DNA of 48,731 nt from Candidatus Spechtbacteria bacterium (GTDB taxonomy: Bacteria; Patescibacteriota; Minisyncoccia; Spechtbacterales; JACPHP01): the NCBI GenBank assembly GCA_016188605.1, contig JACPHP010000008.1, positions 1-48,731 on the forward strand, in the 5' to 3' direction. Under the pieces are notes generated by a model, which saw nothing but the letters and a program-made list of their open reading frames with translations, searched no databases and was not told where the DNA came from. Positions 1-48,731 of this stretch are shown here, in pieces (the stretch's first letter is position 1; every line of letters starts with the position of its first letter). A program made the translations under genes and the position numbers.

Positions 1-162
1 ACTGGGATCACTAATGTTATGAAAAGCAGTGTGCCTCTTGCTAGTATGCCAGTCGGGTGCACGGCTGCGGCAAATTTCAAGAGTGCTTCAGATGGCACAA
101 GTGCTGCTAGCACTGCCTGTGATTCCGCGACCATATACTGCATAAGAGGTACGGGAACATAA
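1..162 (+). CDS. C-terminal end of a pseudopilin-like protein (5' truncated by window)
   Basis: An open frame enters from the left edge and ends at TAA 160-162, giving 53 residues rich in Ser, Ala, Thr, Gly and Cys (for example CTAAANFKSASDG and a final IYCIRGTGT). The composition resembles the secreted C-terminal half of type IV pseudopilins, and it lies 36 bp upstream of a clear pseudopilin gene on the same strand. The diagnostic N-terminal methylation motif is outside the window, so the family is inferred from position and composition only. Confidence 0.5.
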   Translation, partial: TGITNVMKSSVPLASMPVGCTAAANFKSASDGTSAASTACDSATIYCIRGTGT

Positions 163-198
163 AATAAACGAAATTTAAAATGGTTGCTTTACTTCATT

Positions 199-666
199 AT
201 GATAAATCAATTTAAAAAAATAAATTCAAGTAAAAAGGGTTTCACCCTCATAGAATTGCTTGTTGTTATCTCCATAATTGGTATTTTGGCAGGAGTTGTG
301 CTTGTTTCTTTGAACGGCGCGAGGCGAAGCGCTCGTGATACTAAGCGCGTGTCTGATATGAAATCTACACAACTTGCCTTGGAGCTATATTACGCAACAA
401 ACAACAAATATCCTATAGCGGCAGCGGATGCAACCTGCGAAAACTTTTTAACAAATTTGCAGGGCTTAATTGGTCAGACATTTGATGACCCAAGCTCGGG
501 TTCTAGCTATCAGTATGCGGTAGACGCAATAGCGAATCCGCAAAGTTATACAATCAAAGCAGTTTTAGAGGATACGGCCAATGCTGTCCTGTCTAGTTCC
601 AATGACAAAGACGGCACGGCGAATGGTTGTACTTGCGATGATCCTGCGTACTGCTTGCAACCGTAA
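199..666 (+). CDS. Type IV pilin/pseudopilin (N-methylation motif)
   Basis: This is a secreted pilin subunit that would be cleaved and N-methylated by the prepilin peptidase encoded next, then assembled into a type IV pilus or pseudopilus. The N-terminus has a short basic leader followed by KGFTLIELLVVISIIGILAG, the class III signal with cleavage after Gly and Glu at mature position 5. The C-terminal part has Cys residues (CTCDDPAYC) that may form a disulfide loop. I prefer the ATG at 199; the upstream TTG at 184 would only add MLYFI. No Shine-Dalgarno is visible. About 155 aa is normal for a major-pilin-like subunit. Which pilus role it has cannot be told from sequence. Confidence 0.9.
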   Translation: MINQFKKINSSKKGFTLIELLVVISIIGILAGVVLVSLNGARRSARDTKRVSDMKSTQLALELYYATNNKYPIAAADATCENFLTNLQGLIGQTFDDPSSGSSYQYAVDAIANPQSYTIKAVLEDTANAVLSSSNDKDGTANGCTCDDPAYCLQP

Positions 667-693
667 CAACATCTAGTTATTAGGATTATTTAT

Positions 694-724
694 CAAGCCC
701 CTAGCACCACTAGGGGCTTGTTTT
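694..724 (+). terminator. Intrinsic terminator after pilin gene
   Basis: A perfect 10-bp stem CAAGCCCCTA / TAGGGGCTTG with a 7-nt loop is followed at once by TTTT. It lies 28 bp after the pilin stop codon. Confidence 0.8.
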
Positions 725-747
725 GTGGAAGCCTGGCTTCCACAAAA
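721..747. repeat. Palindrome TTTTGTGGAAGCC / GGCTTCCACAAAA
   Basis: A perfect 13-bp inverted repeat with a 1-nt loop, starting in the T-run of the preceding terminator. A close relative (TTTGTAGAAGCC / GGCTTCTACAAA) is at 18962-18990, so this is a dispersed palindrome family. Confidence 0.8.
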
Positions 748-754
748 ATAATCT

Positions 755-783
755 TTGGAGATGAATTTTAGATATGATATAAT
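755..783 (+). promoter_or_regulatory. Candidate promoter for prepilin peptidase (leaderless)
   Basis: TATAAT at 778-783 is preceded, 17 bp upstream, by TTGGAG (755-760), a weak -35. The ATG at 790 is only 6 bp after the -10 box, so a transcript from here would start at or next to the start codon (leaderless mRNA). Confidence 0.5.
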
Positions 784-789
784 GAAAAT

Positions 790-1656
790 ATGAGTATTAT
801 TATCGCATCATTTATTTTCGGGCTTTTTGTGGGAAGTTTTGTGAATGTTGTCGTGCATCGCATGGACAGCGGCAAGCCGATTATCTTCGATCGCTCTCGT
901 TGCCTAAACTGCGCGCGTGAGCTTTCATGGTATGAACTTATACCGCTTGTCAGTTTCGTTATTCAAAGAGCAAGATGCCGTTCGTGCAAAGAAAGAATAT
1001 CATGGCAATATCCAATTATGGAGTTAGTAACAGGGATTCTCTTCGCATTCATTTTATGGCACACTCCTATCGCTCATGATTCTATTAGAATTGCATTGTA
1101 TGTAGTATTTGAGTGGGCCATAGCATCAGGGCTATTGATAATATTTGTGTATGATTTAAAACATTATATTATTCCTGACAGTGTACTCGTTTTTCTAATT
1201 ATTACTACTTTAATCGCTATTTTGTTTGGCGTTTGGAATCTAGAGTTTGTTTGGAAGTTGCCGTTTATTGGATGGTCTATCTCAGATATGGGACTAGTGC
1301 GCCACCTATCTGATATAAGATGGATAGCGGCGGCTACAGCGATTGTGTCGGGCGTGGTTGCGGCATTACCATTTGCGGCAATTTCTATTTTCTCTAAAGG
1401 AGAGTGGATGGGGCTGGGAGATCCGAAGTTAGTATTTTTTATGGGGCTTCTTTTGGGTCCGCAAAAGGTGCTTGTCGCGCTTTTTCTGTCGGTGATTATA
1501 GGCGCTGTTTTTGGACTCGTCCTCATTGCTTTGGGCAAAAAAAGCATGCAAAGCCAGATTCCATTTGGCCCTTTTTTGATAATAGGAACGGCGATGGCGA
1601 ATTTTTGGGGAATGCTAATCTATTCATCATATATAAATTTATTTTTGGCAGTGTAG
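790..1656 (+). CDS. pilD: Prepilin peptidase (A24 family leader peptidase/N-methyltransferase)
   Basis: An inner-membrane aspartic protease that removes the short leader of type IV prepilins and methylates the new N-terminal Phe. The 288-aa protein opens with the family sequence GLFVGSFVNVVVHR, then a cytoplasmic zinc-type domain with two pairs of Cys (CLNC and CRSC) as in the bifunctional enzymes. About eight hydrophobic segments follow. The two catalytic Asp regions are FVYDLKHYIIPD and GLGDPKL (canonical GxGD). Length matches the family. It sits among five pseudopilin genes, whose products are its expected substrates. The start is the ATG directly after a TATAAT box. Confidence 0.95.
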   Translation: MSIIIASFIFGLFVGSFVNVVVHRMDSGKPIIFDRSRCLNCARELSWYELIPLVSFVIQRARCRSCKERISWQYPIMELVTGILFAFILWHTPIAHDSIRIALYVVFEWAIASGLLIIFVYDLKHYIIPDSVLVFLIITTLIAILFGVWNLEFVWKLPFIGWSISDMGLVRHLSDIRWIAAATAIVSGVVAALPFAAISIFSKGEWMGLGDPKLVFFMGLLLGPQKVLVALFLSVIIGAVFGLVLIALGKKSMQSQIPFGPFLIIGTAMANFWGMLIYSSYINLFLAV

Positions 1657-1696
1657 TGCCGTTATGGGCAATGTCTTTAACGGCACTCGTAGCCAC

Positions 1697-1725
1697 CGCA
1701 GACTAAACGCGGAAATACGCGGAAG
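1697..1725. repeat. Dispersed repeat, ACGCAGACTAAACGCGG family, copy 1
   Basis: Intergenic sequence with the words CGCAGACTAAACGCGG and ACGCGGAAG. Similar copies lie at 20921-20967 (upstream of nusG) and 24046-24104 (upstream of thyX). Two of the three follow an AACGGCACT word that pairs with an upstream AGTGCCGTT, making a short inverted repeat. Confidence 0.7.
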
Positions 1726-1761
1726 GTTCAAAAGTAGGTTAGCTAGGTATTAGTAATTTGT

Positions 1762-2280
1762 ATGACCCAGCATAATCAGCAAACAGGATTTACTTTAATA
1801 GAATTGCTTATTGTTATAGCGATCACAGCAATTATTGTTATAATTACTATAGTAAATAGCCGCGAAGGAGATAAAATTTTGGCAGTGGATTTGTCTGCGC
1901 AGAGAATTGTTGCTGCGTTGCGCGAGGCGCAGAATGACGCGCTAGGCGGGAAAACAGTTGGCGGGAACCATCCCGCGGGAGGATTTGGAGTTCATATAAA
2001 AGAGGGGGAGCCTATATATATTTTTGCTGATATTAATCAGGATCATGTATATAATGATGGCGAAGAACAGCAGACTATAAATCTTGAGGAAAATGCCATA
2101 CTGCAAACTGGGACTAATATGGATGTTTCGTTTGTTGCGCCGACGCCGGACGTGTACACAAATGGCGGCCCACTCGGCACTTTTTCTACAATAACAATAA
2201 CTATTACAAGTTCTGATGGATCTTATACTCAAATTGTTAATGTAAACTACGTCGGCGCAATATGGGTGGAATATCTATGA
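1762..2280 (+). CDS. GspH/FimT-type minor pseudopilin
   Basis: A minor pilin-like subunit with the methylation motif TGFTLIELLIVIAITAIIVI near residues 8-28, followed by a charged helix (LSAQRIVAALREAQNDAL) and a beta-rich C-terminal domain of the kind found in GspH/FimT pseudopilins. The 172-aa length and place in a run of pseudopilin genes support a role in priming pilus assembly. No Shine-Dalgarno is seen before the ATG. Assignment to GspH/FimT rather than another minor pilin class rests on gene order and fold-like pattern, not on a search. Confidence 0.85.
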   Translation: MTQHNQQTGFTLIELLIVIAITAIIVIITIVNSREGDKILAVDLSAQRIVAALREAQNDALGGKTVGGNHPAGGFGVHIKEGEPIYIFADINQDHVYNDGEEQQTINLEENAILQTGTNMDVSFVAPTPDVYTNGGPLGTFSTITITITSSDGSYTQIVNVNYVGAIWVEYL

Positions 2281-2283
2281 ATG

Positions 2284-2369
2284 TCAATAACTAAAGTCTA
2301 AAGTTTTAAAGTTTTTACATTAAATCATTTGGACTTTATTTATAATTTGACATTAAAGATTTGTTAGCT
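2284..2369. repeat. Intergenic hairpin family with TTTGACATTAAA words, copy 1
   Basis: Imperfect inverted repeat of words such as AAAGTCTAAAG and TTTGACATTAAA. Related copies are at 6781-6900 (before gatA) and 15781-15898 (before gyrB). Each lies between co-directional genes and ends a few tens of bases before the next start codon. Confidence 0.65.
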
Positions 2370-2391
2370 TTGATTATTGTCAAGTATTATT

Positions 2392-2940
2392 ATGCAAAAG
2401 ATTCATCATGGCCAATCCGGCTTCACCCTAATTGAAACACTGTTAGCTACGGCAATCTTAACTATTGCCATAGTCGGCGCTTTATCCTTAATAACGCAAT
2501 CCACGACTTTAACTGGCAGTGTTCGTAATGAGCATATCGCCGCAAACTTAGCGCAGGAGGGAGTAGAGCTTGTGCAAAATATTCGCACCACAAACTGGGT
2601 TATTGACCAGCCTTGGAACACAGGTCTTATTGATGTCACAATCGGGGGAACGACAGATACGTTTATAACGGATCCTTCTGCGTCACCCGTTGTTCTTACA
2701 TCGGCAACATGTGGCTCTATTACAACTAATTTATTTCAAAAAAGTACATACGGCATACCTATGTATGTTCATGATGATGCGGGTAGCGCAACGATTTTCT
2801 CACGATGTATTACGCTTACGGTCATGGATAATCCTGACGATCCTGGCAATCCACAGGCAAACTACATTCGCGTGCAAAGCACGGTTAATTGGGGAACCAG
2901 CCAGCTCACAGCGGAAGATCATCTTTATAACTGGAAATAA
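2392..2940 (+). CDS. PilV/GspI-type minor pseudopilin
   Basis: The protein begins MQKIHHGQSGFTLIETLLA, a typical prepilin leader with Glu at mature position 5, and continues with the hydrophobic helix ILTIAIVGALSLI and the segment EHIAANLAQEGVELVQNIR that is common in PilV/GspI-like minor pilins. The mature domain has two Cys that could form a disulfide. I choose the ATG at 2392 because the TTG upstream adds only five residues before the leader. It would be processed by the prepilin peptidase upstream and probably helps initiate the pilus. About 182 aa is usual for the class. Confidence 0.85.
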   Translation: MQKIHHGQSGFTLIETLLATAILTIAIVGALSLITQSTTLTGSVRNEHIAANLAQEGVELVQNIRTTNWVIDQPWNTGLIDVTIGGTTDTFITDPSASPVVLTSATCGSITTNLFQKSTYGIPMYVHDDAGSATIFSRCITLTVMDNPDDPGNPQANYIRVQSTVNWGTSQLTAEDHLYNWK

Positions 2941-2967
2941 TATATGGATATGCTTTCATTTATTTTT

Positions 2968-3063
2968 CGTCATCGCGCGCCTCGCAACTGTGGGGCGCGG
3001 CAATCTAGTCTCATCATACTAGGAACTAGATTGTTTCTCCGCCAAGGGCGGATCGCAATGACG
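2968..3063. repeat. CGTCATTGCGAG-family palindromic repeat, copy 1
   Basis: Large imperfect palindrome starting CGTCATCGCG and ending GATCGCAATGACG, with inner arms CAATCTAGT / ACTAGATTG. The same family occurs at 3643-3746 and 18658-18748. Its right end includes the ATG used by the next pseudopilin gene. Confidence 0.8.
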
Positions 3064-3624
3064 TATAGGGGGTTGCGAAATGGATACACGCTCATCGAAC
3101 TTTTATTGGGAGTTGCTATTTTTAGCATTGTGGCAGGGGTGGGCGCGATAGCGTTCATATCGGCTCTGCAAGCACAGCGCAATCTAATTGCAGAAAAAAA
3201 TTTGAGCGATAGTACGCGTTTTGCGATTGAATATATGTCGCGACAAATGCGCCTTGCGCAAATTGATGCCACCGGTGTATGCGTTGTAGCTCCTAACAAT
3301 ACTTTTTTCCCCGACGCGCCGCCTGTAAGCAGCGACATATTATTTATTAATAGTAGTGGAAAATGTATAAAATTTTCTTCTGGCGCAAATAAGATTCAGA
3401 TGTGGATGGATGGCACGGGTCCTATCGACTTAACATCAATTAGCGCAGTGCAAATTACCAACCTATCTTTTTTGGTGCAAGGCGGGGCGCAGAGTGACAG
3501 CCTTCAACCGCTCGTTACGATATCCATGACGGCGCAAGGGGTAGTAAAGGATGTTCCAACAGGAGTAATCGTGCCGATACAAACTACAGTGAGTGATCGT
3601 CCAATTGATGTACCGCAAAGTTAA
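3058..3624 (+). CDS. PilW/GspJ-type minor pseudopilin
   Basis: The translation from ATG 3058 begins MTYRGLRNGYTLIELLLG, a correct prepilin leader length. The longer open frame from 2944 would place 38 residues encoded by the palindromic repeat in front of the leader and is not credible. The hydrophobic helix VAIFSIVAGVGAIAFISAL is followed by a beta-rich domain with two Cys (GVCVVAP and GKCIKF). Gene order (GspH-, GspI-, GspJ-, GspK-like) matches the minor pseudopilin set that forms the tip complex in type II secretion and type IV pilus systems. The start codon lies inside the preceding repeat, which is unusual. Confidence 0.85.
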   Translation: MTYRGLRNGYTLIELLLGVAIFSIVAGVGAIAFISALQAQRNLIAEKNLSDSTRFAIEYMSRQMRLAQIDATGVCVVAPNNTFFPDAPPVSSDILFINSSGKCIKFSSGANKIQMWMDGTGPIDLTSISAVQITNLSFLVQGGAQSDSLQPLVTISMTAQGVVKDVPTGVIVPIQTTVSDRPIDVPQS

Positions 3625-3642
3625 TTTTAATAATTCCTCGTA

Positions 3643-3746
3643 CGTCATTGCGAGGAGTAGCAACGACGAAGCAATCTATTTGCGCGACTAACAGGATTGC
3701 TTCGCGCGGAGTTTACCTCGAGCTAAGCGAAGGGCTCGCAATGACG
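3643..3746. repeat. CGTCATTGCGAG-family palindromic repeat, copy 2
   Basis: Begins CGTCATTGCGAGGAGTAGC, has inner arms AAGCAATCTA and GGATTGCTT, and ends GGGCTCGCAATGACG. This is the best preserved of the three copies and fills most of the gap between two pseudopilin genes. Confidence 0.85.
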
Positions 3747-3760
3747 GATTGAATAATATT

Positions 3761-4126
3761 ATGAGCAGTAATTCACAAAAAGGGCAAATTTTTATTATGG
3801 CGCTGTTGGTCAGCGCTAGTATCACAGCAATCGCATTAGGAATGTCTAGTATTATTTTATCTGGCGCGCAACAGGCGGGCGATGTCGGTCGTTATGTGCC
3901 GGCATTTTATGCGGCTGATGCCGGCGTTGAGCGAGCGCTTTATCGCTTGCGACAAAATGATAATCAAGTAAATTTTAATGACGGAGTTTTTGTAAACGGC
4001 GCGGCGTATGATGTTATTATCTCTACTCCCGGCAATGGCGAGTGCCCCGCTAGCATTGTAAATATCTGCATATTTTCCACGGGGTCGTTTGACGTTTTAA
4101 GTCGCAGAATTCAGGTATCATACTAG
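3761..4126 (+). CDS. PilX/GspK-like pilus assembly protein
   Basis: The start MSSNSQKGQIFIMALLVS is the 'GQ-hydrophobic' N-terminus seen in PilX- and GspK-like minor pilins, which lack the usual FTLIE motif. The next segment FYAADAGVERALYRLRQN matches the conserved AADAGxExA helix of that family. At 121 aa it is shorter than full GspK and closer to PilX-type proteins. It closes the pseudopilin cluster, and its product would sit at the pilus tip or help priming. ATG 3761 is preferred over TTG 3749, which adds only MNNI. Confidence 0.85.
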   Translation: MSSNSQKGQIFIMALLVSASITAIALGMSSIILSGAQQAGDVGRYVPAFYAADAGVERALYRLRQNDNQVNFNDGVFVNGAAYDVIISTPGNGECPASIVNICIFSTGSFDVLSRRIQVSY

Positions 4127-4174
4127 ACTTGAATCTTGAAATTTATTTTAAATACGTCATTGTGGGCGTAATAA

Positions 4175-6253
<2,079 letters not shown>

Positions 6254-6315
6254 GGTATAAAATCAATATCTGGTTAGGTTGTAACAAAATTTTTAAGTTT
6301 TAATTTTAACACGAT

Positions 6316-6427
6316 ATCTCAAAATTCAAATCTCAAATCGCAAAACTGAAATTCAAATCTTAAAACTACGGCGAAGATTTTAGATTTAAGATTTAGATTT
6401 GAGTTTTGCCATTTGAGGTTTGAGATA
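6316..6427. repeat. Intergenic hairpin family AAATCTCAAATCGCAAAAC, copy 1
   Basis: Long imperfect inverted repeat: a left arm with TCAAATCTCAAATCGC, a conserved centre AAAACTACGGCGAAGATTTT, and a right arm of AGATTT words. Copies at 23231-23374 (before tmk) and 47081-47187 (before nusB) share the centre and arms. This copy ends about 24 bp before gatC. Confidence 0.8.
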
Positions 6428-6450
6428 AAATAATTGACGGACGTAATCTT

Positions 6451-6780
6451 ATGCAATCAATTTCAAAATTAACCAAAGAAGAAGTACTGCATGTCGCTAA
6501 GCTCGCCAAATTGTCTATCACCGACGATGAAGCAGAATCATTCCGTGGCGATTTGTCCGCAGTCTTAACATTTGTAGAAAAATTACAAGAAGTTTCCGTG
6601 GAAGGCGTAAAGCCAACGAGCCAGGCGGGAGATTTAAAGAGCATTATGCGCGATGATGAGCGGGATGGTGTTAATGAGGAAAAAGAAAAGATGCGGGCGG
6701 AAGGAATGATAGCGCAGCTGCCTTCGAAGCAAGACAATTTATTGAAGGTGCCGACGGTGTTTGAAAATAAGAAAGTATAG
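6451..6780 (+). CDS. gatC: Asp-tRNA(Asn)/Glu-tRNA(Gln) amidotransferase subunit C
   Basis: Small subunit that wraps around GatA and helps hold GatA and GatB together in the tRNA-dependent transamidation complex. The 109-aa sequence has the family pattern KLTKEEVLHVAKLAKLSITDDE followed by a second helix (DLSAVLTFVEKLQEVSVEGV) and the conserved SIMRDDE segment. The C-terminal part (LPSKQDNLLKVPTVFENKK) is the usual extended arm. gatA follows after a repeat-filled gap of about 140 bp and gatB is at 26111, so the whole complex is encoded in the window. No Shine-Dalgarno precedes the ATG. Confidence 0.95.
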   Translation: MQSISKLTKEEVLHVAKLAKLSITDDEAESFRGDLSAVLTFVEKLQEVSVEGVKPTSQAGDLKSIMRDDERDGVNEEKEKMRAEGMIAQLPSKQDNLLKVPTVFENKKV

Positions 6781-6900
6781 ACTAAATATCAAAGTCCAAA
6801 TTACAAATGTCAAATGAATGTCAAAGTTCAAAATCCAAAGTTTTAGCATTTGACATTAAGTCATTTGGAATTGATTTGTAATTTGACATTTGGACTTTGA
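6781..6900. repeat. Intergenic hairpin family with TTTGACATT words, copy 2
   Basis: Left arm carries CAAAGTCCAAATTACAAATG and the right arm its imperfect complement (ATTTGTAATTTGACATTTGG). It lies between gatC and gatA and ends about 20 bp before the gatA start. Confidence 0.8.
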
Positions 6901-6920
6901 AATTTTTTAAGCATAATTTT

Positions 6921-8429
6921 ATGGACGACATCACCTCACTATCAATCACAGAACTTCAAAAGAAGCTAGCTAGCCGAGAAGTAAGCTCCGTTGAGTTGGC
7001 GCGCGCGTATCTTTCAAAAATAGAAGAGAAAGATTCTGAAATCGCGGCATATCTTCACGTTATGCAGGAGCGGGCGTTACAGGACGCAGCTCGCGCGGAT
7101 GAGATGTTGGAAACGGGCGAGACTTACTCGTCGCTTTTAGGCATTCCGATAGCTATTAAGGATAATATGCTTATTGAGGGGGAGACGTGCACATCCGGCT
7201 CAAAAATTTTGGGAAATTATACGGCAAGCTATGACGCGACAGTAATTCGCAAATTAAAAGATGCTGGCGCTGTATTGTTGGGCAAAACAAATATGGACGA
7301 ATTCGCGATGGGCTCGTCTACAGAAAATTCTGCCTTTGGTCCAACGCATAATCCGCATGACGTATCGCGTGTACCGGGAGGTTCTTCGGGCGGTTCCGCG
7401 GCAGCAGTTGCCGCGGGAATGTGCGCCGCGTCGCTGGGGTCTGATACTGGTGGCTCAATACGCCAGCCAGCAGCGTTTTGCGGTGTGGTTGGATTTAAGC
7501 CAAGCTATGGCGCGGTGTCACGTCATGGGCTTATGGCAATGGCTTCGTCGCTCGATCAAATCGGGCCACTTGCTCTTACCGCTGAGGATGCGCATATGGT
7601 GTTTGATGTTATTCGCGGAAAGGATCGTTTTGACTCAACCTCGCTTGATATTTCCTCACACGAGGAACTGCCAAAGCCGCAGACATTGCGTATCGGTGTT
7701 CCAAAAGAATATTTTATTTCCGGCATTGATCCTGTGATTGAAAAAAGTGTCCGTGAGGCGATTATGAGGTATCAAGAAATGGGCGCTTCGGTGGAAGAGA
7801 TAAGTTTGCCACACACTGATTATGGGTTGGCTGCTTATTATATCTTGATGCCATCGGAGGTTTCTTCTAATTTGGCTCGATATGACGGTATGCGGTATGG
7901 ATTTTCAATGTTGGGTCCTGGAGAATCACAAAATCTTTCGCAAATATACAATGATTCTCGTAGGGCGGGATTTGGCAAAGAGGTGCGCCGGCGCGTTATG
8001 TTCGGAACTTATACTTTGTCGGCGGGTTATTACGACGCTTATTATATTCGCGCGCAAAAAATACGAACACTCATAATACAAGATTTTCAGAAGGCATTTG
8101 AGAAAGTTGATGTTATAATGACTCCGACTACGCCCAACCTTCCGTTTAAGGCAGGCGAGAAGGTGGCAGACCCGGTTTCTATGTATCTTTCGGATATCTT
8201 TACGGTAACGGTTAATCTTGCCGGTCTGCCGGCGGTGAGCTTACCATGCGGCTGGATAGAGCAAGGAGATGGCGGCGCCACCCCGAAGCCTTTGGCGAAG
8301 GAAGGCGCGAGTCGTTCCGAAGCCTCGGCGAAGGACGGCAAGAAGCTGCCAGTTGGCTTGCAGATTATGGGCAAGCTTTACCATGATGACGAGGTTCTTA
8401 GCGTGGCAGAGTGGCTACATAGTAGTTAA
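6921..8429 (+). CDS. gatA: Glu-tRNA(Gln) amidotransferase subunit A
   Basis: Amidase subunit that releases ammonia from glutamine and passes it to GatB, which converts Glu-tRNA(Gln) and often Asp-tRNA(Asn) to the correct aminoacyl-tRNA. The amidase signature triad is present: Lys80 (AIKDNM), the cis-Ser of GGSSGGS near residue 156 and the nucleophile Ser of GSDTGGSIR near residue 179. I start at ATG 6921 (MDDITSLSITELQKK); the TTG at 6897 lies in the upstream repeat. A foreign-looking Pro/Lys/Ala/Ser-rich insertion interrupts the C-terminal domain between CGWIEQG and KLPVGLQIMGK. It is encoded by two copies of a CGAAGCC...GCGAAGGA repeat that also occurs outside genes. Confidence 0.96.
   Translation: MDDITSLSITELQKKLASREVSSVELARAYLSKIEEKDSEIAAYLHVMQERALQDAARADEMLETGETYSSLLGIPIAIKDNMLIEGETCTSGSKILGNYTASYDATVIRKLKDAGAVLLGKTNMDEFAMGSSTENSAFGPTHNPHDVSRVPGGSSGGSAAAVAAGMCAASLGSDTGGSIRQPAAFCGVVGFKPSYGAVSRHGLMAMASSLDQIGPLALTAEDAHMVFDVIRGKDRFDSTSLDISSHEELPKPQTLRIGVPKEYFISGIDPVIEKSVREAIMRYQEMGASVEEISLPHTDYGLAAYYILMPSEVSSNLARYDGMRYGFSMLGPGESQNLSQIYNDSRRAGFGKEVRRRVMFGTYTLSAGYYDAYYIRAQKIRTLIIQDFQKAFEKVDVIMTPTTPNLPFKAGEKVADPVSMYLSDIFTVTVNLAGLPAVSLPCGWIEQGDGGATPKPLAKEGASRSEASAKDGKKLPVGLQIMGKLYHDDEVLSVAEWLHSS
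8266..8342. repeat. In-frame CGAAGCC..TTGGCGAAGGA repeats inside gatA
   Basis: Two degenerate copies (8283-8302 and 8319-8338) of the word CCGAAGCC-TTGGCGAAGGA lie in frame in gatA and encode TPKPLAKEG and SEASAKDG. The same word occurs in intergenic DNA at 9278-9297 and in folD near 28205-28240. Confidence 0.8.
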
Positions 8430-8448
8430 TTTTGCAGCACAAATATAA

Positions 8449-8536
8449 TCAACGCATAACGAATCACGTACGAATTTACGCATACTCTCTCACAGTAGAT
8501 TCGTTTATTCGTAACAGATTCGTTATTCGTTGATAA
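8449..8536. repeat. Intergenic AACGAATAACGAAT hairpin family, copy 1
   Basis: Inverted repeat with left words CAACGCATAACGAATCACG and right words GATTCGTTATTCGTTG. A second copy is at 28534-28624, just upstream of folD. Confidence 0.8.
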
Positions 8537-8551
8537 TGTTAAACTTTCCCC

Positions 8552-9076
8552 ATGTTTCCTCAGCTACAACAAACAATCACAGCGTTCGATAATTTTATTT
8601 ACTCTTATCCGGGCATTATTCTACCGATAGGCGGTTTTATCATCACCATATTTTTAATATGGATGATTATTTATATGTCTTGGTTTGAAACAGAGCTGTT
8701 GGAAAATTATATCTGGGATTTCATTAACGCGTGGCGCAAAACTGTTTTACCAACAGGCAAGTTTCGCAAGAAATGGGAGCGCATTATTAAAGAAAGTGAG
8801 GTTGAAGATGAAGCGCAGTGGCGCAAAGCCTTAATTTCTTCAGATAATATATTAGATGAGATTATAGCAACGATTGGCTATGATGGTGAAAATTTGGATG
8901 CGCGCCTTTTAAAAATCCAGCCGGGAAACTTTCCTTATCTTGAGGATGCGCATAAAGCCCATCAGGTGCGTGTGTATTTGGAACAGGATCTCACGTATCG
9001 CTTGAATCGTCCGGTATTTGACCACGTTATGGGGATTTATGAAAAAATTTTTCAGGAGTTGGATATATTTGTATAA
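8552..9076 (+). CDS. Hypothetical membrane-anchored protein
   Basis: I do not recognise a named family. The 174-aa product has one strong hydrophobic segment near residues 21-44 (GIILPIGGFIITIFLIWMII) and then a soluble domain rich in charged and aromatic residues (FRKKWERIIKESEVEDEAQWRKAL; QVRVYLEQDLTYRLNRPVFDHVMGIY). This pattern suggests a bitopic membrane protein with a mostly helical cytoplasmic domain. It stands alone between gatA and a strong terminator hairpin at 9141, behind a long intergenic hairpin repeat. Clean coding character over the whole length supports a real gene; the function is unknown. Confidence 0.75.
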   Translation: MFPQLQQTITAFDNFIYSYPGIILPIGGFIITIFLIWMIIYMSWFETELLENYIWDFINAWRKTVLPTGKFRKKWERIIKESEVEDEAQWRKALISSDNILDEIIATIGYDGENLDARLLKIQPGNFPYLEDAHKAHQVRVYLEQDLTYRLNRPVFDHVMGIYEKIFQELDIFV

Positions 9077-9140
9077 TAAAAAAAATTTGAGGAAAATAAA
9101 TATGAATTGGAGTAAAGCAAGGGCGTCGCAGTCTAGATAT

Positions 9141-9189
9141 CCGCCAAAATAAGAACACTCCGCGATGCGGAGTGTTCTTATTTTGGCGG
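9141..9189. terminator. Perfect 23-bp hairpin, likely terminator
   Basis: A perfect inverted repeat with 23-bp arms (CCGCCAAAATAAGAACACTC... and its complement) and a GAT loop. The T-rich inner part of the right arm could terminate transcription from the gene at 8552; on the other strand it lies downstream of tRNA-Asp. Its length is far above that of an ordinary terminator and recalls the hairpin arrays elsewhere in the window. Confidence 0.7.
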
Positions 9190-9297
9190 ATACGATCGGT
9201 ATCCTACGCTAAAGCTTCGGAATGCCTTTCTGTCGTCCGCGTTTTGTCAAAAGATTAGGATGGCATAAAGCCATTCCGAAGCCTTGGCGAAGGATGG

Positions 9298-9373
9298 CGG
9301 ACCCGACCGGATTCGGACCGGCGATCTTCAGCGTGACAAGCTGACGTGTTGGACCAGGCTACACCACGGGTCC
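9298..9373 (-). tRNA. tRNA-Asp (GTC)
   Basis: On the minus strand the cloverleaf has acceptor arms GGACCCG / CGGGTCC, a D arm from GTGTAGCCTGGTCCAACAC, an anticodon stem TCAGC/GCTGA with loop TTGTCAC giving anticodon GTC, and a T arm GCCGG-TCCGAAT-CCGGT. The discriminator is G, as expected for Asp. The next plus-strand bases 9295-9297 complete an encoded CCA, unlike the two CAT-anticodon tRNAs nearby. Confidence 0.93.
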
Positions 9374-9439
9374 TTTTGTGGGTAACGAATATATTCTAGG
9401 GCAAATTAGGAGTTTCGTCTACTGCGCGTAAGAAAAGTA

Positions 9440-9473
9440 AAGGGGGTAGTCTGTAAAAACAGACTACCCCCTT
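9440..9473 (-). terminator. Terminator of the minus-strand LOG/membrane-protein operon
   Basis: A 14-bp stem AAGGGGGTAGTCTG / CAGACTACCCCCTT with a 6-nt loop lies just past the stop of the 9479-9727 gene. On the minus strand it is followed by TTACTTTTC. Confidence 0.75.
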
Positions 9474-9478
9474 GCGTG

Positions 9479-9727
9479 TTAGACGCTAAGTCGTGGACAC
9501 TCTTCCTTGATCGCGACTATAATCAAACCGACAGTAGCAAATAGTATTGCTGAGAGCAGGCCAAATATCAGCATACTGCCTATGATTGCTCCAAGCCACA
9601 TACTATGGATTAAGTAGAGATTAAGAGGTATTCCAACAAAACCAATTCCTCCTGCTATGATTCCAGTCACTATAATTTTTTCAAGGATGTCGACGATTTT
9701 CATTGCGAACTTTATCATGGCTTTCAT
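9479..9727 (-). CDS. Small membrane protein, translationally coupled to LOG-like gene
   Basis: An 82-aa protein starting MKAMIKFAMKIVDILEKI with two hydrophobic segments (IIVTGIIAGGIGFVGIPLNLYLI and WLGAIIGSMLIFGLLSAILFATVGLIIVAI, each shown here in part) and a short charged tail KEECPRLSV. The ATG overlaps the TAA of the upstream LOG-like gene as TAATG, so I place the start there rather than nine codons upstream. The coupling suggests the two products are made together, perhaps as a membrane partner of the nucleotide-binding protein, but that is inference. No family recognised. Confidence 0.7.
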   Translation of the reverse strand: MKAMIKFAMKIVDILEKIIVTGIIAGGIGFVGIPLNLYLIHSMWLGAIIGSMLIFGLLSAILFATVGLIIVAIKEECPRLSV

Positions 9728-10395
9728 TAGTGTTCCAACCCGCCGGTCAGCCACTTCCAGCAGTTCAGCTCAATGGCTTTTAGTACAGCTTCTTTAGCGG
9801 TTTTTACAGCTTCTATCTGCACGCGCTTGCGTGCATCGAGGTATTGATCTGCGAGTTTTTCGCTCCAGCCGCCGGTGTCGCGCAATACGACTATCGGAAT
9901 ATTGGCTTGATAGGCGATTGCAATTTCTGTGAGCGTGCCAGATCCGCCACTGATGCAAATGATTGCGTCACAGCTTAGCACCAGCGCCAACTCCCGTCCG
10001 CCTCCGCGCTCCATGCCGCTTGCGATGATGATGTCCGCGTTTTCTTTCTCGTACACATCATCAAGTCCTTTACCATAAGTTACGCCGATAGTCAGTCCGC
10101 CAACTTTTTTAGCGCCACGGCAGGCCGCTGTGGAAAGCGAGTCATAATCTTTTTCCGCGCCGAACATTAGCACAGCGCCTGCGAGAGCTACGTATTTGCC
10201 GATTTGCTCAGCTAGCTTTGCGATGTTGTCGCTGTAAGCCAGATCAGCCGCAGAGCCCATTACACCAATCTGCAGTTTTCTGTTCGCCCCGTTCGAGGCA
10301 TCGCCTCTAATGGGGCCCGCACCTTCGCGGCCTCGCAAAAGCTCCCGTACTTTTTCGCGGAAATCATAATCTTTCCCGAAGTTAGCATATCCCAT
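9727..10395 (-). CDS. LOG/TIGR00725-like Rossmann nucleotide-binding protein
   Basis: The protein has the LOG (lysine-decarboxylase-like) Rossmann layout: IGVMGSA, then CRGAKKVGGLTIGVTYG, MERGGGRELALVLSCDAIICISGGSGTLTEIA near residues 128-160, where SGGSGTLTE corresponds to the family PGGxGTxxE motif (shown in part). It fits the TIGR00725 type of putative nucleotide-binding proteins better than true cytokinin-activating LOG. A strong Shine-Dalgarno (AAGGAGG) lies 7 bp before the ATG. Residues 26-37 (AGPIRGDASNGA) are encoded by a palindrome that also occurs in thyX in the same frame, so this N-terminal segment looks like an insertion. The exact substrate is unknown. Confidence 0.85.
   Translation of the reverse strand: MGYANFGKDYDFREKVRELLRGREGAGPIRGDASNGANRKLQIGVMGSAADLAYSDNIAKLAEQIGKYVALAGAVLMFGAEKDYDSLSTAACRGAKKVGGLTIGVTYGKGLDDVYEKENADIIIASGMERGGGRELALVLSCDAIICISGGSGTLTEIAIAYQANIPIVVLRDTGGWSEKLADQYLDARKRVQIEAVKTAKEAVLKAIELNCWKWLTGGLEH
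10285..10317. repeat. CCCCGTTAGAGGC palindrome inside LOG-like gene
   Basis: Arms GCCCCGTTCGAGGC / GCCTCTAATGGGGC with a 3-nt loop and two mismatches. It is nearly the same palindrome as at 24273-24311 in thyX and gives the same peptide pattern A-x-P-(I/V)-R-G-x-A-S-N-G-A. Confidence 0.85.
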
Positions 10396-10406
10396 TGCCT
10401 TCCTCC

Positions 10407-10511
10407 TTAGTCCGTAACTTCAGTCGTTGCTTTGCATTCGGGGCACATGTATTTGGTGCTAGTGCTCCAGTAGCGCAGAAGATTTTCCTCGACAATAATC
10501 AGTTCTTCCAT
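10407..10511 (-). CDS. 34-aa CPxC mini-protein upstream of LOG-like gene
   Basis: A short frame that translates to MEELIIVEENLLRYWSTSTK followed by a CPEC pair and a short acidic tail. Its stop TAA sits directly against the AAGGAGG of the LOG-like gene, 11 bp before that start, which is typical operon spacing. A single CxxC suggests half of a zinc ribbon, possibly completed by dimerisation. No good Shine-Dalgarno precedes its own ATG. The evidence is position, CxxC and clean codons; there is no homology call. Confidence 0.5.
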   Translation of the reverse strand: MEELIIVEENLLRYWSTSTKYMCPECKATTEVTD

Positions 10512-10684
10512 GTTATCATCGCTGTTTTTACGCGAGCAATCTTGCTTATGTCATTGTTTATTCAATCCGATATAGATGCGCATCTTTTCTCCTATCACGG
10601 CTTGCCTCCTTTCTTCGGCGACTTATTAAAGAACATACCCTTTGACTCGTATCTCCCGTATTAGTGGGGGATACTCGCTCAGGG

Positions 10685-10711
10685 TTGTTTTTCGCCGATG
10701 GCGAAAAACAA
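10685..10711. repeat. Perfect 12-bp hairpin beside ncRNA terminator
   Basis: TTGTTTTTCGCC / GGCGAAAAACAA with a GAT loop, next to the ACCAGCCG hairpin at 10715-10736. It may serve as a second terminator for the minus strand. Confidence 0.7.
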
Positions 10712-10873
10712 AAAACCAGCCGTTTTCACGGCTGGTCCTGTTGTGCCAAGTTTTTATTGAGATTAACCCAAATAAGGACTTAGCATTACAAAATCGCCGC
10801 GAAAAGCGCCGGTAAAGTAATGCCAGAAAAAGGAAGTCGTTGTTTTATTGTTTATTTGGGTTAGGGAATTCAT
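10705..10873 (-). ncRNA. Candidate structured small RNA with own promoter and terminator
   Basis: On the minus strand, TTGACA (10903-10908) and TAAAAG (10880-10885) are 17 bp apart, so a transcript would start near 10873. It would fold into three nested helices: TAACCCAAATAA/TTATTTGGGTTA (10852-10863 with 10764-10775), GACTT/AAGTC (10834-10838 with 10777-10781) and GCATTAC/GTAATGC (10817-10823 with 10783-10789). The unpaired bases are mostly on the 5' side. It ends at a terminator, ACCAGCCG-loop-CGGCTGGT (10715-10736) followed by TTTTTTGTTTTT. A 36-codon frame from ATGAATTCC runs through it but has no Shine-Dalgarno. I do not recognise it as 6S, tmRNA, SRP RNA or RNase P RNA. Confidence 0.6.
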
Positions 10874-10879
10874 AATTAT

Positions 10880-10908
10880 CTTTTATCACTATACTATAAT
10901 CTTGTCAA
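10880..10908 (-). promoter_or_regulatory. Promoter of candidate small RNA
   Basis: TTGACA at 10903-10908 and TAAAAG at 10880-10885 on the minus strand, spacing 17 bp. It lies between tRNA-Met(CAT) and the structured transcript. Confidence 0.55.
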
Positions 10909-10913
10909 GCGTG

Positions 10914-10985
10914 TGCCGGCGGAAAGAGTTGAACTTTCTACCCAACGCTTATGAAACGTTTGCTCTTCCGATGAGCTACGCCGGC
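10914..10985 (-). tRNA. tRNA with CAT anticodon (elongator Met or Ile2)
   Basis: Acceptor arms GCCGGCG / CGCCGGC, D arm TAGCTCATCGGAAGAGCA, anticodon stem AACGT/GCGTT with loop TTCATAA (anticodon CAT), and T arm GAAAG-TTCAACT-CTTTC. Discriminator A; the bases after it are CAC, so CCA is not encoded. Because a separate initiator tRNA is at 11473, this one is elongator Met or the Ile2 tRNA that needs lysidine; sequence alone does not decide. Confidence 0.92.
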
Positions 10986-10987
10986 GT

Positions 10988-11287
10988 TTAAGTTTGCCTC
11001 TCTTCTAGATAATATCTAATTTGTTTCTTTAAAAATTTTCTACCTGATCCGCTTTTTAGAAATTGCTCCCGACCCAGCGCATCTTTTTTATTAATATAAG
11101 TCTCACAGTAAATTCGCTTCCAGATTTTATCGAATCCATCAGTTAAACCACCGTGTAGTTTATCTCTTGTAGTTTTGCCACCTCTACCTTCATTGTGTTG
11201 AGCTAGTCGCGCGTCTACATTAGCCGTGAAGCCAATATACCAACTCTTATCTAATTGATTCTCTAATACGTAGACAACATAATACAT
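10988..11287 (-). CDS. GIY-YIG domain protein (URI/UvrC-like small nuclease)
   Basis: A 99-aa single-domain protein. The GIY-YIG core is visible as YYVVYVLENQ...SWYIGFTANVDARLAQHN, followed by the conserved Arg/His helix region, the GGKT segment and a C-terminal EQFLKSGSGRKFLKK, where the Glu and Lys/Arg are the usual active-site and DNA-contact residues of stand-alone URI-type proteins. Members cut or bind DNA, but the role of most stand-alone copies is not known. The ATG at 11287 is preferred over the in-frame TTG at 11296. It lies between two tRNA genes on the same strand. Confidence 0.88.
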   Translation of the reverse strand: MYYVVYVLENQLDKSWYIGFTANVDARLAQHNEGRGGKTTRDKLHGGLTDGFDKIWKRIYCETYINKKDALGREQFLKSGSGRKFLKKQIRYYLEERQT

Positions 11288-11318
11288 ATTCTTCAATTAC
11301 TATATTATATTTTGTATG

Positions 11319-11430
11319 CCCCGTAAAGGACGTAAAGGCGCTCTAGCGCCCACGCTCCACGTGGCACGCGTAAATACAAGAAGCACGTTAATAACGTGCT
11401 TCTTGTCACGCAGCACCTTCCTATACGGGG
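11319..11430. repeat. Large CCCCGT...ACGGGG palindromic element beside initiator tRNA
   Basis: Bounded by CCCCGTAAAGG and CTATACGGGG. Inside is a perfect 15-bp hairpin ACAAGAAGCACGTTA / TAACGTGCTTCTTGT (11376-11406) and GGCGCTCTAGCGCC (11338-11351). A further hairpin, GAAAATTGC / GCAATTTTC, lies just outside. The ends match the element family found in miaA, thyX, the LOG-like gene and the gatB leader. Confidence 0.75.
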
Positions 11431-11472
11431 CGGTGCCGCGTGGAAAATTGCATAGCAATTTTCTTTACGCGG

Positions 11473-11544
11473 TTGCGGGGGCAGGAATTGCACCTGCGAC
11501 CTCAAGGTTATGGGCCTTGCGAGCTACTGCTGCTCTACCCCGCT
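11473..11544 (-). tRNA. Initiator tRNA-fMet (CAT)
   Basis: Cloverleaf with acceptor AGCGGGG / CCCCGCA, so position 1 (A) faces A72 without pairing, the hallmark of bacterial initiators. The D arm is GAGCAGCAGTAGCTC and the anticodon loop CCCATAA. The anticodon stem CAAGG/CCTTG has only two of the three G:C pairs normally conserved in initiators. The 3' end is A then CCG, so CCA is not encoded and must be added. Confidence 0.92.
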
Positions 11545-11639
11545 ATTACATTAGACTACTATATCATAATAATGCATTTAATACAACCAATTAATAAGGG
11601 CCGCTATATACAGCGACCCAAGTATACTGATGCTTTTCG

Positions 11640-11723
11640 TTATTTGTTTTCCTTATCAAGTGAAAGCAAAAAATTTTCAAGCTCTTCGTATTCCTTATCA
11701 CTTGCAAGTATTTTTTGCATCAT
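11640..11723 (-). CDS. 27-aa charged mini-protein with strong Shine-Dalgarno
   Basis: The minus strand has AAAAGGAGG, six bases, then ATGATG, and a frame encoding MMQKILASDKEYEELENFLL plus SLDKENK. The peptide is acidic and predicted helical. A promoter-like TTGACT-17 bp-TTAATC lies upstream, right after the terminator of the Cys-rich gene, and initiator tRNA is about 95 bp downstream on the same strand. The strong ribosome site in a genome where core genes lack one argues for real translation. No function can be proposed. Confidence 0.6.
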   Translation of the reverse strand: MMQKILASDKEYEELENFLLSLDKENK

Positions 11724-11792
11724 CGCAACCTCCTTTTTTAGGAACTAATTACTAGATTAACAGTATAAAGACAGTAAAGTCAAAAATAAAAA

Positions 11793-11812
11793 GGGCAAGC
11801 GGTTGCTTGCCC
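11793..11812 (-). terminator. Terminator after zinc-ribbon gene
   Basis: GGGCAAGC / GCTTGCCC with a 4-nt loop; on the minus strand it is followed by TTTTTATTTTTG. It lies 23 bp past the stop of the gene at 11836. Confidence 0.85.
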
Positions 11813-11835
11813 AAAAGAAAAAAGACCCTAAAGGA

Positions 11836-12003
11836 TCATTTTGAAAATTTTACCCGAACCGGATGTTCTTGCTCATCGTGTTCCAGCCCGCATTCTCTGC
11901 ATAAAACAGTAAGGCCTTCTTCGGACGAACACGAGCAATAGAAAATCTTTCCTCCTTCAATTTCCTCACCGCAATCGCCGCATACTATTGTTTTTTCGCG
12001 CAC
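11836..12003 (-). CDS. Small double CxxC zinc-ribbon protein (GTG start)
   Basis: A 55-aa protein with CGDCGEEIEGGKIFYC, CSC and LCRECGLEHDEQEH, which gives two zinc-binding pairs plus extra Cys/His. I place the start at GTG 12003 because GGAGAAAGGAAGAACT precedes it. The longer frame to 12108 would begin inside the promoter -35 box. On the minus strand TTGACA (12100-12105) and TATACT (12078-12083) give a leader of about 70 nt containing two small hairpins. The role is unknown; small Cys-rich proteins of this type often bind nucleic acid or partner proteins. Confidence 0.7.
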   Translation of the reverse strand: MREKTIVCGDCGEEIEGGKIFYCSCSSEEGLTVLCRECGLEHDEQEHPVRVKFSK

Positions 12004-12077
12004 AGTTCTTCCTTTCTCCTTTATTATGCCTTGGCTCACATGGCCAAACGCATAAAACACCAAATTGTTGTGGTGTA

Positions 12078-12105
12078 AGTATAGCAAATTAAATCGGTAT
12101 GTCAA
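12078..12105 (-). promoter_or_regulatory. Promoter of zinc-ribbon gene
   Basis: TTGACA and TATACT with 16-bp spacing on the minus strand. A (CAG)11 microsatellite ends 13 bp upstream of the -35 box. Confidence 0.75.
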
Positions 12106-12117
12106 CACCCCGCCCCG

Positions 12118-12152
<35 letters not shown>

Positions 12153-12175
12153 GCAGTTTTTCTAATAGGTAGGCG

Positions 12176-12215
12176 AAGGACGGACCGACCCTCTTAGGAG
12201 GGTCGGTCCGTCCTT
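12176..12215. repeat. GGACGGACCGACCCTC palindrome, copy 1
   Basis: Perfect 18-bp arms AAGGACGGACCGACCCTC and complement, 4-nt loop. The same palindrome recurs at 33691-33729 between miaA and the DUF5667 gene. Confidence 0.95.
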
Positions 12216-12291
12216 AAGGTCTAAAATATTCAAGACGAGAGAGAGTTGAGAGAGAGTTGAGATCAATTTTGTCCTATGCTAATATGAATGT

Positions 12292-12678
12292 ATGTTTATA
12301 GTAGGATTATTTGTTGCGGCAGTTGTATCGTCGGCATCGTTTTTTTTGATTATCTTTTTGACAACACCGCAGGGAGGTTCGTTCGTTATTGCTCTATTTT
12401 TTTTTACTTTTTTCCTTTCGCTAACAAGCACCGCGGCGCTTTTGGGTATGTTATTTGATTATCTTGTTGGTTGGCGCAAGAGGCCTGTATTGGTAGACGG
12501 CTTGCAGGATAGAAGCGCGCGAACCTCAAATAGCTTTCGCAGAGGGATATTACTGGGAGGCTTTGGGACACTGCTTTTGCTTTTGCAGTCGTGGGGCATG
12601 CTCACGCTTGGTGTCGCAATAATCGCCTTCATTCCCTTTGCTCTCTTAGAAACTTATATAATAGGTAATTCACTATGA
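12292..12678 (+). CDS. Small four-helix membrane protein upstream of pheS
   Basis: A 128-aa protein with about four hydrophobic segments: residues 2-24, 29-54, 84-97 and 102-124. A short basic cytoplasmic loop (WRKRPVLVDGLQDRSARTSNSFRRG) separates the two pairs. Its TGA overlaps the ATG of pheS as ATGA, so the two are translationally coupled. This coupling of an uncharacterised membrane protein to phenylalanyl-tRNA synthetase is a recurring style in reduced genomes but says nothing firm about function. No family recognised. Confidence 0.75.
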   Translation: MFIVGLFVAAVVSSASFFLIIFLTTPQGGSFVIALFFFTFFLSLTSTAALLGMLFDYLVGWRKRPVLVDGLQDRSARTSNSFRRGILLGGFGTLLLLLQSWGMLTLGVAIIAFIPFALLETYIIGNSL

Positions 12679-13724
12679 AAGACTTGCAAGAATACAAACA
12701 ACAGCTTGTTCGTGAGATAGATTCTAAAAAAACACTTCACGATTTGGAAGAGCTTTATCGTACGCATTTGGGCAGAAAGGGTGAACTTGCCGTGGAACTT
12801 AAAAATTTATCTTCGCTTTCTCCAGAAGAGCGCAAGCAAAGAGGCGCGGAACTAAATAGTGTTAAAACCGATCTTGAAGCTGTGTTTAGCATGAAGAGCG
12901 CGGAGCTTCGTATAAACGAGCAGAGCGATCAGCTTGAACGCGAATGGATTGACGTAACAGCGCCTGGTATGCGCCAAGTGCGCGGCCACCTGAATCCCTT
13001 AACGCATATTGCGCTTGAGATAGAGCAGATATTCTCATCCATGGGGTTTGGCGTTGCTGAAGGTCCTGAAATTGAGAATGAATGGTATAACTTTGACGCG
13101 CTTAACATTCCGGCAGATCATCCGGCGCGTGATATGTGGGACACTTTCTGGCTAAAGCCAGAAAGTCAAAAGTCAAAAGTCAAAAGTCAAAAGTTACTAC
13201 TTAGAACCCATACATCTCCCGTACAGATTCGCTACATGGAAAGCCATAAGCCGCCATTTCGTATTATCGCGCCGGGCAAAGTGTTTCGACACGAGGCAAC
13301 GGACGCATCGCACGGCTTCCAGCTTTTTCAGGTGGAGGGTTTGATGGTTGATAAGAATATAAGCGTGGCTAATTTTCGCGCGGTGATGGGGCAGTTTTTC
13401 CAGCAGATTTTTGGCAATAAGCAGATTCAAATGCGATTGCGCCCGAGCTACTTTCCATTTGTCGAGCCGGGTTTTGAAATGGATATCACGTGTATTATCT
13501 GTAATGGCAAAGGATGTTCCGTGTGCGCGCAGGGCGGCTGGGTGGAAATTGGCGGGGCTGGCATGGTACACCCAAAGGTTCTTGATGCGGTACAGCTTAA
13601 TCCTAACGAATGGCAAGGTTTTGCTTTTGGGCTAGGCATGGATAGAATCGCGATGATGAAATATAAGGTTAATGATATACGATTGCTTTATAGTGGCGAT
13701 GTCAGATTAATAAAACAATTTTAG
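12675..13724 (+). CDS. pheS: Phenylalanyl-tRNA synthetase alpha subunit
   Basis: Catalytic subunit that activates Phe and charges tRNA-Phe, with PheT as (alpha-beta)2. The N-terminal coiled coil (residues 1-95) is followed by class II motifs: GxxxxxGPEIENEWYNFDALN, LLRTHTSPVQIR (motif 2 region), GKVFRHEATDASHGFQLFQVEGL, and motif 3 GFAFGLGMDRIAM (each shown in part). A four-Cys group (CIICNGKGCSVC) lies in the motif 2-3 interval. Between DTFWL and LLRTHTS is an insertion of about 12 residues encoded by 4.4 tandem AGTCAAA heptamers. The start overlaps the preceding gene. Confidence 0.97.
   Translation: MKDLQEYKQQLVREIDSKKTLHDLEELYRTHLGRKGELAVELKNLSSLSPEERKQRGAELNSVKTDLEAVFSMKSAELRINEQSDQLEREWIDVTAPGMRQVRGHLNPLTHIALEIEQIFSSMGFGVAEGPEIENEWYNFDALNIPADHPARDMWDTFWLKPESQKSKVKSQKLLLRTHTSPVQIRYMESHKPPFRIIAPGKVFRHEATDASHGFQLFQVEGLMVDKNISVANFRAVMGQFFQQIFGNKQIQMRLRPSYFPFVEPGFEMDITCIICNGKGCSVCAQGGWVEIGGAGMVHPKVLDAVQLNPNEWQGFAFGLGMDRIAMMKYKVNDIRLLYSGDVRLIKQF
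13164..13194. repeat. Heptanucleotide tandem repeat (AGTCAAA)4.4 inside pheS
   Basis: Four uninterrupted AGTCAAA units plus AGT, translated as SQKSKVKSQK. Loss or gain of one unit would shift the pheS frame. Confidence 0.95.
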
Positions 13725-13725
13725 T

Positions 13726-15780
13726 ATGAAGTTTTCATACAACCTAATTCAATCTCACGTTGCAAAAAGTCTTCCGCCGGCAGAAAAACTAGCAGAGCTT
13801 TTGACAATGCACAGTTTTGAGGTTGAGGGAGTGGAAAAAGTAAAAGACGATTATATTCTTACAATTGATATTTTGCCAAATCGCGCTCATGATTGTTTGT
13901 CACATATTGGTATAGCTCGCGAGGCAGCGGCTGTTACGGGGCTGGCGCTTAAACAGATTCCATCAATTGTTGGAAAATTACCTAGCTCTTCCAAATCTCT
14001 GAAGAATCTTGAAGTAAAAGTTGAAGACATTAATCTTTGTTCGCGTTATACCGCGATGGTGATGGCTGATGTAGAAGTTGGTCCTTCGCCGCAGTGGCTG
14101 CGAAATTATCTTGAAGTTTTGGGAATGCGTCCAATCAACAATATTGTTGACGCGGCAAACTTTGTGATGTTGGAAACTGGCCAGCCCTTGCACGCGTTTG
14201 ATTTTGATAAGCTCTCGGGCGGCGATAAAAAAACATTGATTGTTCGCAGCGCCAAAAATGGCGAGCCAATTACTACGCTTGATAACCAAGCATTGCTTTT
14301 GCCGGAGTCGGCGTTGGTGATAGCCAATGAAGAAGGCGTTTTAGCTGTCGCGGGAATTAAGGGCGGAAAGAAAGCAGAAATTGATGGGGGAACCCACAAT
14401 ATTGTTCTTGAGTCGGCAAATTTTGACAGCGCTTCAATTCGCAAAACATCCCGCGCGACCGGCATTTCAACTGATGCTTCATATCGTTTTGAGCATACAG
14501 TACCGCCAGCATTCGCGTTGTGGGCGCTTGAGCAAGTTGCAGATTTGATTACAGATATCGCAAAAGGTAAAAAGGGTCCTATTCTGGACACCGCGCCGCA
14601 AAATGTGCGGCCGAGAACCGTTGCGATGTCGGAGGCGAGAATGCAAAGTTTGCTCGGCGCTGATATAAAGTTTGCGCAGGCGGCTGAAACTTTAAAGAAA
14701 TTAGGATTTGATGTTGAAAAAAGAAACGCCCAGGTTTTGAAAGTTGGCGTGCCCGTATTTAGGCCTGACGTGGAGCTCGAAGCGGATTTAATAGAAGAAG
14801 TCGGCCGTATTTATGGTTATGAAAATATTAAGGCGCAAGTGCCGATAGCCGAACTTGCTTTGCCGCCAAAAAATGAAGAGCATGACTGGGAAAAGATTGC
14901 CAAAAACAATATCAGAGGAATTGGCGCGGTGGAAGTTTACACCTACTCATTTATTTCCGACCGCCAGAAAGCGGCTTGGGGTTACGGCGATTTAATAGAG
15001 CTAGAAAACCCGATGAGCGCGGAGTTTGCGTATCTTCGCCCGAGCATTGTGCCGCATATTGTGGAAGCGGCAGAGGGAAATCTGCGGTATTTTTCTTCGG
15101 TGCGCCTTTTTGAAATTGGCAAAGTTTTTGAACTTCCATTCAAGGAACACTCTGCGCTTGCCATGGTTATTGCAAGCCGCGCAACACAAGAGCCGCAATT
15201 TTTTGAACTAAAAGGAATAGTTATGGCGTTTTTGGAGAGCTTGGGTATCTCTGACGTTTGGTTTGATGACGCGCTTAAAACAAAAGAAGAAAGTGGTGTT
15301 GAATTTTTACATCCAGCACGCCGCGCGCAGATTAAGGTTGGTCCTGTTGATGGAAGTGAAGTTATAGGTTGGATCGGCGAAGTGCATCCGCGCGTGTTAA
15401 GTGATTTGAAGTTAAAAGGCGAGTACGGCGCGGCTGAACTTGATTTTTATAAAATAGTAAAGCTTGCGCAAGAGGAGCGCGTCTATACTCCGCCATCAAA
15501 ATATCCCGCGGTTGTGCGTGATATCGCGGTGCTGGTACCTCGGCAGTCAAAAGTGGAATGGGTGATACAAAAAATAGAGGCTATAGGAGGGGCGCTTGTG
15601 CAGGATATTGACCTGTTTGATATGTATGAAGGCGAGCACTTGGATAATCCAACCAAGAGTTTGGCGTTTCATATAGTATTTCAATCAGACGATCGTACCC
15701 TGACATCGGAGGAAATTGATGATATCATGGCAAAGATATACTACATGGTTGAAGGAGAAGGGTGGGAAGTACGTAAGTAA
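13726..15780 (+). CDS. pheT: Phenylalanyl-tRNA synthetase beta subunit, short form
   Basis: Beta subunit of PheRS, which carries the editing site and tRNA-binding parts. The 684-aa protein lacks the EMAPII-like OB domain that bacterial PheT usually carries after the first 40 residues: the sequence goes from the N-terminal module (HSFEVEGVEKVKDDYILTIDILPNRAHDCLSHIGIAREAA, shown in part) straight into the B1 core. B3/B4 editing (PINNIVDAANFVMLETGQP), B5, B6/B7 and the C-terminal FDX-ACB domain (SKYPAVVRDIAVLVP...SDDRTLTSEEI) are present. The gene follows pheS by one base. Loss of the OB domain explains the short length. Confidence 0.95.
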   Translation: MKFSYNLIQSHVAKSLPPAEKLAELLTMHSFEVEGVEKVKDDYILTIDILPNRAHDCLSHIGIAREAAAVTGLALKQIPSIVGKLPSSSKSLKNLEVKVEDINLCSRYTAMVMADVEVGPSPQWLRNYLEVLGMRPINNIVDAANFVMLETGQPLHAFDFDKLSGGDKKTLIVRSAKNGEPITTLDNQALLLPESALVIANEEGVLAVAGIKGGKKAEIDGGTHNIVLESANFDSASIRKTSRATGISTDASYRFEHTVPPAFALWALEQVADLITDIAKGKKGPILDTAPQNVRPRTVAMSEARMQSLLGADIKFAQAAETLKKLGFDVEKRNAQVLKVGVPVFRPDVELEADLIEEVGRIYGYENIKAQVPIAELALPPKNEEHDWEKIAKNNIRGIGAVEVYTYSFISDRQKAAWGYGDLIELENPMSAEFAYLRPSIVPHIVEAAEGNLRYFSSVRLFEIGKVFELPFKEHSALAMVIASRATQEPQFFELKGIVMAFLESLGISDVWFDDALKTKEESGVEFLHPARRAQIKVGPVDGSEVIGWIGEVHPRVLSDLKLKGEYGAAELDFYKIVKLAQEERVYTPPSKYPAVVRDIAVLVPRQSKVEWVIQKIEAIGGALVQDIDLFDMYEGEHLDNPTKSLAFHIVFQSDDRTLTSEEIDDIMAKIYYMVEGEGWEVRK

Positions 15781-15898
15781 TGTCAAAATCCAAATTTCAA
15801 ATGACAAATAAATGACTCAATAACTAATGACAAAAAGTTTTAGGATTTTAGGCATTGGGATTTTATTGGAAATTGGAAATTTGGATTTGGGATTTCAT
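15781..15898. repeat. Intergenic hairpin family with CAAATGACAAA words, copy 3
   Basis: Left words AAATCCAAATTTCAAATGAC and right words GAAATTGGAAATTTGGATTT form a long imperfect inverted repeat that ends about 40 bp before gyrB. Confidence 0.8.
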
Positions 15899-15917
15899 GG
15901 CTATGATTTAGATTTAA

Positions 15918-18092
<2,175 letters not shown>

Positions 18093-18113
18093 CTAGTTAT
18101 TAAAAATAAATTT

Positions 18114-18578
18114 ATGGGAATAGAAACAATTATTGGTATTCTTGTAATAGTTCCTGCCTTTTATTTTTTAGGTAAATGGTTGAATAAGTCCGAGAAAGAA
18201 GTAATTGTAGCAAACTTAGATAAAACATTAGAATCTTCTACGATTGCGACTCCAGAGAATAAAATTACAACTAATTTAGATAGGGAATCAATAAAATATT
18301 GGGTAGTAGGTGTTGGAGTCTTCGTCTTTATCGGAGTTGTTTTATACTTTTTGTTTTGGCTAGATAGTCGGGATAGATTAACCCCTGAAGAACAAGCTAA
18401 AATTGAAACGAAAAAACAACTTTATTTGCAAGATATAAAGCATTGTCAAGCAGTAATAGGCACCGAAGTTATAAATATAAATAATGCAGAATTTCAAAGA
18501 TGTAATGCATTGTTACAAGATTTTGAAAACAACGCGTCCTCTGATTCTGGACGTCATTCAGGACCATATGAATATTAG
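18114..18578 (+). CDS. Hypothetical protein with two membrane segments
   Basis: A 154-aa AT-rich gene. The product begins with a hydrophobic segment (residues 3-22, IETIIGILVIVPAFYFLGKW), has a charged stretch, a second membrane segment near residues 62-84 (YWVVGVGVFVFIGVVLYFLFW), and a soluble C-terminal domain with two Cys (DIKHCQAVIG and FQRCNALLQDF) in a helical context. It is the first gene of the AT-rich island that separates gyrB from secE. I do not recognise a family. Even coding character and a single clean frame support a real gene. Confidence 0.65.
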   Translation: MGIETIIGILVIVPAFYFLGKWLNKSEKEVIVANLDKTLESSTIATPENKITTNLDRESIKYWVVGVGVFVFIGVVLYFLFWLDSRDRLTPEEQAKIETKKQLYLQDIKHCQAVIGTEVININNAEFQRCNALLQDFENNASSDSGRHSGPYEY

Positions 18579-18630
18579 TTTATGGTAAATGGTGTCAATC
18601 TCGACTTCTAAACTTAAAAATAATATACAT

Positions 18631-18773
18631 AGGACTTACGCGTTTGATTCATTTCGCCGTCATTGCGAAGTGCGGCGCGAAGCAATCTCGTGTATACAGA
18701 GTAGCGCTTATGTATGGGATTGTCACGTACTAAAGCCCTCACAATGGCTAATAGAGCAAAAGTGCGTAAGTCT
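18631..18773. mobile_element. Candidate MITE with nested CGTCATTGCGAG repeat (copy 3)
   Basis: Terminal inverted repeats AGGACTTACGC (18631-18641) and GCGTAAGTCTT (18763-18773) enclose a degraded CGTCATTGCGAAG-family palindrome (18658-18748). There is no transposase. The ends resemble the AGGACTTACGCA termini of some small insertion sequences and MITEs, from memory of such elements; no search was possible. It lies directly upstream of the 54-aa zinc-ribbon gene. Confidence 0.55.
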
Positions 18774-18789
18774 TAATACAAATAAATTT

Positions 18790-18954
18790 ATGAAAAATTG
18801 TCCAAAATGTAATTCAGAAAATATAAAGAAAACCGGTCCATTCGCTCGAGAAATTGATGGGGAACAAACGCAGACATTATCAGCCCAAATGGTAAATTAT
18901 CTTTGCAATAGTTGTAATAACGAGTGGCAGGTGAAATTTAGCGAAGAAGAATAG
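18790..18954 (+). CDS. 54-aa zinc-ribbon protein
   Basis: From ATG 18790 the product starts MKNCPKCNSENIKKTGPFAR and ends with YLCNSCNNEWQVKFSEEE. Two CxxC pairs 34 residues apart form a classic zinc ribbon. The longer frame starting at 18589 would translate the repeat element in front and is rejected. Stand-alone ribbons of this size commonly act as protein or nucleic-acid adaptors, but no specific role is evident. It shares the AT-rich composition of the island. Confidence 0.65.
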   Translation: MKNCPKCNSENIKKTGPFAREIDGEQTQTLSAQMVNYLCNSCNNEWQVKFSEEE

Positions 18955-18961
18955 ATAATGT

Positions 18962-18990
18962 AGTTTGTAGAAGCCAGGCTTCTACAAACT
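18962..18990. repeat. Palindrome AGTTTGTAGAAGCC / GGCTTCTACAAACT
   Basis: Perfect 14-bp arms with a 1-nt loop and trailing TTTT, just after the zinc-ribbon gene; probably a terminator. Relative of 721-747. A further hairpin TGTAGAG/CTCTACA is at 19056-19076. Confidence 0.85.
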
Positions 18991-19349
18991 TTTACAATTT
19001 CTAAAATTTTCTTTTGAATAATATATGAATAAAAATTCTGCTTCTCTGGATGATATCAGTAAAACCTGTAGAGGTTCAATCTCTACAAAATCCTAATCGT
19101 TATTTGGCGTGGTCTATTATTACATCCTATTTTCAAAATATTCAATCGATATATACCTCTAACTAGCAGATTTTGGCTTTATATATAGGTTTTTGGGTTG
19201 TATATATTACGTATTTTTACTACACAGATTACATGTTTCCAAACTGAAGCTTAACTTCAATTTTTCTATTTACTTCACTTGACGTTTTGCTATTATTAAA
19301 AGACTTACAGATGAAGTCGTGGCAATGTTTAAAGTTATAATTATCACAG
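18991..19349. other. AT-rich gap without a gene
   Basis: About 360 bp of AT-rich sequence with runs such as TATATATAGG and TATATATTACG. Besides the small hairpin at 19056-19076, the only signal is TTTTGCTATTAT (19285-19296), an extended -10-like sequence about 54 bp before the next gene. I see no coding frame or RNA gene. Confidence 0.6.
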
Positions 19350-19550
19350 ATGCACAAAGACGCTTTTTTTAGATTCTACGCTAACTTGCCTCTTGGAGTT
19401 AGGCGAGAGGTTGTTTTAGATTTGCCTGAACGAGGCCCTATAACTTGGGAAGTTGCCTATAAAGAGATAAATTTTGATTCTGAGTTAGGTAATATTATTT
19501 TGCAAAAGCTTATTGATTTGGGATTTATTCCATTAGATGAGCAAAAATAA
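19350..19550 (+). CDS. Small protein, first gene of caspase-like module
   Basis: A 66-aa protein beginning MHKDAFFRFYANLPLGVRRE and continuing with an acidic region (PERGPITWEVAYKEINFDSE) and a C-terminal helix (ILQKLIDLGFIPLDEQK). From memory, similar small proteins occur as conserved hypotheticals in other bacteria, but I cannot name a family. It ends 2 bp before the next gene and shares strand and base composition with it and with the caspase-like gene, so the three are probably co-transcribed. Confidence 0.65.
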   Translation: MHKDAFFRFYANLPLGVRREVVLDLPERGPITWEVAYKEINFDSELGNIILQKLIDLGFIPLDEQK

Positions 19551-19552
19551 TT

Positions 19553-19810
19553 ATGGAAGAAAAAAGGGAGCCCCAAATTATTTCTGAAGATATAATAAAT
19601 CTCGTAATAGCTAGGTTAAAGACTATCCCAGCAAACGTTGAAATATCCATAGGCGGTGATGGCAGCAGTTTTACTATCAGTGAGTTGATAGAAAAAGTAG
19701 AAAAGCAAGACGATATCGGCAAAAAAATGATAGAGATGCAGATGGCCTATTTACGATCGTTGGGTAAATTACCAACTAAGGAATCACAAGATGCTTTTGC
19801 TATTAACTAG
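19553..19810 (+). CDS. Small protein, second gene of caspase-like module
   Basis: An 85-aa protein (MEEKREPQIISEDIINLVIA start) with a beta-strand-like segment NVEISIGGDGSSFTISELIE and a C-terminal helix DIGKKMIEMQMAYLRSLGKL. Its last 20 bp overlap the start of the caspase-like gene, a sign of tight coupling. The function is unknown. As a small partner directly upstream of a protease-like protein it could be an adaptor or inhibitor, but this is inference from gene order only. Confidence 0.65.
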   Translation: MEEKREPQIISEDIINLVIARLKTIPANVEISIGGDGSSFTISELIEKVEKQDDIGKKMIEMQMAYLRSLGKLPTKESQDAFAIN

Positions 19811-20411
19811 ACCAAGGTACGACCCGCCAACACACTACTTATTTTATTGGGCGGGTCTTTTGATTGATGAAGCGAAGGAGAAAAGAGTTAGGATCGTAGA
19901 TTTAGACCGAGAAAAGGCAAGCAAGGATAAATTACACAGCTATTTATCAAAACAGCCGATCGATACCGTCATTTTAAATGGGCACGGGAATTCGGTAGCG
20001 GTTGCCGGTCAAGACAACGAGATTCTTCTTGCCGTTGGCGATGGGACTAATCTCTTAAAGGATAAAAATATATTTATAAGAGCATGTGATGCGGGCGCTA
20101 CACTAGGCAGGGAAATAATGAATATGGGTGCAAAAGGTTTCATTGGCTACATACAGCCGTTTATATTTTTGCATGATCCAGATTTTTTCAATAGGCCATT
20201 GGAAGATAAACTAGCTAGTCCAGTTCTTGAATGTTCAAACCAGGTCGGAATTTCTTTAATCAAGGGAAAATCTATAACGCAAGCCCAAGAGGATAGCTTG
20301 GCTAAATATACAGAGATGATTGATAAGTATTCCACAAGCGATGCGACGGATTCTTTCTTATTGCCTATTCTGCTATGGAATATGAATAACCAGGTTTGCT
20401 ATAAACAATAG
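19791..20411 (+). CDS. Caspase-fold (clan CD)-like cysteine peptidase candidate
   Basis: A 206-aa protein with the strand-helix order and dyad of caspase/gingipain/CHAT folds. MLLLLTRPRYDPPTHYLFYW starts strand 1 and helix 1, RVRIVDLDR is strand 2, VILNGHGNSVAVAG carries candidate catalytic His65, and NIFIRACDAGATLG carries Cys99. These motifs, with the C-terminal region FIGYIQPFIFLHDP and LWNMNNQVC, match a conserved family I recall from archaea and bacteria that is normally called hypothetical. It is coupled to two small genes upstream. Proteases of this fold often act in regulated cell death or defence. Activity is not shown by sequence; the His-Cys pairing is my alignment by eye. Confidence 0.7.
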   Translation: MLLLLTRPRYDPPTHYLFYWAGLLIDEAKEKRVRIVDLDREKASKDKLHSYLSKQPIDTVILNGHGNSVAVAGQDNEILLAVGDGTNLLKDKNIFIRACDAGATLGREIMNMGAKGFIGYIQPFIFLHDPDFFNRPLEDKLASPVLECSNQVGISLIKGKSITQAQEDSLAKYTEMIDKYSTSDATDSFLLPILLWNMNNQVCYKQ

Positions 20412-20439
20412 ACCTATAAACTTGTCTGCAAGGTTTCGC

Positions 20440-20467
20440 TTGACTTATTCGCCCACGGGTGTACTAT
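20440..20467 (+). promoter_or_regulatory. Promoter upstream of secE operon
   Basis: TTGACT (20440-20445), 16 bp, TACTAT (20462-20467). Transcripts would meet, within about 20 nt, the hairpin ATGGCC-TCCGC-GGCCAT followed by TTTTT (20478-20498), which could be an attenuator or the terminator of the upstream gene. Confidence 0.5.
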
Positions 20468-20505
20468 GGAGACATATATGGCCTCCGCGGCCATTTTTAA
20501 ATACT

Positions 20506-20627
20506 TAGAACTTTAGCTTTTGGCGCATTTCGTTGTTGCGGGCTGTGCTCCTCGACGTCGTATATTTAATACGCCTTACTCCGGTGCGCGCCCGCGCCTA
20601 GAACTGCACTCAAAAGCTAAAGTTCTA
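20506..20627. repeat. 17-bp perfect inverted repeat enclosing 88 bp in the secE leader
   Basis: TAGAACTTTAGCTTTTG (20506-20522) and its exact complement (20611-20627) flank a GC-rich core containing CTCGACGTCGTATATTTAAT and GTGCGCGCCCGCGCC. It ends 11 bp before secE. It could be a MITE-like element or a folded 5' leader. Confidence 0.75.
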
Positions 20628-20638
20628 TACAATTTTTT

Positions 20639-20845
20639 ATGCTTAATCGTGTACAAAGAACCATATTATCTCTAGTTTACTTCATTAAGGAGGTGCGGAC
20701 GGAGATGAAAAGAATGAACTGGCTTGAACGCTCTGACATCGTGCGCTACACGGCTGTTGTGTTTGGTCTGTCATTTTTTGTCGCAGTTTATCTCGGTGCG
20801 CTAGATTACGTTTTTACTTGGATTTTAAAAACATTCATTCTATAG
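20639..20845 (+). CDS. secE: Preprotein translocase subunit SecE
   Basis: Small essential subunit of the SecYEG channel that clamps SecY. The 68-aa product has the conserved amphipathic cytoplasmic region YFIKEVRTEMKRMNWLERSD (canonical form ending in a Trp-Pro-basic pattern) followed by a single transmembrane helix, YTAVVFGLSFFVAVYLGALDYVF (in part). The order secE-nusG-rplK is the standard bacterial arrangement and supports the call. An AAGGAGG word inside the gene encodes KEVR and is probably not a ribosome site. Confidence 0.93.
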   Translation: MLNRVQRTILSLVYFIKEVRTEMKRMNWLERSDIVRYTAVVFGLSFFVAVYLGALDYVFTWILKTFIL

Positions 20846-20920
20846 CGCAGTTTTAACTTAATTTTTCAGCTGGGTTGAATATCCACAAACACACAATAGA
20901 TCGTTTTTATAACAGAGAAA

Positions 20921-20967
20921 AACGGCGCTCGCAGAACAACGCGGACTAAACGCAGAAAGACGCAGAA
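20921..20967. repeat. ACGCAGACTAAACGCGG family repeat, copy 2
   Basis: Carries AACGGCGCTCGCAGAACAAC followed by GCGGACTAAACGCAGAAAGA. It lies in the 151-bp gap between secE and nusG. Confidence 0.7.
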
Positions 20968-20996
20968 ATTAAACGAGCATTATTTCATAGTTTCTT

Positions 20997-21542
20997 ATGG
21001 CTAAACAACAACTTGAACAAGGGCGTAATTGGTACGTTCTTCATACATATTCAGGATACGAAGACGCTGTGGCGCAAAATTTGCGACAGCGTATTGAGTC
21101 TATGAGCATGGAGGACAAAATTTTCAATGTGCTCGTTCCTAAAGAAAAAAAGATTCGTATAAAAAACGGCAAACGCCAGACTTTGGAAGAAAAGATTTAT
21201 CCTGGTTATGTGCTCGTGGAAATGACGGTTACCGACGACTCTTGGTACGTGGTGCGAAATACACCCCGTGTTACGGGGTTTGTCGGTTCTGGCACAACGC
21301 CTATCCCCGTGGAAAAAGCAGAGATTGACGAGCTTATGCGCCGCATGGGCGTGGAAGAGCCGAAGTATAAGATTGACATACAGATAGGAGAAGCGGTAAA
21401 AATTACCGACGGACCGTTTCGTGATTTTGACGGCAAGGTTTCTGCGGTTGATGAGGATAAGGGAAAGGTGCAGGTGCTGGTATCAATGTTCGGAAGAGAG
21501 ACCCCTGTGGAGTTGGATTATCTGCAGGTGAGGAAAATATAG
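20997..21542 (+). CDS. nusG: Transcription termination/antitermination factor NusG
   Basis: Binds the RNA polymerase clamp with its N-terminal NGN domain (residues about 9-115, NWYVLHTYSGYEDAVAQNLR at the start) and Rho or ribosomal S10 with its C-terminal KOW domain (VKITDGPFRDFDGKVSAVDE, in part). The 181-aa length is standard. The conserved YPGYVLVEM and VRNTPRVTGFVG segments are clear. It lies between secE and rplK as in most bacteria. No Shine-Dalgarno before the ATG. Confidence 0.97.
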   Translation: MAKQQLEQGRNWYVLHTYSGYEDAVAQNLRQRIESMSMEDKIFNVLVPKEKKIRIKNGKRQTLEEKIYPGYVLVEMTVTDDSWYVVRNTPRVTGFVGSGTTPIPVEKAEIDELMRRMGVEEPKYKIDIQIGEAVKITDGPFRDFDGKVSAVDEDKGKVQVLVSMFGRETPVELDYLQVRKI

Positions 21543-21684
21543 AGGATAAATTTTGAAACTCGAATTTTGAATCAAATTCGAATAAAAGAAATTCGAAACC
21601 TTTATTCGTCGAGTGTTTCAAAATTCAGTCATTAGAATTTTATTCTAAATTCTAAATTCGAAATTGAAAATTAAAGTTATAATT
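21543..21684. repeat. AT-rich inverted-repeat spacer before rplK
   Basis: Words such as TTGAAACTCGAATTTTGAAT, AAATTCGAATAAAAG and their complements CTTTATTCG, GTGTTTCAAAATTC and ATTCTAAATTCG form a long imperfect hairpin. It is similar in style to the other intergenic families but with its own vocabulary. Confidence 0.6.
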
Positions 21685-22107
21685 ATGGCAAAGAAATTAC
21701 TTACTGTCGTAAAAATACAAATTCCCGCGGGGAAGGCAAATCCCGCGCCTCCAGTGGGAACCGCGCTTGGTCCTCACGGGCTTAATATTCAGGATTTTTG
21801 CGCTAAGTTTAACGCGGCAACGCAGGACAAACTCGGCAACATTATTCCCGTGGAAGTCTCGGTGTACGCCGACCGCACGTTTGATTTTAAGCTAAAGACT
21901 CCTCCAGCGTCTGATTTGCTGCGCAAGGCGGCGCGCATAGAAAAGGGATCTGGCGATACGCCTCGCACCAAAGCGGGGAATGTAACTAAAGCCCAGATTC
22001 GCCAGATAGCTGAACAGAAATTGACTGATTTAAATGCCAACAACGTAGATGCCGCGGCTAAGATTATCGAAGGCACGGCGCGTAGCATGGGGATAATCGT
22101 AGAATAA
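21685..22107 (+). CDS. rplK: 50S ribosomal protein L11
   Basis: Ribosomal stalk-base protein contacting 23S rRNA and translation factors. The 140-aa sequence has the N-terminal domain [20 protein letters not shown] with the conserved PPVG loop and the C-terminal RNA-binding domain ([20 protein letters not shown]). I use ATG 21685 ([10 protein letters not shown]) rather than the TTG/ATT region upstream. In most bacteria rplA (L1) follows directly; here a strong terminator follows and the next gene is unrelated, in line with a lineage that lacks L1 or keeps it elsewhere. Confidence 0.97.
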
Positions 22108-22120
22108 TAATTGTATAGCG

Positions 22121-22160
22121 CAAAACAAAAAAGACTGCGTGTACAGTCTTTTTTGTTTTG
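22121..22160. terminator. Strong terminator after rplK
   Basis: Perfect 17-bp arms CAAAACAAAAAAGACTG / CAGTCTTTTTTGTTTTG with a 6-nt loop; it has A- and T-runs on both sides and can act in both directions. Confidence 0.9.
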
Positions 22161-22202
22161 CAATGTATTCTATAATGAAATGGATATTGAGTATAAAAAA
22201 AA

Positions 22203-23228
22203 ATGAATAATAATTTTTCAAATTCAGAGCGTCCAACGTGGGAAGAGTTTTGGTTTGCGCTCGCGTTAATGTACTCTTCGCGCGGCACTTGTGACAGGCT
22301 TCGTACGGCGTGTTTAATTGTAGACGAGAATAATCGGCTTATCGCGGCCGGATACAATGGCTCTTTGTCCGGTGAAGACCATTGTGATGAGGTTGGACAT
22401 TTTATGGTTGACGGGCATTGCCTGCGCACACTGCACGCGGAAGAAAACGCGATTTTGCACGGCACGCAAGATTGGAATGGAAGCACGGCATACATTCTTG
22501 ATGGCCCATGCGTGCCTTGCGCAAAAAAAATTATTAGCAAGGGCGTGAAAAAGCTTTTGTATACGCGAGATTTTACAAATTTACATGGCAAAACACAGGG
22601 GCAAGAGTTTATTGAAACAATGGCAACGCATAAAGGAGTTGAATTCCGCAAAGCGGATATTAGTTTTGAGAATCTTCTTAATAAAATTTTGGCAAGAATC
22701 AGCGGCACCGGCGGGAGATTGCAGGAGGATGCCTTGAAAATTGTAAGCGCTGCTACAAGAGAGCAGATCGAATATGCCGACACTATTCAAAAAAAGGTTA
22801 GCCCTACTATGCGCGTGGAGCGCCTTTCCCCGCACGCCAAAGTGCCAAATCGAGCATATCCAGATGACGCCGGGCTAGATTTATTCTCCTGCGAGAATTT
22901 GGTTTTGATGCCAGGAGCGCAGGCAACAATTGGTACGGGGCTGAAATTTGCAATTCCGAAAGGGTATGCCGGTTTTGTATGGGATAAAAGTGGGCTTGCT
23001 TCGCGCTATCGCTTAAAAACACTTGGTGGTGTCCTTGATGCAAATTACAGAGGCGAGCTGAAAGTAATTCTTTCTAATATGGGCGACGCGCCATATTATA
23101 TACGCATTGGAGAAAAAATCGCTCAGCTCGTGATAAAGCCGATTGCCCAGCTTAATGTTGAAGAAGCGCCGATTGAAGAAATAACAGACCGCGGAGTTGG
23201 AGGATTTGGTAGTACGGGATTAGCGTAG
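22203..23228 (+). CDS. Fused dCMP deaminase - dUTPase
   Basis: A two-domain enzyme that could turn both dCMP and dUTP into dUMP, the ThyX substrate. Residues 1-165 are a dCMP/zinc deaminase: His78 and Glu80 in LHAEENAI and Cys103/Cys106 in GPCVPCAKK bind zinc and do catalysis. Residues about 200-341 are a trimeric dUTPase with motif 1 PDDAGLDLFS, motif 2 DKSGLASR, motif 3 GGVLDANYRGEL with catalytic Asp279 and Tyr282, motif 4 GEKIAQLV and motif 5 RGVGGFGSTG. No stop or frame change separates the parts; an alpha-helical linker (165-200) joins them. tmk and the ThyX-like gene follow on the same strand. Confidence 0.93.
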   Translation: MNNNFSNSERPTWEEFWFALALMYSSRGTCDRLRTACLIVDENNRLIAAGYNGSLSGEDHCDEVGHFMVDGHCLRTLHAEENAILHGTQDWNGSTAYILDGPCVPCAKKIISKGVKKLLYTRDFTNLHGKTQGQEFIETMATHKGVEFRKADISFENLLNKILARISGTGGRLQEDALKIVSAATREQIEYADTIQKKVSPTMRVERLSPHAKVPNRAYPDDAGLDLFSCENLVLMPGAQATIGTGLKFAIPKGYAGFVWDKSGLASRYRLKTLGGVLDANYRGELKVILSNMGDAPYYIRIGEKIAQLVIKPIAQLNVEEAPIEEITDRGVGGFGSTGLA

Positions 23229-23230
23229 CT

Positions 23231-23374
23231 AAATCTCAAAGTCAAAATTACCAATTATATTTATCTCAAAACGCAAATCTTAAATCGCAAAACTAAAATT
23301 CAAATCTCAAAACTACGGCGAAGATTTTAGATTTGCGATTTAGATTTGCGATTTGCCATTTGAGATTTTAGATA
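23231..23374. repeat. AAATCTCAAATCGCAAAAC hairpin family, copy 2
   Basis: Shares with copies 1 and 3 the centre AAAACTACGGCGAAGATTTT and the flanking AATCGCAAAACT and TTTGCCATTTGAGATTT words. It ends about 60 bp before tmk. Confidence 0.85.
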
Positions 23375-23435
23375 AAAATATCCGGCCACTGACAAAAAAC
23401 TGTAGAATTATAAATAGAAAAATATTCTAACTATC

Positions 23436-24056
23436 ATGATAAAAAATCCCTATCCAGGAAAATTCATTGTCTTTGAGGGGCTTGATGGCTCTGGCTCAAC
23501 TACGCAATCCGCCAAGCTTCACCAATATTTGATGAGCGAAAAAAAGCGTTCGCACATGACAAAGGAGCCGACAAACTATCTCATTGGTGGCCTTATTCGC
23601 AGCTGGCTTTCAGGCGACTGGGAGAGCAGCCCAGTGTGTTTGCAGCTTTTATTTACCGCAGACCGAGCTCATCATTTGGAAAAAGAGGTGATACCTCTGC
23701 TCGAAAAAGGCATTCATGTAATTTCTGACCGCTATTTTCTTTCCACGATGGCATACGGCGCGTTGGAAATACCAGACAGGAAATGGCTGACGGAGATTAA
23801 TAAGCATTTTCCCGAGCCGGATTTGACGGTTTTGTTGAAGGTGACTCCGCGGACGTGCATGAAGCGAATTACGGAAAACCGCAATCACTTTGAGCTTTTT
23901 GAAAAAGAACGCGAGCTTGAGCGCGTATGGACGAATTATGAATATTTTGCAAAAAGTTTTCCGCGCGTGGCGATAGTTGACGGCGAGAGGGACATAGAGG
24001 TTATATTTAAGGAAGTGCAGCGATTAGCACTAAAAGTAATTTCTAGTGCCGCTTAA
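23436..24056 (+). CDS. tmk: Thymidylate kinase
   Basis: Phosphorylates dTMP to dTDP with ATP. The P-loop FEGLDGSGSTTQ is at residues 13-24, the DR-Y substrate loop is SDRYFLSTMAYG, and EPTNYLIGGLIR corresponds to the dTMP-binding region. The LID is short, as in many small-genome enzymes. The P-loop has Ser-Thr-Thr (GSGSTTQ) where most Tmk have GKTT: the Walker Lys is replaced by Ser, which is unusual for a kinase. It lies between the deaminase-dUTPase fusion and the ThyX-like gene, so the pathway context is clear even if the P-loop is odd. Confidence 0.88.
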   Translation: MIKNPYPGKFIVFEGLDGSGSTTQSAKLHQYLMSEKKRSHMTKEPTNYLIGGLIRSWLSGDWESSPVCLQLLFTADRAHHLEKEVIPLLEKGIHVISDRYFLSTMAYGALEIPDRKWLTEINKHFPEPDLTVLLKVTPRTCMKRITENRNHFELFEKERELERVWTNYEYFAKSFPRVAIVDGERDIEVIFKEVQRLALKVISSAA

Positions 24057-24104
24057 AACGGCACTCGCGGAACAACGCAGACTAGACGCGGACAGACGCA
24101 GAAG
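24046..24104. repeat. ACGCAGACTAAACGCGG family repeat, copy 3
   Basis: AGTGCCG and CGGCACT form a short inverted repeat at 24046-24066, partly over the end of tmk, followed by GGAACAACGCAGACTAGACG and ACAGACGCAGAAG. Confidence 0.75.
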
Positions 24105-24164
24105 ACTCAAAACCAAGTTAATTTAGTATAGTACTAGCAGGAGTGTAAATATTGTATTATATTT

Positions 24165-25943
24165 ATGGCAAAGCGTTTGTTAAAAAGAAAGGAAGGGACA
24201 ATGCCAAAAAGAATATCATCTGCACCAGAGAAATATGCTCCCTTTTACTCTCCGCCACAATTTGACGAAGAAGCGCGCCCCGTTAGAGGCATTGCCTCTA
24301 ACGGGGCGCGCTGGGCAGTCGCGCCGTTTGTTACAAGCGTGGAAGCGCCAGTATATTCATTTCGCAGCCATCTCCTTCCGCCTCAATTACTTGGGGCGTT
24401 GTTCTCGCGCGCCAGTCGCGCTAAAGGTGACTTGCGCGAAGTATTTTACAAAGAATATCTAGCGCCTATTCTTCATCCGCAAGATACAGATAGAGAAGGA
24501 CAAAAAATAGCAGATGAACTTCGTGAAATTATTTCATTTCATTACGCGCACGCAACTCCGCCTTACAACACCAAGCGCGCGTATAATTTTTTTGCAAAAT
24601 GGCTCGCGCAGTACGGCGATGATTCCATCGCGCAGATGACTTCGTCAAACATTGTGTGGGCGGCGGCTTCGCAACCGGCACTGAAGTTTTTGGAAGACCA
24701 GCGTATTGGCATTTCGCCAATTGAAAAATCCACTCGATACGTTGATTATGGCGCGAAAGTTAATGGACATTATCTTTATTACACTGCCCCGCAACTTACG
24801 GGCGGTGAAATAGGTGATGAGTATAGCAGGGTAATGGATAAGTTATTTGCGGCATACCGCGCGTATATCCCAGAGCTGATTGAACTTCTGCAAAAAGATT
24901 ATCCACAAGAGAAACATGATGTTGTGGAGAAGAAAGCATTTGACGTGATGCGCGGACTTTTGCCTATGGCAACCGTGTCGCAAGTCGCATTTCATGGTAA
25001 CGCTCAAGCTTTGCAATATATGATTACGCGTTGCGCCGCGCATCCTCGCGCGGAACTGCAGTGGTTCGCGCGGGAAGCGCGCAAGGCGCTTGATGAAGAA
25101 ATTCCGGCAATGCTTCTGCGCCTTGATGACGCGCCAGCCAAGCGCTACCAGAAAGAACGCATAGCACGCAAACAGCGAATGGCTACTGTGATGAGAAACG
25201 AATTTGGCCCAAGGGATTATGAAGAGCAATTGGGCATGCCAGTCGTGCGGCTCGTGGAATATGACCCGCAAGGACAAGAGAAAGTCATCACCGCGTTATT
25301 GTTTGATGAAGGTAATTCGCGGCTATCATGGGATACTTTATTTCAGAAAGTCTGCTCTTGGAACGATGCTAAAAAAGAGAGGGCGCTGAAGGCTCATTTG
25401 AGTGGCAGGCAAGCGCGCTGGGAAAAAATTGGCCGCGCGTTTGAAAATGCGTTTGTGCGTTTTGAAATTGTAATGAACGCGGGCGCGTATCGCGACCTTC
25501 ATCGCCATCGCATGCACACTTCTCAGCGCCAGCGTTTCACCACGCATCTTGGCTACGAGCTGCCGCCAGAAATTGAACGATACGGATTTTTGTCTCGCGT
25601 AAAAAGATTGATGAAAGAAGTGGAAAATCTTTTTGCAAAAGTAGAAGCTGTTGATACAGAAATCGCGCAGGACGCGGTAACGCTTTCTCACCTAATGCGT
25701 TTTTATCAGTATCAAAATTTGCGCCAATTTTTTTGGGAAGGTGAATTGCGTACGATCTCACAGGGGCGACCTGATTACCGCTGGATTGAGCAGGAAAAAT
25801 ATCGGTTGTTATTGCCAGTGTATCCTCTTATTTTAAAGTATATGCTAATTGATATGAATGAGTACGACTTTGCCCGCCGCGGAGTGTCGGAACGAATACA
25901 GCAGAAAGAAGAGGATTTGAAGGGAAAGCTGGGAAATGGTTAG
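24165..25943 (+). CDS. Double-length ThyX-like (FAD-dependent thymidylate synthase family) protein
   Basis: Probably makes dTMP from dUMP with methylene-THF and FAD. The 592-aa product is about twice a normal ThyX. The N-terminal half has YGDDSIAQMTSSNIVWAA and ISPIEKSTRYVDY near residue 187. The C-terminal half has RDLHRHRMHTSQRQRFTTHL near residues 442-461, related to the ThyX RHR motif but altered. Each half may supply part of the sites, or one half may be degenerate. Residues 37-49 (ARPVRGIASNGAR) come from an in-frame palindrome. ATG 24165 is used; ATG 24201, preceded by AGGAAGG, is an equally good start. No thyA is seen; folD and glyA nearby would supply the folate. Confidence 0.8.
   Translation: MAKRLLKRKEGTMPKRISSAPEKYAPFYSPPQFDEEARPVRGIASNGARWAVAPFVTSVEAPVYSFRSHLLPPQLLGALFSRASRAKGDLREVFYKEYLAPILHPQDTDREGQKIADELREIISFHYAHATPPYNTKRAYNFFAKWLAQYGDDSIAQMTSSNIVWAAASQPALKFLEDQRIGISPIEKSTRYVDYGAKVNGHYLYYTAPQLTGGEIGDEYSRVMDKLFAAYRAYIPELIELLQKDYPQEKHDVVEKKAFDVMRGLLPMATVSQVAFHGNAQALQYMITRCAAHPRAELQWFAREARKALDEEIPAMLLRLDDAPAKRYQKERIARKQRMATVMRNEFGPRDYEEQLGMPVVRLVEYDPQGQEKVITALLFDEGNSRLSWDTLFQKVCSWNDAKKERALKAHLSGRQARWEKIGRAFENAFVRFEIVMNAGAYRDLHRHRMHTSQRQRFTTHLGYELPPEIERYGFLSRVKRLMKEVENLFAKVEAVDTEIAQDAVTLSHLMRFYQYQNLRQFFWEGELRTISQGRPDYRWIEQEKYRLLLPVYPLILKYMLIDMNEYDFARRGVSERIQQKEEDLKGKLGNG
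24273..24311. repeat. Perfect 18-bp palindrome inside thyX-like gene
   Basis: GCGCGCCCCGTTAGAGGC / GCCTCTAACGGGGCGCGC with a 3-nt loop, 39 bp (13 codons) in frame. Same family as 10285-10317, 32948-33020 and 26066-26100. Confidence 0.97.
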
Positions 25944-25949
25944 TTTGCT

Positions 25950-25980
25950 GCCCTCTGCAATAAGCAGAGGGCTTTTTTTT
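25950..25980 (+). terminator. Terminator after thyX-like gene
   Basis: GCCCTCTGC / GCAGAGGGC stem with a 5-nt loop followed by eight T: a textbook intrinsic terminator closing the dTMP cluster. Confidence 0.95.
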
Positions 25981-26030
25981 GTTAAAAAAAGATGATACGA
26001 TTTCTATAGTTCAATAAATTCACTACAAGT

Positions 26031-26114
26031 ATGAAATACATTCCCACAATTGGTCTTGAAATTTACCCCGTAAAGATTTTGCTATGCAAAATCAACGGGG
26101 CAAGCGCTATATGA
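26031..26114 (+). CDS. Upstream duplicate of gatB start (27-codon leader frame)
   Basis: A short frame beginning MKYIPTIGLEI, identical in protein to the first 11 residues of gatB, then YPVKILLCKINGASAI and TGA. The stop overlaps the gatB ATG as ATGA. The two copies of the 33-bp start differ at five or more third codon positions only, so the amino acids are kept. Between them lies a CCCCGT...ACGGGG palindrome. It may be a translated leader coupled to gatB, or the relic of an insertion that duplicated the gene start. No Shine-Dalgarno precedes it. Confidence 0.5.
   Translation: MKYIPTIGLEIYPVKILLCKINGASAI
26066..26100. repeat. CCCCGT...ACGGGG palindrome in gatB leader
   Basis: CCCCGTAAAGATTTTGC - TAT - GCAAAATCAACGGGG: outer CCCCGT/ACGGGG and inner 8-bp GATTTTGC/GCAAAATC arms. 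In the leader frame it encodes PVK..INGA, the same phase as the elements in thyX, miaA and the LOG-like gene. Confidence 0.8.
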
Positions 26115-27595
26115 AATATATTCCAACGATTGGTTTAGAAATACATGCCGAATTAAAGACGCAGACCAAAATGTTTTGCGATTCTGCAAATGACCCTGCG
26201 GAGCAACATCCCAATGTAAATATCTGTCCTGTGTGCATGGGGCATCCCGGCACTCTTCCCGTAATAAACAAGCAGGCAGTTGAGTTTATGATACGTGTTG
26301 GATATGCCCTGCACTGCACTGTTGCAGATATTGCAAAGTTTGATCGCAAAAACTATTTCTACCCCGACCTTCCAAAAGGTTACCAAATTTCGCAATACGA
26401 TATGCCTTTTTGCCAAGAAGGATATATTGATTTAGCTAATGGCAAGAGAATACGAGTGCAACGCGTGCATCTGGAAGAAGATACTGGCCGTCTTCAACAC
26501 ACATCCGATGGCAAGCATTCGCTGGTTGATTTTAATCGCGCTGGCGTGCCTTTGATGGAGCTTGTTACTCATCCCGATATTCATAACGCCGAAGAGGCGC
26601 GCGAATTTGCCGAGGAGCTACAGCTTATTTTGCGCTACCTCGGCGCTTCCGACGCGGAGATGGAGCGTGGGCAGATGCGCGTGGAAGTAAACCTTTCGTT
26701 GGCGCCAGAAGGCGCGGAAAAACTCGGCACAAAAGTGGAAGTAAAGAATCTTAATTCATTTCGCACTGTTGAGCGCGCGGTGGCTTACGAAATTGAACGC
26801 CAAACTCAAGTTTTAGATAGCGGCGAAAAGGTTGTGCAAGAGACTCGCGGCTTTGATGATGCCAAGCAAATTACTTTTTCACAGCGCGAAAAGGAAGAAG
26901 CGCATGATTATAGATATTTTCCGGAGCCGGATTTGCCGCTTGTTTATGTCGCCAAAGAGTATGGCCTGGATAAGGATTTGCTGGAATCATCAATACCAGA
27001 ATTACCGCAAGCAAAACGCAAGCGATTAAAAGAACAATATAAATTAGACGATTCAATAGCAGATATTTTCATTCGCGATAAAATGTTTGCCGAGTATTTT
27101 GAGAATGTAATAAGCGAGGTAGATGCGTGGGAGGAATCCAACGGGCATGATAACGAACCGCAGGAAGTGAGAACGCATTTATATAGCTTGGCGACAAATT
27201 ATTTGGTGAATGACTTGCGCGCTTTAATGCAACAAGACGCAAATGTAATTACGGATATAAAAATTACGCCAGAGGATTTTGCAGAATTCATTTCCTTGCT
27301 TCATCAGAATGTTGTTTCAAGCCGCGGCGCCAAAGATGTGCTGCAAAAAATGTACGAGATAGGCGATAACCCCACGGATATCGTGAAGCAATCAGGCCTC
27401 GCGCAAATGAGCAATGCAAATGAGCTTGAGGAGATAGTGGCGAAGGTGATTGAGGCAAACGAAGGCCCAGTGGCGGATTACAAAAAAGGCAAGGAAACCG
27501 CCCTGCAATTTCTAGTCGGTCAGATTATGAGAGAGACAAAAGGCAAGGCAAATCCACAGCTTGTGGCGGAGATTTTGAAAGAGAAGTTGGTTTAA
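26111..27595 (+). CDS. gatB: Asp/Glu-tRNA amidotransferase subunit B
   Basis: Kinase-transamidase subunit that phosphorylates the misacylated Glu or Asp on tRNA and amidates it with ammonia from GatA. From ATG 26111 the protein begins MKYIPTIGLEIHAELKTQTK, the canonical GatB start; zinc-site Cys are in ICPVCMGHPG, and YFYPDLPKGYQISQYD and VHLEEDTGRL are standard motifs. The C-terminal helical and YqeY-like tail domains are present (VVSSRGAKDVLQKMYE; VADYKKGKETALQFLVGQIM). The 494-aa length is typical. The frame extends to 26084, but those residues come from the palindrome. It lies far from gatC and gatA. Confidence 0.97.
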   Translation: MKYIPTIGLEIHAELKTQTKMFCDSANDPAEQHPNVNICPVCMGHPGTLPVINKQAVEFMIRVGYALHCTVADIAKFDRKNYFYPDLPKGYQISQYDMPFCQEGYIDLANGKRIRVQRVHLEEDTGRLQHTSDGKHSLVDFNRAGVPLMELVTHPDIHNAEEAREFAEELQLILRYLGASDAEMERGQMRVEVNLSLAPEGAEKLGTKVEVKNLNSFRTVERAVAYEIERQTQVLDSGEKVVQETRGFDDAKQITFSQREKEEAHDYRYFPEPDLPLVYVAKEYGLDKDLLESSIPELPQAKRKRLKEQYKLDDSIADIFIRDKMFAEYFENVISEVDAWEESNGHDNEPQEVRTHLYSLATNYLVNDLRALMQQDANVITDIKITPEDFAEFISLLHQNVVSSRGAKDVLQKMYEIGDNPTDIVKQSGLAQMSNANELEEIVAKVIEANEGPVADYKKGKETALQFLVGQIMRETKGKANPQLVAEILKEKLV

Positions 27596-27600
27596 TCAAT

Positions 27601-27644
27601 ATATAAAAGGAACGCCGTGCGATAGCATGGCGTTCCTTTTATAT
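27601..27644. terminator. Bidirectional terminator between gatB and folD
   Basis: Perfect 16-bp arms ATATAAAAGGAACGCC / GGCGTTCCTTTTATAT with a 12-nt loop, placed between converging genes. Confidence 0.92.
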
Positions 27645-27645
27645 A

Positions 27646-28527
27646 TCATCCTTTTGTATTATATTTTGTTAATTCTATGAGGTTGTAGAATAGCATCGCG
27701 ACGGTCATAATGCCGATACCGCCGGGAACTGGCGTGATGTACGATGCTTTTTTTTCTGCTTCGTCAAAAATAACATTGCCGGTAAGTTTTCCTTCAGGCG
27801 TGCGGCCGTATCCGCCGTCAATAATTACAACGCCGTCTTTTAACATGTCGCCTCCGATGTGCGCGGGGATCGGCGTACCGGTTATGAGAATGTCTGCTTC
27901 CTTGGTAATGCGCTCAGGATTTTTTGTGGTTTTGTTTATAACCGATATCGTTGCCTCGCGCTTCATCATTTCAATTGCAGTTGGGAAGCCTATCAGCCGG
28001 CCGGCACCGTAAAGCACCACATGCTTACCGCCATCAAGCGAGATTTTGTATTCATCAAGCAGGCGAATAATGCCGGCAAGTGTAGGAGGCATAATAGGCG
28101 AATTGCCTAGGGCAAATGCGCCAAACATTGTCCTGCCGAGCACGTCAACATCAAGCTTTGGAAGAATGGCGTTGAGGATGCGATCTTGCTTTAATGCGTG
28201 AGGCCCTCCTTCGCCCCCAAGGGGCTTCGGACGGGCAGGCAACGGAAGTTGTACAATAACTCCGCGCATTGATGGCAGGTGGCAGATGCGCGCAATTTCA
28301 GCGCGCAGTTCGCGTGCGGATATTGTTTCAGGATATGGGAAAACTTTTACCTTGACACCAATACGCTCCCCGGCGCGTTTTTTTTGTTCAACGTATGCTT
28401 TTGACGCCGGATCTTCGCCGACCAAAACAATGCCGAGTGTAATCGGCATATTCATTTGCGTAACAGTTTCTTTGAGTTCGTCCAGAATTTTTTCCGAGAG
28501 CTTTTTGCCGTCGAGTAAAATGGACAT
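27646..28527 (-). CDS. folD: Bifunctional methylene-THF dehydrogenase/cyclohydrolase
   Basis: Interconverts 5,10-methylene-THF and 10-formyl-THF. The catalytic Lys49 lies in SKAYVEQKKRAG and the conserved GVIVQLPLP and TPVPGGIGIMTVAML segments are clear. The NAD(P) site reads VVLYGAGRLIGFP in place of the usual VxGRSxxVGxP, a notable variant. After QLPLPA the sequence RPKPLGGEGGPHALKQ is longer than normal and comes from an in-frame CGAAGCC...GGCGAAGGA repeat, as in gatA. Together with glyA upstream on the same strand it would supply one-carbon folates for thymidylate and fMet synthesis. Confidence 0.93.
   Translation of the reverse strand: MSILLDGKKLSEKILDELKETVTQMNMPITLGIVLVGEDPASKAYVEQKKRAGERIGVKVKVFPYPETISARELRAEIARICHLPSMRGVIVQLPLPARPKPLGGEGGPHALKQDRILNAILPKLDVDVLGRTMFGAFALGNSPIMPPTLAGIIRLLDEYKISLDGGKHVVLYGAGRLIGFPTAIEMMKREATISVINKTTKNPERITKEADILITGTPIPAHIGGDMLKDGVVIIDGGYGRTPEGKLTGNVIFDEAEKKASYITPVPGGIGIMTVAMLFYNLIELTKYNTKG
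28203..28241. repeat. In-frame CGAAGCC..GGCGAAGGA repeat in folD
   Basis: On the minus strand CCGAAGCCCCTTGGGGGCGA then AGGAGGG, encoding PKPLGGEGG. It is related to the copies in gatA and at 9278-9297. Confidence 0.75.
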
Positions 28528-28533
28528 GCTGTA

Positions 28534-28624
28534 GTAATCAACGAATAACGAATCCTATACGAATAAACGAATTGGCTGTAGTGGAGTATTCGTATATTCG
28601 TACGTTATTCGCTATTCGTTGATG
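28534..28624. repeat. AACGAATAACGAAT hairpin family, copy 2
   Basis: ATCAACGAATAACGAATCC and its near complement GTTATTCGCTATTCGTTGAT flank further AATAAACGAATTGG / CGTATATTCGTAC words. It lies between glyA and folD, just upstream of folD. Confidence 0.85.
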
Positions 28625-28634
28625 AAAATTTAGT

Positions 28635-29906
28635 TTAAAATCCCGGTGGTGGGAATTTTTTACAAAGCGTTTGCACTCGTTTTTTTATGCGCGCGCAATT
28701 TTTTGCAGTTGGGTCGCTTATTGCTTCATCAATCCATTGCGCCACCAGCAGAATTTCTTTCTCTTTGAAACCGCGCGTGGTTAGCGCCGGTGTGCCCATG
28801 CGAATACCAGATGGGTCAAACGGCTTGCGTGGGTCATTGGGAATTGAATTGCGATTTGCAATAATTCCCGCGCTATAAAGAATCTTTTGCGCCTCGTTGC
28901 CGCTTACGGATTTAGTTTGTAAATCAATTAACATTAAATGGTTCTGCGTGCCGCCGGAAACAAGCGTAAAATTTCTTTTTTTGAGTTCTTTGGCGAGTAC
29001 GCTTGCATTTTTTACTATCTGCTTTGCGTACGTTTTAAATGCCGGCTTCATAATTTCTCCAAATGCAACTCCAATTGCGAGAGTGTTGTTGTTATGCGGA
29101 CCGCCTTGCATGCCCGGAAATACCGCTTTGTTTATCGCAGGCATCAATTCTTTGCGGGCAAAAATCATGGCACCGCGCGGCCCGCGCAGGGTTTTGTGCG
29201 TGGTGGTTGTTACAACATCGCAGTACGGAAATGGAGATGGGTGGACGCCGCCCGCGACAAGTCCGGCGATGTGCGCGATGTCTGCCATTAAAAGCGCGCC
29301 GTGCTTTTTTGCAATTTCGCTGAAGCGCTTGAAATCTATTTTCTGCGAATAGGCAGTGGCGCCGCAGATAATGAGGCGGGGTTTGTGTTCTCCTGCTAGT
29401 TTTTCTATTTGGTCGTAGTTAATAATTCCTTTAGTATCTAATCCGTATTGCACGAAGTTGAAGAATTTGCCGGTGAATGAAACAGGGTGGCCATGAGTGA
29501 GATGCCCTCCTACCGGAAGCGCCATGCCAAGCACGGTGTCTGCGCCATCAGGGTGCCCTTTTGGTTTTACCAGCGCGCCGAGAACTTCGAGGTTAGCGGG
29601 GGAGCCAGAATACGGTTGTACATTTACTTCCCATACTTTAGGCGACAATTTCATGGCTTTAAGCGCGCGATCTTGCGTGAGCCGCTCGATTGGGTCGATC
29701 GCCTCGTCGCACCCAGGATAGTAGCGCGCACCGGGATACCCTTCGGCATATTTATTGGCGGTAACGCTTGAAAGCGCCATGCGCACGGCAGGGGACATGT
29801 AATTTTCAGAAGCAATAAGATTGATATATTCTGATTGTTTTTTTTCTTCAGCGGCATTGAGCTTTTCCAGCTCTTTGTCGTTTAATTTGAGGGTGAGTTT
29901 TTGCAT
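28635..29906 (-). CDS. glyA: Serine hydroxymethyltransferase
   Basis: PLP enzyme that converts serine and THF to glycine and methylene-THF. The 423-aa protein has the SHMT N-terminus (EYINLIASENYMSPAVRMAL), GYPGARYYPGCDEAIDPIE, GGHLTHGHPVSFTGKFF and the PLP lysine in TTTTHKTLRGPRGAMIF. The C-terminal TRGFKEKEILLVAQWIDEAI is standard. Transcribed ahead of folD on the same strand with only a repeat-filled gap, it completes a small one-carbon unit that would feed the ThyX-like enzyme. No Shine-Dalgarno before the ATG. Confidence 0.97.
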   Translation of the reverse strand: MQKLTLKLNDKELEKLNAAEEKKQSEYINLIASENYMSPAVRMALSSVTANKYAEGYPGARYYPGCDEAIDPIERLTQDRALKAMKLSPKVWEVNVQPYSGSPANLEVLGALVKPKGHPDGADTVLGMALPVGGHLTHGHPVSFTGKFFNFVQYGLDTKGIINYDQIEKLAGEHKPRLIICGATAYSQKIDFKRFSEIAKKHGALLMADIAHIAGLVAGGVHPSPFPYCDVVTTTTHKTLRGPRGAMIFARKELMPAINKAVFPGMQGGPHNNNTLAIGVAFGEIMKPAFKTYAKQIVKNASVLAKELKKRNFTLVSGGTQNHLMLIDLQTKSVSGNEAQKILYSAGIIANRNSIPNDPRKPFDPSGIRMGTPALTTRGFKEKEILLVAQWIDEAISDPTAKNCARIKKRVQTLCKKFPPPGF

Positions 29907-29914
29907 AAATTTTC

Positions 29915-30128
29915 AACTTTAAATTTACAGTTTACAATGAATTTTCAATTTATCAATGTTCAATAACGCATGTAAAATATGAAAATGTTATTTATACGAA
30001 AGTATATAAATAACACCAAGGATGTATTTTATGCGCTTAGTTTGAAAATTATGGCATTGATTGCGTAAAGCAACGTGGTTGCCACGCAACTATACGTTGA
30101 AAATTGTAAATTGATCATTGAAAATTAG
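29915..30128. repeat. Long nested inverted-repeat spacer upstream of glyA
   Basis: Left words TTTACAATGAATTTTCAATT and TCAATGTTCAATAACGC face right words GAAAATTGTAAATTGATCATTG. Inside are GTTATTTATAC / GTATATAAATAAC and CGTGGTTGCCACG. About 210 bp of nested hairpins without a gene. The vocabulary resembles the in-frame insertion in dnaE. Confidence 0.7.
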
Positions 30129-30202
30129 ATCGTTGTGAGTTTCGATATTTATAGCTTTATTCTCCTAAATCTATTATAGAGGTATTAAAAAGGTCGTATA
30201 TC

Positions 30203-30231
30203 TTGACAAAATATCAATATAGGCGTATAAT
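30203..30231 (+). promoter_or_regulatory. Perfect consensus promoter P1 (hairpin array 1)
   Basis: TTGACA (30203-30208), exactly 17 bp, TATAAT (30226-30231). The downstream DNA is a run of hairpins, not a normal gene. Confidence 0.88.
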
Positions 30232-30605
30232 GACTTTTATGCAGAGTGAGGGGTCGGGCTACAACCGGCTACAGAATTCACTCTGAGTATTGATTTTAAG
30301 CGGAAAGCAAGCTACGCCTAGCTTACTTTCTAGAAAGGAAGAAGAGTGAAGCGGTGTATTTAGCCCACGGTAGAGGGGCTTAAAATACTCTATCCGGAAA
30401 TACGGCGCATGGGCTTCGCGCTGTAAATTCCGATTTTAATGAAGCGCCATAGGGCGGGTGTGGGGTCACTAGGGCTGTATACGCCCTCGCCGCTGACCCC
30501 TCCAAAGGAGGCACGATGACCATGCGTACATGGCCCTGGTAGAGGGCTTTAATCTCTACCCGGGAGGCTTGCGCGTCTGATGAAGATACGGCAGGCCCCC
30601 GAAAA
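30232..30605 (+). other. Hairpin array 1 (candidate structured transcript)
   Basis: Consecutive hairpins include CAGAGTGA/TCACTCTG, GAAAGcAAGCTA/TAGCTTaCTTTC, a GTATTT..GGGGCTTAAAATAC stem, CGGAAATAC.GGCGC / GCGCTGTAAATTCCG, GGGGTCA..AGGGC / GCCCT..TGACCCC, and GGTAGAG/CTCTACC. Purine-rich Shine-Dalgarno-like words (AGAAAGGAAGAAG, CCAAAGGAGG) lie between some of them, followed by frames of only a few codons such as MTMRTWPW. I see no protein gene of normal size. Confidence 0.7.
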
Positions 30606-30629
30606 AAATATTTAAAAACGTAAAAGCAC

Positions 30630-30658
30630 TTGACAAAAAATTAAATAGGGTGTATAAT
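30630..30658 (+). promoter_or_regulatory. Perfect consensus promoter P2 (hairpin array 2)
   Basis: TTGACA (30630-30635), 17 bp, TATAAT (30653-30658). From the -35 box through ACAAACATAA it is identical to P3 at 31083. Confidence 0.9.
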
Positions 30659-31075
30659 ACAAACATAAGCATAAATAAGTTACCTTTTCCTCTTTGCGCT
30701 TTGTTAGCAGAACGTAAAGAGGAGGAGGCTTACTTTGCGGGATCATACAACCCCCGCAGAGGAACAAGGCCTAATCTCCCAAGGTTGCCAGCAACCTTAT
30801 TGCTGGCTAAGCGAGACGAGTTCGTCGAGCTGTGCACCTCCCGCCCTGGAAAAGGGCCGGCAGGGTAGCCGCATGAACTCTCTCCTTGCAGGCGGGCCGC
30901 TAGGTCGGTACTCTCGCGCTCTCTTTTCTAGAGCCGACGAGTTGACCGGCGGCCCCTCCCTCCTTACTCTCCATGTTAAATGGAGGTGAAAGAGGGAGGT
31001 ATGTAAAAACACAATAATTACAAAGATATTATTTTACAAAAAAATGTAAAATAACACTTAGAATGTAATTCTGCC
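30659..31075 (+). other. Hairpin array 2 (candidate structured transcript)
   Basis: Hairpins in order: CCTCTTT..AAAGAGG, TGCGGG..CCCGCA, AAGGTTGC/GCAACCTT, GACGA/TCGTC, CCCTGGAAAAGGG, CCGC..GGTC / GACC..GCGG, CCTCCCTC..CTCCAT/ATGGAG..GAGGGAGG and TGTTATTTTACA-like arms near 31030-31055. Open frames of 60-85 codons exist but overlap in several phases and have no ribosome sites, so I do not call genes. Confidence 0.65.
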
Positions 31076-31082
31076 GAACCTA

Positions 31083-31111
31083 TTGACAAAAAATTAAATA
31101 GGGTGTATAAT
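31083..31111 (+). promoter_or_regulatory. Perfect consensus promoter P3 (hairpin array 3)
   Basis: TTGACA (31083-31088), 17 bp, TATAAT (31106-31111), with the same spacer as P2. Confidence 0.9.
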
Positions 31112-31236
31112 ACAAACATAAAGATGAAGGATGTGGAATGAGGAGGAGTCAATATTCAAAACATGGGACTACGCTCCTCATTCCAGATCTTTCATAAAAA
31201 ATCGCCCCCGCCAAGGCGGGGGCAGAAAGGAATCCA

Positions 31237-31308
31237 ATGAAAAGCGAGATCTGTCCGTCGTGCTCGCGCACGACGGACCGTCAAGGTCATTGCCGCTGCA
31301 GCAAGTAG
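31237..31308 (+). CDS. 23-aa CxxC/CxC mini-protein made of two hairpins
   Basis: AGAAAGGAATCCA precedes ATG, and the frame gives MKSEICPSCSRTTDRQGHCR followed by CSK and TAG. The spacing CPSC...CRC looks like a minimal zinc knuckle. The coding DNA contains one whole perfect hairpin (31253-31278) and the left arm and loop of the next. It may be real (ribosome site, Cys pattern shared with other mini-proteins in this window) or a chance frame in a structured RNA. Confidence 0.35.
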   Translation: MKSEICPSCSRTTDRQGHCRCSK

Positions 31309-31436
31309 CGGCAATGACCGAGCCCCACCATGCGTTTGCATGGTGGGGCTTCTGCATCATTAGAGGACCAAGTCGTCTGATGATGCGGGAGATAGCATTA
31401 TGGTTAACGCCACGGTGCCTCCTTGCACATTTCATA

Positions 31437-31476
31437 AAACCACGCCATCAGTTTTCGCTGATGGCGTGGTTTGTTT
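31437..31476 (+). terminator. Terminator of hairpin array 3
   Basis: AAACCACGCCATCAG / CTGATGGCGTGGTTT, 6-nt loop, followed by GTTTTAT. Confidence 0.88.
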
Positions 31477-31491
31477 TATCGCCGCGTTTTA

Positions 31492-31519
31492 TTGACATAG
31501 TATATGCCCCTGGTAGAGT
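31492..31519 (+). promoter_or_regulatory. Promoter of amidohydrolase gene
   Basis: TTGACA (31492-31497), 16 bp, TAGAGT (31514-31519). The leader of about 75 nt contains an L-element. Confidence 0.6.
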
Positions 31520-31540
31520 TAATTAGTTCTTTGTTTTACG

Positions 31541-31597
31541 GGCCGCTTACGCATTTTCGCTATCGCTGCTAGCTACGGCAAGCCGAAGAAAAGGAGA
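31541..31597 (+). promoter_or_regulatory. L-element 1: leader hairpin plus Shine-Dalgarno
   Basis: GGCCGCTTACGC ... AGCTACGGCAAGCCGAAG then AAAAGGAG, 5 bp before ATG. It is a diverged copy of the leader module found before the genes at 42989, 45912 and 46360. Confidence 0.65.
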
Positions 31598-31601
31598 CGT
31601 T

Positions 31602-32630
31602 ATGTCTTACTCAAAGCTAATTGATCCATTAGAAAAACTTGTTCGCGAGCGCGGCGCGCTTACATTGGTTGATTGTCATCGTCATCTGGACACCGCTGGC
31701 ACTCTAACTGATCAAGATATGGCTTTTCTCGCAACTAATCCTAGTCTTCGGCAAAAATGGACGTATATAGATACTAAGAAACGCGAAAAAACATACATCG
31801 ATGGCATGCCTGATCGCATCGACGAGCAAATTCGTAATATGCGCCGGCAAGGTGTAGCGGCTTGCAGAACGTATTGCCCCGTTGATTCGACTGTCGGAAT
31901 GCATGTTCTTGAAGCTATGCTGGAGGCAAAAGCAAAATGGCAGTGGCACGGGTTCTATTTGCAGATTGCGGCTTATCCATTTTTGGGAGTAAGTAACGCA
32001 ACTGAGCGACAATTGCTGAGCAGAGCAATGGAGCGTGCGGATTTGCTGGGGTGCCTTCCGTCACGCGGCCGCATTAATGAATATGATTGGGAAACCAGCC
32101 ATCGCAATATGAAAGATCTTTTCTCTATTGCCTTCGAGCACGACAAGCCGATTGATTTGCAGATTGATCAGGACAACGATCCGAGCGAGCGAGAAACGCG
32201 CGAGCTTTTAGAAGTTGCGTACGCATTTCGCAGGCGTGGGTACGATAAGGGCATCAATGCGACACATTGCATTTCACTCGGCGCGTATAATCGTGCAGAT
32301 TGGCCCACGAGAATAGTTCTGCTTTATAATATGCGTCAGTTGAATATTTCTGTAGTTGTTTGCCCAAGCGCGGCGCGTGATATGCTCCAGCGAAGCGATA
32401 AAGACGCTCCGATCCATAACTCCATAGCGCCGTGGCTGTTGCTGCTTGGGCATGGTATTACAGTCGGCATGGGAGCAGACAACGTACATGACATCTATGG
32501 CCGTTTGAATAACGGAGATTTGTTTGAAGAAGCGCGACAGATGGTTGGCGCCGTGCGTTATCAAGGATCACTTGAAGTTGTGGCAGACATTATGACGGTT
32601 AACGGCCGTAAAATTTTAGGTCTTGAATAA
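31602..32630 (+). CDS. Amidohydrolase-family deaminase/hydrolase (CodA-like)
   Basis: A 342-aa metal-dependent hydrolase of the amidohydrolase superfamily. The first metal motif is VDCHRHLDTAGTLT (His26, His28), in the position of the cytosine-deaminase-type DxHxHxD motif. Later pieces are INATHCISLGAYN (third metal His region) and GMGADNVHDIY, which carries the catalytic Asp in a CodA-like context. The overall plan fits the cytosine deaminase/N-acyl hydrolase branch, but the substrate cannot be set. It has its own promoter and a strong Shine-Dalgarno (AAAAGGAG), unlike core genes, and follows the hairpin arrays. A terminator lies downstream. Confidence 0.75.
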   Translation: MSYSKLIDPLEKLVRERGALTLVDCHRHLDTAGTLTDQDMAFLATNPSLRQKWTYIDTKKREKTYIDGMPDRIDEQIRNMRRQGVAACRTYCPVDSTVGMHVLEAMLEAKAKWQWHGFYLQIAAYPFLGVSNATERQLLSRAMERADLLGCLPSRGRINEYDWETSHRNMKDLFSIAFEHDKPIDLQIDQDNDPSERETRELLEVAYAFRRRGYDKGINATHCISLGAYNRADWPTRIVLLYNMRQLNISVVVCPSAARDMLQRSDKDAPIHNSIAPWLLLLGHGITVGMGADNVHDIYGRLNNGDLFEEARQMVGAVRYQGSLEVVADIMTVNGRKILGLE

Positions 32631-32637
32631 AATATTA

Positions 32638-32662
32638 AAAAGGGCTTCCCGGAGGCCCTTTT
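32638..32662 (+). terminator. Terminator after amidohydrolase gene
   Basis: AAAAGGGC / GCCCTTTT arms around TTCCCGGAG, followed by ACTTTTATTTT. Confidence 0.8.
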
Positions 32663-32712
32663 ACTTTTATTTTATCCGCATGGGATATCCCGACTACCCT
32701 ATTAGTTAGTAT

Positions 32713-33678
32713 TTATTTCAGAAAATCTTTAATTAGTGTCTGCGCCTCGCTCTCGTTTTCAATCCAGTGGATTCTTTTGTCGCGTTTAAACCATGTCATC
32801 TGGCGCTTGGCATAATGTTCAATATCTTTTTGCAGTTTTTCAATCATTTCTTCACGCGAAATTTTTTGCTGCAGGAAGCGTGCTACCCAGCGATATTCAA
32901 GCCCGAAGCTCTCAAGACGTTTCCAAGATACGCCATTTTTTTCATGTACCCCGTTAGAAGTAGCCTTGCCTGGGTCTTGCAGACTCGCGCCTTTGGCGCG
33001 AGCGAGACTTCTAACGGGGTGAAGATTTTTTACCTCCGCAATCATGCCTTTGCGTAGGCGCGTAACGAGGCGTTTGTGAATTTTTTCCTTTAGCTCATCA
33101 TAATCTTTTTTTATTCCTATTATTAATAGCGAGAAATCCTTTGGCGGCGAACTTGTAAGATGGGGAACTGGACGACCTGATTTTAATACAATCTCAAGCG
33201 CTCTGATGACGCGCCTTTTATTTTTTTGGTCAATTGTTTTGGCGCGCGCAGGGTCGCGGCCATTAAGCATTGCCATTAAATTTCCCAGAGATTTTTTCTC
33301 AAGTTCTGCTCGCAGTTTCTTGTCCGGAGGCACATTTGGAATAGTCGGATTATCAACAACCGACTGAATGTAAAAACCGGTTCCTCCTACAAGAAAAGGA
33401 ATTTTATTGCGTTTTGATATGTCGTGAATTGCTTTAATTGCCTGCTTGCGATATTGCACGACTGTAAACTGGCGCTTTGGATCTGCCACATCGAGGATAT
33501 AATGTGGCACGCCTTTCATCTCTTTCTTAGTAATTTTGCCCGTGCCGATATCCATTCCGCGGTAAACTTGGCGGGAATCGGCCGAAATAATTTCACCGTT
33601 GAATTTTTTAGCTAGCGTGACCGCCAAATCGCTTTTTCCCGAAGCAGTGGGGCCGACAATGACAATAAGGGGAATCAT
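32713..33678 (-). CDS. miaA: tRNA dimethylallyltransferase
   Basis: Adds a dimethylallyl group to A37 of tRNAs that read codons starting with U. The P-loop GPTASGKS is at residues 9-16, DSRQVYRGMDIGTGK and PHYILDVADP are family motifs, and GGTGFYIQSVVD and RRVIRALEI are present. Residues 220-244 (HPVRSLARAKGASLQDPGKA plus TSNGV) replace the short normal loop and are encoded by a CCCCGTTAGAAGT...ACTTCTAACGGGG element in frame. The C-terminal domain continues normally after it (EYRWVARFLQ; KRQMTWFKRDKRIHWI), so the enzyme is probably active. No Shine-Dalgarno before the ATG. Confidence 0.95.
   Translation of the reverse strand: MIPLIVIVGPTASGKSDLAVTLAKKFNGEIISADSRQVYRGMDIGTGKITKKEMKGVPHYILDVADPKRQFTVVQYRKQAIKAIHDISKRNKIPFLVGGTGFYIQSVVDNPTIPNVPPDKKLRAELEKKSLGNLMAMLNGRDPARAKTIDQKNKRRVIRALEIVLKSGRPVPHLTSSPPKDFSLLIIGIKKDYDELKEKIHKRLVTRLRKGMIAEVKNLHPVRSLARAKGASLQDPGKATSNGVHEKNGVSWKRLESFGLEYRWVARFLQQKISREEMIEKLQKDIEHYAKRQMTWFKRDKRIHWIENESEAQTLIKDFLK
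32948..33020. repeat. CCCCGTTAGAAGT palindromic element inside miaA
   Basis: Perfect 14-bp ends ACCCCGTTAGAAGT / ACTTCTAACGGGGT enclose an inner hairpin CTCGCGCC/GGCGCGAG. The 73-bp unit lies in frame and is translated in the same phase (PVR...SNG) as the thyX and LOG elements. Confidence 0.95.
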
Positions 33679-33690
33679 GGTTTAATCTAC

Positions 33691-33729
33691 AGGACGGACC
33701 GACCCTCCTGCGGAGGGTCGGTCCGTCCT
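33691..33729. repeat. GGACGGACCGACCCTC palindrome, copy 2
   Basis: Arms AGGACGGACCGACCCTCC and complement with a TGC loop; same sequence family as 12176-12215, about 21 kb away. It lies between the DUF5667 gene and miaA, and the T-rich sequence after it may make it a terminator for the plus side. Confidence 0.95.
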
Positions 33730-33742
33730 TAACGGTCTTTTT

Positions 33743-35932
33743 TTACTCTTGCGTTACAGGGGCAACTTTTTCTTTAGATGATTCTGTGTTCGCCGGTTCC
33801 GATGGAGCAGATGTTTCTGTTTTTTCTGCGGTAGAAGATTCTGTTACTGGTGAGGTAGAAGTATTCTCAATTTTTTCTTTAAGCGGCTTCAATTCAAAAA
33901 TAGGTTTTTCTTGCAACGGGGTTCTAATAGATTTGGACGATGCTTCCGATTCAGATTGTTCCGCATTTGGCTTTTTAAGTTCTACGCGCACATTCTCTTT
34001 TTCCAGCACCTCTTTTTTTGTGGTTTCGATAGGTTCCGCAACAGACCCTCTTTTTTCAAGCATACGCAAGCCATTGCTGGCATCATGAAGCGCGGCGTTT
34101 GCCTGTCCAAAGGCATGACCTAATTTTTCCGCGGCAAGGGCCTCTCGCGCCCTCTCCAGTTTTTCTTTCGCGTTTTGCAAGAGTTTTCGCGCGGAATTTT
34201 TTACTTCTTCTTTGACTTCATTTTTATCAAGGCGCAAAGAAAGCTCATGGATGGTATTTTCTGCTTTTTGCAGAATAGCTTTTACGTGTTCCGGAGAAAC
34301 ATTTTCTTCTTTTTGTTCTTCTAATTTTTTAAAATTTTGAACAATAGACGGAGCAAGAATTTTAATTTTTGTTTCCACGGTGGGATTTTCTTCTATGCGA
34401 AGGCGGAGCGAATCCGTTTTGCGCAACGCATCTTCATCCGTTGGATTTTCTTGGCTTGTTTGGCGCAGGACCTCAAATCGTTCTTGAATACGCTGGGCTT
34501 GTTGCTTGTCTAGCTGGTTAATAAGGCCATTTTCGCCGGCAAATTTTTTCTTGAATTCATTTAGCGTCTCCACGTCCTCGGGATCATTCCCGCTTAAATT
34601 ACGAAGTTTATTTTCTAGCATTCCTCTTTTTTGCGCCTCTTCCATTTGTCGGCGAGTTTCGTCAAATATTTTCTTTTCCAACTTTTTTACTAATTCTTGT
34701 TTGTTTTCCGGCACGAAGCTAGCAATGTCTTTTACGACAGTCATCATGCGCACATCTGGCTTTTGTTCTACTTCTTTGAAAAAGTTTTGCAGATCAGCTT
34801 GCGATTGAGCTTGTTCAAATTTTTCTCGTATACGCTGTTCAGATTTTTGCTTAATTTCTAAAACCGTTGGAAGAACTTCGGGTGAAAGATTGCTCTCTAG
34901 TTCTTGGAGGGTGCGGATTTTATTAAGGTCGCCCTTCTCAAGATGAGAGATAAATACGCGTTTACGTTCTTTTTCTTTAATATTCTCAAAGCGTTTTTCT
35001 ATTTGTTCATGTATTTTGTCGCGCGCTTCGTCAAGTTTTTCATTTAATTCCAAGGAGGATTCCACGAGCGGCTTGATAGTATCAAGCACTTCAAGATGTC
35101 GAACCTCGTTTCCTCCCATTTTTTCCATATATACTTTGAATGTGTCGCGCAATGGTTCACTTGCTTGTGAAAAATCTTTTTCAAAATTTTTAGATGCTTC
35201 TTGTATAGCATGTTGAATGGCTGGTTTTGCTTGCTCCGGTACTACATCTTTGAGCGCTTGAAGAACTTCAAGATTCTTAAACTCACGAAATTGGCTTCCT
35301 TTTTGTCGCTCAACAATATCCGGCAGTTTTTGCCGCAATTCTTCTGGGGATAGTATGGCAGACGCTGACTCAGCAAAATTTTTAGCCGCGTCTTGCTTTA
35401 TTTGCTCAATTTCCGGCGCAATATCACTGTATTCTCTCATCAACCCGCTCAATATTTTGTAATGCTTAATCTGTGCGTCTAGTATTTTTTCAGCAACCGC
35501 TGATCCCTGGATTTTGTCCGAGACTTTTTCAATCTCTTTTTTTACCTGCTCTGTTTCCTGCGTATAGTTTTCAATCGCGTTTTTCAATACCGTTTGATCG
35601 GCGGTTTGATTTGCGAGTTTCTGCGCCTCAGCAATTTTTTCATTCGCGAATTGAAGTTTCAATTCAGCCCGTTTAACTGGGTTAAAAGTAAAAAAGCTCT
35701 GTACCCCTCGGCGAAAATTTTTAAGAAAATAAAGGCGGTTGTTTGGCAAAATTGTGGGATTTGTTACGCCAAGATCCTCAGCTGAAATATTTTCATCGAG
35801 TTGAACCAATTCTTGTGCCTGTTCAGTTAGCTGATCATTAGTTTGTCCATGGGCATTGGCAGGATAGCTTCCTTGCAACGCTATAAAGAGAGCAAGGGCA
35901 GCGAGGGATAGAAAAATACGATAAATACGCAT
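33743..35932 (-). CDS. Exported coiled-coil protein with DUF5667-like domain
   Basis: A 729-aa protein with a signal peptide (MRIYRIFLSLAALALFIALQ, cleavage likely after ANAHG), then a DUF5667-like region with the typical LPNNRLYFLKNFRRGVQSFF and KRAELKLQFANEKIAEAQKL segments. Next comes a very long, highly charged helical region (residues about 120-630), probably coiled coil, and a C-terminal tail of about 90 residues rich in Ser, Thr, Glu and Pro. Such proteins are common in Parcubacteria; a cell-surface or periplasmic structural role is likely but unproved. It lies alone between thrS and miaA. Confidence 0.82.
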   Translation of the reverse strand: MRIYRIFLSLAALALFIALQGSYPANAHGQTNDQLTEQAQELVQLDENISAEDLGVTNPTILPNNRLYFLKNFRRGVQSFFTFNPVKRAELKLQFANEKIAEAQKLANQTADQTVLKNAIENYTQETEQVKKEIEKVSDKIQGSAVAEKILDAQIKHYKILSGLMREYSDIAPEIEQIKQDAAKNFAESASAILSPEELRQKLPDIVERQKGSQFREFKNLEVLQALKDVVPEQAKPAIQHAIQEASKNFEKDFSQASEPLRDTFKVYMEKMGGNEVRHLEVLDTIKPLVESSLELNEKLDEARDKIHEQIEKRFENIKEKERKRVFISHLEKGDLNKIRTLQELESNLSPEVLPTVLEIKQKSEQRIREKFEQAQSQADLQNFFKEVEQKPDVRMMTVVKDIASFVPENKQELVKKLEKKIFDETRRQMEEAQKRGMLENKLRNLSGNDPEDVETLNEFKKKFAGENGLINQLDKQQAQRIQERFEVLRQTSQENPTDEDALRKTDSLRLRIEENPTVETKIKILAPSIVQNFKKLEEQKEENVSPEHVKAILQKAENTIHELSLRLDKNEVKEEVKNSARKLLQNAKEKLERAREALAAEKLGHAFGQANAALHDASNGLRMLEKRGSVAEPIETTKKEVLEKENVRVELKKPNAEQSESEASSKSIRTPLQEKPIFELKPLKEKIENTSTSPVTESSTAEKTETSAPSEPANTESSKEKVAPVTQE

Positions 35933-35988
35933 ATGTTTTGCTATTAATTTTAATAATTTTTATAACTATGAAAAGATTTCTGCGACAT

Positions 35989-37821
35989 TCACAAACCTAG
36001 TAATTCTTTTTGCAGTCTGTCCGCAAAATCTTGGATAGGGAAACTGCCTAAATCGCCATCCTTAAACGAACGCGCGCTGACCATTCTCACTGATTGTTCT
36101 TTCTCTCCCACTACAATAAGATAAGGGATTTTTTGCAATTGTCCGGAGCGGATTTTTTTGCCCAGAGTTTCATTCTCTTCCCTCACTATTATTCGCAGTG
36201 AGGGAATGCGGTCAACAAGATCATCCGCCACCGTTTGTCCGTAACTATTAAATTTTTCACCAATCGGAATTACCCAAACCTGTTCCGGCGCAAGCCACAA
36301 GGGAAATGCGCCCGCGAAATGCTCAATCAGTACTCCTAGGAATCTCTCAGCCGACCCGATGAGCGCGCTGTGAATCATTACTGGGGTGGCTTTGTTTCCT
36401 TTTTCATCTATATATTCAAGCCCAAAACGCTTCGGCATACTGAAGTCAAGCTGAATAGTGGAGAGCTGCCATCCTCTGCCCAGAGAGTCTTTGGCGATCA
36501 AATCCATCTTTGGTCCATAGAACGCGGCTTCTCCTTGCATGGGCGTGAAGTCTATGCTCATGTGCGCGAGAATCTTTGTTAGTATATTTTGTGCATTCTC
36601 CCAAAGTTTGTCATCGCCAAGATATTGTTCTTTTTTGGCTTCATCGCGCAAAGATAGGCGAATAGAATAGTTGAGTTGATATGTTTTCATTGCCTCGGCA
36701 ATGGCGTTGAGTATTTTTGTAAATTCTTCTTCAATTTGATCCTCGCGGCAAAAACAATGTCCGTCGTCTTGCGAGAAAGCCCGCAGACGAGTAAGACCGC
36801 CGAGTTCTCCTGGCTTTTCGTCGCGGTACAAGTTTGCAAAATCTGCCAGACGCACTGGCATTTCTTTGTAGCTACGCATTTCCGAAGCGAAAATCTGCGT
36901 ATGTTGCGGGCAATTCATCGGCTTAAGGTAGTATTCTTCCTCAGTGTAGTTTGAAGTAACTCGGAACATGGAATCCTTGTATTTATCATAATGTCCGGAA
37001 ACCTTAAAAAGCTCCGCCTTGTTTATTTGCGGCGTGTGCACTTCCTGATAACCCATTTTTTTGCGCAAAGAGCCGGAATATTCTTTTAGTTGTTTCAAAA
37101 TGAAAGTGCCTTTTGGTTTGTACAAAGGAAGGCCAGGGCCGATTAGTTCGGAAAAAGTAAAAAGCCCTAGTTCTTTCCCTAGTTTTTTGTGGTCGCGTTT
37201 CTCTGCTTCCTCTAGCTGTTTTAGATAAGTATCTAATTCTTCTTTGGTTTCAAACGCGACACCATAGACACGCGTTAGCATGGGACGGTTTTCGTCGCCG
37301 CGCCAGTACGCGCCGGCAATACGTATTAGTTTGAACGCATCTAGCGGCAGTTCGCTTGTATTTTCTACGTGGCCGCCGCGGCAGAGATCTAAAAATGCGT
37401 CGCCGGTGTAGACCATGCCGACCTCGTTATTTGCTACAGGAGGGACAGTCCCTCCGCGGAAGGACTGTCCCTCCAAAGCAACCGGCTTTGTTAAATCTTC
37501 TACGAGTTCTATTTTGAATGGTTGATTTTCTTTTTTAAAATGTTCTAGCGCTTTTTCCGCCGGCCACATTTCTTTGCTAAACGCTAGATTGCGCTTTGCA
37601 ATTTTTCGCATTTCATCTTCAATGCGCACTAAGTCTTCATCGGCGACCTGAAGATTTCCGAAATCGTAATAAAAACCATTTTCAATAACTGGCCCGATGC
37701 CAAGCTGGACTTCGGGATATAATTTTTTTACAGCCGCGGCTAAAAGATGCGCAAAAGAATGGCGTATTTTTTCAAGCTCGGTTGGCTCCTGAAGTAGTTG
37801 AGTTGACTTTTCTTTTTTCAT
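35989..37821 (-). CDS. thrS: Threonyl-tRNA synthetase without TGS domain
   Basis: Charges tRNA-Thr. The 610-aa protein starts directly in the editing domain (HSFAHLLAAAVKKLYPEVQL with His21 and His25), so the usual N-terminal TGS domain is missing. The second editing motif is DLCRGGHVENTSEL. Class II catalytic motifs follow: VSGHYDKYKDSMF, MNCPQH and RAFSQDDGHCFC with zinc-binding residues, and motif 3 VMIHSALIGSAERFLGVLIE. The C-terminal anticodon-binding domain is complete. In the editing domain KPVALEGQSFRGGTVPPVAN is an insertion encoded by a palindrome. Loss of TGS is known in some small synthetases. Confidence 0.95.
   Translation of the reverse strand: MKKEKSTQLLQEPTELEKIRHSFAHLLAAAVKKLYPEVQLGIGPVIENGFYYDFGNLQVADEDLVRIEDEMRKIAKRNLAFSKEMWPAEKALEHFKKENQPFKIELVEDLTKPVALEGQSFRGGTVPPVANNEVGMVYTGDAFLDLCRGGHVENTSELPLDAFKLIRIAGAYWRGDENRPMLTRVYGVAFETKEELDTYLKQLEEAEKRDHKKLGKELGLFTFSELIGPGLPLYKPKGTFILKQLKEYSGSLRKKMGYQEVHTPQINKAELFKVSGHYDKYKDSMFRVTSNYTEEEYYLKPMNCPQHTQIFASEMRSYKEMPVRLADFANLYRDEKPGELGGLTRLRAFSQDDGHCFCREDQIEEEFTKILNAIAEAMKTYQLNYSIRLSLRDEAKKEQYLGDDKLWENAQNILTKILAHMSIDFTPMQGEAAFYGPKMDLIAKDSLGRGWQLSTIQLDFSMPKRFGLEYIDEKGNKATPVMIHSALIGSAERFLGVLIEHFAGAFPLWLAPEQVWVIPIGEKFNSYGQTVADDLVDRIPSLRIIVREENETLGKKIRSGQLQKIPYLIVVGEKEQSVRMVSARSFKDGDLGSFPIQDFADRLQKELLGL
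37439..37474. repeat. GGAGGGACAGTCC palindrome inside thrS
   Basis: GGAGGGACAGTCC / GGACTGTCCCTCC arms (37439-37451, 37462-37474) around CTCCGCGGAA, in frame; on the minus strand it encodes LEGQSFRGGTVPP. Confidence 0.9.
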
Positions 37822-37877
37822 ATGATTAACTATATAAAAATTTTACAAATTATATAGTAGCAAGTAACTACTATATA

Positions 37878-40800
37878 CTACAACTCTTTTACTTCTTCGC
37901 AAATGAATTTGACTTCGCCGTCTTTGTCACTGACACGACCTGACATTCGAACCGTTTTGCCATTTTGGAAGAAATCAGGTTTTAATTCAAGTAGCGAAGG
38001 GAAAATAATTGTTTCAATTTTTCCAGTTAAATCTTCCAGCTGAATAAAAAGCATTGGCTTGCCGGATTTGGTAATAATTTTTTTGGCGCTGGAGAGCATA
38101 CCGGCAAGATTCAACACGCGACCATTATCTTTTGCAGAGATATTTTTAATTTTGGGAAATATTTTCAGCATCTCGGCGTGCTCCTCCAGCGGGTGGCTAG
38201 AAATATATAGGCCAAGCAATTCTTTCTCCCAGCCAAGCACCTCGTTTTTAGGTGCGGGTTGCGCGTTGGCAAGTATAAGGCGGGACTCTGATATTACACC
38301 GGTGCCAGCGCCGAAAAGACTCATTTGGTTTGAAGCCGCAGCCGCCTTTTTCTCGTTGTTGAATTTTAATAGCATTTCAATATTTTGGGCAAATCTGTTG
38401 CGCTCTCCCAGAGTATCAAAAACCCCCGCCTTCACCAAGCTCTCAATAGATTTTTTATTCAAGTCCTTTGTATTCATGCGTTCTAGAAAATTTTCCATGG
38501 AAGTAAAACGAACGCCGCTGTTTCTTTCGCGTATAATTTCATCAACAATATTATGTCCAACATTTTTAATAGCCGCGAGTCCGAAGCGAATGCGTCCACC
38601 GCTAGAATCATTAAGAGCCCCGCTTGCGGTGAATGTTTCGTCACTTTCATTAATATCTGGCGGCAGAACCTGAATATTCATGCGCTTGCATTCATCAATA
38701 AGAAACGAAATGCGGTCTATATCTTTTTGTTCGGAATTTAGCAAAGCAGCCATAAACTCCGTGGGATAGTGCGCTTTTAAATATGCCGTCTGAAATGCAA
38801 TTGTTGCGTAGCACGCGGCATGGCTGCGGTTGAAGCCGTAGTGGGCAAAAGGTTCAATAAATTGAAACAATTGATCGCCGATTTTTTCCGACAAGCCATT
38901 TTTTTTTACACCTTCAATGAATTTCACTCGTTGCTCATCCAGCAACTCTTTGATTTTTTTACCGATAGCTTTGCGTAACACATCAGCTTCGCCAAAACTA
39001 AATCCTGCTAGCTCGCGGGCAATCTCAAGAACTTGTTCTTGATACACCGCAATGCCGTAAGTATTTTTTAGAATCGGCTCAAGCGCGGGATGAAGATAAG
39101 TAATTTGTTTTTTACCGTGTTTGCGGGCAATAAAATCCGGAATAAATTCCATTGGACCCGGCCGATACAGAGAAACCATAGCGATAATATCTTCCAAGCT
39201 GCTCGGCTGAAGTTCTTTCAAGTAGCGCTTCATTCCCGAGCTTTCCAACTGAAAACAACCCGTGGTGTTTGCTTCACGCATCAGGGCGAGAGCTTTTTCA
39301 TCGTCCATGGGGATTGTGTCTATGGAAAGTTTTACGCCGTATCTTTTCCTGATTGACTCAAGAGCATGTTCGATGATGGTTAGGTTCTTGAGTCCCAAGA
39401 AGTCCATTTTCAATAAACCCAGTTCTTCCACCGCGTGCATTTCGTATTGAGTAACCGGCGTTGCGATTAATTCTTCACCTTTCATTTGTGTTGGTAGTTG
39501 TAGGGGGGTTAGTTCCTCAAGTGGTCGGCCTGCTATAACCACGCCGCAGGCATGAGTGGAGGCATGGCGCACCACGCCTTCAAGTTTTTTTGCGGTGTCA
39601 ATAAGTTTTCTGGCGCGTTCGTCTTGCGCGTAAATTTGTTTCAGTTCATTCACTTCTTCTACGGCTTGGCCGAGTGTAAAATGCATCGGGATTAATTTGG
39701 CGAGCTTGTCGCAATAGCCGTATTCATAATCGAGCACTCGGCCGACATCGCGAATCGCCACTCGCGCCGCCATTGTTCCGAAAGTAATAATCTGCGCCAC
39801 ATGGTCGCGGCCATATTTTTCAGAGACATATCCAATGACTTCATCTCTGCGCGTGTCGGTAAAGTCCATATCAATATCAGGCATGGAGATACGCTCGGGA
39901 TTTAAAAAGCGCTCAAACAAAAGATTGTATTTGAGCGGGTCGATATTCGTGACGTTGGTAAGATAGGCGACAAGCGAGCCCGCGGCAGAACCTCTGCCCG
40001 GACCAACAACGATGCCATGCTCCTTCGCCCAATTGGTAAAATCTTGAACGATAAGAAAATATGAGGAATAGCCGGTTTTTTTGATGATACTTAATTCGTA
40101 ATCTAGTCGTTCTAGTATAGTTTGTGTGTTTTGGTCATTAGAAATTGAGAATTGTTTTAAAATTGGAAATTTAAAATTTAAAATTGTCGGCGCCTGTATT
40201 TCAAATCTTTTTTTTAATCCCTCCACGCAAAGCTTAGTAAGATATGAAAAGTCATCGTATCCTTCCGGAACCTCGTAGTTCGGCAGTTGATATTTTCCTA
40301 GCACAATTTCTATATCGCAGGCATCGGCAATTTTTTGTGTATTGGTAATTGCTTCCGGAATATCTTTAAATTCCTCTATCATTTGCTCGGTAGATTTCAT
40401 TGAGAAATCATCGTCTTTCATTGTCAGGCGTTGCGTATCGGAAATTTTGTTGCCGGTTTGAATTGCAAGCAGAATATCTTGCGCCTCCCAATCTTCTTTT
40501 TTTAGATAGTGAGAATCTTGCGTGGCGACAAGCGGCGCGCCGCATTCTTTGCCGAGTGTGACAAGCGCCGCGTTAAGCTTAAGTTGCTCTGGAATATTTT
40601 TGTGGTACTGAAGTTCAAGATAATAATTTTCTTTGCCGAATATTTCTTGGTACTGAGTGATAATTTCGCGCGCTTTATCTAAATTGTTGGCAAGCACCGC
40701 TTTAGCGAGCTCGCCATTCAAACAACCCGACAATGCAATAATGCCGTCGCCGCATTCTTTCAAAAGTTCTTTATCAACTCGCGGCTTGTAGTAGTAGCCT

Positions 40801-41138
40801 TCAATATGCGCTTTAGAAGAAAGTTTAATAAGGTTTTTGTAACCCCGGTCATTTTTTGCAAGAAGCGTCAGGTGATAGCGCTTATCGTCAATGCCCGGGC
40901 GTTTGTCAAAGCGGCTGTCGGGCGCGACATATGTTTCCATGCCGAAGATTGGTTTGATGCCGCGTTTTTTTGCTTCTTTGTATAACTCAACAATGCCATA
41001 CATCACGCCGTGGTCGGTAAGAGCCACAGAATCCATGCCCAGTTCCTTTACATAGTCAAGCATCTCGCCGATTTTTGGCAAGCCATCGAGCAGGGAATAG
41101 TGGGAGTGGACGTGAAGATGAGTAAATTTTTGGTTCAT
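37878..41138 (-). CDS. dnaE: DNA polymerase III alpha subunit
   Basis: Replicative polymerase. The N-terminal PHP domain has FTHLHVHSHYSLLDGLP and LTDHGVMYG. The palm has PDIDMDFTDTRRDEVIGYV with two catalytic Asp, and the third lies in the GPGRGSAAGSLVAYLTNVT-linked region. The tHHH and fingers regions (FAHYGFNRSHAACYA) and a C-terminal OB domain (LNLAGMLSSAKKIITKSGKP) are present. Length is 1086 aa, slightly short. Between VEGLKKRFE and TILERLDYELS there is an insertion of about 25 residues (IQAPTILNFKFPILKQFSIS and on) whose DNA is AAATTTTAAATTTCC-type intergenic vocabulary. No epsilon-like exonuclease is fused. Confidence 0.97.
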   Translation of the reverse strand: MNQKFTHLHVHSHYSLLDGLPKIGEMLDYVKELGMDSVALTDHGVMYGIVELYKEAKKRGIKPIFGMETYVAPDSRFDKRPGIDDKRYHLTLLAKNDRGYKNLIKLSSKAHIEGYYYKPRVDKELLKECGDGIIALSGCLNGELAKAVLANNLDKAREIITQYQEIFGKENYYLELQYHKNIPEQLKLNAALVTLGKECGAPLVATQDSHYLKKEDWEAQDILLAIQTGNKISDTQRLTMKDDDFSMKSTEQMIEEFKDIPEAITNTQKIADACDIEIVLGKYQLPNYEVPEGYDDFSYLTKLCVEGLKKRFEIQAPTILNFKFPILKQFSISNDQNTQTILERLDYELSIIKKTGYSSYFLIVQDFTNWAKEHGIVVGPGRGSAAGSLVAYLTNVTNIDPLKYNLLFERFLNPERISMPDIDMDFTDTRRDEVIGYVSEKYGRDHVAQIITFGTMAARVAIRDVGRVLDYEYGYCDKLAKLIPMHFTLGQAVEEVNELKQIYAQDERARKLIDTAKKLEGVVRHASTHACGVVIAGRPLEELTPLQLPTQMKGEELIATPVTQYEMHAVEELGLLKMDFLGLKNLTIIEHALESIRKRYGVKLSIDTIPMDDEKALALMREANTTGCFQLESSGMKRYLKELQPSSLEDIIAMVSLYRPGPMEFIPDFIARKHGKKQITYLHPALEPILKNTYGIAVYQEQVLEIARELAGFSFGEADVLRKAIGKKIKELLDEQRVKFIEGVKKNGLSEKIGDQLFQFIEPFAHYGFNRSHAACYATIAFQTAYLKAHYPTEFMAALLNSEQKDIDRISFLIDECKRMNIQVLPPDINESDETFTASGALNDSSGGRIRFGLAAIKNVGHNIVDEIIRERNSGVRFTSMENFLERMNTKDLNKKSIESLVKAGVFDTLGERNRFAQNIEMLLKFNNEKKAAAASNQMSLFGAGTGVISESRLILANAQPAPKNEVLGWEKELLGLYISSHPLEEHAEMLKIFPKIKNISAKDNGRVLNLAGMLSSAKKIITKSGKPMLFIQLEDLTGKIETIIFPSLLELKPDFFQNGKTVRMSGRVSDKDGEVKFICEEVKEL
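40126..40193. repeat. Intergenic-type AT-rich repeat inserted in dnaE
   Basis: On the minus strand it reads ACAATTTTAAATTTTAAATT, TCCAATTTTAAAACAATTCT and CAATTTCTAATGACCAAAAC in a row. This is the same word style as the spacer upstream of glyA. It is in frame and not part of conserved DnaE. Confidence 0.7.
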
Positions 41139-41192
41139 TTAATACAGAGTGTTTATTTCTAATTTATAGAATTATATAAATATAATAAATGA

Positions 41193-41277
41193 ATAGTGAA
41201 TCATGAATTGTGAATAGTGAGTGGCTTTTATAGCATTCTCGATTCATGATTCTTGATTCAGTATTCTCAATAGTTTT
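41193..41277. repeat. GAATAGTGAATCATGAATT hairpin family, copy 1
   Basis: Left words TGAATAGTGAATCATGAATT and right words ATTCATGATTCTTGATTCAG. It fills the divergent gap between dnaE and the small membrane gene. Other copies are at 46726-46797, 47739-47826 and 48524-48592. Confidence 0.85.
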
Positions 41278-41404
41278 CCCATTATATCACCACCCGTATC
41301 TTTATAGAAATTTTTGCGGATGCCTTGTATTTATCTTTAGTCGTGTCATTATGCATGCATGAAAGTACGAAGAGTCAACGTGCGGAAAGAAAGGAAGAAT
41401 GTTT

Positions 41405-41590
41405 ATGGCTGTCAAGAATTCCGTCCGATTGTTCCTTAGGTGCGCTGTAGGCCTTATTGTATTGGCCGCATTTGTTTTTGTGTCTTTTTTGTATCCCGTG
41501 CTAACAGCGGTATGCGCGATAGTTCTTTTTTCTATACTTATTTTAATGACTATTTTTGCAGTGTTGGGCGGGCGGCGAGGCGACTTATAG
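41405..41590 (+). CDS. 61-aa membrane protein with strong Shine-Dalgarno
   Basis: A short protein MAVKNSVRLFLRCAVGLIVL and on, with two hydrophobic segments (residues about 13-31 and 35-54) and a basic tail GGRRGDL. GAAAGAAAGGAAG lies 7 bp before ATG 41405; the ATG at 41399 is too close to that site to use it. A terminator (AAAGGCTCTC..GAGGGCCTTTT) follows, then promoter P4. It may be a small membrane protein of the same accessory system as the array downstream, but only position suggests this. Confidence 0.65.
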   Translation: MAVKNSVRLFLRCAVGLIVLAAFVFVSFLYPVLTAVCAIVLFSILILMTIFAVLGGRRGDL

Positions 41591-41610
41591 CACTTGGTTG
41601 CAGTACACAT

Positions 41611-41634
41611 AAAGGCTCTCTTTGAGGGCCTTTT
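41611..41634 (+). terminator. Terminator after 61-aa membrane protein
   Basis: AAAGGCTCTC - TTT - GAGGGCCTTTT followed by GTATTT, 18 bp before the P4 -35 box. Confidence 0.8.
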
Positions 41635-41651
41635 GTATTTCGTCTCAGCCC

Positions 41652-41680
41652 TTGACAAAATAACCTAGTGGGTGTATAAT
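41652..41680 (+). promoter_or_regulatory. Perfect consensus promoter P4 (hairpin array 4 and gene cassettes)
   Basis: TTGACA (41652-41657), 17 bp, TATAAT (41675-41680), in the shared context GGGTGTATAATACA..CATAA seen in P2 and P3. Confidence 0.9.
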
Positions 41681-41981
41681 ACACGCATAAAGAATGAATG
41701 AAAGGGAGGTGTTCGGCGAGGCCTTATGTGGTGTTATCCACGTAGAGCATCGCCGGACCCCTCCCCGCTGACAGAGCTGGCTAGAGCGGGGAAGCCTCAA
41801 GACGCCAAGCGCGTATTGCCCTTAAGGCAAATGCGCATTGGCAGAGGTCAGTGTGGTCGCGAAAGCGGCCCGGGCAAGAAGGGACTATAAGTGGGTTTAA
41901 AACCCACTTATAGTCCCAGCCAGTACCTTCTAAATATCTTGGAGAGAGGACCCGAGCCCCTGGGTTAAAGGGCAACCTCGC

Positions 41982-42371
41982 ATGCGCGAGGCAAATAAGC
42001 GGAAAAAGACGATTGAAAGATCTTTTCTCTTCATGGTATTACCAATACACAAAGAGAAGAAGTTTTTCAATCGTTTTTCTTTTTTACCCAGCAGTTGCGG
42101 GGTAAAAAAGACCCTGAGCGAGCATAGCGAGTCGAAGGGTTACCACTATTCAGTATTCAAGCACCCAGAATGGAGAGAGAAAATAAAGATACGAGGCACT
42201 AAATTATATATTTTGGCCTATCGTTTATCTTCATTTACTCTCCGTTCTGGTTCCTTGAAACAAACTTCAGAGCGGCAGAGAGAACGCAATTTATTTGTAT
42301 TTTCTCTGCCGCTCTGGAAAAAGAGTGAGCTTACGGGCTCCGTCAGCCCTAATGACGGAAGGAGAAAATGA
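41982..42371 (+). CDS. Uncertain 129-codon frame in hairpin array 4
   Basis: An open frame with a very basic product (MREANKRKKTIERSFLFMVL at the start) that includes TLSEHSESKG, the translation of a CCCTGAGCGAGC..TCGAAGGG palindrome. There is no convincing ribosome site before its ATG. Its stop overlaps the next ATG as ATGA. The codon pattern is repeat-like, and I rate it as more likely non-coding structured RNA than a gene. Confidence 0.25.
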   Translation: MREANKRKKTIERSFLFMVLPIHKEKKFFNRFSFLPSSCGVKKTLSEHSESKGYHYSVFKHPEWREKIKIRGTKLYILAYRLSSFTLRSGSLKQTSERQRERNLFVFSLPLWKKSELTGSVSPNDGRRK

Positions 42372-42526
42372 AAATTTATTTCGGTTTCGCGCTCGCTGAC
42401 TCCATGTTCGATGGAGTCAGCGAAATCTCTCGGCGGACGCTGTCCGTCGAGAGATTAAGTCTCGGGTTAAGGCGGGGGTGGAATCCTGCCTCAACCCGAG
42501 CCATGGCGCCACGATTGGCGCCATGA
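42368..42526 (+). CDS. Uncertain 52-aa frame with strong Shine-Dalgarno
   Basis: GGAAGGAGAAA directly precedes ATG; the product starts MKIYFGFALADSMFDGVSEI and becomes Arg-rich. It runs through three perfect hairpins. Both ends overlap neighbouring frames by ATGA (42368-42371 and 42523-42526). The ribosome site favours translation; the absence of any recognisable fold and the hairpin-dictated codons count against. Confidence 0.35.
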   Translation: MKIYFGFALADSMFDGVSEISRRTLSVERLSLGLRRGWNPASTRAMAPRLAP

Positions 42527-42711
42527 GGGGTCGATACGGGATCGATGTTACGATCCCGGAGACCCCGCCCCGAGTAGCGCTCGGGGTTGGCGACTCAGTG
42601 GTGGTCATGGGGGTTCGCGGCTTGCCGCGGCTCACTGACCGCCACGAGTATTCGGAGGAGGAGATCGCTTCGGCGACATTCTCCTTCTCCGAATACACCG
42701 TCGTCAGTTAA
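42523..42711 (+). CDS. Possible 62-aa GC-rich protein in hairpin array 4
   Basis: The frame MRGRYGIDVTIPETPPRVAL continues GVGDSVVVMGVRGLPRLTDR and ends ASATFSFSEYTVVS. Its alternating hydrophobic strands look more protein-like than other frames here. Its ATG overlaps the previous stop as ATGA, and it has no ribosome site of its own. High GC matches the genes at 42989 and 44484. Confidence 0.4.
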   Translation: MRGRYGIDVTIPETPPRVALGVGDSVVVMGVRGLPRLTDRHEYSEEEIASATFSFSEYTVVS

Positions 42712-42938
42712 AAACTGACGACGAAAAATATTTTGCCAGTTAGAGTAAATTGGCAGGCGCGCCTCACGCCTGAAATCAGAGGTAGCCGGCCGATTCGCCT
42801 AGGGTGGATGGGCCGCAAAGAAGAAAGGAGAGTGGCTGTGGCGCAACAACGCCCGTGTCGCTCTCCTCTTTCGCCGAATTCATCATCACGAGGCGTAAGT
42901 TGAAGATGATGGGTTCAGAGAAGGACTTTAAAAAAAAT

Positions 42939-42982
42939 GGCCGCCTACGCTTAATAAGCTACGGCGTGCCGAATAAAGGAGG
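42939..42982 (+). promoter_or_regulatory. L-element 2: leader hairpin plus Shine-Dalgarno
   Basis: GGCCGCCTACGCTTAATAAG then CTACGGCGTGCCGAATAAAG and GAGG, with the ribosome site 6 bp before ATG 42989. The palindrome contains TAATAA stops and can fold on itself. Confidence 0.8.
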
Positions 42983-42988
42983 CACCAC

Positions 42989-43396
42989 ATGAGGTGCATG
43001 GCGAACTTCCTTCGCTGGCTCGCCAACAGGGTTGGCGGGTCTAGCGGAGGGGCCGCAGGGCGAGGACGCGGTCCTCGCCCTGCGGCCGGACGGCGGCCGG
43101 CTCCACGTGGTGGTCGGCCGCCGTTCCGCCCCCACCATCAGGGAGGGTGGGGGCGTTGGAGCATTCCGCTGGCACTTCTAGTGCTGGCGGCATGGTTCAT
43201 CATGAGCGGCAATGCCTTGGCGTTGGTAACAACGCTAGGCAATGCCGCCCAAGCCCTGATGGTCGCCGTGGGTCAGGTTCTCACGAACCTGATCGTCATG
43301 GCGATCATGCTCGTAGTCCTGTGGAAGCTCTTTGAGCTTTTCACAGGAGGTCTATTCCCGGGGCCTGGAAACGGGAAGAAAGGAGGCAAGAAGTAG
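42989..43396 (+). CDS. Gly/Arg/Pro-rich membrane protein, GC-rich, palindrome-packed
   Basis: A 135-aa protein. After a short amphipathic start (MRCMANFLRWLANRVGG) comes a low-complexity RGRGPRPAAGRRPAPRGGRP segment, then two hydrophobic helices (IPLALLVLAAWFIMSGNALA and VLTNLIVMAIMLVVLWKLFE) and a Lys/Gly tail. AAAGGAGG lies 6 bp before the ATG. Base composition is far above the GC of core genes. The coding DNA itself is full of palindromes, including a perfect 17-bp one at 43051-43087, GCCCCCACC/GGTGGGGGC and AGGTTC/GAACCT. No family recognised; likely a membrane protein with a nucleic-acid-binding or disordered cytoplasmic N-terminus. Confidence 0.7.
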   Translation: MRCMANFLRWLANRVGGSSGGAAGRGRGPRPAAGRRPAPRGGRPPFRPHHQGGWGRWSIPLALLVLAAWFIMSGNALALVTTLGNAAQALMVAVGQVLTNLIVMAIMLVVLWKLFELFTGGLFPGPGNGKKGGKK

Positions 43397-43402
43397 AGAA
43401 AG

Positions 43403-43426
43403 GGGAGGCGGTTCTAACCGCCTCCC
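43403..43426. terminator. Hairpin after the 42989 gene
   Basis: Perfect 11-bp GGGAGGCGGTT / AACCGCCTCCC with a CT loop, 6 bp past the stop. No T-run follows, so it may be a stabiliser rather than a terminator. Confidence 0.6.
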
Positions 43427-43431
43427 AACCT

Positions 43432-43490
43432 CATCAAAATCCAAGAAATTATTCGTGGATTTTGATGGGTTCTTAAACAAAAAAATAGTC
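43432..43490 (+). repeat. C-element 1
   Basis: Perfect arms CATCAAAATCCA / TGGATTTTGATG followed by GGTTCTTAAACAAAAAAATA and GTC. This is the simplest of four copies (others at 44122, 44341 and 46081) that share the arms and the 3' tail but differ in the loop. Confidence 0.9.
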
Positions 43491-43573
43491 TCGCACAGTT
43501 GCGGGGCACAGTCGTCTATGCTTGAACACAAGCTACGGCGTGCTGAAGAAAGCAAATGGACGATGTTCGTTTA

Positions 43574-43786
43574 TTATTTAAATTTTTCACGAGCAAGTCC
43601 GGACTGCTTCACAATTGCAAGCAGTGTGCCTTGAGGAATGGATTTATTATTCCCATGCAAGGGGACTGGCACGCTCGCATTGGTTTGCGGATTATGCCAA
43701 ATCATGTGGCTTCCTCGCTGGCGAGATAAAACAAAACCGTTATCGCGAAGAATTCGAATAACTTGTCTTGCGGTGAGAGCGCGCAT
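43574..43786 (-). CDS. hicA: HicA toxin (mRNA interferase)
   Basis: A 70-aa double-stranded-RNA-binding-fold RNase of the HicA/YcfA family that cuts mRNA when free. The protein reads MRALTARQVIRILRDNGFVL, then SRQRGSHMIWHNPQTNASVP, with the catalytic His27 in GSHMIW, and ends with GTLLAIVKQSGLAREKF. It starts 3 bp after the hicB stop, so the order is antitoxin then toxin. The pair is on the strand opposite to the surrounding array and has AT-rich core-like composition, so it looks like a separate insertion into the cassette region. Confidence 0.92.
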   Translation of the reverse strand: MRALTARQVIRILRDNGFVLSRQRGSHMIWHNPQTNASVPVPLHGNNKSIPQGTLLAIVKQSGLAREKFK

Positions 43787-43789
43787 AGA

Positions 43790-44038
43790 TTAAGGAAGAG
43801 CTACGCGGACCTCATCAATAATAGCCCTTGCAACCGCTTTGGGAATTTCTTGTTTGTGAGAAGTTAGTTCTTCAATCCACAATTCCAAAACTTCTTGCGC
43901 TTTTGCCTTAGCTTCTTCAAAATTCTTTCCAAAGGTTACGCATCCGGGAAAATCCGGGAAAGATACATTATATCCTCCCTCCTCCGCGGGATCAAACACG
44001 GCGAAATAAGATGAAATTTTATGAGTTTTTCTAGCCAT
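43790..44038 (-). CDS. hicB: HicB antitoxin
   Basis: An 82-aa HicB-like protein with the partial RNase H fold: SYFAVFDPAEEGGYNVSFPD, FPGCVTFGKNFEEAKAKAQE and VLELWIEEL. It binds and neutralises HicA. No separate helix-turn-helix or ribbon-helix-helix is visible, so autoregulation would need another surface. A TTGACT-16 bp-TATAAT promoter ends 6 bp before the ATG, which implies a leaderless transcript. Confidence 0.92.
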   Translation of the reverse strand: MARKTHKISSYFAVFDPAEEGGYNVSFPDFPGCVTFGKNFEEAKAKAQEVLELWIEELTSHKQEIPKAVARAIIDEVRVALP

Positions 44039-44044
44039 GTGCTT

Positions 44045-44072
44045 ATTATAGCTTCAAGGAAAGAGAAGTCAA
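44045..44072 (-). promoter_or_regulatory. hicBA promoter (leaderless)
   Basis: On the minus strand TTGACT (44067-44072), 16 bp, TATAAT (44045-44050), then AAGCAC and ATG. Confidence 0.75.
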
Positions 44073-44121
44073 CGCTAAGTCTTTTCTTGAGAAAAAACGT
44101 GCTTCTTATTGATTTAAGGCG

Positions 44122-44222
44122 AATCCATCAAAGTTTACAATTTAACTTATCATGGACGGCCGTCCATATTAAGTTAAATTCAAATTGTGGATTTTGATGG
44201 GTTCTTAAACAAAAAAATAGTC
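44122..44222 (+). repeat. C-element 2
   Basis: CCATCAAAG...CAATTTAACTTA faces TAAGTTAAATTCAAATTG..GGATTTTGATGG in part, with ATGGACGGCCGTCCAT at the tip and the conserved tail GGTTCTTAAACAAAAAAATA. Confidence 0.9.
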
Positions 44223-44242
44223 CAGTTCTAAAAGACTGGGCA

Positions 44243-44285
44243 GGCCGCCTACGCTTAATAAGCTACGGCGTGCCGAGGAAAGGAG
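44243..44285 (+). promoter_or_regulatory. L-element 4 without a following gene
   Basis: GGCCGCCTACGCTTAATAAG, CTACGGCGTGCCGAGGAAAG, GAG. No start codon follows at proper distance; instead a perfect 20-bp hairpin begins at 44296. The unit looks like a cassette that has lost its gene. Confidence 0.75.
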
Positions 44286-44295
44286 TTAAGAAAAA

Positions 44296-44339
44296 GTTAG
44301 CGGTAGTATTGCGCACTTGTGCGCAATACTACCGCTAAC
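44296..44339. repeat. Perfect 20-bp hairpin between L- and C-elements
   Basis: GTTAGCGGTAGTATTGCGCA and its exact complement around a CTTG loop. Confidence 0.97.
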
Positions 44340-44340
44340 G

Positions 44341-44442
44341 AATCTATCAAAGTTTACAATTTAGCTTTCAATACACGGCCGTGTATTGAAAGCTAAATTC
44401 AAATTGTGGATTTTGATGGGTTCTTTGAACAAAATAAATAAT
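44341..44442 (+). repeat. C-element 3
   Basis: Same outer arms as C-element 2 (ATCAAAGTTTACAATTTAGC; GCTAAATTCAAATTGTGGAT and TTTGATGG) but with a different tip, TTCAATACACGGCCGTGTAT then TGAA; the tail is GGTTCTTTGAACAAAATAAA. Confidence 0.9.
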
Positions 44443-44483
44443 CCCATCTCGCTACCGCGAGATGGGACGGAAAGGAGCGTTCC

Positions 44484-45878
44484 ATGTTTCCGGACATCGT
44501 GGTCCGGCTCGCCCAGGCCATGCAAGCGCGTGGCGGGCGGCTGTTCGTGGTCGGCGGGACTGTCCGGGACATGATTCTGGGCGTTCCGCCGAAGGACTTT
44601 GACCTCGAGGTGCACGGCATTGCGCCGTCGCGTCTCGAGGAGACCGTCGCCTCCTTTCATCCGAGCTGGATGGACACCGTGGGGCGTTCCTACGGCGTTC
44701 TGAAGGTTCGGATCGACGGGGAGGATTTGGACATAGCTCCACCCCGCCGAGACTCCAAGGTCGGAGAGGGTCACAAGGGGATCCTGGCGGTCCCTGACCC
44801 GACTATGACCTTGGAGGAAGCATGCCGTCGCCGTGACTTCACGGTTGGGGCGATGGCGATGGATCCCCTGACCGGAGAACTTTTTGACTTCTTCGGAGGT
44901 CAGGAAGATTTGCGGCAGGGGATTCTGCGGGCGACTGACCCGGAGCGGTTCGTGGACGATCCACTGCGCGTGATGCGCGCGGTGCAGTTCGCGGCCCGCT
45001 TCGGGTTTGCGGTGGAACAGGCAACAGCCGTGCTCTGCCGCAATGTCACTGCGACCAAAGAGTTTGTCGGCCAGTCGCCGGCGCGGGTTTCCGAGGAATG
45101 GCGCAAACTGCTTCTCAAGAGCCCGCAGCCGTCGGTGGGCTTGCAGGTCGGGCTGGAGCTTGGGGTGTGGGATGCACTGCACCCGGAGCTTGCGGCCTTG
45201 TGGATCTGCCCTCAGGATGCCAATTGGCACCCGGAAGGCAGTGTCGGCGAGCACACGAAATTGGCGGTGGACAAAGCTGCTGAAATCGTGCGCCGCGAAG
45301 GGCTGGCGGGGGACGACGCCCTGGTCATCATCCTGGCAGTCCTGCTTCATGATTCGGGGAAGCCGGCGACAACCGTCTTCATTGACGGCCGCTGGCGTTC
45401 CCCGAACCACGAGGCGGCGGGCGTGGATGCCGCGCGTAAGTTTTTTGCCCGAAACGCATTCGGGCGGGAGATTGAAGCGCGCGTTCTGCCGCTAATCGCC
45501 GATCACTTGTTTCCAGCCCAGCATGGGCTGGAGGTGAGTGATGCGGCGATTCGCCGCCTGGCACAGCGTCTGGTTCAGGCAACCATCGCGGAATTGGTGA
45601 TGGTGTCGGAGGCAGACGTGCTAGGCAGGGCTGTGCCTAATCGCGAGTTCGCGGAAGGTACGGCTCTGCTGGAGCAGGCGAAGACGCTGGCTGTCGGCTC
45701 GGGCAAGACCGAGCCATTGCTGATGGGGCGCCACCTCATCAGCGAGCTCGGCATGAAGCCGAATCGGCAGTTTAGCGAGATTCTCCGCGCCGTGTTTGAG
45801 GCGCAGCTTGAGGGTCGGGTTGCGACCATTGAGCAGGCGCTGGATATGGCGCGGGAGATTATGGCCGCCTACGCTTAA
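44484..45878 (+). CDS. cca: CCA-adding enzyme / poly(A) polymerase family nucleotidyltransferase with HD domain
   Basis: Adds CCA to tRNA 3' ends, which suits a genome where the two CAT-anticodon tRNAs in this window lack encoded CCA. The head domain has VVGGTVRDMILGVPPKDFDL with the GGxxRD signature (residues 24-29) and metal-binding Asp38 and Asp40, then RRRDFTVGAMAMDP and the DPLRVMRAVQFAARFGF region. A C-terminal HD hydrolase domain is seen (AVLLHDSGKPAT; LIADHLFPAQ). The 464-aa gene is much richer in GC than core genes and has a strong AAAGGAG site after a CCCATCTCGC hairpin. Its last codons (MAAYA and TAA) lie inside L-element 5. Probably acquired by transfer. Confidence 0.9.
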   Translation: MFPDIVVRLAQAMQARGGRLFVVGGTVRDMILGVPPKDFDLEVHGIAPSRLEETVASFHPSWMDTVGRSYGVLKVRIDGEDLDIAPPRRDSKVGEGHKGILAVPDPTMTLEEACRRRDFTVGAMAMDPLTGELFDFFGGQEDLRQGILRATDPERFVDDPLRVMRAVQFAARFGFAVEQATAVLCRNVTATKEFVGQSPARVSEEWRKLLLKSPQPSVGLQVGLELGVWDALHPELAALWICPQDANWHPEGSVGEHTKLAVDKAAEIVRREGLAGDDALVIILAVLLHDSGKPATTVFIDGRWRSPNHEAAGVDAARKFFARNAFGREIEARVLPLIADHLFPAQHGLEVSDAAIRRLAQRLVQATIAELVMVSEADVLGRAVPNREFAEGTALLEQAKTLAVGSGKTEPLLMGRHLISELGMKPNRQFSEILRAVFEAQLEGRVATIEQALDMAREIMAAYA

Positions 45879-45906
45879 AAAGCTACGGCGTGCCAAGGAA
45901 AGGAGG
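45863..45906 (+). promoter_or_regulatory. L-element 5 (overlaps end of cca)
   Basis: GGCCGCCTACGCTTAAAAAG, CTACGGCGTGCCAAGGAAAG, GAGG, 5 bp before ATG 45912. The TAA of cca is inside the element. Confidence 0.8.
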
Positions 45907-45911
45907 TTACG

Positions 45912-46040
45912 ATGAAAAATTTACGGACGCGAATTTTGTCCAGGAAGACCTGGACGTCGCGTCCTAGTAGTCCGCTCATCCGACGGATGAAGCGGATGCT
46001 AGCACGGCAACGGCGTAAACAGCCGTTGCCGTGCTACTAG
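45912..46040 (+). CDS. 42-aa Arg-rich peptide encoded by stacked hairpins
   Basis: Starts MKNLRTRILSRKTWTSRPSS and ends RQRRKQPLPCY; nearly a third of the residues are Arg or Lys. A strong AAGGAAAGGAGG lies 5 bp upstream. Its DNA contains three hairpins: GGACGCGA..GTCCAGG/CCTGGAC..TCGCGTCC, CCGCTCATCC/GGATGAAGCGG and CTAGCACGGCAACGGC/GCCGTTGCCGTGCTAG in part. Such a basic peptide could bind RNA, but the peptide may also be a by-product of structured RNA. Confidence 0.5.
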   Translation: MKNLRTRILSRKTWTSRPSSPLIRRMKRMLARQRRKQPLPCY

Positions 46041-46045
46041 ATAAG

Positions 46046-46079
46046 GCCTCGCTGTCAGCACACGTGCTGACAGCGAGGC
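46046..46079. repeat. Perfect 16-bp hairpin after the Arg-rich gene
   Basis: GCCTCGCTGTCAGCAC / GTGCTGACAGCGAGGC with a 2-nt loop, just before C-element 4. Confidence 0.95.
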
Positions 46080-46080
46080 G

Positions 46081-46144
46081 AATCCATCAAAGTTTATCGG
46101 CCTAAGGCGGATGGATTTTGCTGGGTTCTTAAACAAAAATAATC
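46081..46144 (+). repeat. C-element 4 (short, diverged)
   Basis: AATCCATCAAAGTTTATCGG, CCTAAGGCGGATGGATTTTG, CTGGGTTCTTAAACAAAAAT. The tail is conserved; the stem is shorter than in copies 2 and 3. Confidence 0.85.
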
Positions 46145-46159
46145 AGATAAAGCATTCTG

Positions 46160-46276
46160 GTTTCCACAGAGCCGCGGAGTCAATGTGAGATTTGTATAGC
46201 TTAGATGAAAATCTAAGCATCTCTCTCCATTTGTATAAATCATACATTGGTTTCCGGCTCTGTGGAAAAGTATTCC
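46160..46276. repeat. Long nested hairpin before L-element 6
   Basis: TTTCCACAGAGCC (46160-46172) pairs with GGCTCTGTGGAAA near 46256-46268; inside is a perfect GCTTAGAT-GAAA-ATCTAAGC hairpin (46198-46217). Confidence 0.85.
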
Positions 46277-46312
46277 ACTAGAAGTTTATAGTAGTGTCCT
46301 GCTAGGCGGGAC

Positions 46313-46353
46313 GGGCCGTCGTCGCTAAAGCTATGACGGCCAAAGAAAGGAAG
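46313..46353 (+). promoter_or_regulatory. L-element 6 (diverged)
   Basis: GGGCCGTCGTCGCTAAAGCT then ATGACGGCCAAAGAAAGGAA and GG, 6 bp before ATG 46360. The arms differ from L2 and L5 but the plan hairpin-GCCAAAG-Shine-Dalgarno is the same. Confidence 0.65.
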
Positions 46354-46359
46354 GTTGTC

Positions 46360-46599
46360 ATGAAAGACTTCGCGGGATATTCGTAGGCGGACCAGGATTT
46401 CCTGGCCCATATCTGCGAAGTTATGCGTCGTCTGGACGAGTTGGACGAGCTCGCCCACGAGGACGAGGAGTTCGTCCACAGGAATCATTACCGGATTCTT
46501 GCGGCTAGTCGCCCGCCAACGCCAATGGTTAACCGCGGCAACGATCGTGGAGGTCCTGGCGAGGAGGACCTCGGGCTCTACGGAGGAGGGCCCGTGTAG
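46360..46599 (+). pseudogene. 80-codon gene with in-frame amber at codon 9
   Basis: From ATG 46360 the frame reads MKDFAGYS, then TAG (46384-46386), then ADQDFLAHICEVMRRLDELD, ELAHEDEEFVHRNHYRILAA and on to a second TAG at 46597-46599. The part after the amber looks like normal protein and the L-element with AAAGGAAGG sets the start. It is either a pseudogene by a point mutation, a readthrough gene, or a gene starting lower down at ATG 46423. A terminator hairpin follows at 46603. Confidence 0.55.
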
Positions 46600-46602
46600 A
46601 CA

Positions 46603-46637
46603 TTGGCGCCCCCGCAACAGCGGGGGCGCCAAATCAT
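46603..46637 (+). terminator. Terminator closing the cassette region
   Basis: TTGGCGCCCCCGC / GCGGGGGCGCCAA with an AACA loop, followed by ATCATTTTT. Confidence 0.88.
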
Positions 46638-46725
46638 TTTTAAGGCATTCGCAAAGCGCCTATCCTTAACGGGGTTTACAAAATCTTCTAATGCTGATAA
46701 AAGATAATCATACTAATCACGAATG

Positions 46726-46797
46726 CTGAATATAGGGTAAAGGATTAAAAAGTTTTTCGAGAGTTCCTGTATTCTGTATTCAATATTCAATATTTCT
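46726..46797. repeat. GAATAGTGAAT-type hairpin, copy 2 (partial)
   Basis: GAATGCTGAATATAGG and TGTATTCAATATTCAATATT pair imperfectly. It ends about 5 bp before rpmF. Confidence 0.6.
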
Positions 46798-46802
46798 AGA
46801 CT

Positions 46803-47078
46803 ATGGCATTACCAACACAACGTCATACCAAATCCCGCCGCAACAGACGCCGTTCGCACCTCGCGCTTAAGCAAACGAGTATTGTGTCTTGCAAAAAATG
46901 CGGCAAGCCATCTCTTCCTCATCGCATGTGCGAGTATTGCGGCACATACAAGGGCAGAATGGTCATTGATGTAATTGCAAAATTAGACAAAAAAGAGCAG
47001 AAGAAACGCAAGCGCGAACAAGCAGAGCACGAACATGAGCATGTTGCCGAAAAATCAGAAAAAGTAATTCAGAAATAA
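46803..47078 (+). CDS. rpmF: 50S ribosomal protein L32
   Basis: Small ribosomal protein of the large subunit. It opens MALPTQRHTKSRRNRRRSHL, the L32 signature, followed by the four-Cys zinc site CKKCGKPSLPHRMCEYC and YKGRMVIDV. At 91 aa it is longer than the usual 55-60 because of a charged Lys/Glu/His-rich C-terminal tail (residues 61-91). The rpmF-nusB-rnc order groups ribosome and RNA-processing genes. No Shine-Dalgarno. Confidence 0.96.
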   Translation: MALPTQRHTKSRRNRRRSHLALKQTSIVSCKKCGKPSLPHRMCEYCGTYKGRMVIDVIAKLDKKEQKKRKREQAEHEHEHVAEKSEKVIQK

Positions 47079-47080
47079 TA

Positions 47081-47187
47081 TCTCAAATCGCAAATCTCAA
47101 ATCGCAAAACTGAAACTCAAATCTCAAAACTACGTAGTAAGATTTCAGATTTGAGATGTAATTTTGAGATTTGCCATTTAAGATTTA
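47081..47187. repeat. AAATCTCAAATCGCAAAAC hairpin family, copy 3
   Basis: TCAAATCGCAAATCTCAAAT and AAAACTACGTAGTAAGATTT and AGATTTGCCATTTAAGATTT follow the pattern of copies 1 and 2. It ends 24 bp before nusB. Confidence 0.85.
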
Positions 47188-47211
47188 AGTTAAAAGTTAA
47201 CACAGTTCTTT

Positions 47212-47733
47212 ATGGCAAATCGTCATCTTTCGCGAACCATCGCAATGCAGTCCCTTTATGAATGGGATTTCTGGGGACGCGACAATTCACGGCTTTCGGA
47301 AATTTTGGAACGTAACATCGCAGAAATGGGGGCAGGCATTGACGATCCGACATTAGTCCACGCTATCGTGGATGGTGTTATAGAGCATCGCGAAAAGATG
47401 GACGAAATTATCACGCGCTGCGCGCCAGCTTGGCCCTTGGAGCAGGTGACAATCATAGACCGAAACGTTTTGCGAATCGGTATTTTTGAATTATTGTGGG
47501 GAAACCGCGACGAAGTACCGCCAAAAGTGGCAATTAATGAGGCAATTGAAATTGCAAAGACATTCGGCGGCGAAAGCTCTGGCCGATTCATTAATGGTGT
47601 TTTGGGGACAATTTATCGCGAAATAGGCGAACCGGGCAAGGAGCAGATGACGAAGAAGAAAGAAGAGATCGATGTCGCAGAATCTGTGGAGAGTGAAGTA
47701 TTAGAAGAGAAGGAGCAATTAACAGAGGATTAA
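47212..47733 (+). CDS. nusB: Transcription antitermination protein NusB
   Basis: RNA-binding factor that joins S10 (NusE) at boxA of rRNA operons. The helical family pattern is clear: [17 protein letters not shown] at the start, a central [14 protein letters not shown] and the C-terminal [20 protein letters not shown] followed by [15 protein letters not shown]. At 173 aa it carries an acidic low-complexity tail of about 30 residues beyond the fold. Located between rpmF and rnc. Confidence 0.95.
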
Positions 47734-47738
47734 TTTAC

Positions 47739-47826
47739 TTGAATAGTGAATTATGAATTGTGAATACTGGGGCGACTGACGCATCGGTATTCATGATTCA
47801 TTATTCATGTTTCGGTATTCATGTTT
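47739..47826. repeat. GAATAGTGAATTATGAATT hairpin family, copy 3
   Basis: TTGAATAGTGAATTATGAAT and TTCATGATTCATTATTCATG form a long imperfect hairpin ending at the rnc start. Confidence 0.85.
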
Positions 47827-47828
47827 TC

Positions 47829-48515
47829 ATGGAAGAATTTTCAGAATTAGAAAAAAAACTTGGCATTGAGTTTACAGATAAAGACTTGCTTAAGCAGGCC
47901 TTTATTCATCGTTCGTATTTAAACGAGCATCCGGAAATTGCTTTGCCGCATAACGAGCGTTTGGAGTTTTTGGGCGATGCTGTTCTTGAACTTGTGGTAA
48001 CTCGCTATCTTTACTCGAACTATCCAAACCCTGAAGGTGAGCTGACCAACTGGCGCGCCGCGCTTGTAAACAGCAAGATACTCGGTCAGATTGGCGAGGG
48101 TTTAGGATTTAACGATTTCATGCTGCTTTCAAAGGGCGAAGCCAAGGATGCTGGCAAGGCGCGGCATTTTATTTTGGCGAACGCTATGGAAGCGTTTATC
48201 GGATCGCTGTACTTGGATAAGGGCTACGACGCGGCATCGGAGTTTATTACAAAATATGTTTTAGTCGAGCTTCCTAGTATAATTAAAGAGCAGCTTTATC
48301 AGGATCCAAAAAGCAAGTTTCAGGAAAAAGCCCAGGAAGTTGTTGGCATTACTCCAACCTATAATGTTATTGACGAGTGGGGACCGGATCACGAGAGGCA
48401 TTTTGTGGTTGGCGTGTATCTAGGCGAGGAGCTTATTGCTAAGGGCGAGGGAAGCTCCAAGCAAGAGGCTCAGGAGGAAGCGGCGAAAAATGGGTTGGAG
48501 GTGAAGGGATGGTGA
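47829..48515 (+). CDS. rnc: Ribonuclease III
   Basis: Cuts double-stranded RNA, for example in rRNA processing. The RNase III signature HNERLEFLGDAVLELV is at residues 41-56 and the second acidic site is in ANAMEAFIGSLYLDKG; the C-terminal double-stranded RNA-binding domain ends in GEGSSKQEAQEEAAKNGLEV. The 228-aa protein from ATG 47829 is standard; the frame extends upstream only through the repeat. It is 1.2 kb downstream of the hairpin cassette region, whose transcripts would be natural RNase III targets, but that link is only suggestive. Confidence 0.97.
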   Translation: MEEFSELEKKLGIEFTDKDLLKQAFIHRSYLNEHPEIALPHNERLEFLGDAVLELVVTRYLYSNYPNPEGELTNWRAALVNSKILGQIGEGLGFNDFMLLSKGEAKDAGKARHFILANAMEAFIGSLYLDKGYDAASEFITKYVLVELPSIIKEQLYQDPKSKFQEKAQEVVGITPTYNVIDEWGPDHERHFVVGVYLGEELIAKGEGSSKQEAQEEAAKNGLEVKGW

Positions 48516-48523
48516 CGCCACCA

Positions 48524-48592
48524 CTATGAATATTGAATTATGAATAGTGAATTGTGAATACTTAAGGACGGCCGGATTCATGATTCTCAATG
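48524..48592. repeat. GAATAGTGAATTATGAATT hairpin family, copy 4
   Basis: TGAATATTGAATTATGAATA and GATTCATGATTCTCAAT, with AAGGACGGCCGG between. Confidence 0.8.
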
Positions 48593-48593
48593 G

Positions 48594-48656
48594 CGTTGTT
48601 GAGTAAATCCCGAACACGATAGTTTTCACCTAGTGTATTCAGGATTTACTCAACAA
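48594..48656. terminator. 16-bp inverted repeat, possible terminator or leader structure
   Basis: GTTGTTGAGTAAATCC (48594-48609) and its exact complement (48641-48656) enclose a 31-nt loop. The right arm includes the stop codon of a possible minus-strand frame. Confidence 0.6.
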
Positions 48657-48731
48657 CATAGGAGTCCGGCATACCAAGAGCAGTCATGATATTCAATGCC
48701 TTGCAGCGTAGGAATAGCTGGACTCGTTGAT
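48650..48731 (-). CDS. Possible C-terminal end of a minus-strand gene
   Basis: A minus-strand frame open from the window edge encodes STSPAIPTLQGIEYHDCSWY, AGLLCC and stops at TGA. Only 26 codons are visible, so this is a guess; the sequence beyond the window would settle it. Confidence 0.25.
   Translation of the reverse strand, partial: STSPAIPTLQGIEYHDCSWYAGLLCC

Follow-up and report, generated by a model that had tools for sequence, protein, structure and literature searches.

Protein function, codon usage and translation are normally regarded as the forces behind bacterial coding sequences. Modest structure shifts have been inferred for about 2.5% of bacterial ORFs by Gebert et al. (PMC6544989), and OLE, ROOL and GOLLD are long, highly structured bacterial RNAs whose role is unclear (PMC12286853). 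Here, we analyse a window, i.e., a whole 48,731-nt stretch of DNA, and show computationally that several of its loci have predicted RNA structure in excess over two kinds of null, a preference for the transcript strand and covariation, and that the pattern recurs in other Patescibacteria.

Promoters and hairpin arrays

Exact TTGACA and TATAAT boxes with 16-18 nt spacing occur at only 10 sites in the 795-kb genome, and four of these lie in the window. They are the four TTGACA-17-TATAAT promoters listed by an earlier note on this DNA, and all proved to be exact matches; the identity of two of them over about 39 bp holds as well. A fifth exact promoter, at position 6239 of contig C9, likewise has a hairpin array downstream. 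Activity of P1-P4, full-length RNAs and high RNA abundance are predicted. The features of the first region and the remaining promoter are as follows.

30203..30231, + strand: promoter P1, exact TTGACA-17-TATAAT
30232..30620, + strand: RNA unit U1 (from its fold), hairpin-rich, the weakest array
30630..30658, + strand: promoter P2, exact match, same as P3 over 39 bases
30659..31010, + strand: RNA unit U2 (from its fold)
31083..31111, + strand: promoter P3, exact match, same as P2 over 39 bases
31112..31480, + strand: RNA unit U3 (from its fold), six end-to-end hairpins and a terminator, excess energy 94%
31437-31472, + strand: terminator hairpin of U3
41652..41680, + strand: promoter P4, exact TTGACA-17-TATAAT

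The window has 52 perfect stems of at least 10 bp, compared with 1-3 after shuffling, and they cluster at 31.1-31.5 and 41.9-46.6 kb. In 200-nt folds z reaches down to -14, and a genome-wide ranking of RNA structure (1-kb means, regression null) is headed by the promoter-led regions of the window. Stem counts, folds and ranking thus bear out the claim that dense hairpin runs follow the promoters. Predicted folding energy exceeds that of shuffles by 27-129% in all segments except U1 (12%, z -1.8) and an antisense HicAB insert (13%), as compared with 27.5% for the genome's own 16S rRNA and 2.6% for dnaE. Energies no lower than in dinucleotide-shuffled sequence, which would have spoken against a structural pattern, were not found; they were clearly lower.

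The units at 30.2-31.5 kb contain no clear long ORFs. A possible 23-aa Cys-rich ORF starts at about 31237 in U3 and overlaps two hairpins. U2 and the array at C9:6640-6900 have the hairpin order h1-h2-h3-h5-h6 in common, with some pairs changed on both sides. Promoter plus start sequence was rejected as a marker for arrays; the pattern also matched array-less loci in G194 and G233, and the promoter by itself therefore does not define the class.

The repeat structure upholds the view that this is neither CRISPR, REP nor a tandem repeat. A CRISPR array was rejected because the repeats are irregular (repeat families lie 219-1705 nt apart) and lack regular direct-repeat spacing, REP/BIME because the arms are mostly unique instead of many copies of one palindrome, and a tandem repeat on repeat structure. 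The statement that arms do not repeat between hairpins is correct for most of them, but two hairpin families recur inside 41.7-46.6 kb.

Recoded genes of unit U5

The region behind P4 is a predicted transcription unit, U5, with the following parts.

41681..46632, + strand: U5, predicted 5-kb hairpin-saturated transcription unit (folds, genome ranking, terminator at end)
41681..42367, + strand: untranslated leader of U5, about 10 hairpins (fold; excess energy 49%)
42368..42715, + strand: AcrIII-1/Crn2-fold gene, hairpin-tiled, 1-nt deletion near 42448
42424..42456, + strand: perfect 15-bp hairpin across the frameshift site
42937..42983, + strand: 5'-UTR hairpin element E with UAC/UAC internal loop, then AAAGGAGG
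44241-44286 and 45861-45906: other copies of element E; weaker relatives near 43510 and 46305
42989..43396, + strand: P0001, gene for a 135-aa Arg/Gly/Pro-rich membrane protein, hairpin-recoded
43416..43490, + strand: repeat hairpin W1, 3' end GGGTTCTTAAACAAAA (boxA-like)
43574..43786, - strand: HicA toxin gene, unstructured
43790..44038, - strand: HicB antitoxin gene, own minus-strand promoter-like site at 44072
44117..44222, + strand: repeat hairpin W2
44296..44339, + strand: perfect 20-bp hairpin in a gene-less unit
44336..44441, + strand: repeat hairpin W3, 4 compensatory pair changes relative to W2
44484..45878, + strand: CCA-like nucleotidyltransferase/HD gene, intact
45912..46040, + strand: possible 42-aa basic ORF, overlapping hairpins
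46076..46146, + strand: repeat hairpin W4
46603..46632, + strand: terminator hairpin of U5, 13 bp, 11 G-C

Hairpins were said to continue through and between genes to 46640. This applies to three genes, which are built of hairpins, but not to HicAB (43574-44038), an unstructured gene pair read from the other strand and bordered by hairpin repeats including identical 36-nt repeats; because HicAB is antisense within U5, one continuous 5-kb RNA is not certain. The intergenic repeat hairpins W1-W4 end in a boxA-like GTTCTT(A/T)(A/G)A, a motif also present in the C9 array. In antitermination, boxA is bound by NusB/S10 as unpaired RNA; the motif here is partly paired in the predicted fold. Genome-wide it is no commoner than a reversed control pattern, and a single repeat accounts for four of the five copies in arrays. 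'Scaffold RNA' misdescribes the 5-kb unit, which for the most part is made up of hairpin-recoded protein genes.

With protein and codon counts held fixed, synonymous-structure z is -15.7 for the CCA-like gene, -12 for P0001 and -9.6 for the ring-nuclease-fold gene. Background genes (n=90) have a mean of -1.2 and a minimum of -5.6, high-GC3 genes of the same genome a median of -1.4, and the neighbours dnaE, SHMT, amidohydrolase and HicB range from about -0.4 to -1.5. The CCA-like gene is the second copy in the genome; it encodes an intact protein that retains its motifs and shares 46-52% identity with the nearest homologues. As close homologues have z of about 0 to -2, we rejected the idea that this gene is structured everywhere; the structure is a property of the locus, not of the gene. 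For P0001 there is a weak resemblance to a 2TM effector (E 0.006).

The gene at 42368..42715 was identified by fold comparison only. Its model (pLDDT 92) matches the AcrIII-1/Crn2 fold in the PDB (Foldseek E 1.8e-6, TM 0.71), and all 16 PDB matches with E below 0.001 belong to the AcrIII-1/Crn2 (DUF1874) family; Pfam at E 0.1 and a PDB sequence search gave no match. The encoded family, which has a near-invariant His in NPSH, is thus by fold a predicted AcrIII-1/Crn2-like ring nuclease. Saccharibacteria and Paceibacteria have homologues, most of them preceded by a consensus promoter, and the 64-72% identity across classes implies transfer. Two of the 11 homologues (L173, L174) are hardly structured. 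Decay may be under way in some of these genes, as the window copy is frameshifted and that of G026 has an in-frame TAG.

In all three recoded genes the coding strand exceeds the reverse strand in z (CCA-like -15.7/-9.9, P0001 -12/-9.7, ring-nuclease-fold gene -9.6/-5.5), and in 11 of 11 ring-nuclease-fold homologues the excess over the null, calculated for each strand separately, is larger on the coding strand. GNRA and cUNCG tetraloops split 18 to 4 between the strands (p=0.002). This transcript-strand bias points to RNA rather than DNA as the level of the structure, and disfavours the earlier suggestion of an element replicated or recombined through DNA hairpins. Compensatory changes between the duplicated hairpins W2 and W3 number 4 versus 0.45 expected. 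Hairpin positions are conserved among the ring-nuclease-fold homologues, and the covariation proposed as a check in related genomes was found in their coding hairpins: under codon-column permutation, which ignores phylogeny, summed folding energy of the 11 homologues has a z of -4.4 (0/300 permutations as stable), and compensatory cells number 10 versus 4.8 (reached in 7/1000 permutations, phylogeny again ignored). Dinucleotide and synonymous-codon nulls, W2/W3 compensation, cross-species covariation and strand preference agree that the pattern is kept for structure.

Promoter-plus-hairpin islands behind consensus promoters also occur as the C9 array, in G001, G002 and G204, and in Saccharibacteria. 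One island of G002 encodes a Csx20-like protein (weak match), and a second a cREC cyclic-phosphate domain (E 6e-22); a stretch of the G002 array that resembles a tRNA was not recognised as one by ARAGORN. Genome-specific repeated hairpins between small variable genes are found in U5 and G204. With dense predicted hairpins even inside intact genes and recurrence in the phylum, RNA structure appears to be under selection.

Proposed selection on strongly transcribed RNAs and its alternatives

We give about even chances to the explanation that strongly transcribed RNAs, coding and noncoding, are selected to be continuous stem-loops. In this view, transcripts that are unbroken chains of short stem-loops over lengths of 0.4-6 kb would be driven by a few near-consensus sigma-70 promoters. 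Noncoding ones would include those at 30.2-31.5 kb and on contig C9; those of the 41.7-46.6 kb type would be mRNAs for small proteins that have spread horizontally and for a second CCA-like enzyme, with synonymous codons chosen such that the coding RNA folds into hairpins as well. Selection would act on these RNAs because they are, as we infer, abundant and poorly translated. Co-transcriptional folding would leave no single-stranded RNA for RNase E/Y-type endonucleases, Rho or the template strand (R-loops), and the intergenic repeat hairpins with boxA-like ends might in addition allow RNase III processing or Nus-type antitermination. The earlier proposal of an RNase III substrate is plausible for those few repeat hairpins that are long, but helices are mostly short, with 3 of 327 reaching 20 bp. 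It counts against this explanation that coding structure shows no general correlation with expression level (PMC6544989). Rather tentatively, Patescibacteria might harbour an undescribed class of mobile expression islands with a dedicated consensus promoter and an entire transcript, coding sequence included, selected as hairpins; the hairpins could protect the RNA, like armour, from nucleases directed at single strands or from RNA-guided immunity, and the islands would carry cyclic-nucleotide-degrading proteins as well.

An unlikely alternative is that these are mobile counter-defence cassettes, in which hairpins block crRNA pairing of type III or other RNA-targeting systems and ring nucleases destroy cyclic oligoadenylate alarm signals. 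The cargo would fit, with the AcrIII-1/Crn2 fold, the Csx20-like protein and the cREC domain, as would the cross-class transfer and the shielding from RNA recognition proposed for GORS, the genome-scale ordered RNA structure of RNA viruses (PMC7642675). However, a search of this genome and 54 relatives gave no Csm1/Cas10 above cut-off, the ring-nuclease gene of the window is frameshifted, and neither noncoding arrays nor a CCA-like enzyme would need such a shield. Neither the ring-nuclease-fold protein nor P0001 has a relative in IMG/VR, and phage records contain none of the former (plasmids gave one weak match); a viral origin of the cargo was therefore rejected.

We regard it as improbable that the arrays are structural or packaged RNAs, i.e., scaffolds, protein sponges or particle cargo like small-RNA-virus and ornate bacterial RNAs. 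Coding genes are in the same hairpin state, there is no Rfam family, no sequence motif was recognised in common across genomes, and no capsid or encapsulin occurs among the genes examined, even though excess energy matches or surpasses that of rRNA, the noncoding units lack clear long ORFs, and U2 and C9 keep their hairpin order despite altered sequences.

Slightly less probable still is a mutational origin, by which inverted repeats in highly transcribed DNA would become perfect through template switching at quasi-palindromes, with no selection involved, and G-U pairs would arise when C-to-T and A-to-G changes followed on the non-template strand. Such a process would account for unique, often perfect arms and for the position of the 1-nt deletion at a perfect 15-bp hairpin, and could mimic part of the G-U asymmetry. 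It predicts neither the GNRA/UNCG strand bias nor covarying, position-conserved hairpins in homologues, and it is at odds with an intact CCA-like protein whose gene is so strongly structured at synonymous sites. An integron-like DNA cassette array, with repeat hairpins as recombination sites and promoters as capture promoters, is very improbable despite the small variable genes between genome-specific hairpins and the bordered HicAB pair, and an integron was rejected, as no integrase scored over cut-off (TIGR02249 24.6 bits vs 265). Structure also continues through coding sequence, and the strand bias points to RNA. On inspection by eye, no GTTRRRY/RYYYAAC pair of attC R boxes was recognised.

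Comparison with known systems

Selection for continuous stem-loops, if true, would make RNA architecture the primary selected trait of some bacterial mRNAs and place an RNA-virus-like property on a bacterial chromosome. An apparently intact protein gene has been recoded to the point where the predicted structure of its mRNA equals that of rRNA, and the same tendency is seen at other loci in the phylum that lie behind strong promoters. The CCA-like gene offers natural pairs of structured and unstructured homologues for comparing the effect of mRNA structure on decay, termination, translation and RNA-guided immunity.

At the Rfam gathering threshold only tRNAs were found, and permissive scans gave generic hairpin matches far below cut-off. 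Membership in OLE, ROOL, GOLLD or riboswitch families was rejected for want of a covariance-model match; OLE, ROOL and GOLLD have a conserved fold seen by such models (PMC12286853), whereas the present units are unmatched and include protein genes. The likeness to AcrIII-1/Crn2 (DUF1874), in which the predicted fold agrees although Pfam gives no match, concerns the cargo and not the RNA feature. An rRNA operon with boxB-boxA antitermination resembles these units in its strong predicted promoter, rRNA-like structure, a hairpin followed by a boxA-like site and nusB nearby, but the boxA-like sites here are intergenic, partly in a stem and not enriched genome-wide. As in Gebert et al., synonymous arrangement yields more structure than chance (PMC6544989); here, however, entire loci, coding and noncoding, are affected, at rRNA level. 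The likeness to GORS lies in consecutive stem-loops that run through coding and noncoding sequence, are not base-specific and are captured by an excess-energy measure (PMC7642675). Whole-molecule excess energy is found here outside U1 and HicAB, at 27-129% in all but one segment against 7-24% for GORS (PMC7642675), an approximate comparison since fragment sizes differ. The locus is not an RNA virus genome; unlike GORS, the structure resides at a few loci only, on a chromosomal contig with sigma-70 promoters, dnaE, nusB and rnc.

Consensus promoters and hairpin-rich units

The four promoters claimed in the earlier note, exact TTGACA-17-TATAAT sequences at 30203, 30630, 31083 and 41652, are real, and they are among just ten exact consensus promoters (spacing 16-18 nt) that the 795-kb genome contains. 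The dense hairpins could likewise be reproduced, with 52 perfect stems of >=10 bp (loops <=40 nt) in the window versus 1-3 in shuffled sequence. The folding comparison proposed earlier also bore out the structure, as 200-nt folds at 30.6-31.5 and 41.6-46.7 kb lay far below dinucleotide shuffles.

Features and their excess folding energy over dinucleotide shuffles (250-nt fragments)
30232-30620, plus strand, U1, predicted hairpin-rich RNA unit: 12%
30659-31010, plus strand, U2, predicted hairpin-rich RNA unit: 33%
31112-31480, plus strand, U3, predicted hairpin-rich RNA unit: 94%
41681-46632, plus strand, U5, predicted hairpin-rich RNA unit; its leader (41681-42367): 49%
42368-42715, in U5, ring-nuclease-fold gene: 59%
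42989-43396, in U5, P0001, gene for a 135-aa membrane protein rich in Arg/Gly/Pro: 49%
43400-43500, in U5: 129% (noisy, as are other short fragments)
43574-44038, HicAB insert, opposite strand: 12.8%
44100-44480, in U5: 102%
44484-45878, in U5, CCA-like gene (nucleotidyltransferase and HD domain): 27%
45880-46640: 51%
Hairpin array on contig C9: 34%
Own 16S rRNA: 27.5%
dnaE: 2.6%

When almost the entire genome was scanned, the hairpin regions of the window headed the 1-kb structure ranking, and just two other places came near the top, on contigs C9 (6.0-7.6 kb) and C15 (55-57 kb). The C9 region has an exact consensus promoter upstream (C9:6239) and a terminator at its end; its hairpins match those of U2 in order, with several two-sided pair changes between these two sequences. 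The promoter and hairpin feature singled out earlier holds up and is rare.

Short stretches near the tRNA genes at 9.1-11.5 kb are likewise folded much more stably than their shuffles, z reaching -14 at 10601. The palindrome CCCTGAGC...GAAGGGT at 42105-42144 has a second copy at C10:32648 and is a dispersed repeat. HicAB is a toxin-antitoxin pair inserted antisense into the array between identical 36-nt repeats.

Protein genes within the array and selection on the RNA strand

The U5 genes are part of the hairpin array, which is not confined to DNA between genes. When synonymous codons were shuffled inside each protein with codon counts kept, z was -12 for P0001 and -15.7 for the CCA-like gene, against a background mean of -1.2 (minimum -5.6) in 90 random genes of the genome and a median of -1.4 in the 45 highest-GC3 ORFs. 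The CCA-like gene retains intact GGxxRD, DxD and HD motifs, and the housekeeping CCA copy sits on C9, away from U5. Four homologues in other genomes (46-52% identity) lack comparable structure (z about 0 to -2), and the structure is therefore a property of the locus. The proposed scaffold RNA could apply at most to the noncoding units, not to the U5 protein genes.

Homologues of the 42368-42715 gene occur in Yanofskybacteria, other Paceibacteria, Uhrbacteria and six Saccharibacteria (46-72% identity), with one more at 29%. An AlphaFold model built from ten homologues (pLDDT 92) gave 16 significant PDB matches, to AcrIII-1, STIV B116, AFV3-109 and Csx1-Crn2 (best E 1.8e-6, TM 0.71), which places the predicted product in the ring-nuclease-fold family, with putative catalysis. 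The window copy carries a 1-nt deletion near 42448, within a present-day perfect 15-bp hairpin, and the copy in related genome G026 an in-frame TAG; either the structure outlasted the reading frame, or the window deletion is recent or a sequence error.

The structure is selected in the strongly promoted units, and on the RNA strand. Between W2 and W3, intergenic copies of a U5 repeat hairpin, 13 paired positions differ and four compensatory pairs were found versus 0.45 expected (maximum 3 in 2000 simulations). The cross-species test used 11 sequences of a 130-nt coding stretch of the ring-nuclease-fold gene, aligned without gaps; codons were permuted within columns among sequences sharing a residue. 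Folding was weaker in 300 of 300 permutations (z -4.4; reverse strand -3.3), and ten compensatory cells were observed versus 4.8 permuted (7/1000); this null ignores relatedness, which weighs on the pair counts more than on the energies. Both tests support the earlier claim that the structure is kept.

A cruciform or recombination hairpin would be expected to leave the strands alike, whereas in the three U5 genes, and in all 11 ring-nuclease-fold homologues, the transcript strand exceeded its own null by more than the reverse strand did, owing to G-U pairs at positions that favour the transcript. Stable RNA tetraloops (GNRA, cUNCG) in twelve structured regions from several genomes numbered 18 on the transcript strand and 4 on the other (p=0.002), and made up 11.9% of tetraloops versus 4.6% expected from shuffling. 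The asymmetry therefore argues for RNA rather than DNA.

Elsewhere in the genome, the gene at C15:55640-56830 (L061 15640-16830, minus strand), downstream of 5S rRNA, is rich in GC and recoded into hairpins (z -7 to -10). It shows zinc-ribbon-like motifs and an apparent frameshift near its start, and is likely another member of this class. The C15 23S rRNA gene (L062 4602 to L061 17460) is spread over ~7 kb with insertions, one matching a group I intron, and lies ~12 kb from the 16S. A gene at C3:51490-52440 (L041 11490-12440; GC3 0.84, CPRC...CYRC motif, synonymous z -5) has a TTGACA-led promoter-like sequence upstream and a terminator-like hairpin at its end.

Recurrence in other genomes

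Similar loci are found in independent assemblies, which makes an assembly artefact unlikely. In a Candidatus Yanofskybacteria genome (G204), the ring-nuclease-fold homologue is one of the small ORFs in an array of 6 kb near rnc. This array has three tandem consensus promoters, nearly identical to one another, and four copies of an intergenic hairpin whose differences preserve pairs. In G002, a member of the same order, an island with hairpins and two consensus promoters precedes a CCA-like homologue; this island includes a Csx20-like ORF (synonymous z -9.4; HMM support is weak) and a zinc-finger-like one. A cREC domain is encoded in a second promoter-led island of G002. At the end of a G001 contig there are long hairpins together with two consensus promoters. 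Most ring-nuclease-fold homologues in Saccharibacteria are preceded by an exact consensus promoter, several with structured leaders.

Saccharibacterial genes for KGG-repeat stress-type proteins (L178 7356-7670, L171 5221-5530) share the consensus promoter and the leader sequence GGTGGGCA, a possible conserved leader RNA, with ring-nuclease-fold genes. This promoter start sequence also occurs at L131 1560-1710 (G233:C105), where it is followed by one imperfect hairpin of great length (~150 nt) that may be a small RNA.

Protection as a possible role and relation to known systems

The economical reading is that hairpin saturation serves protection. Transcripts of the strongly promoted units would probably be abundant and, judged from long untranslated stretches and broken frames, poor in ribosome cover, which would lay them open to RNases, Rho and R-loop formation; an unbroken run of short helices could counter all three together. 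Classical RNase III substrates have a helix-length requirement, and most helices here are shorter (3 of 327 reach 20 bp). The W1-W4 repeat hairpins of U5 are longer, end in a boxA-like sequence and have nusB and rnc nearby, which suggests possible RNA processing or antitermination.

A shield against immunity is attractive given the AcrIII-1/Crn2-fold, Csx20-like and cREC cargo; however, among the 55 genomes searched in this class (this one and 54 relatives), no type III Csm1/Cas10 exceeded the cut-off, although ring-nuclease-fold genes occur in Patescibacteria.

No description of the feature was found in Rfam or in the papers retrieved. Assignment of the loci to mobile, RNA-armoured islands of a new class is the less probable reading. 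The closest analogue is the genome-scale ordered RNA structure (GORS) of RNA viruses, with an excess of 7-24% computed with other fragment sizes than here (PMC7642675). By this analogy we file the feature as a putative variant of GORS-type structure, although without the host that defines GORS.
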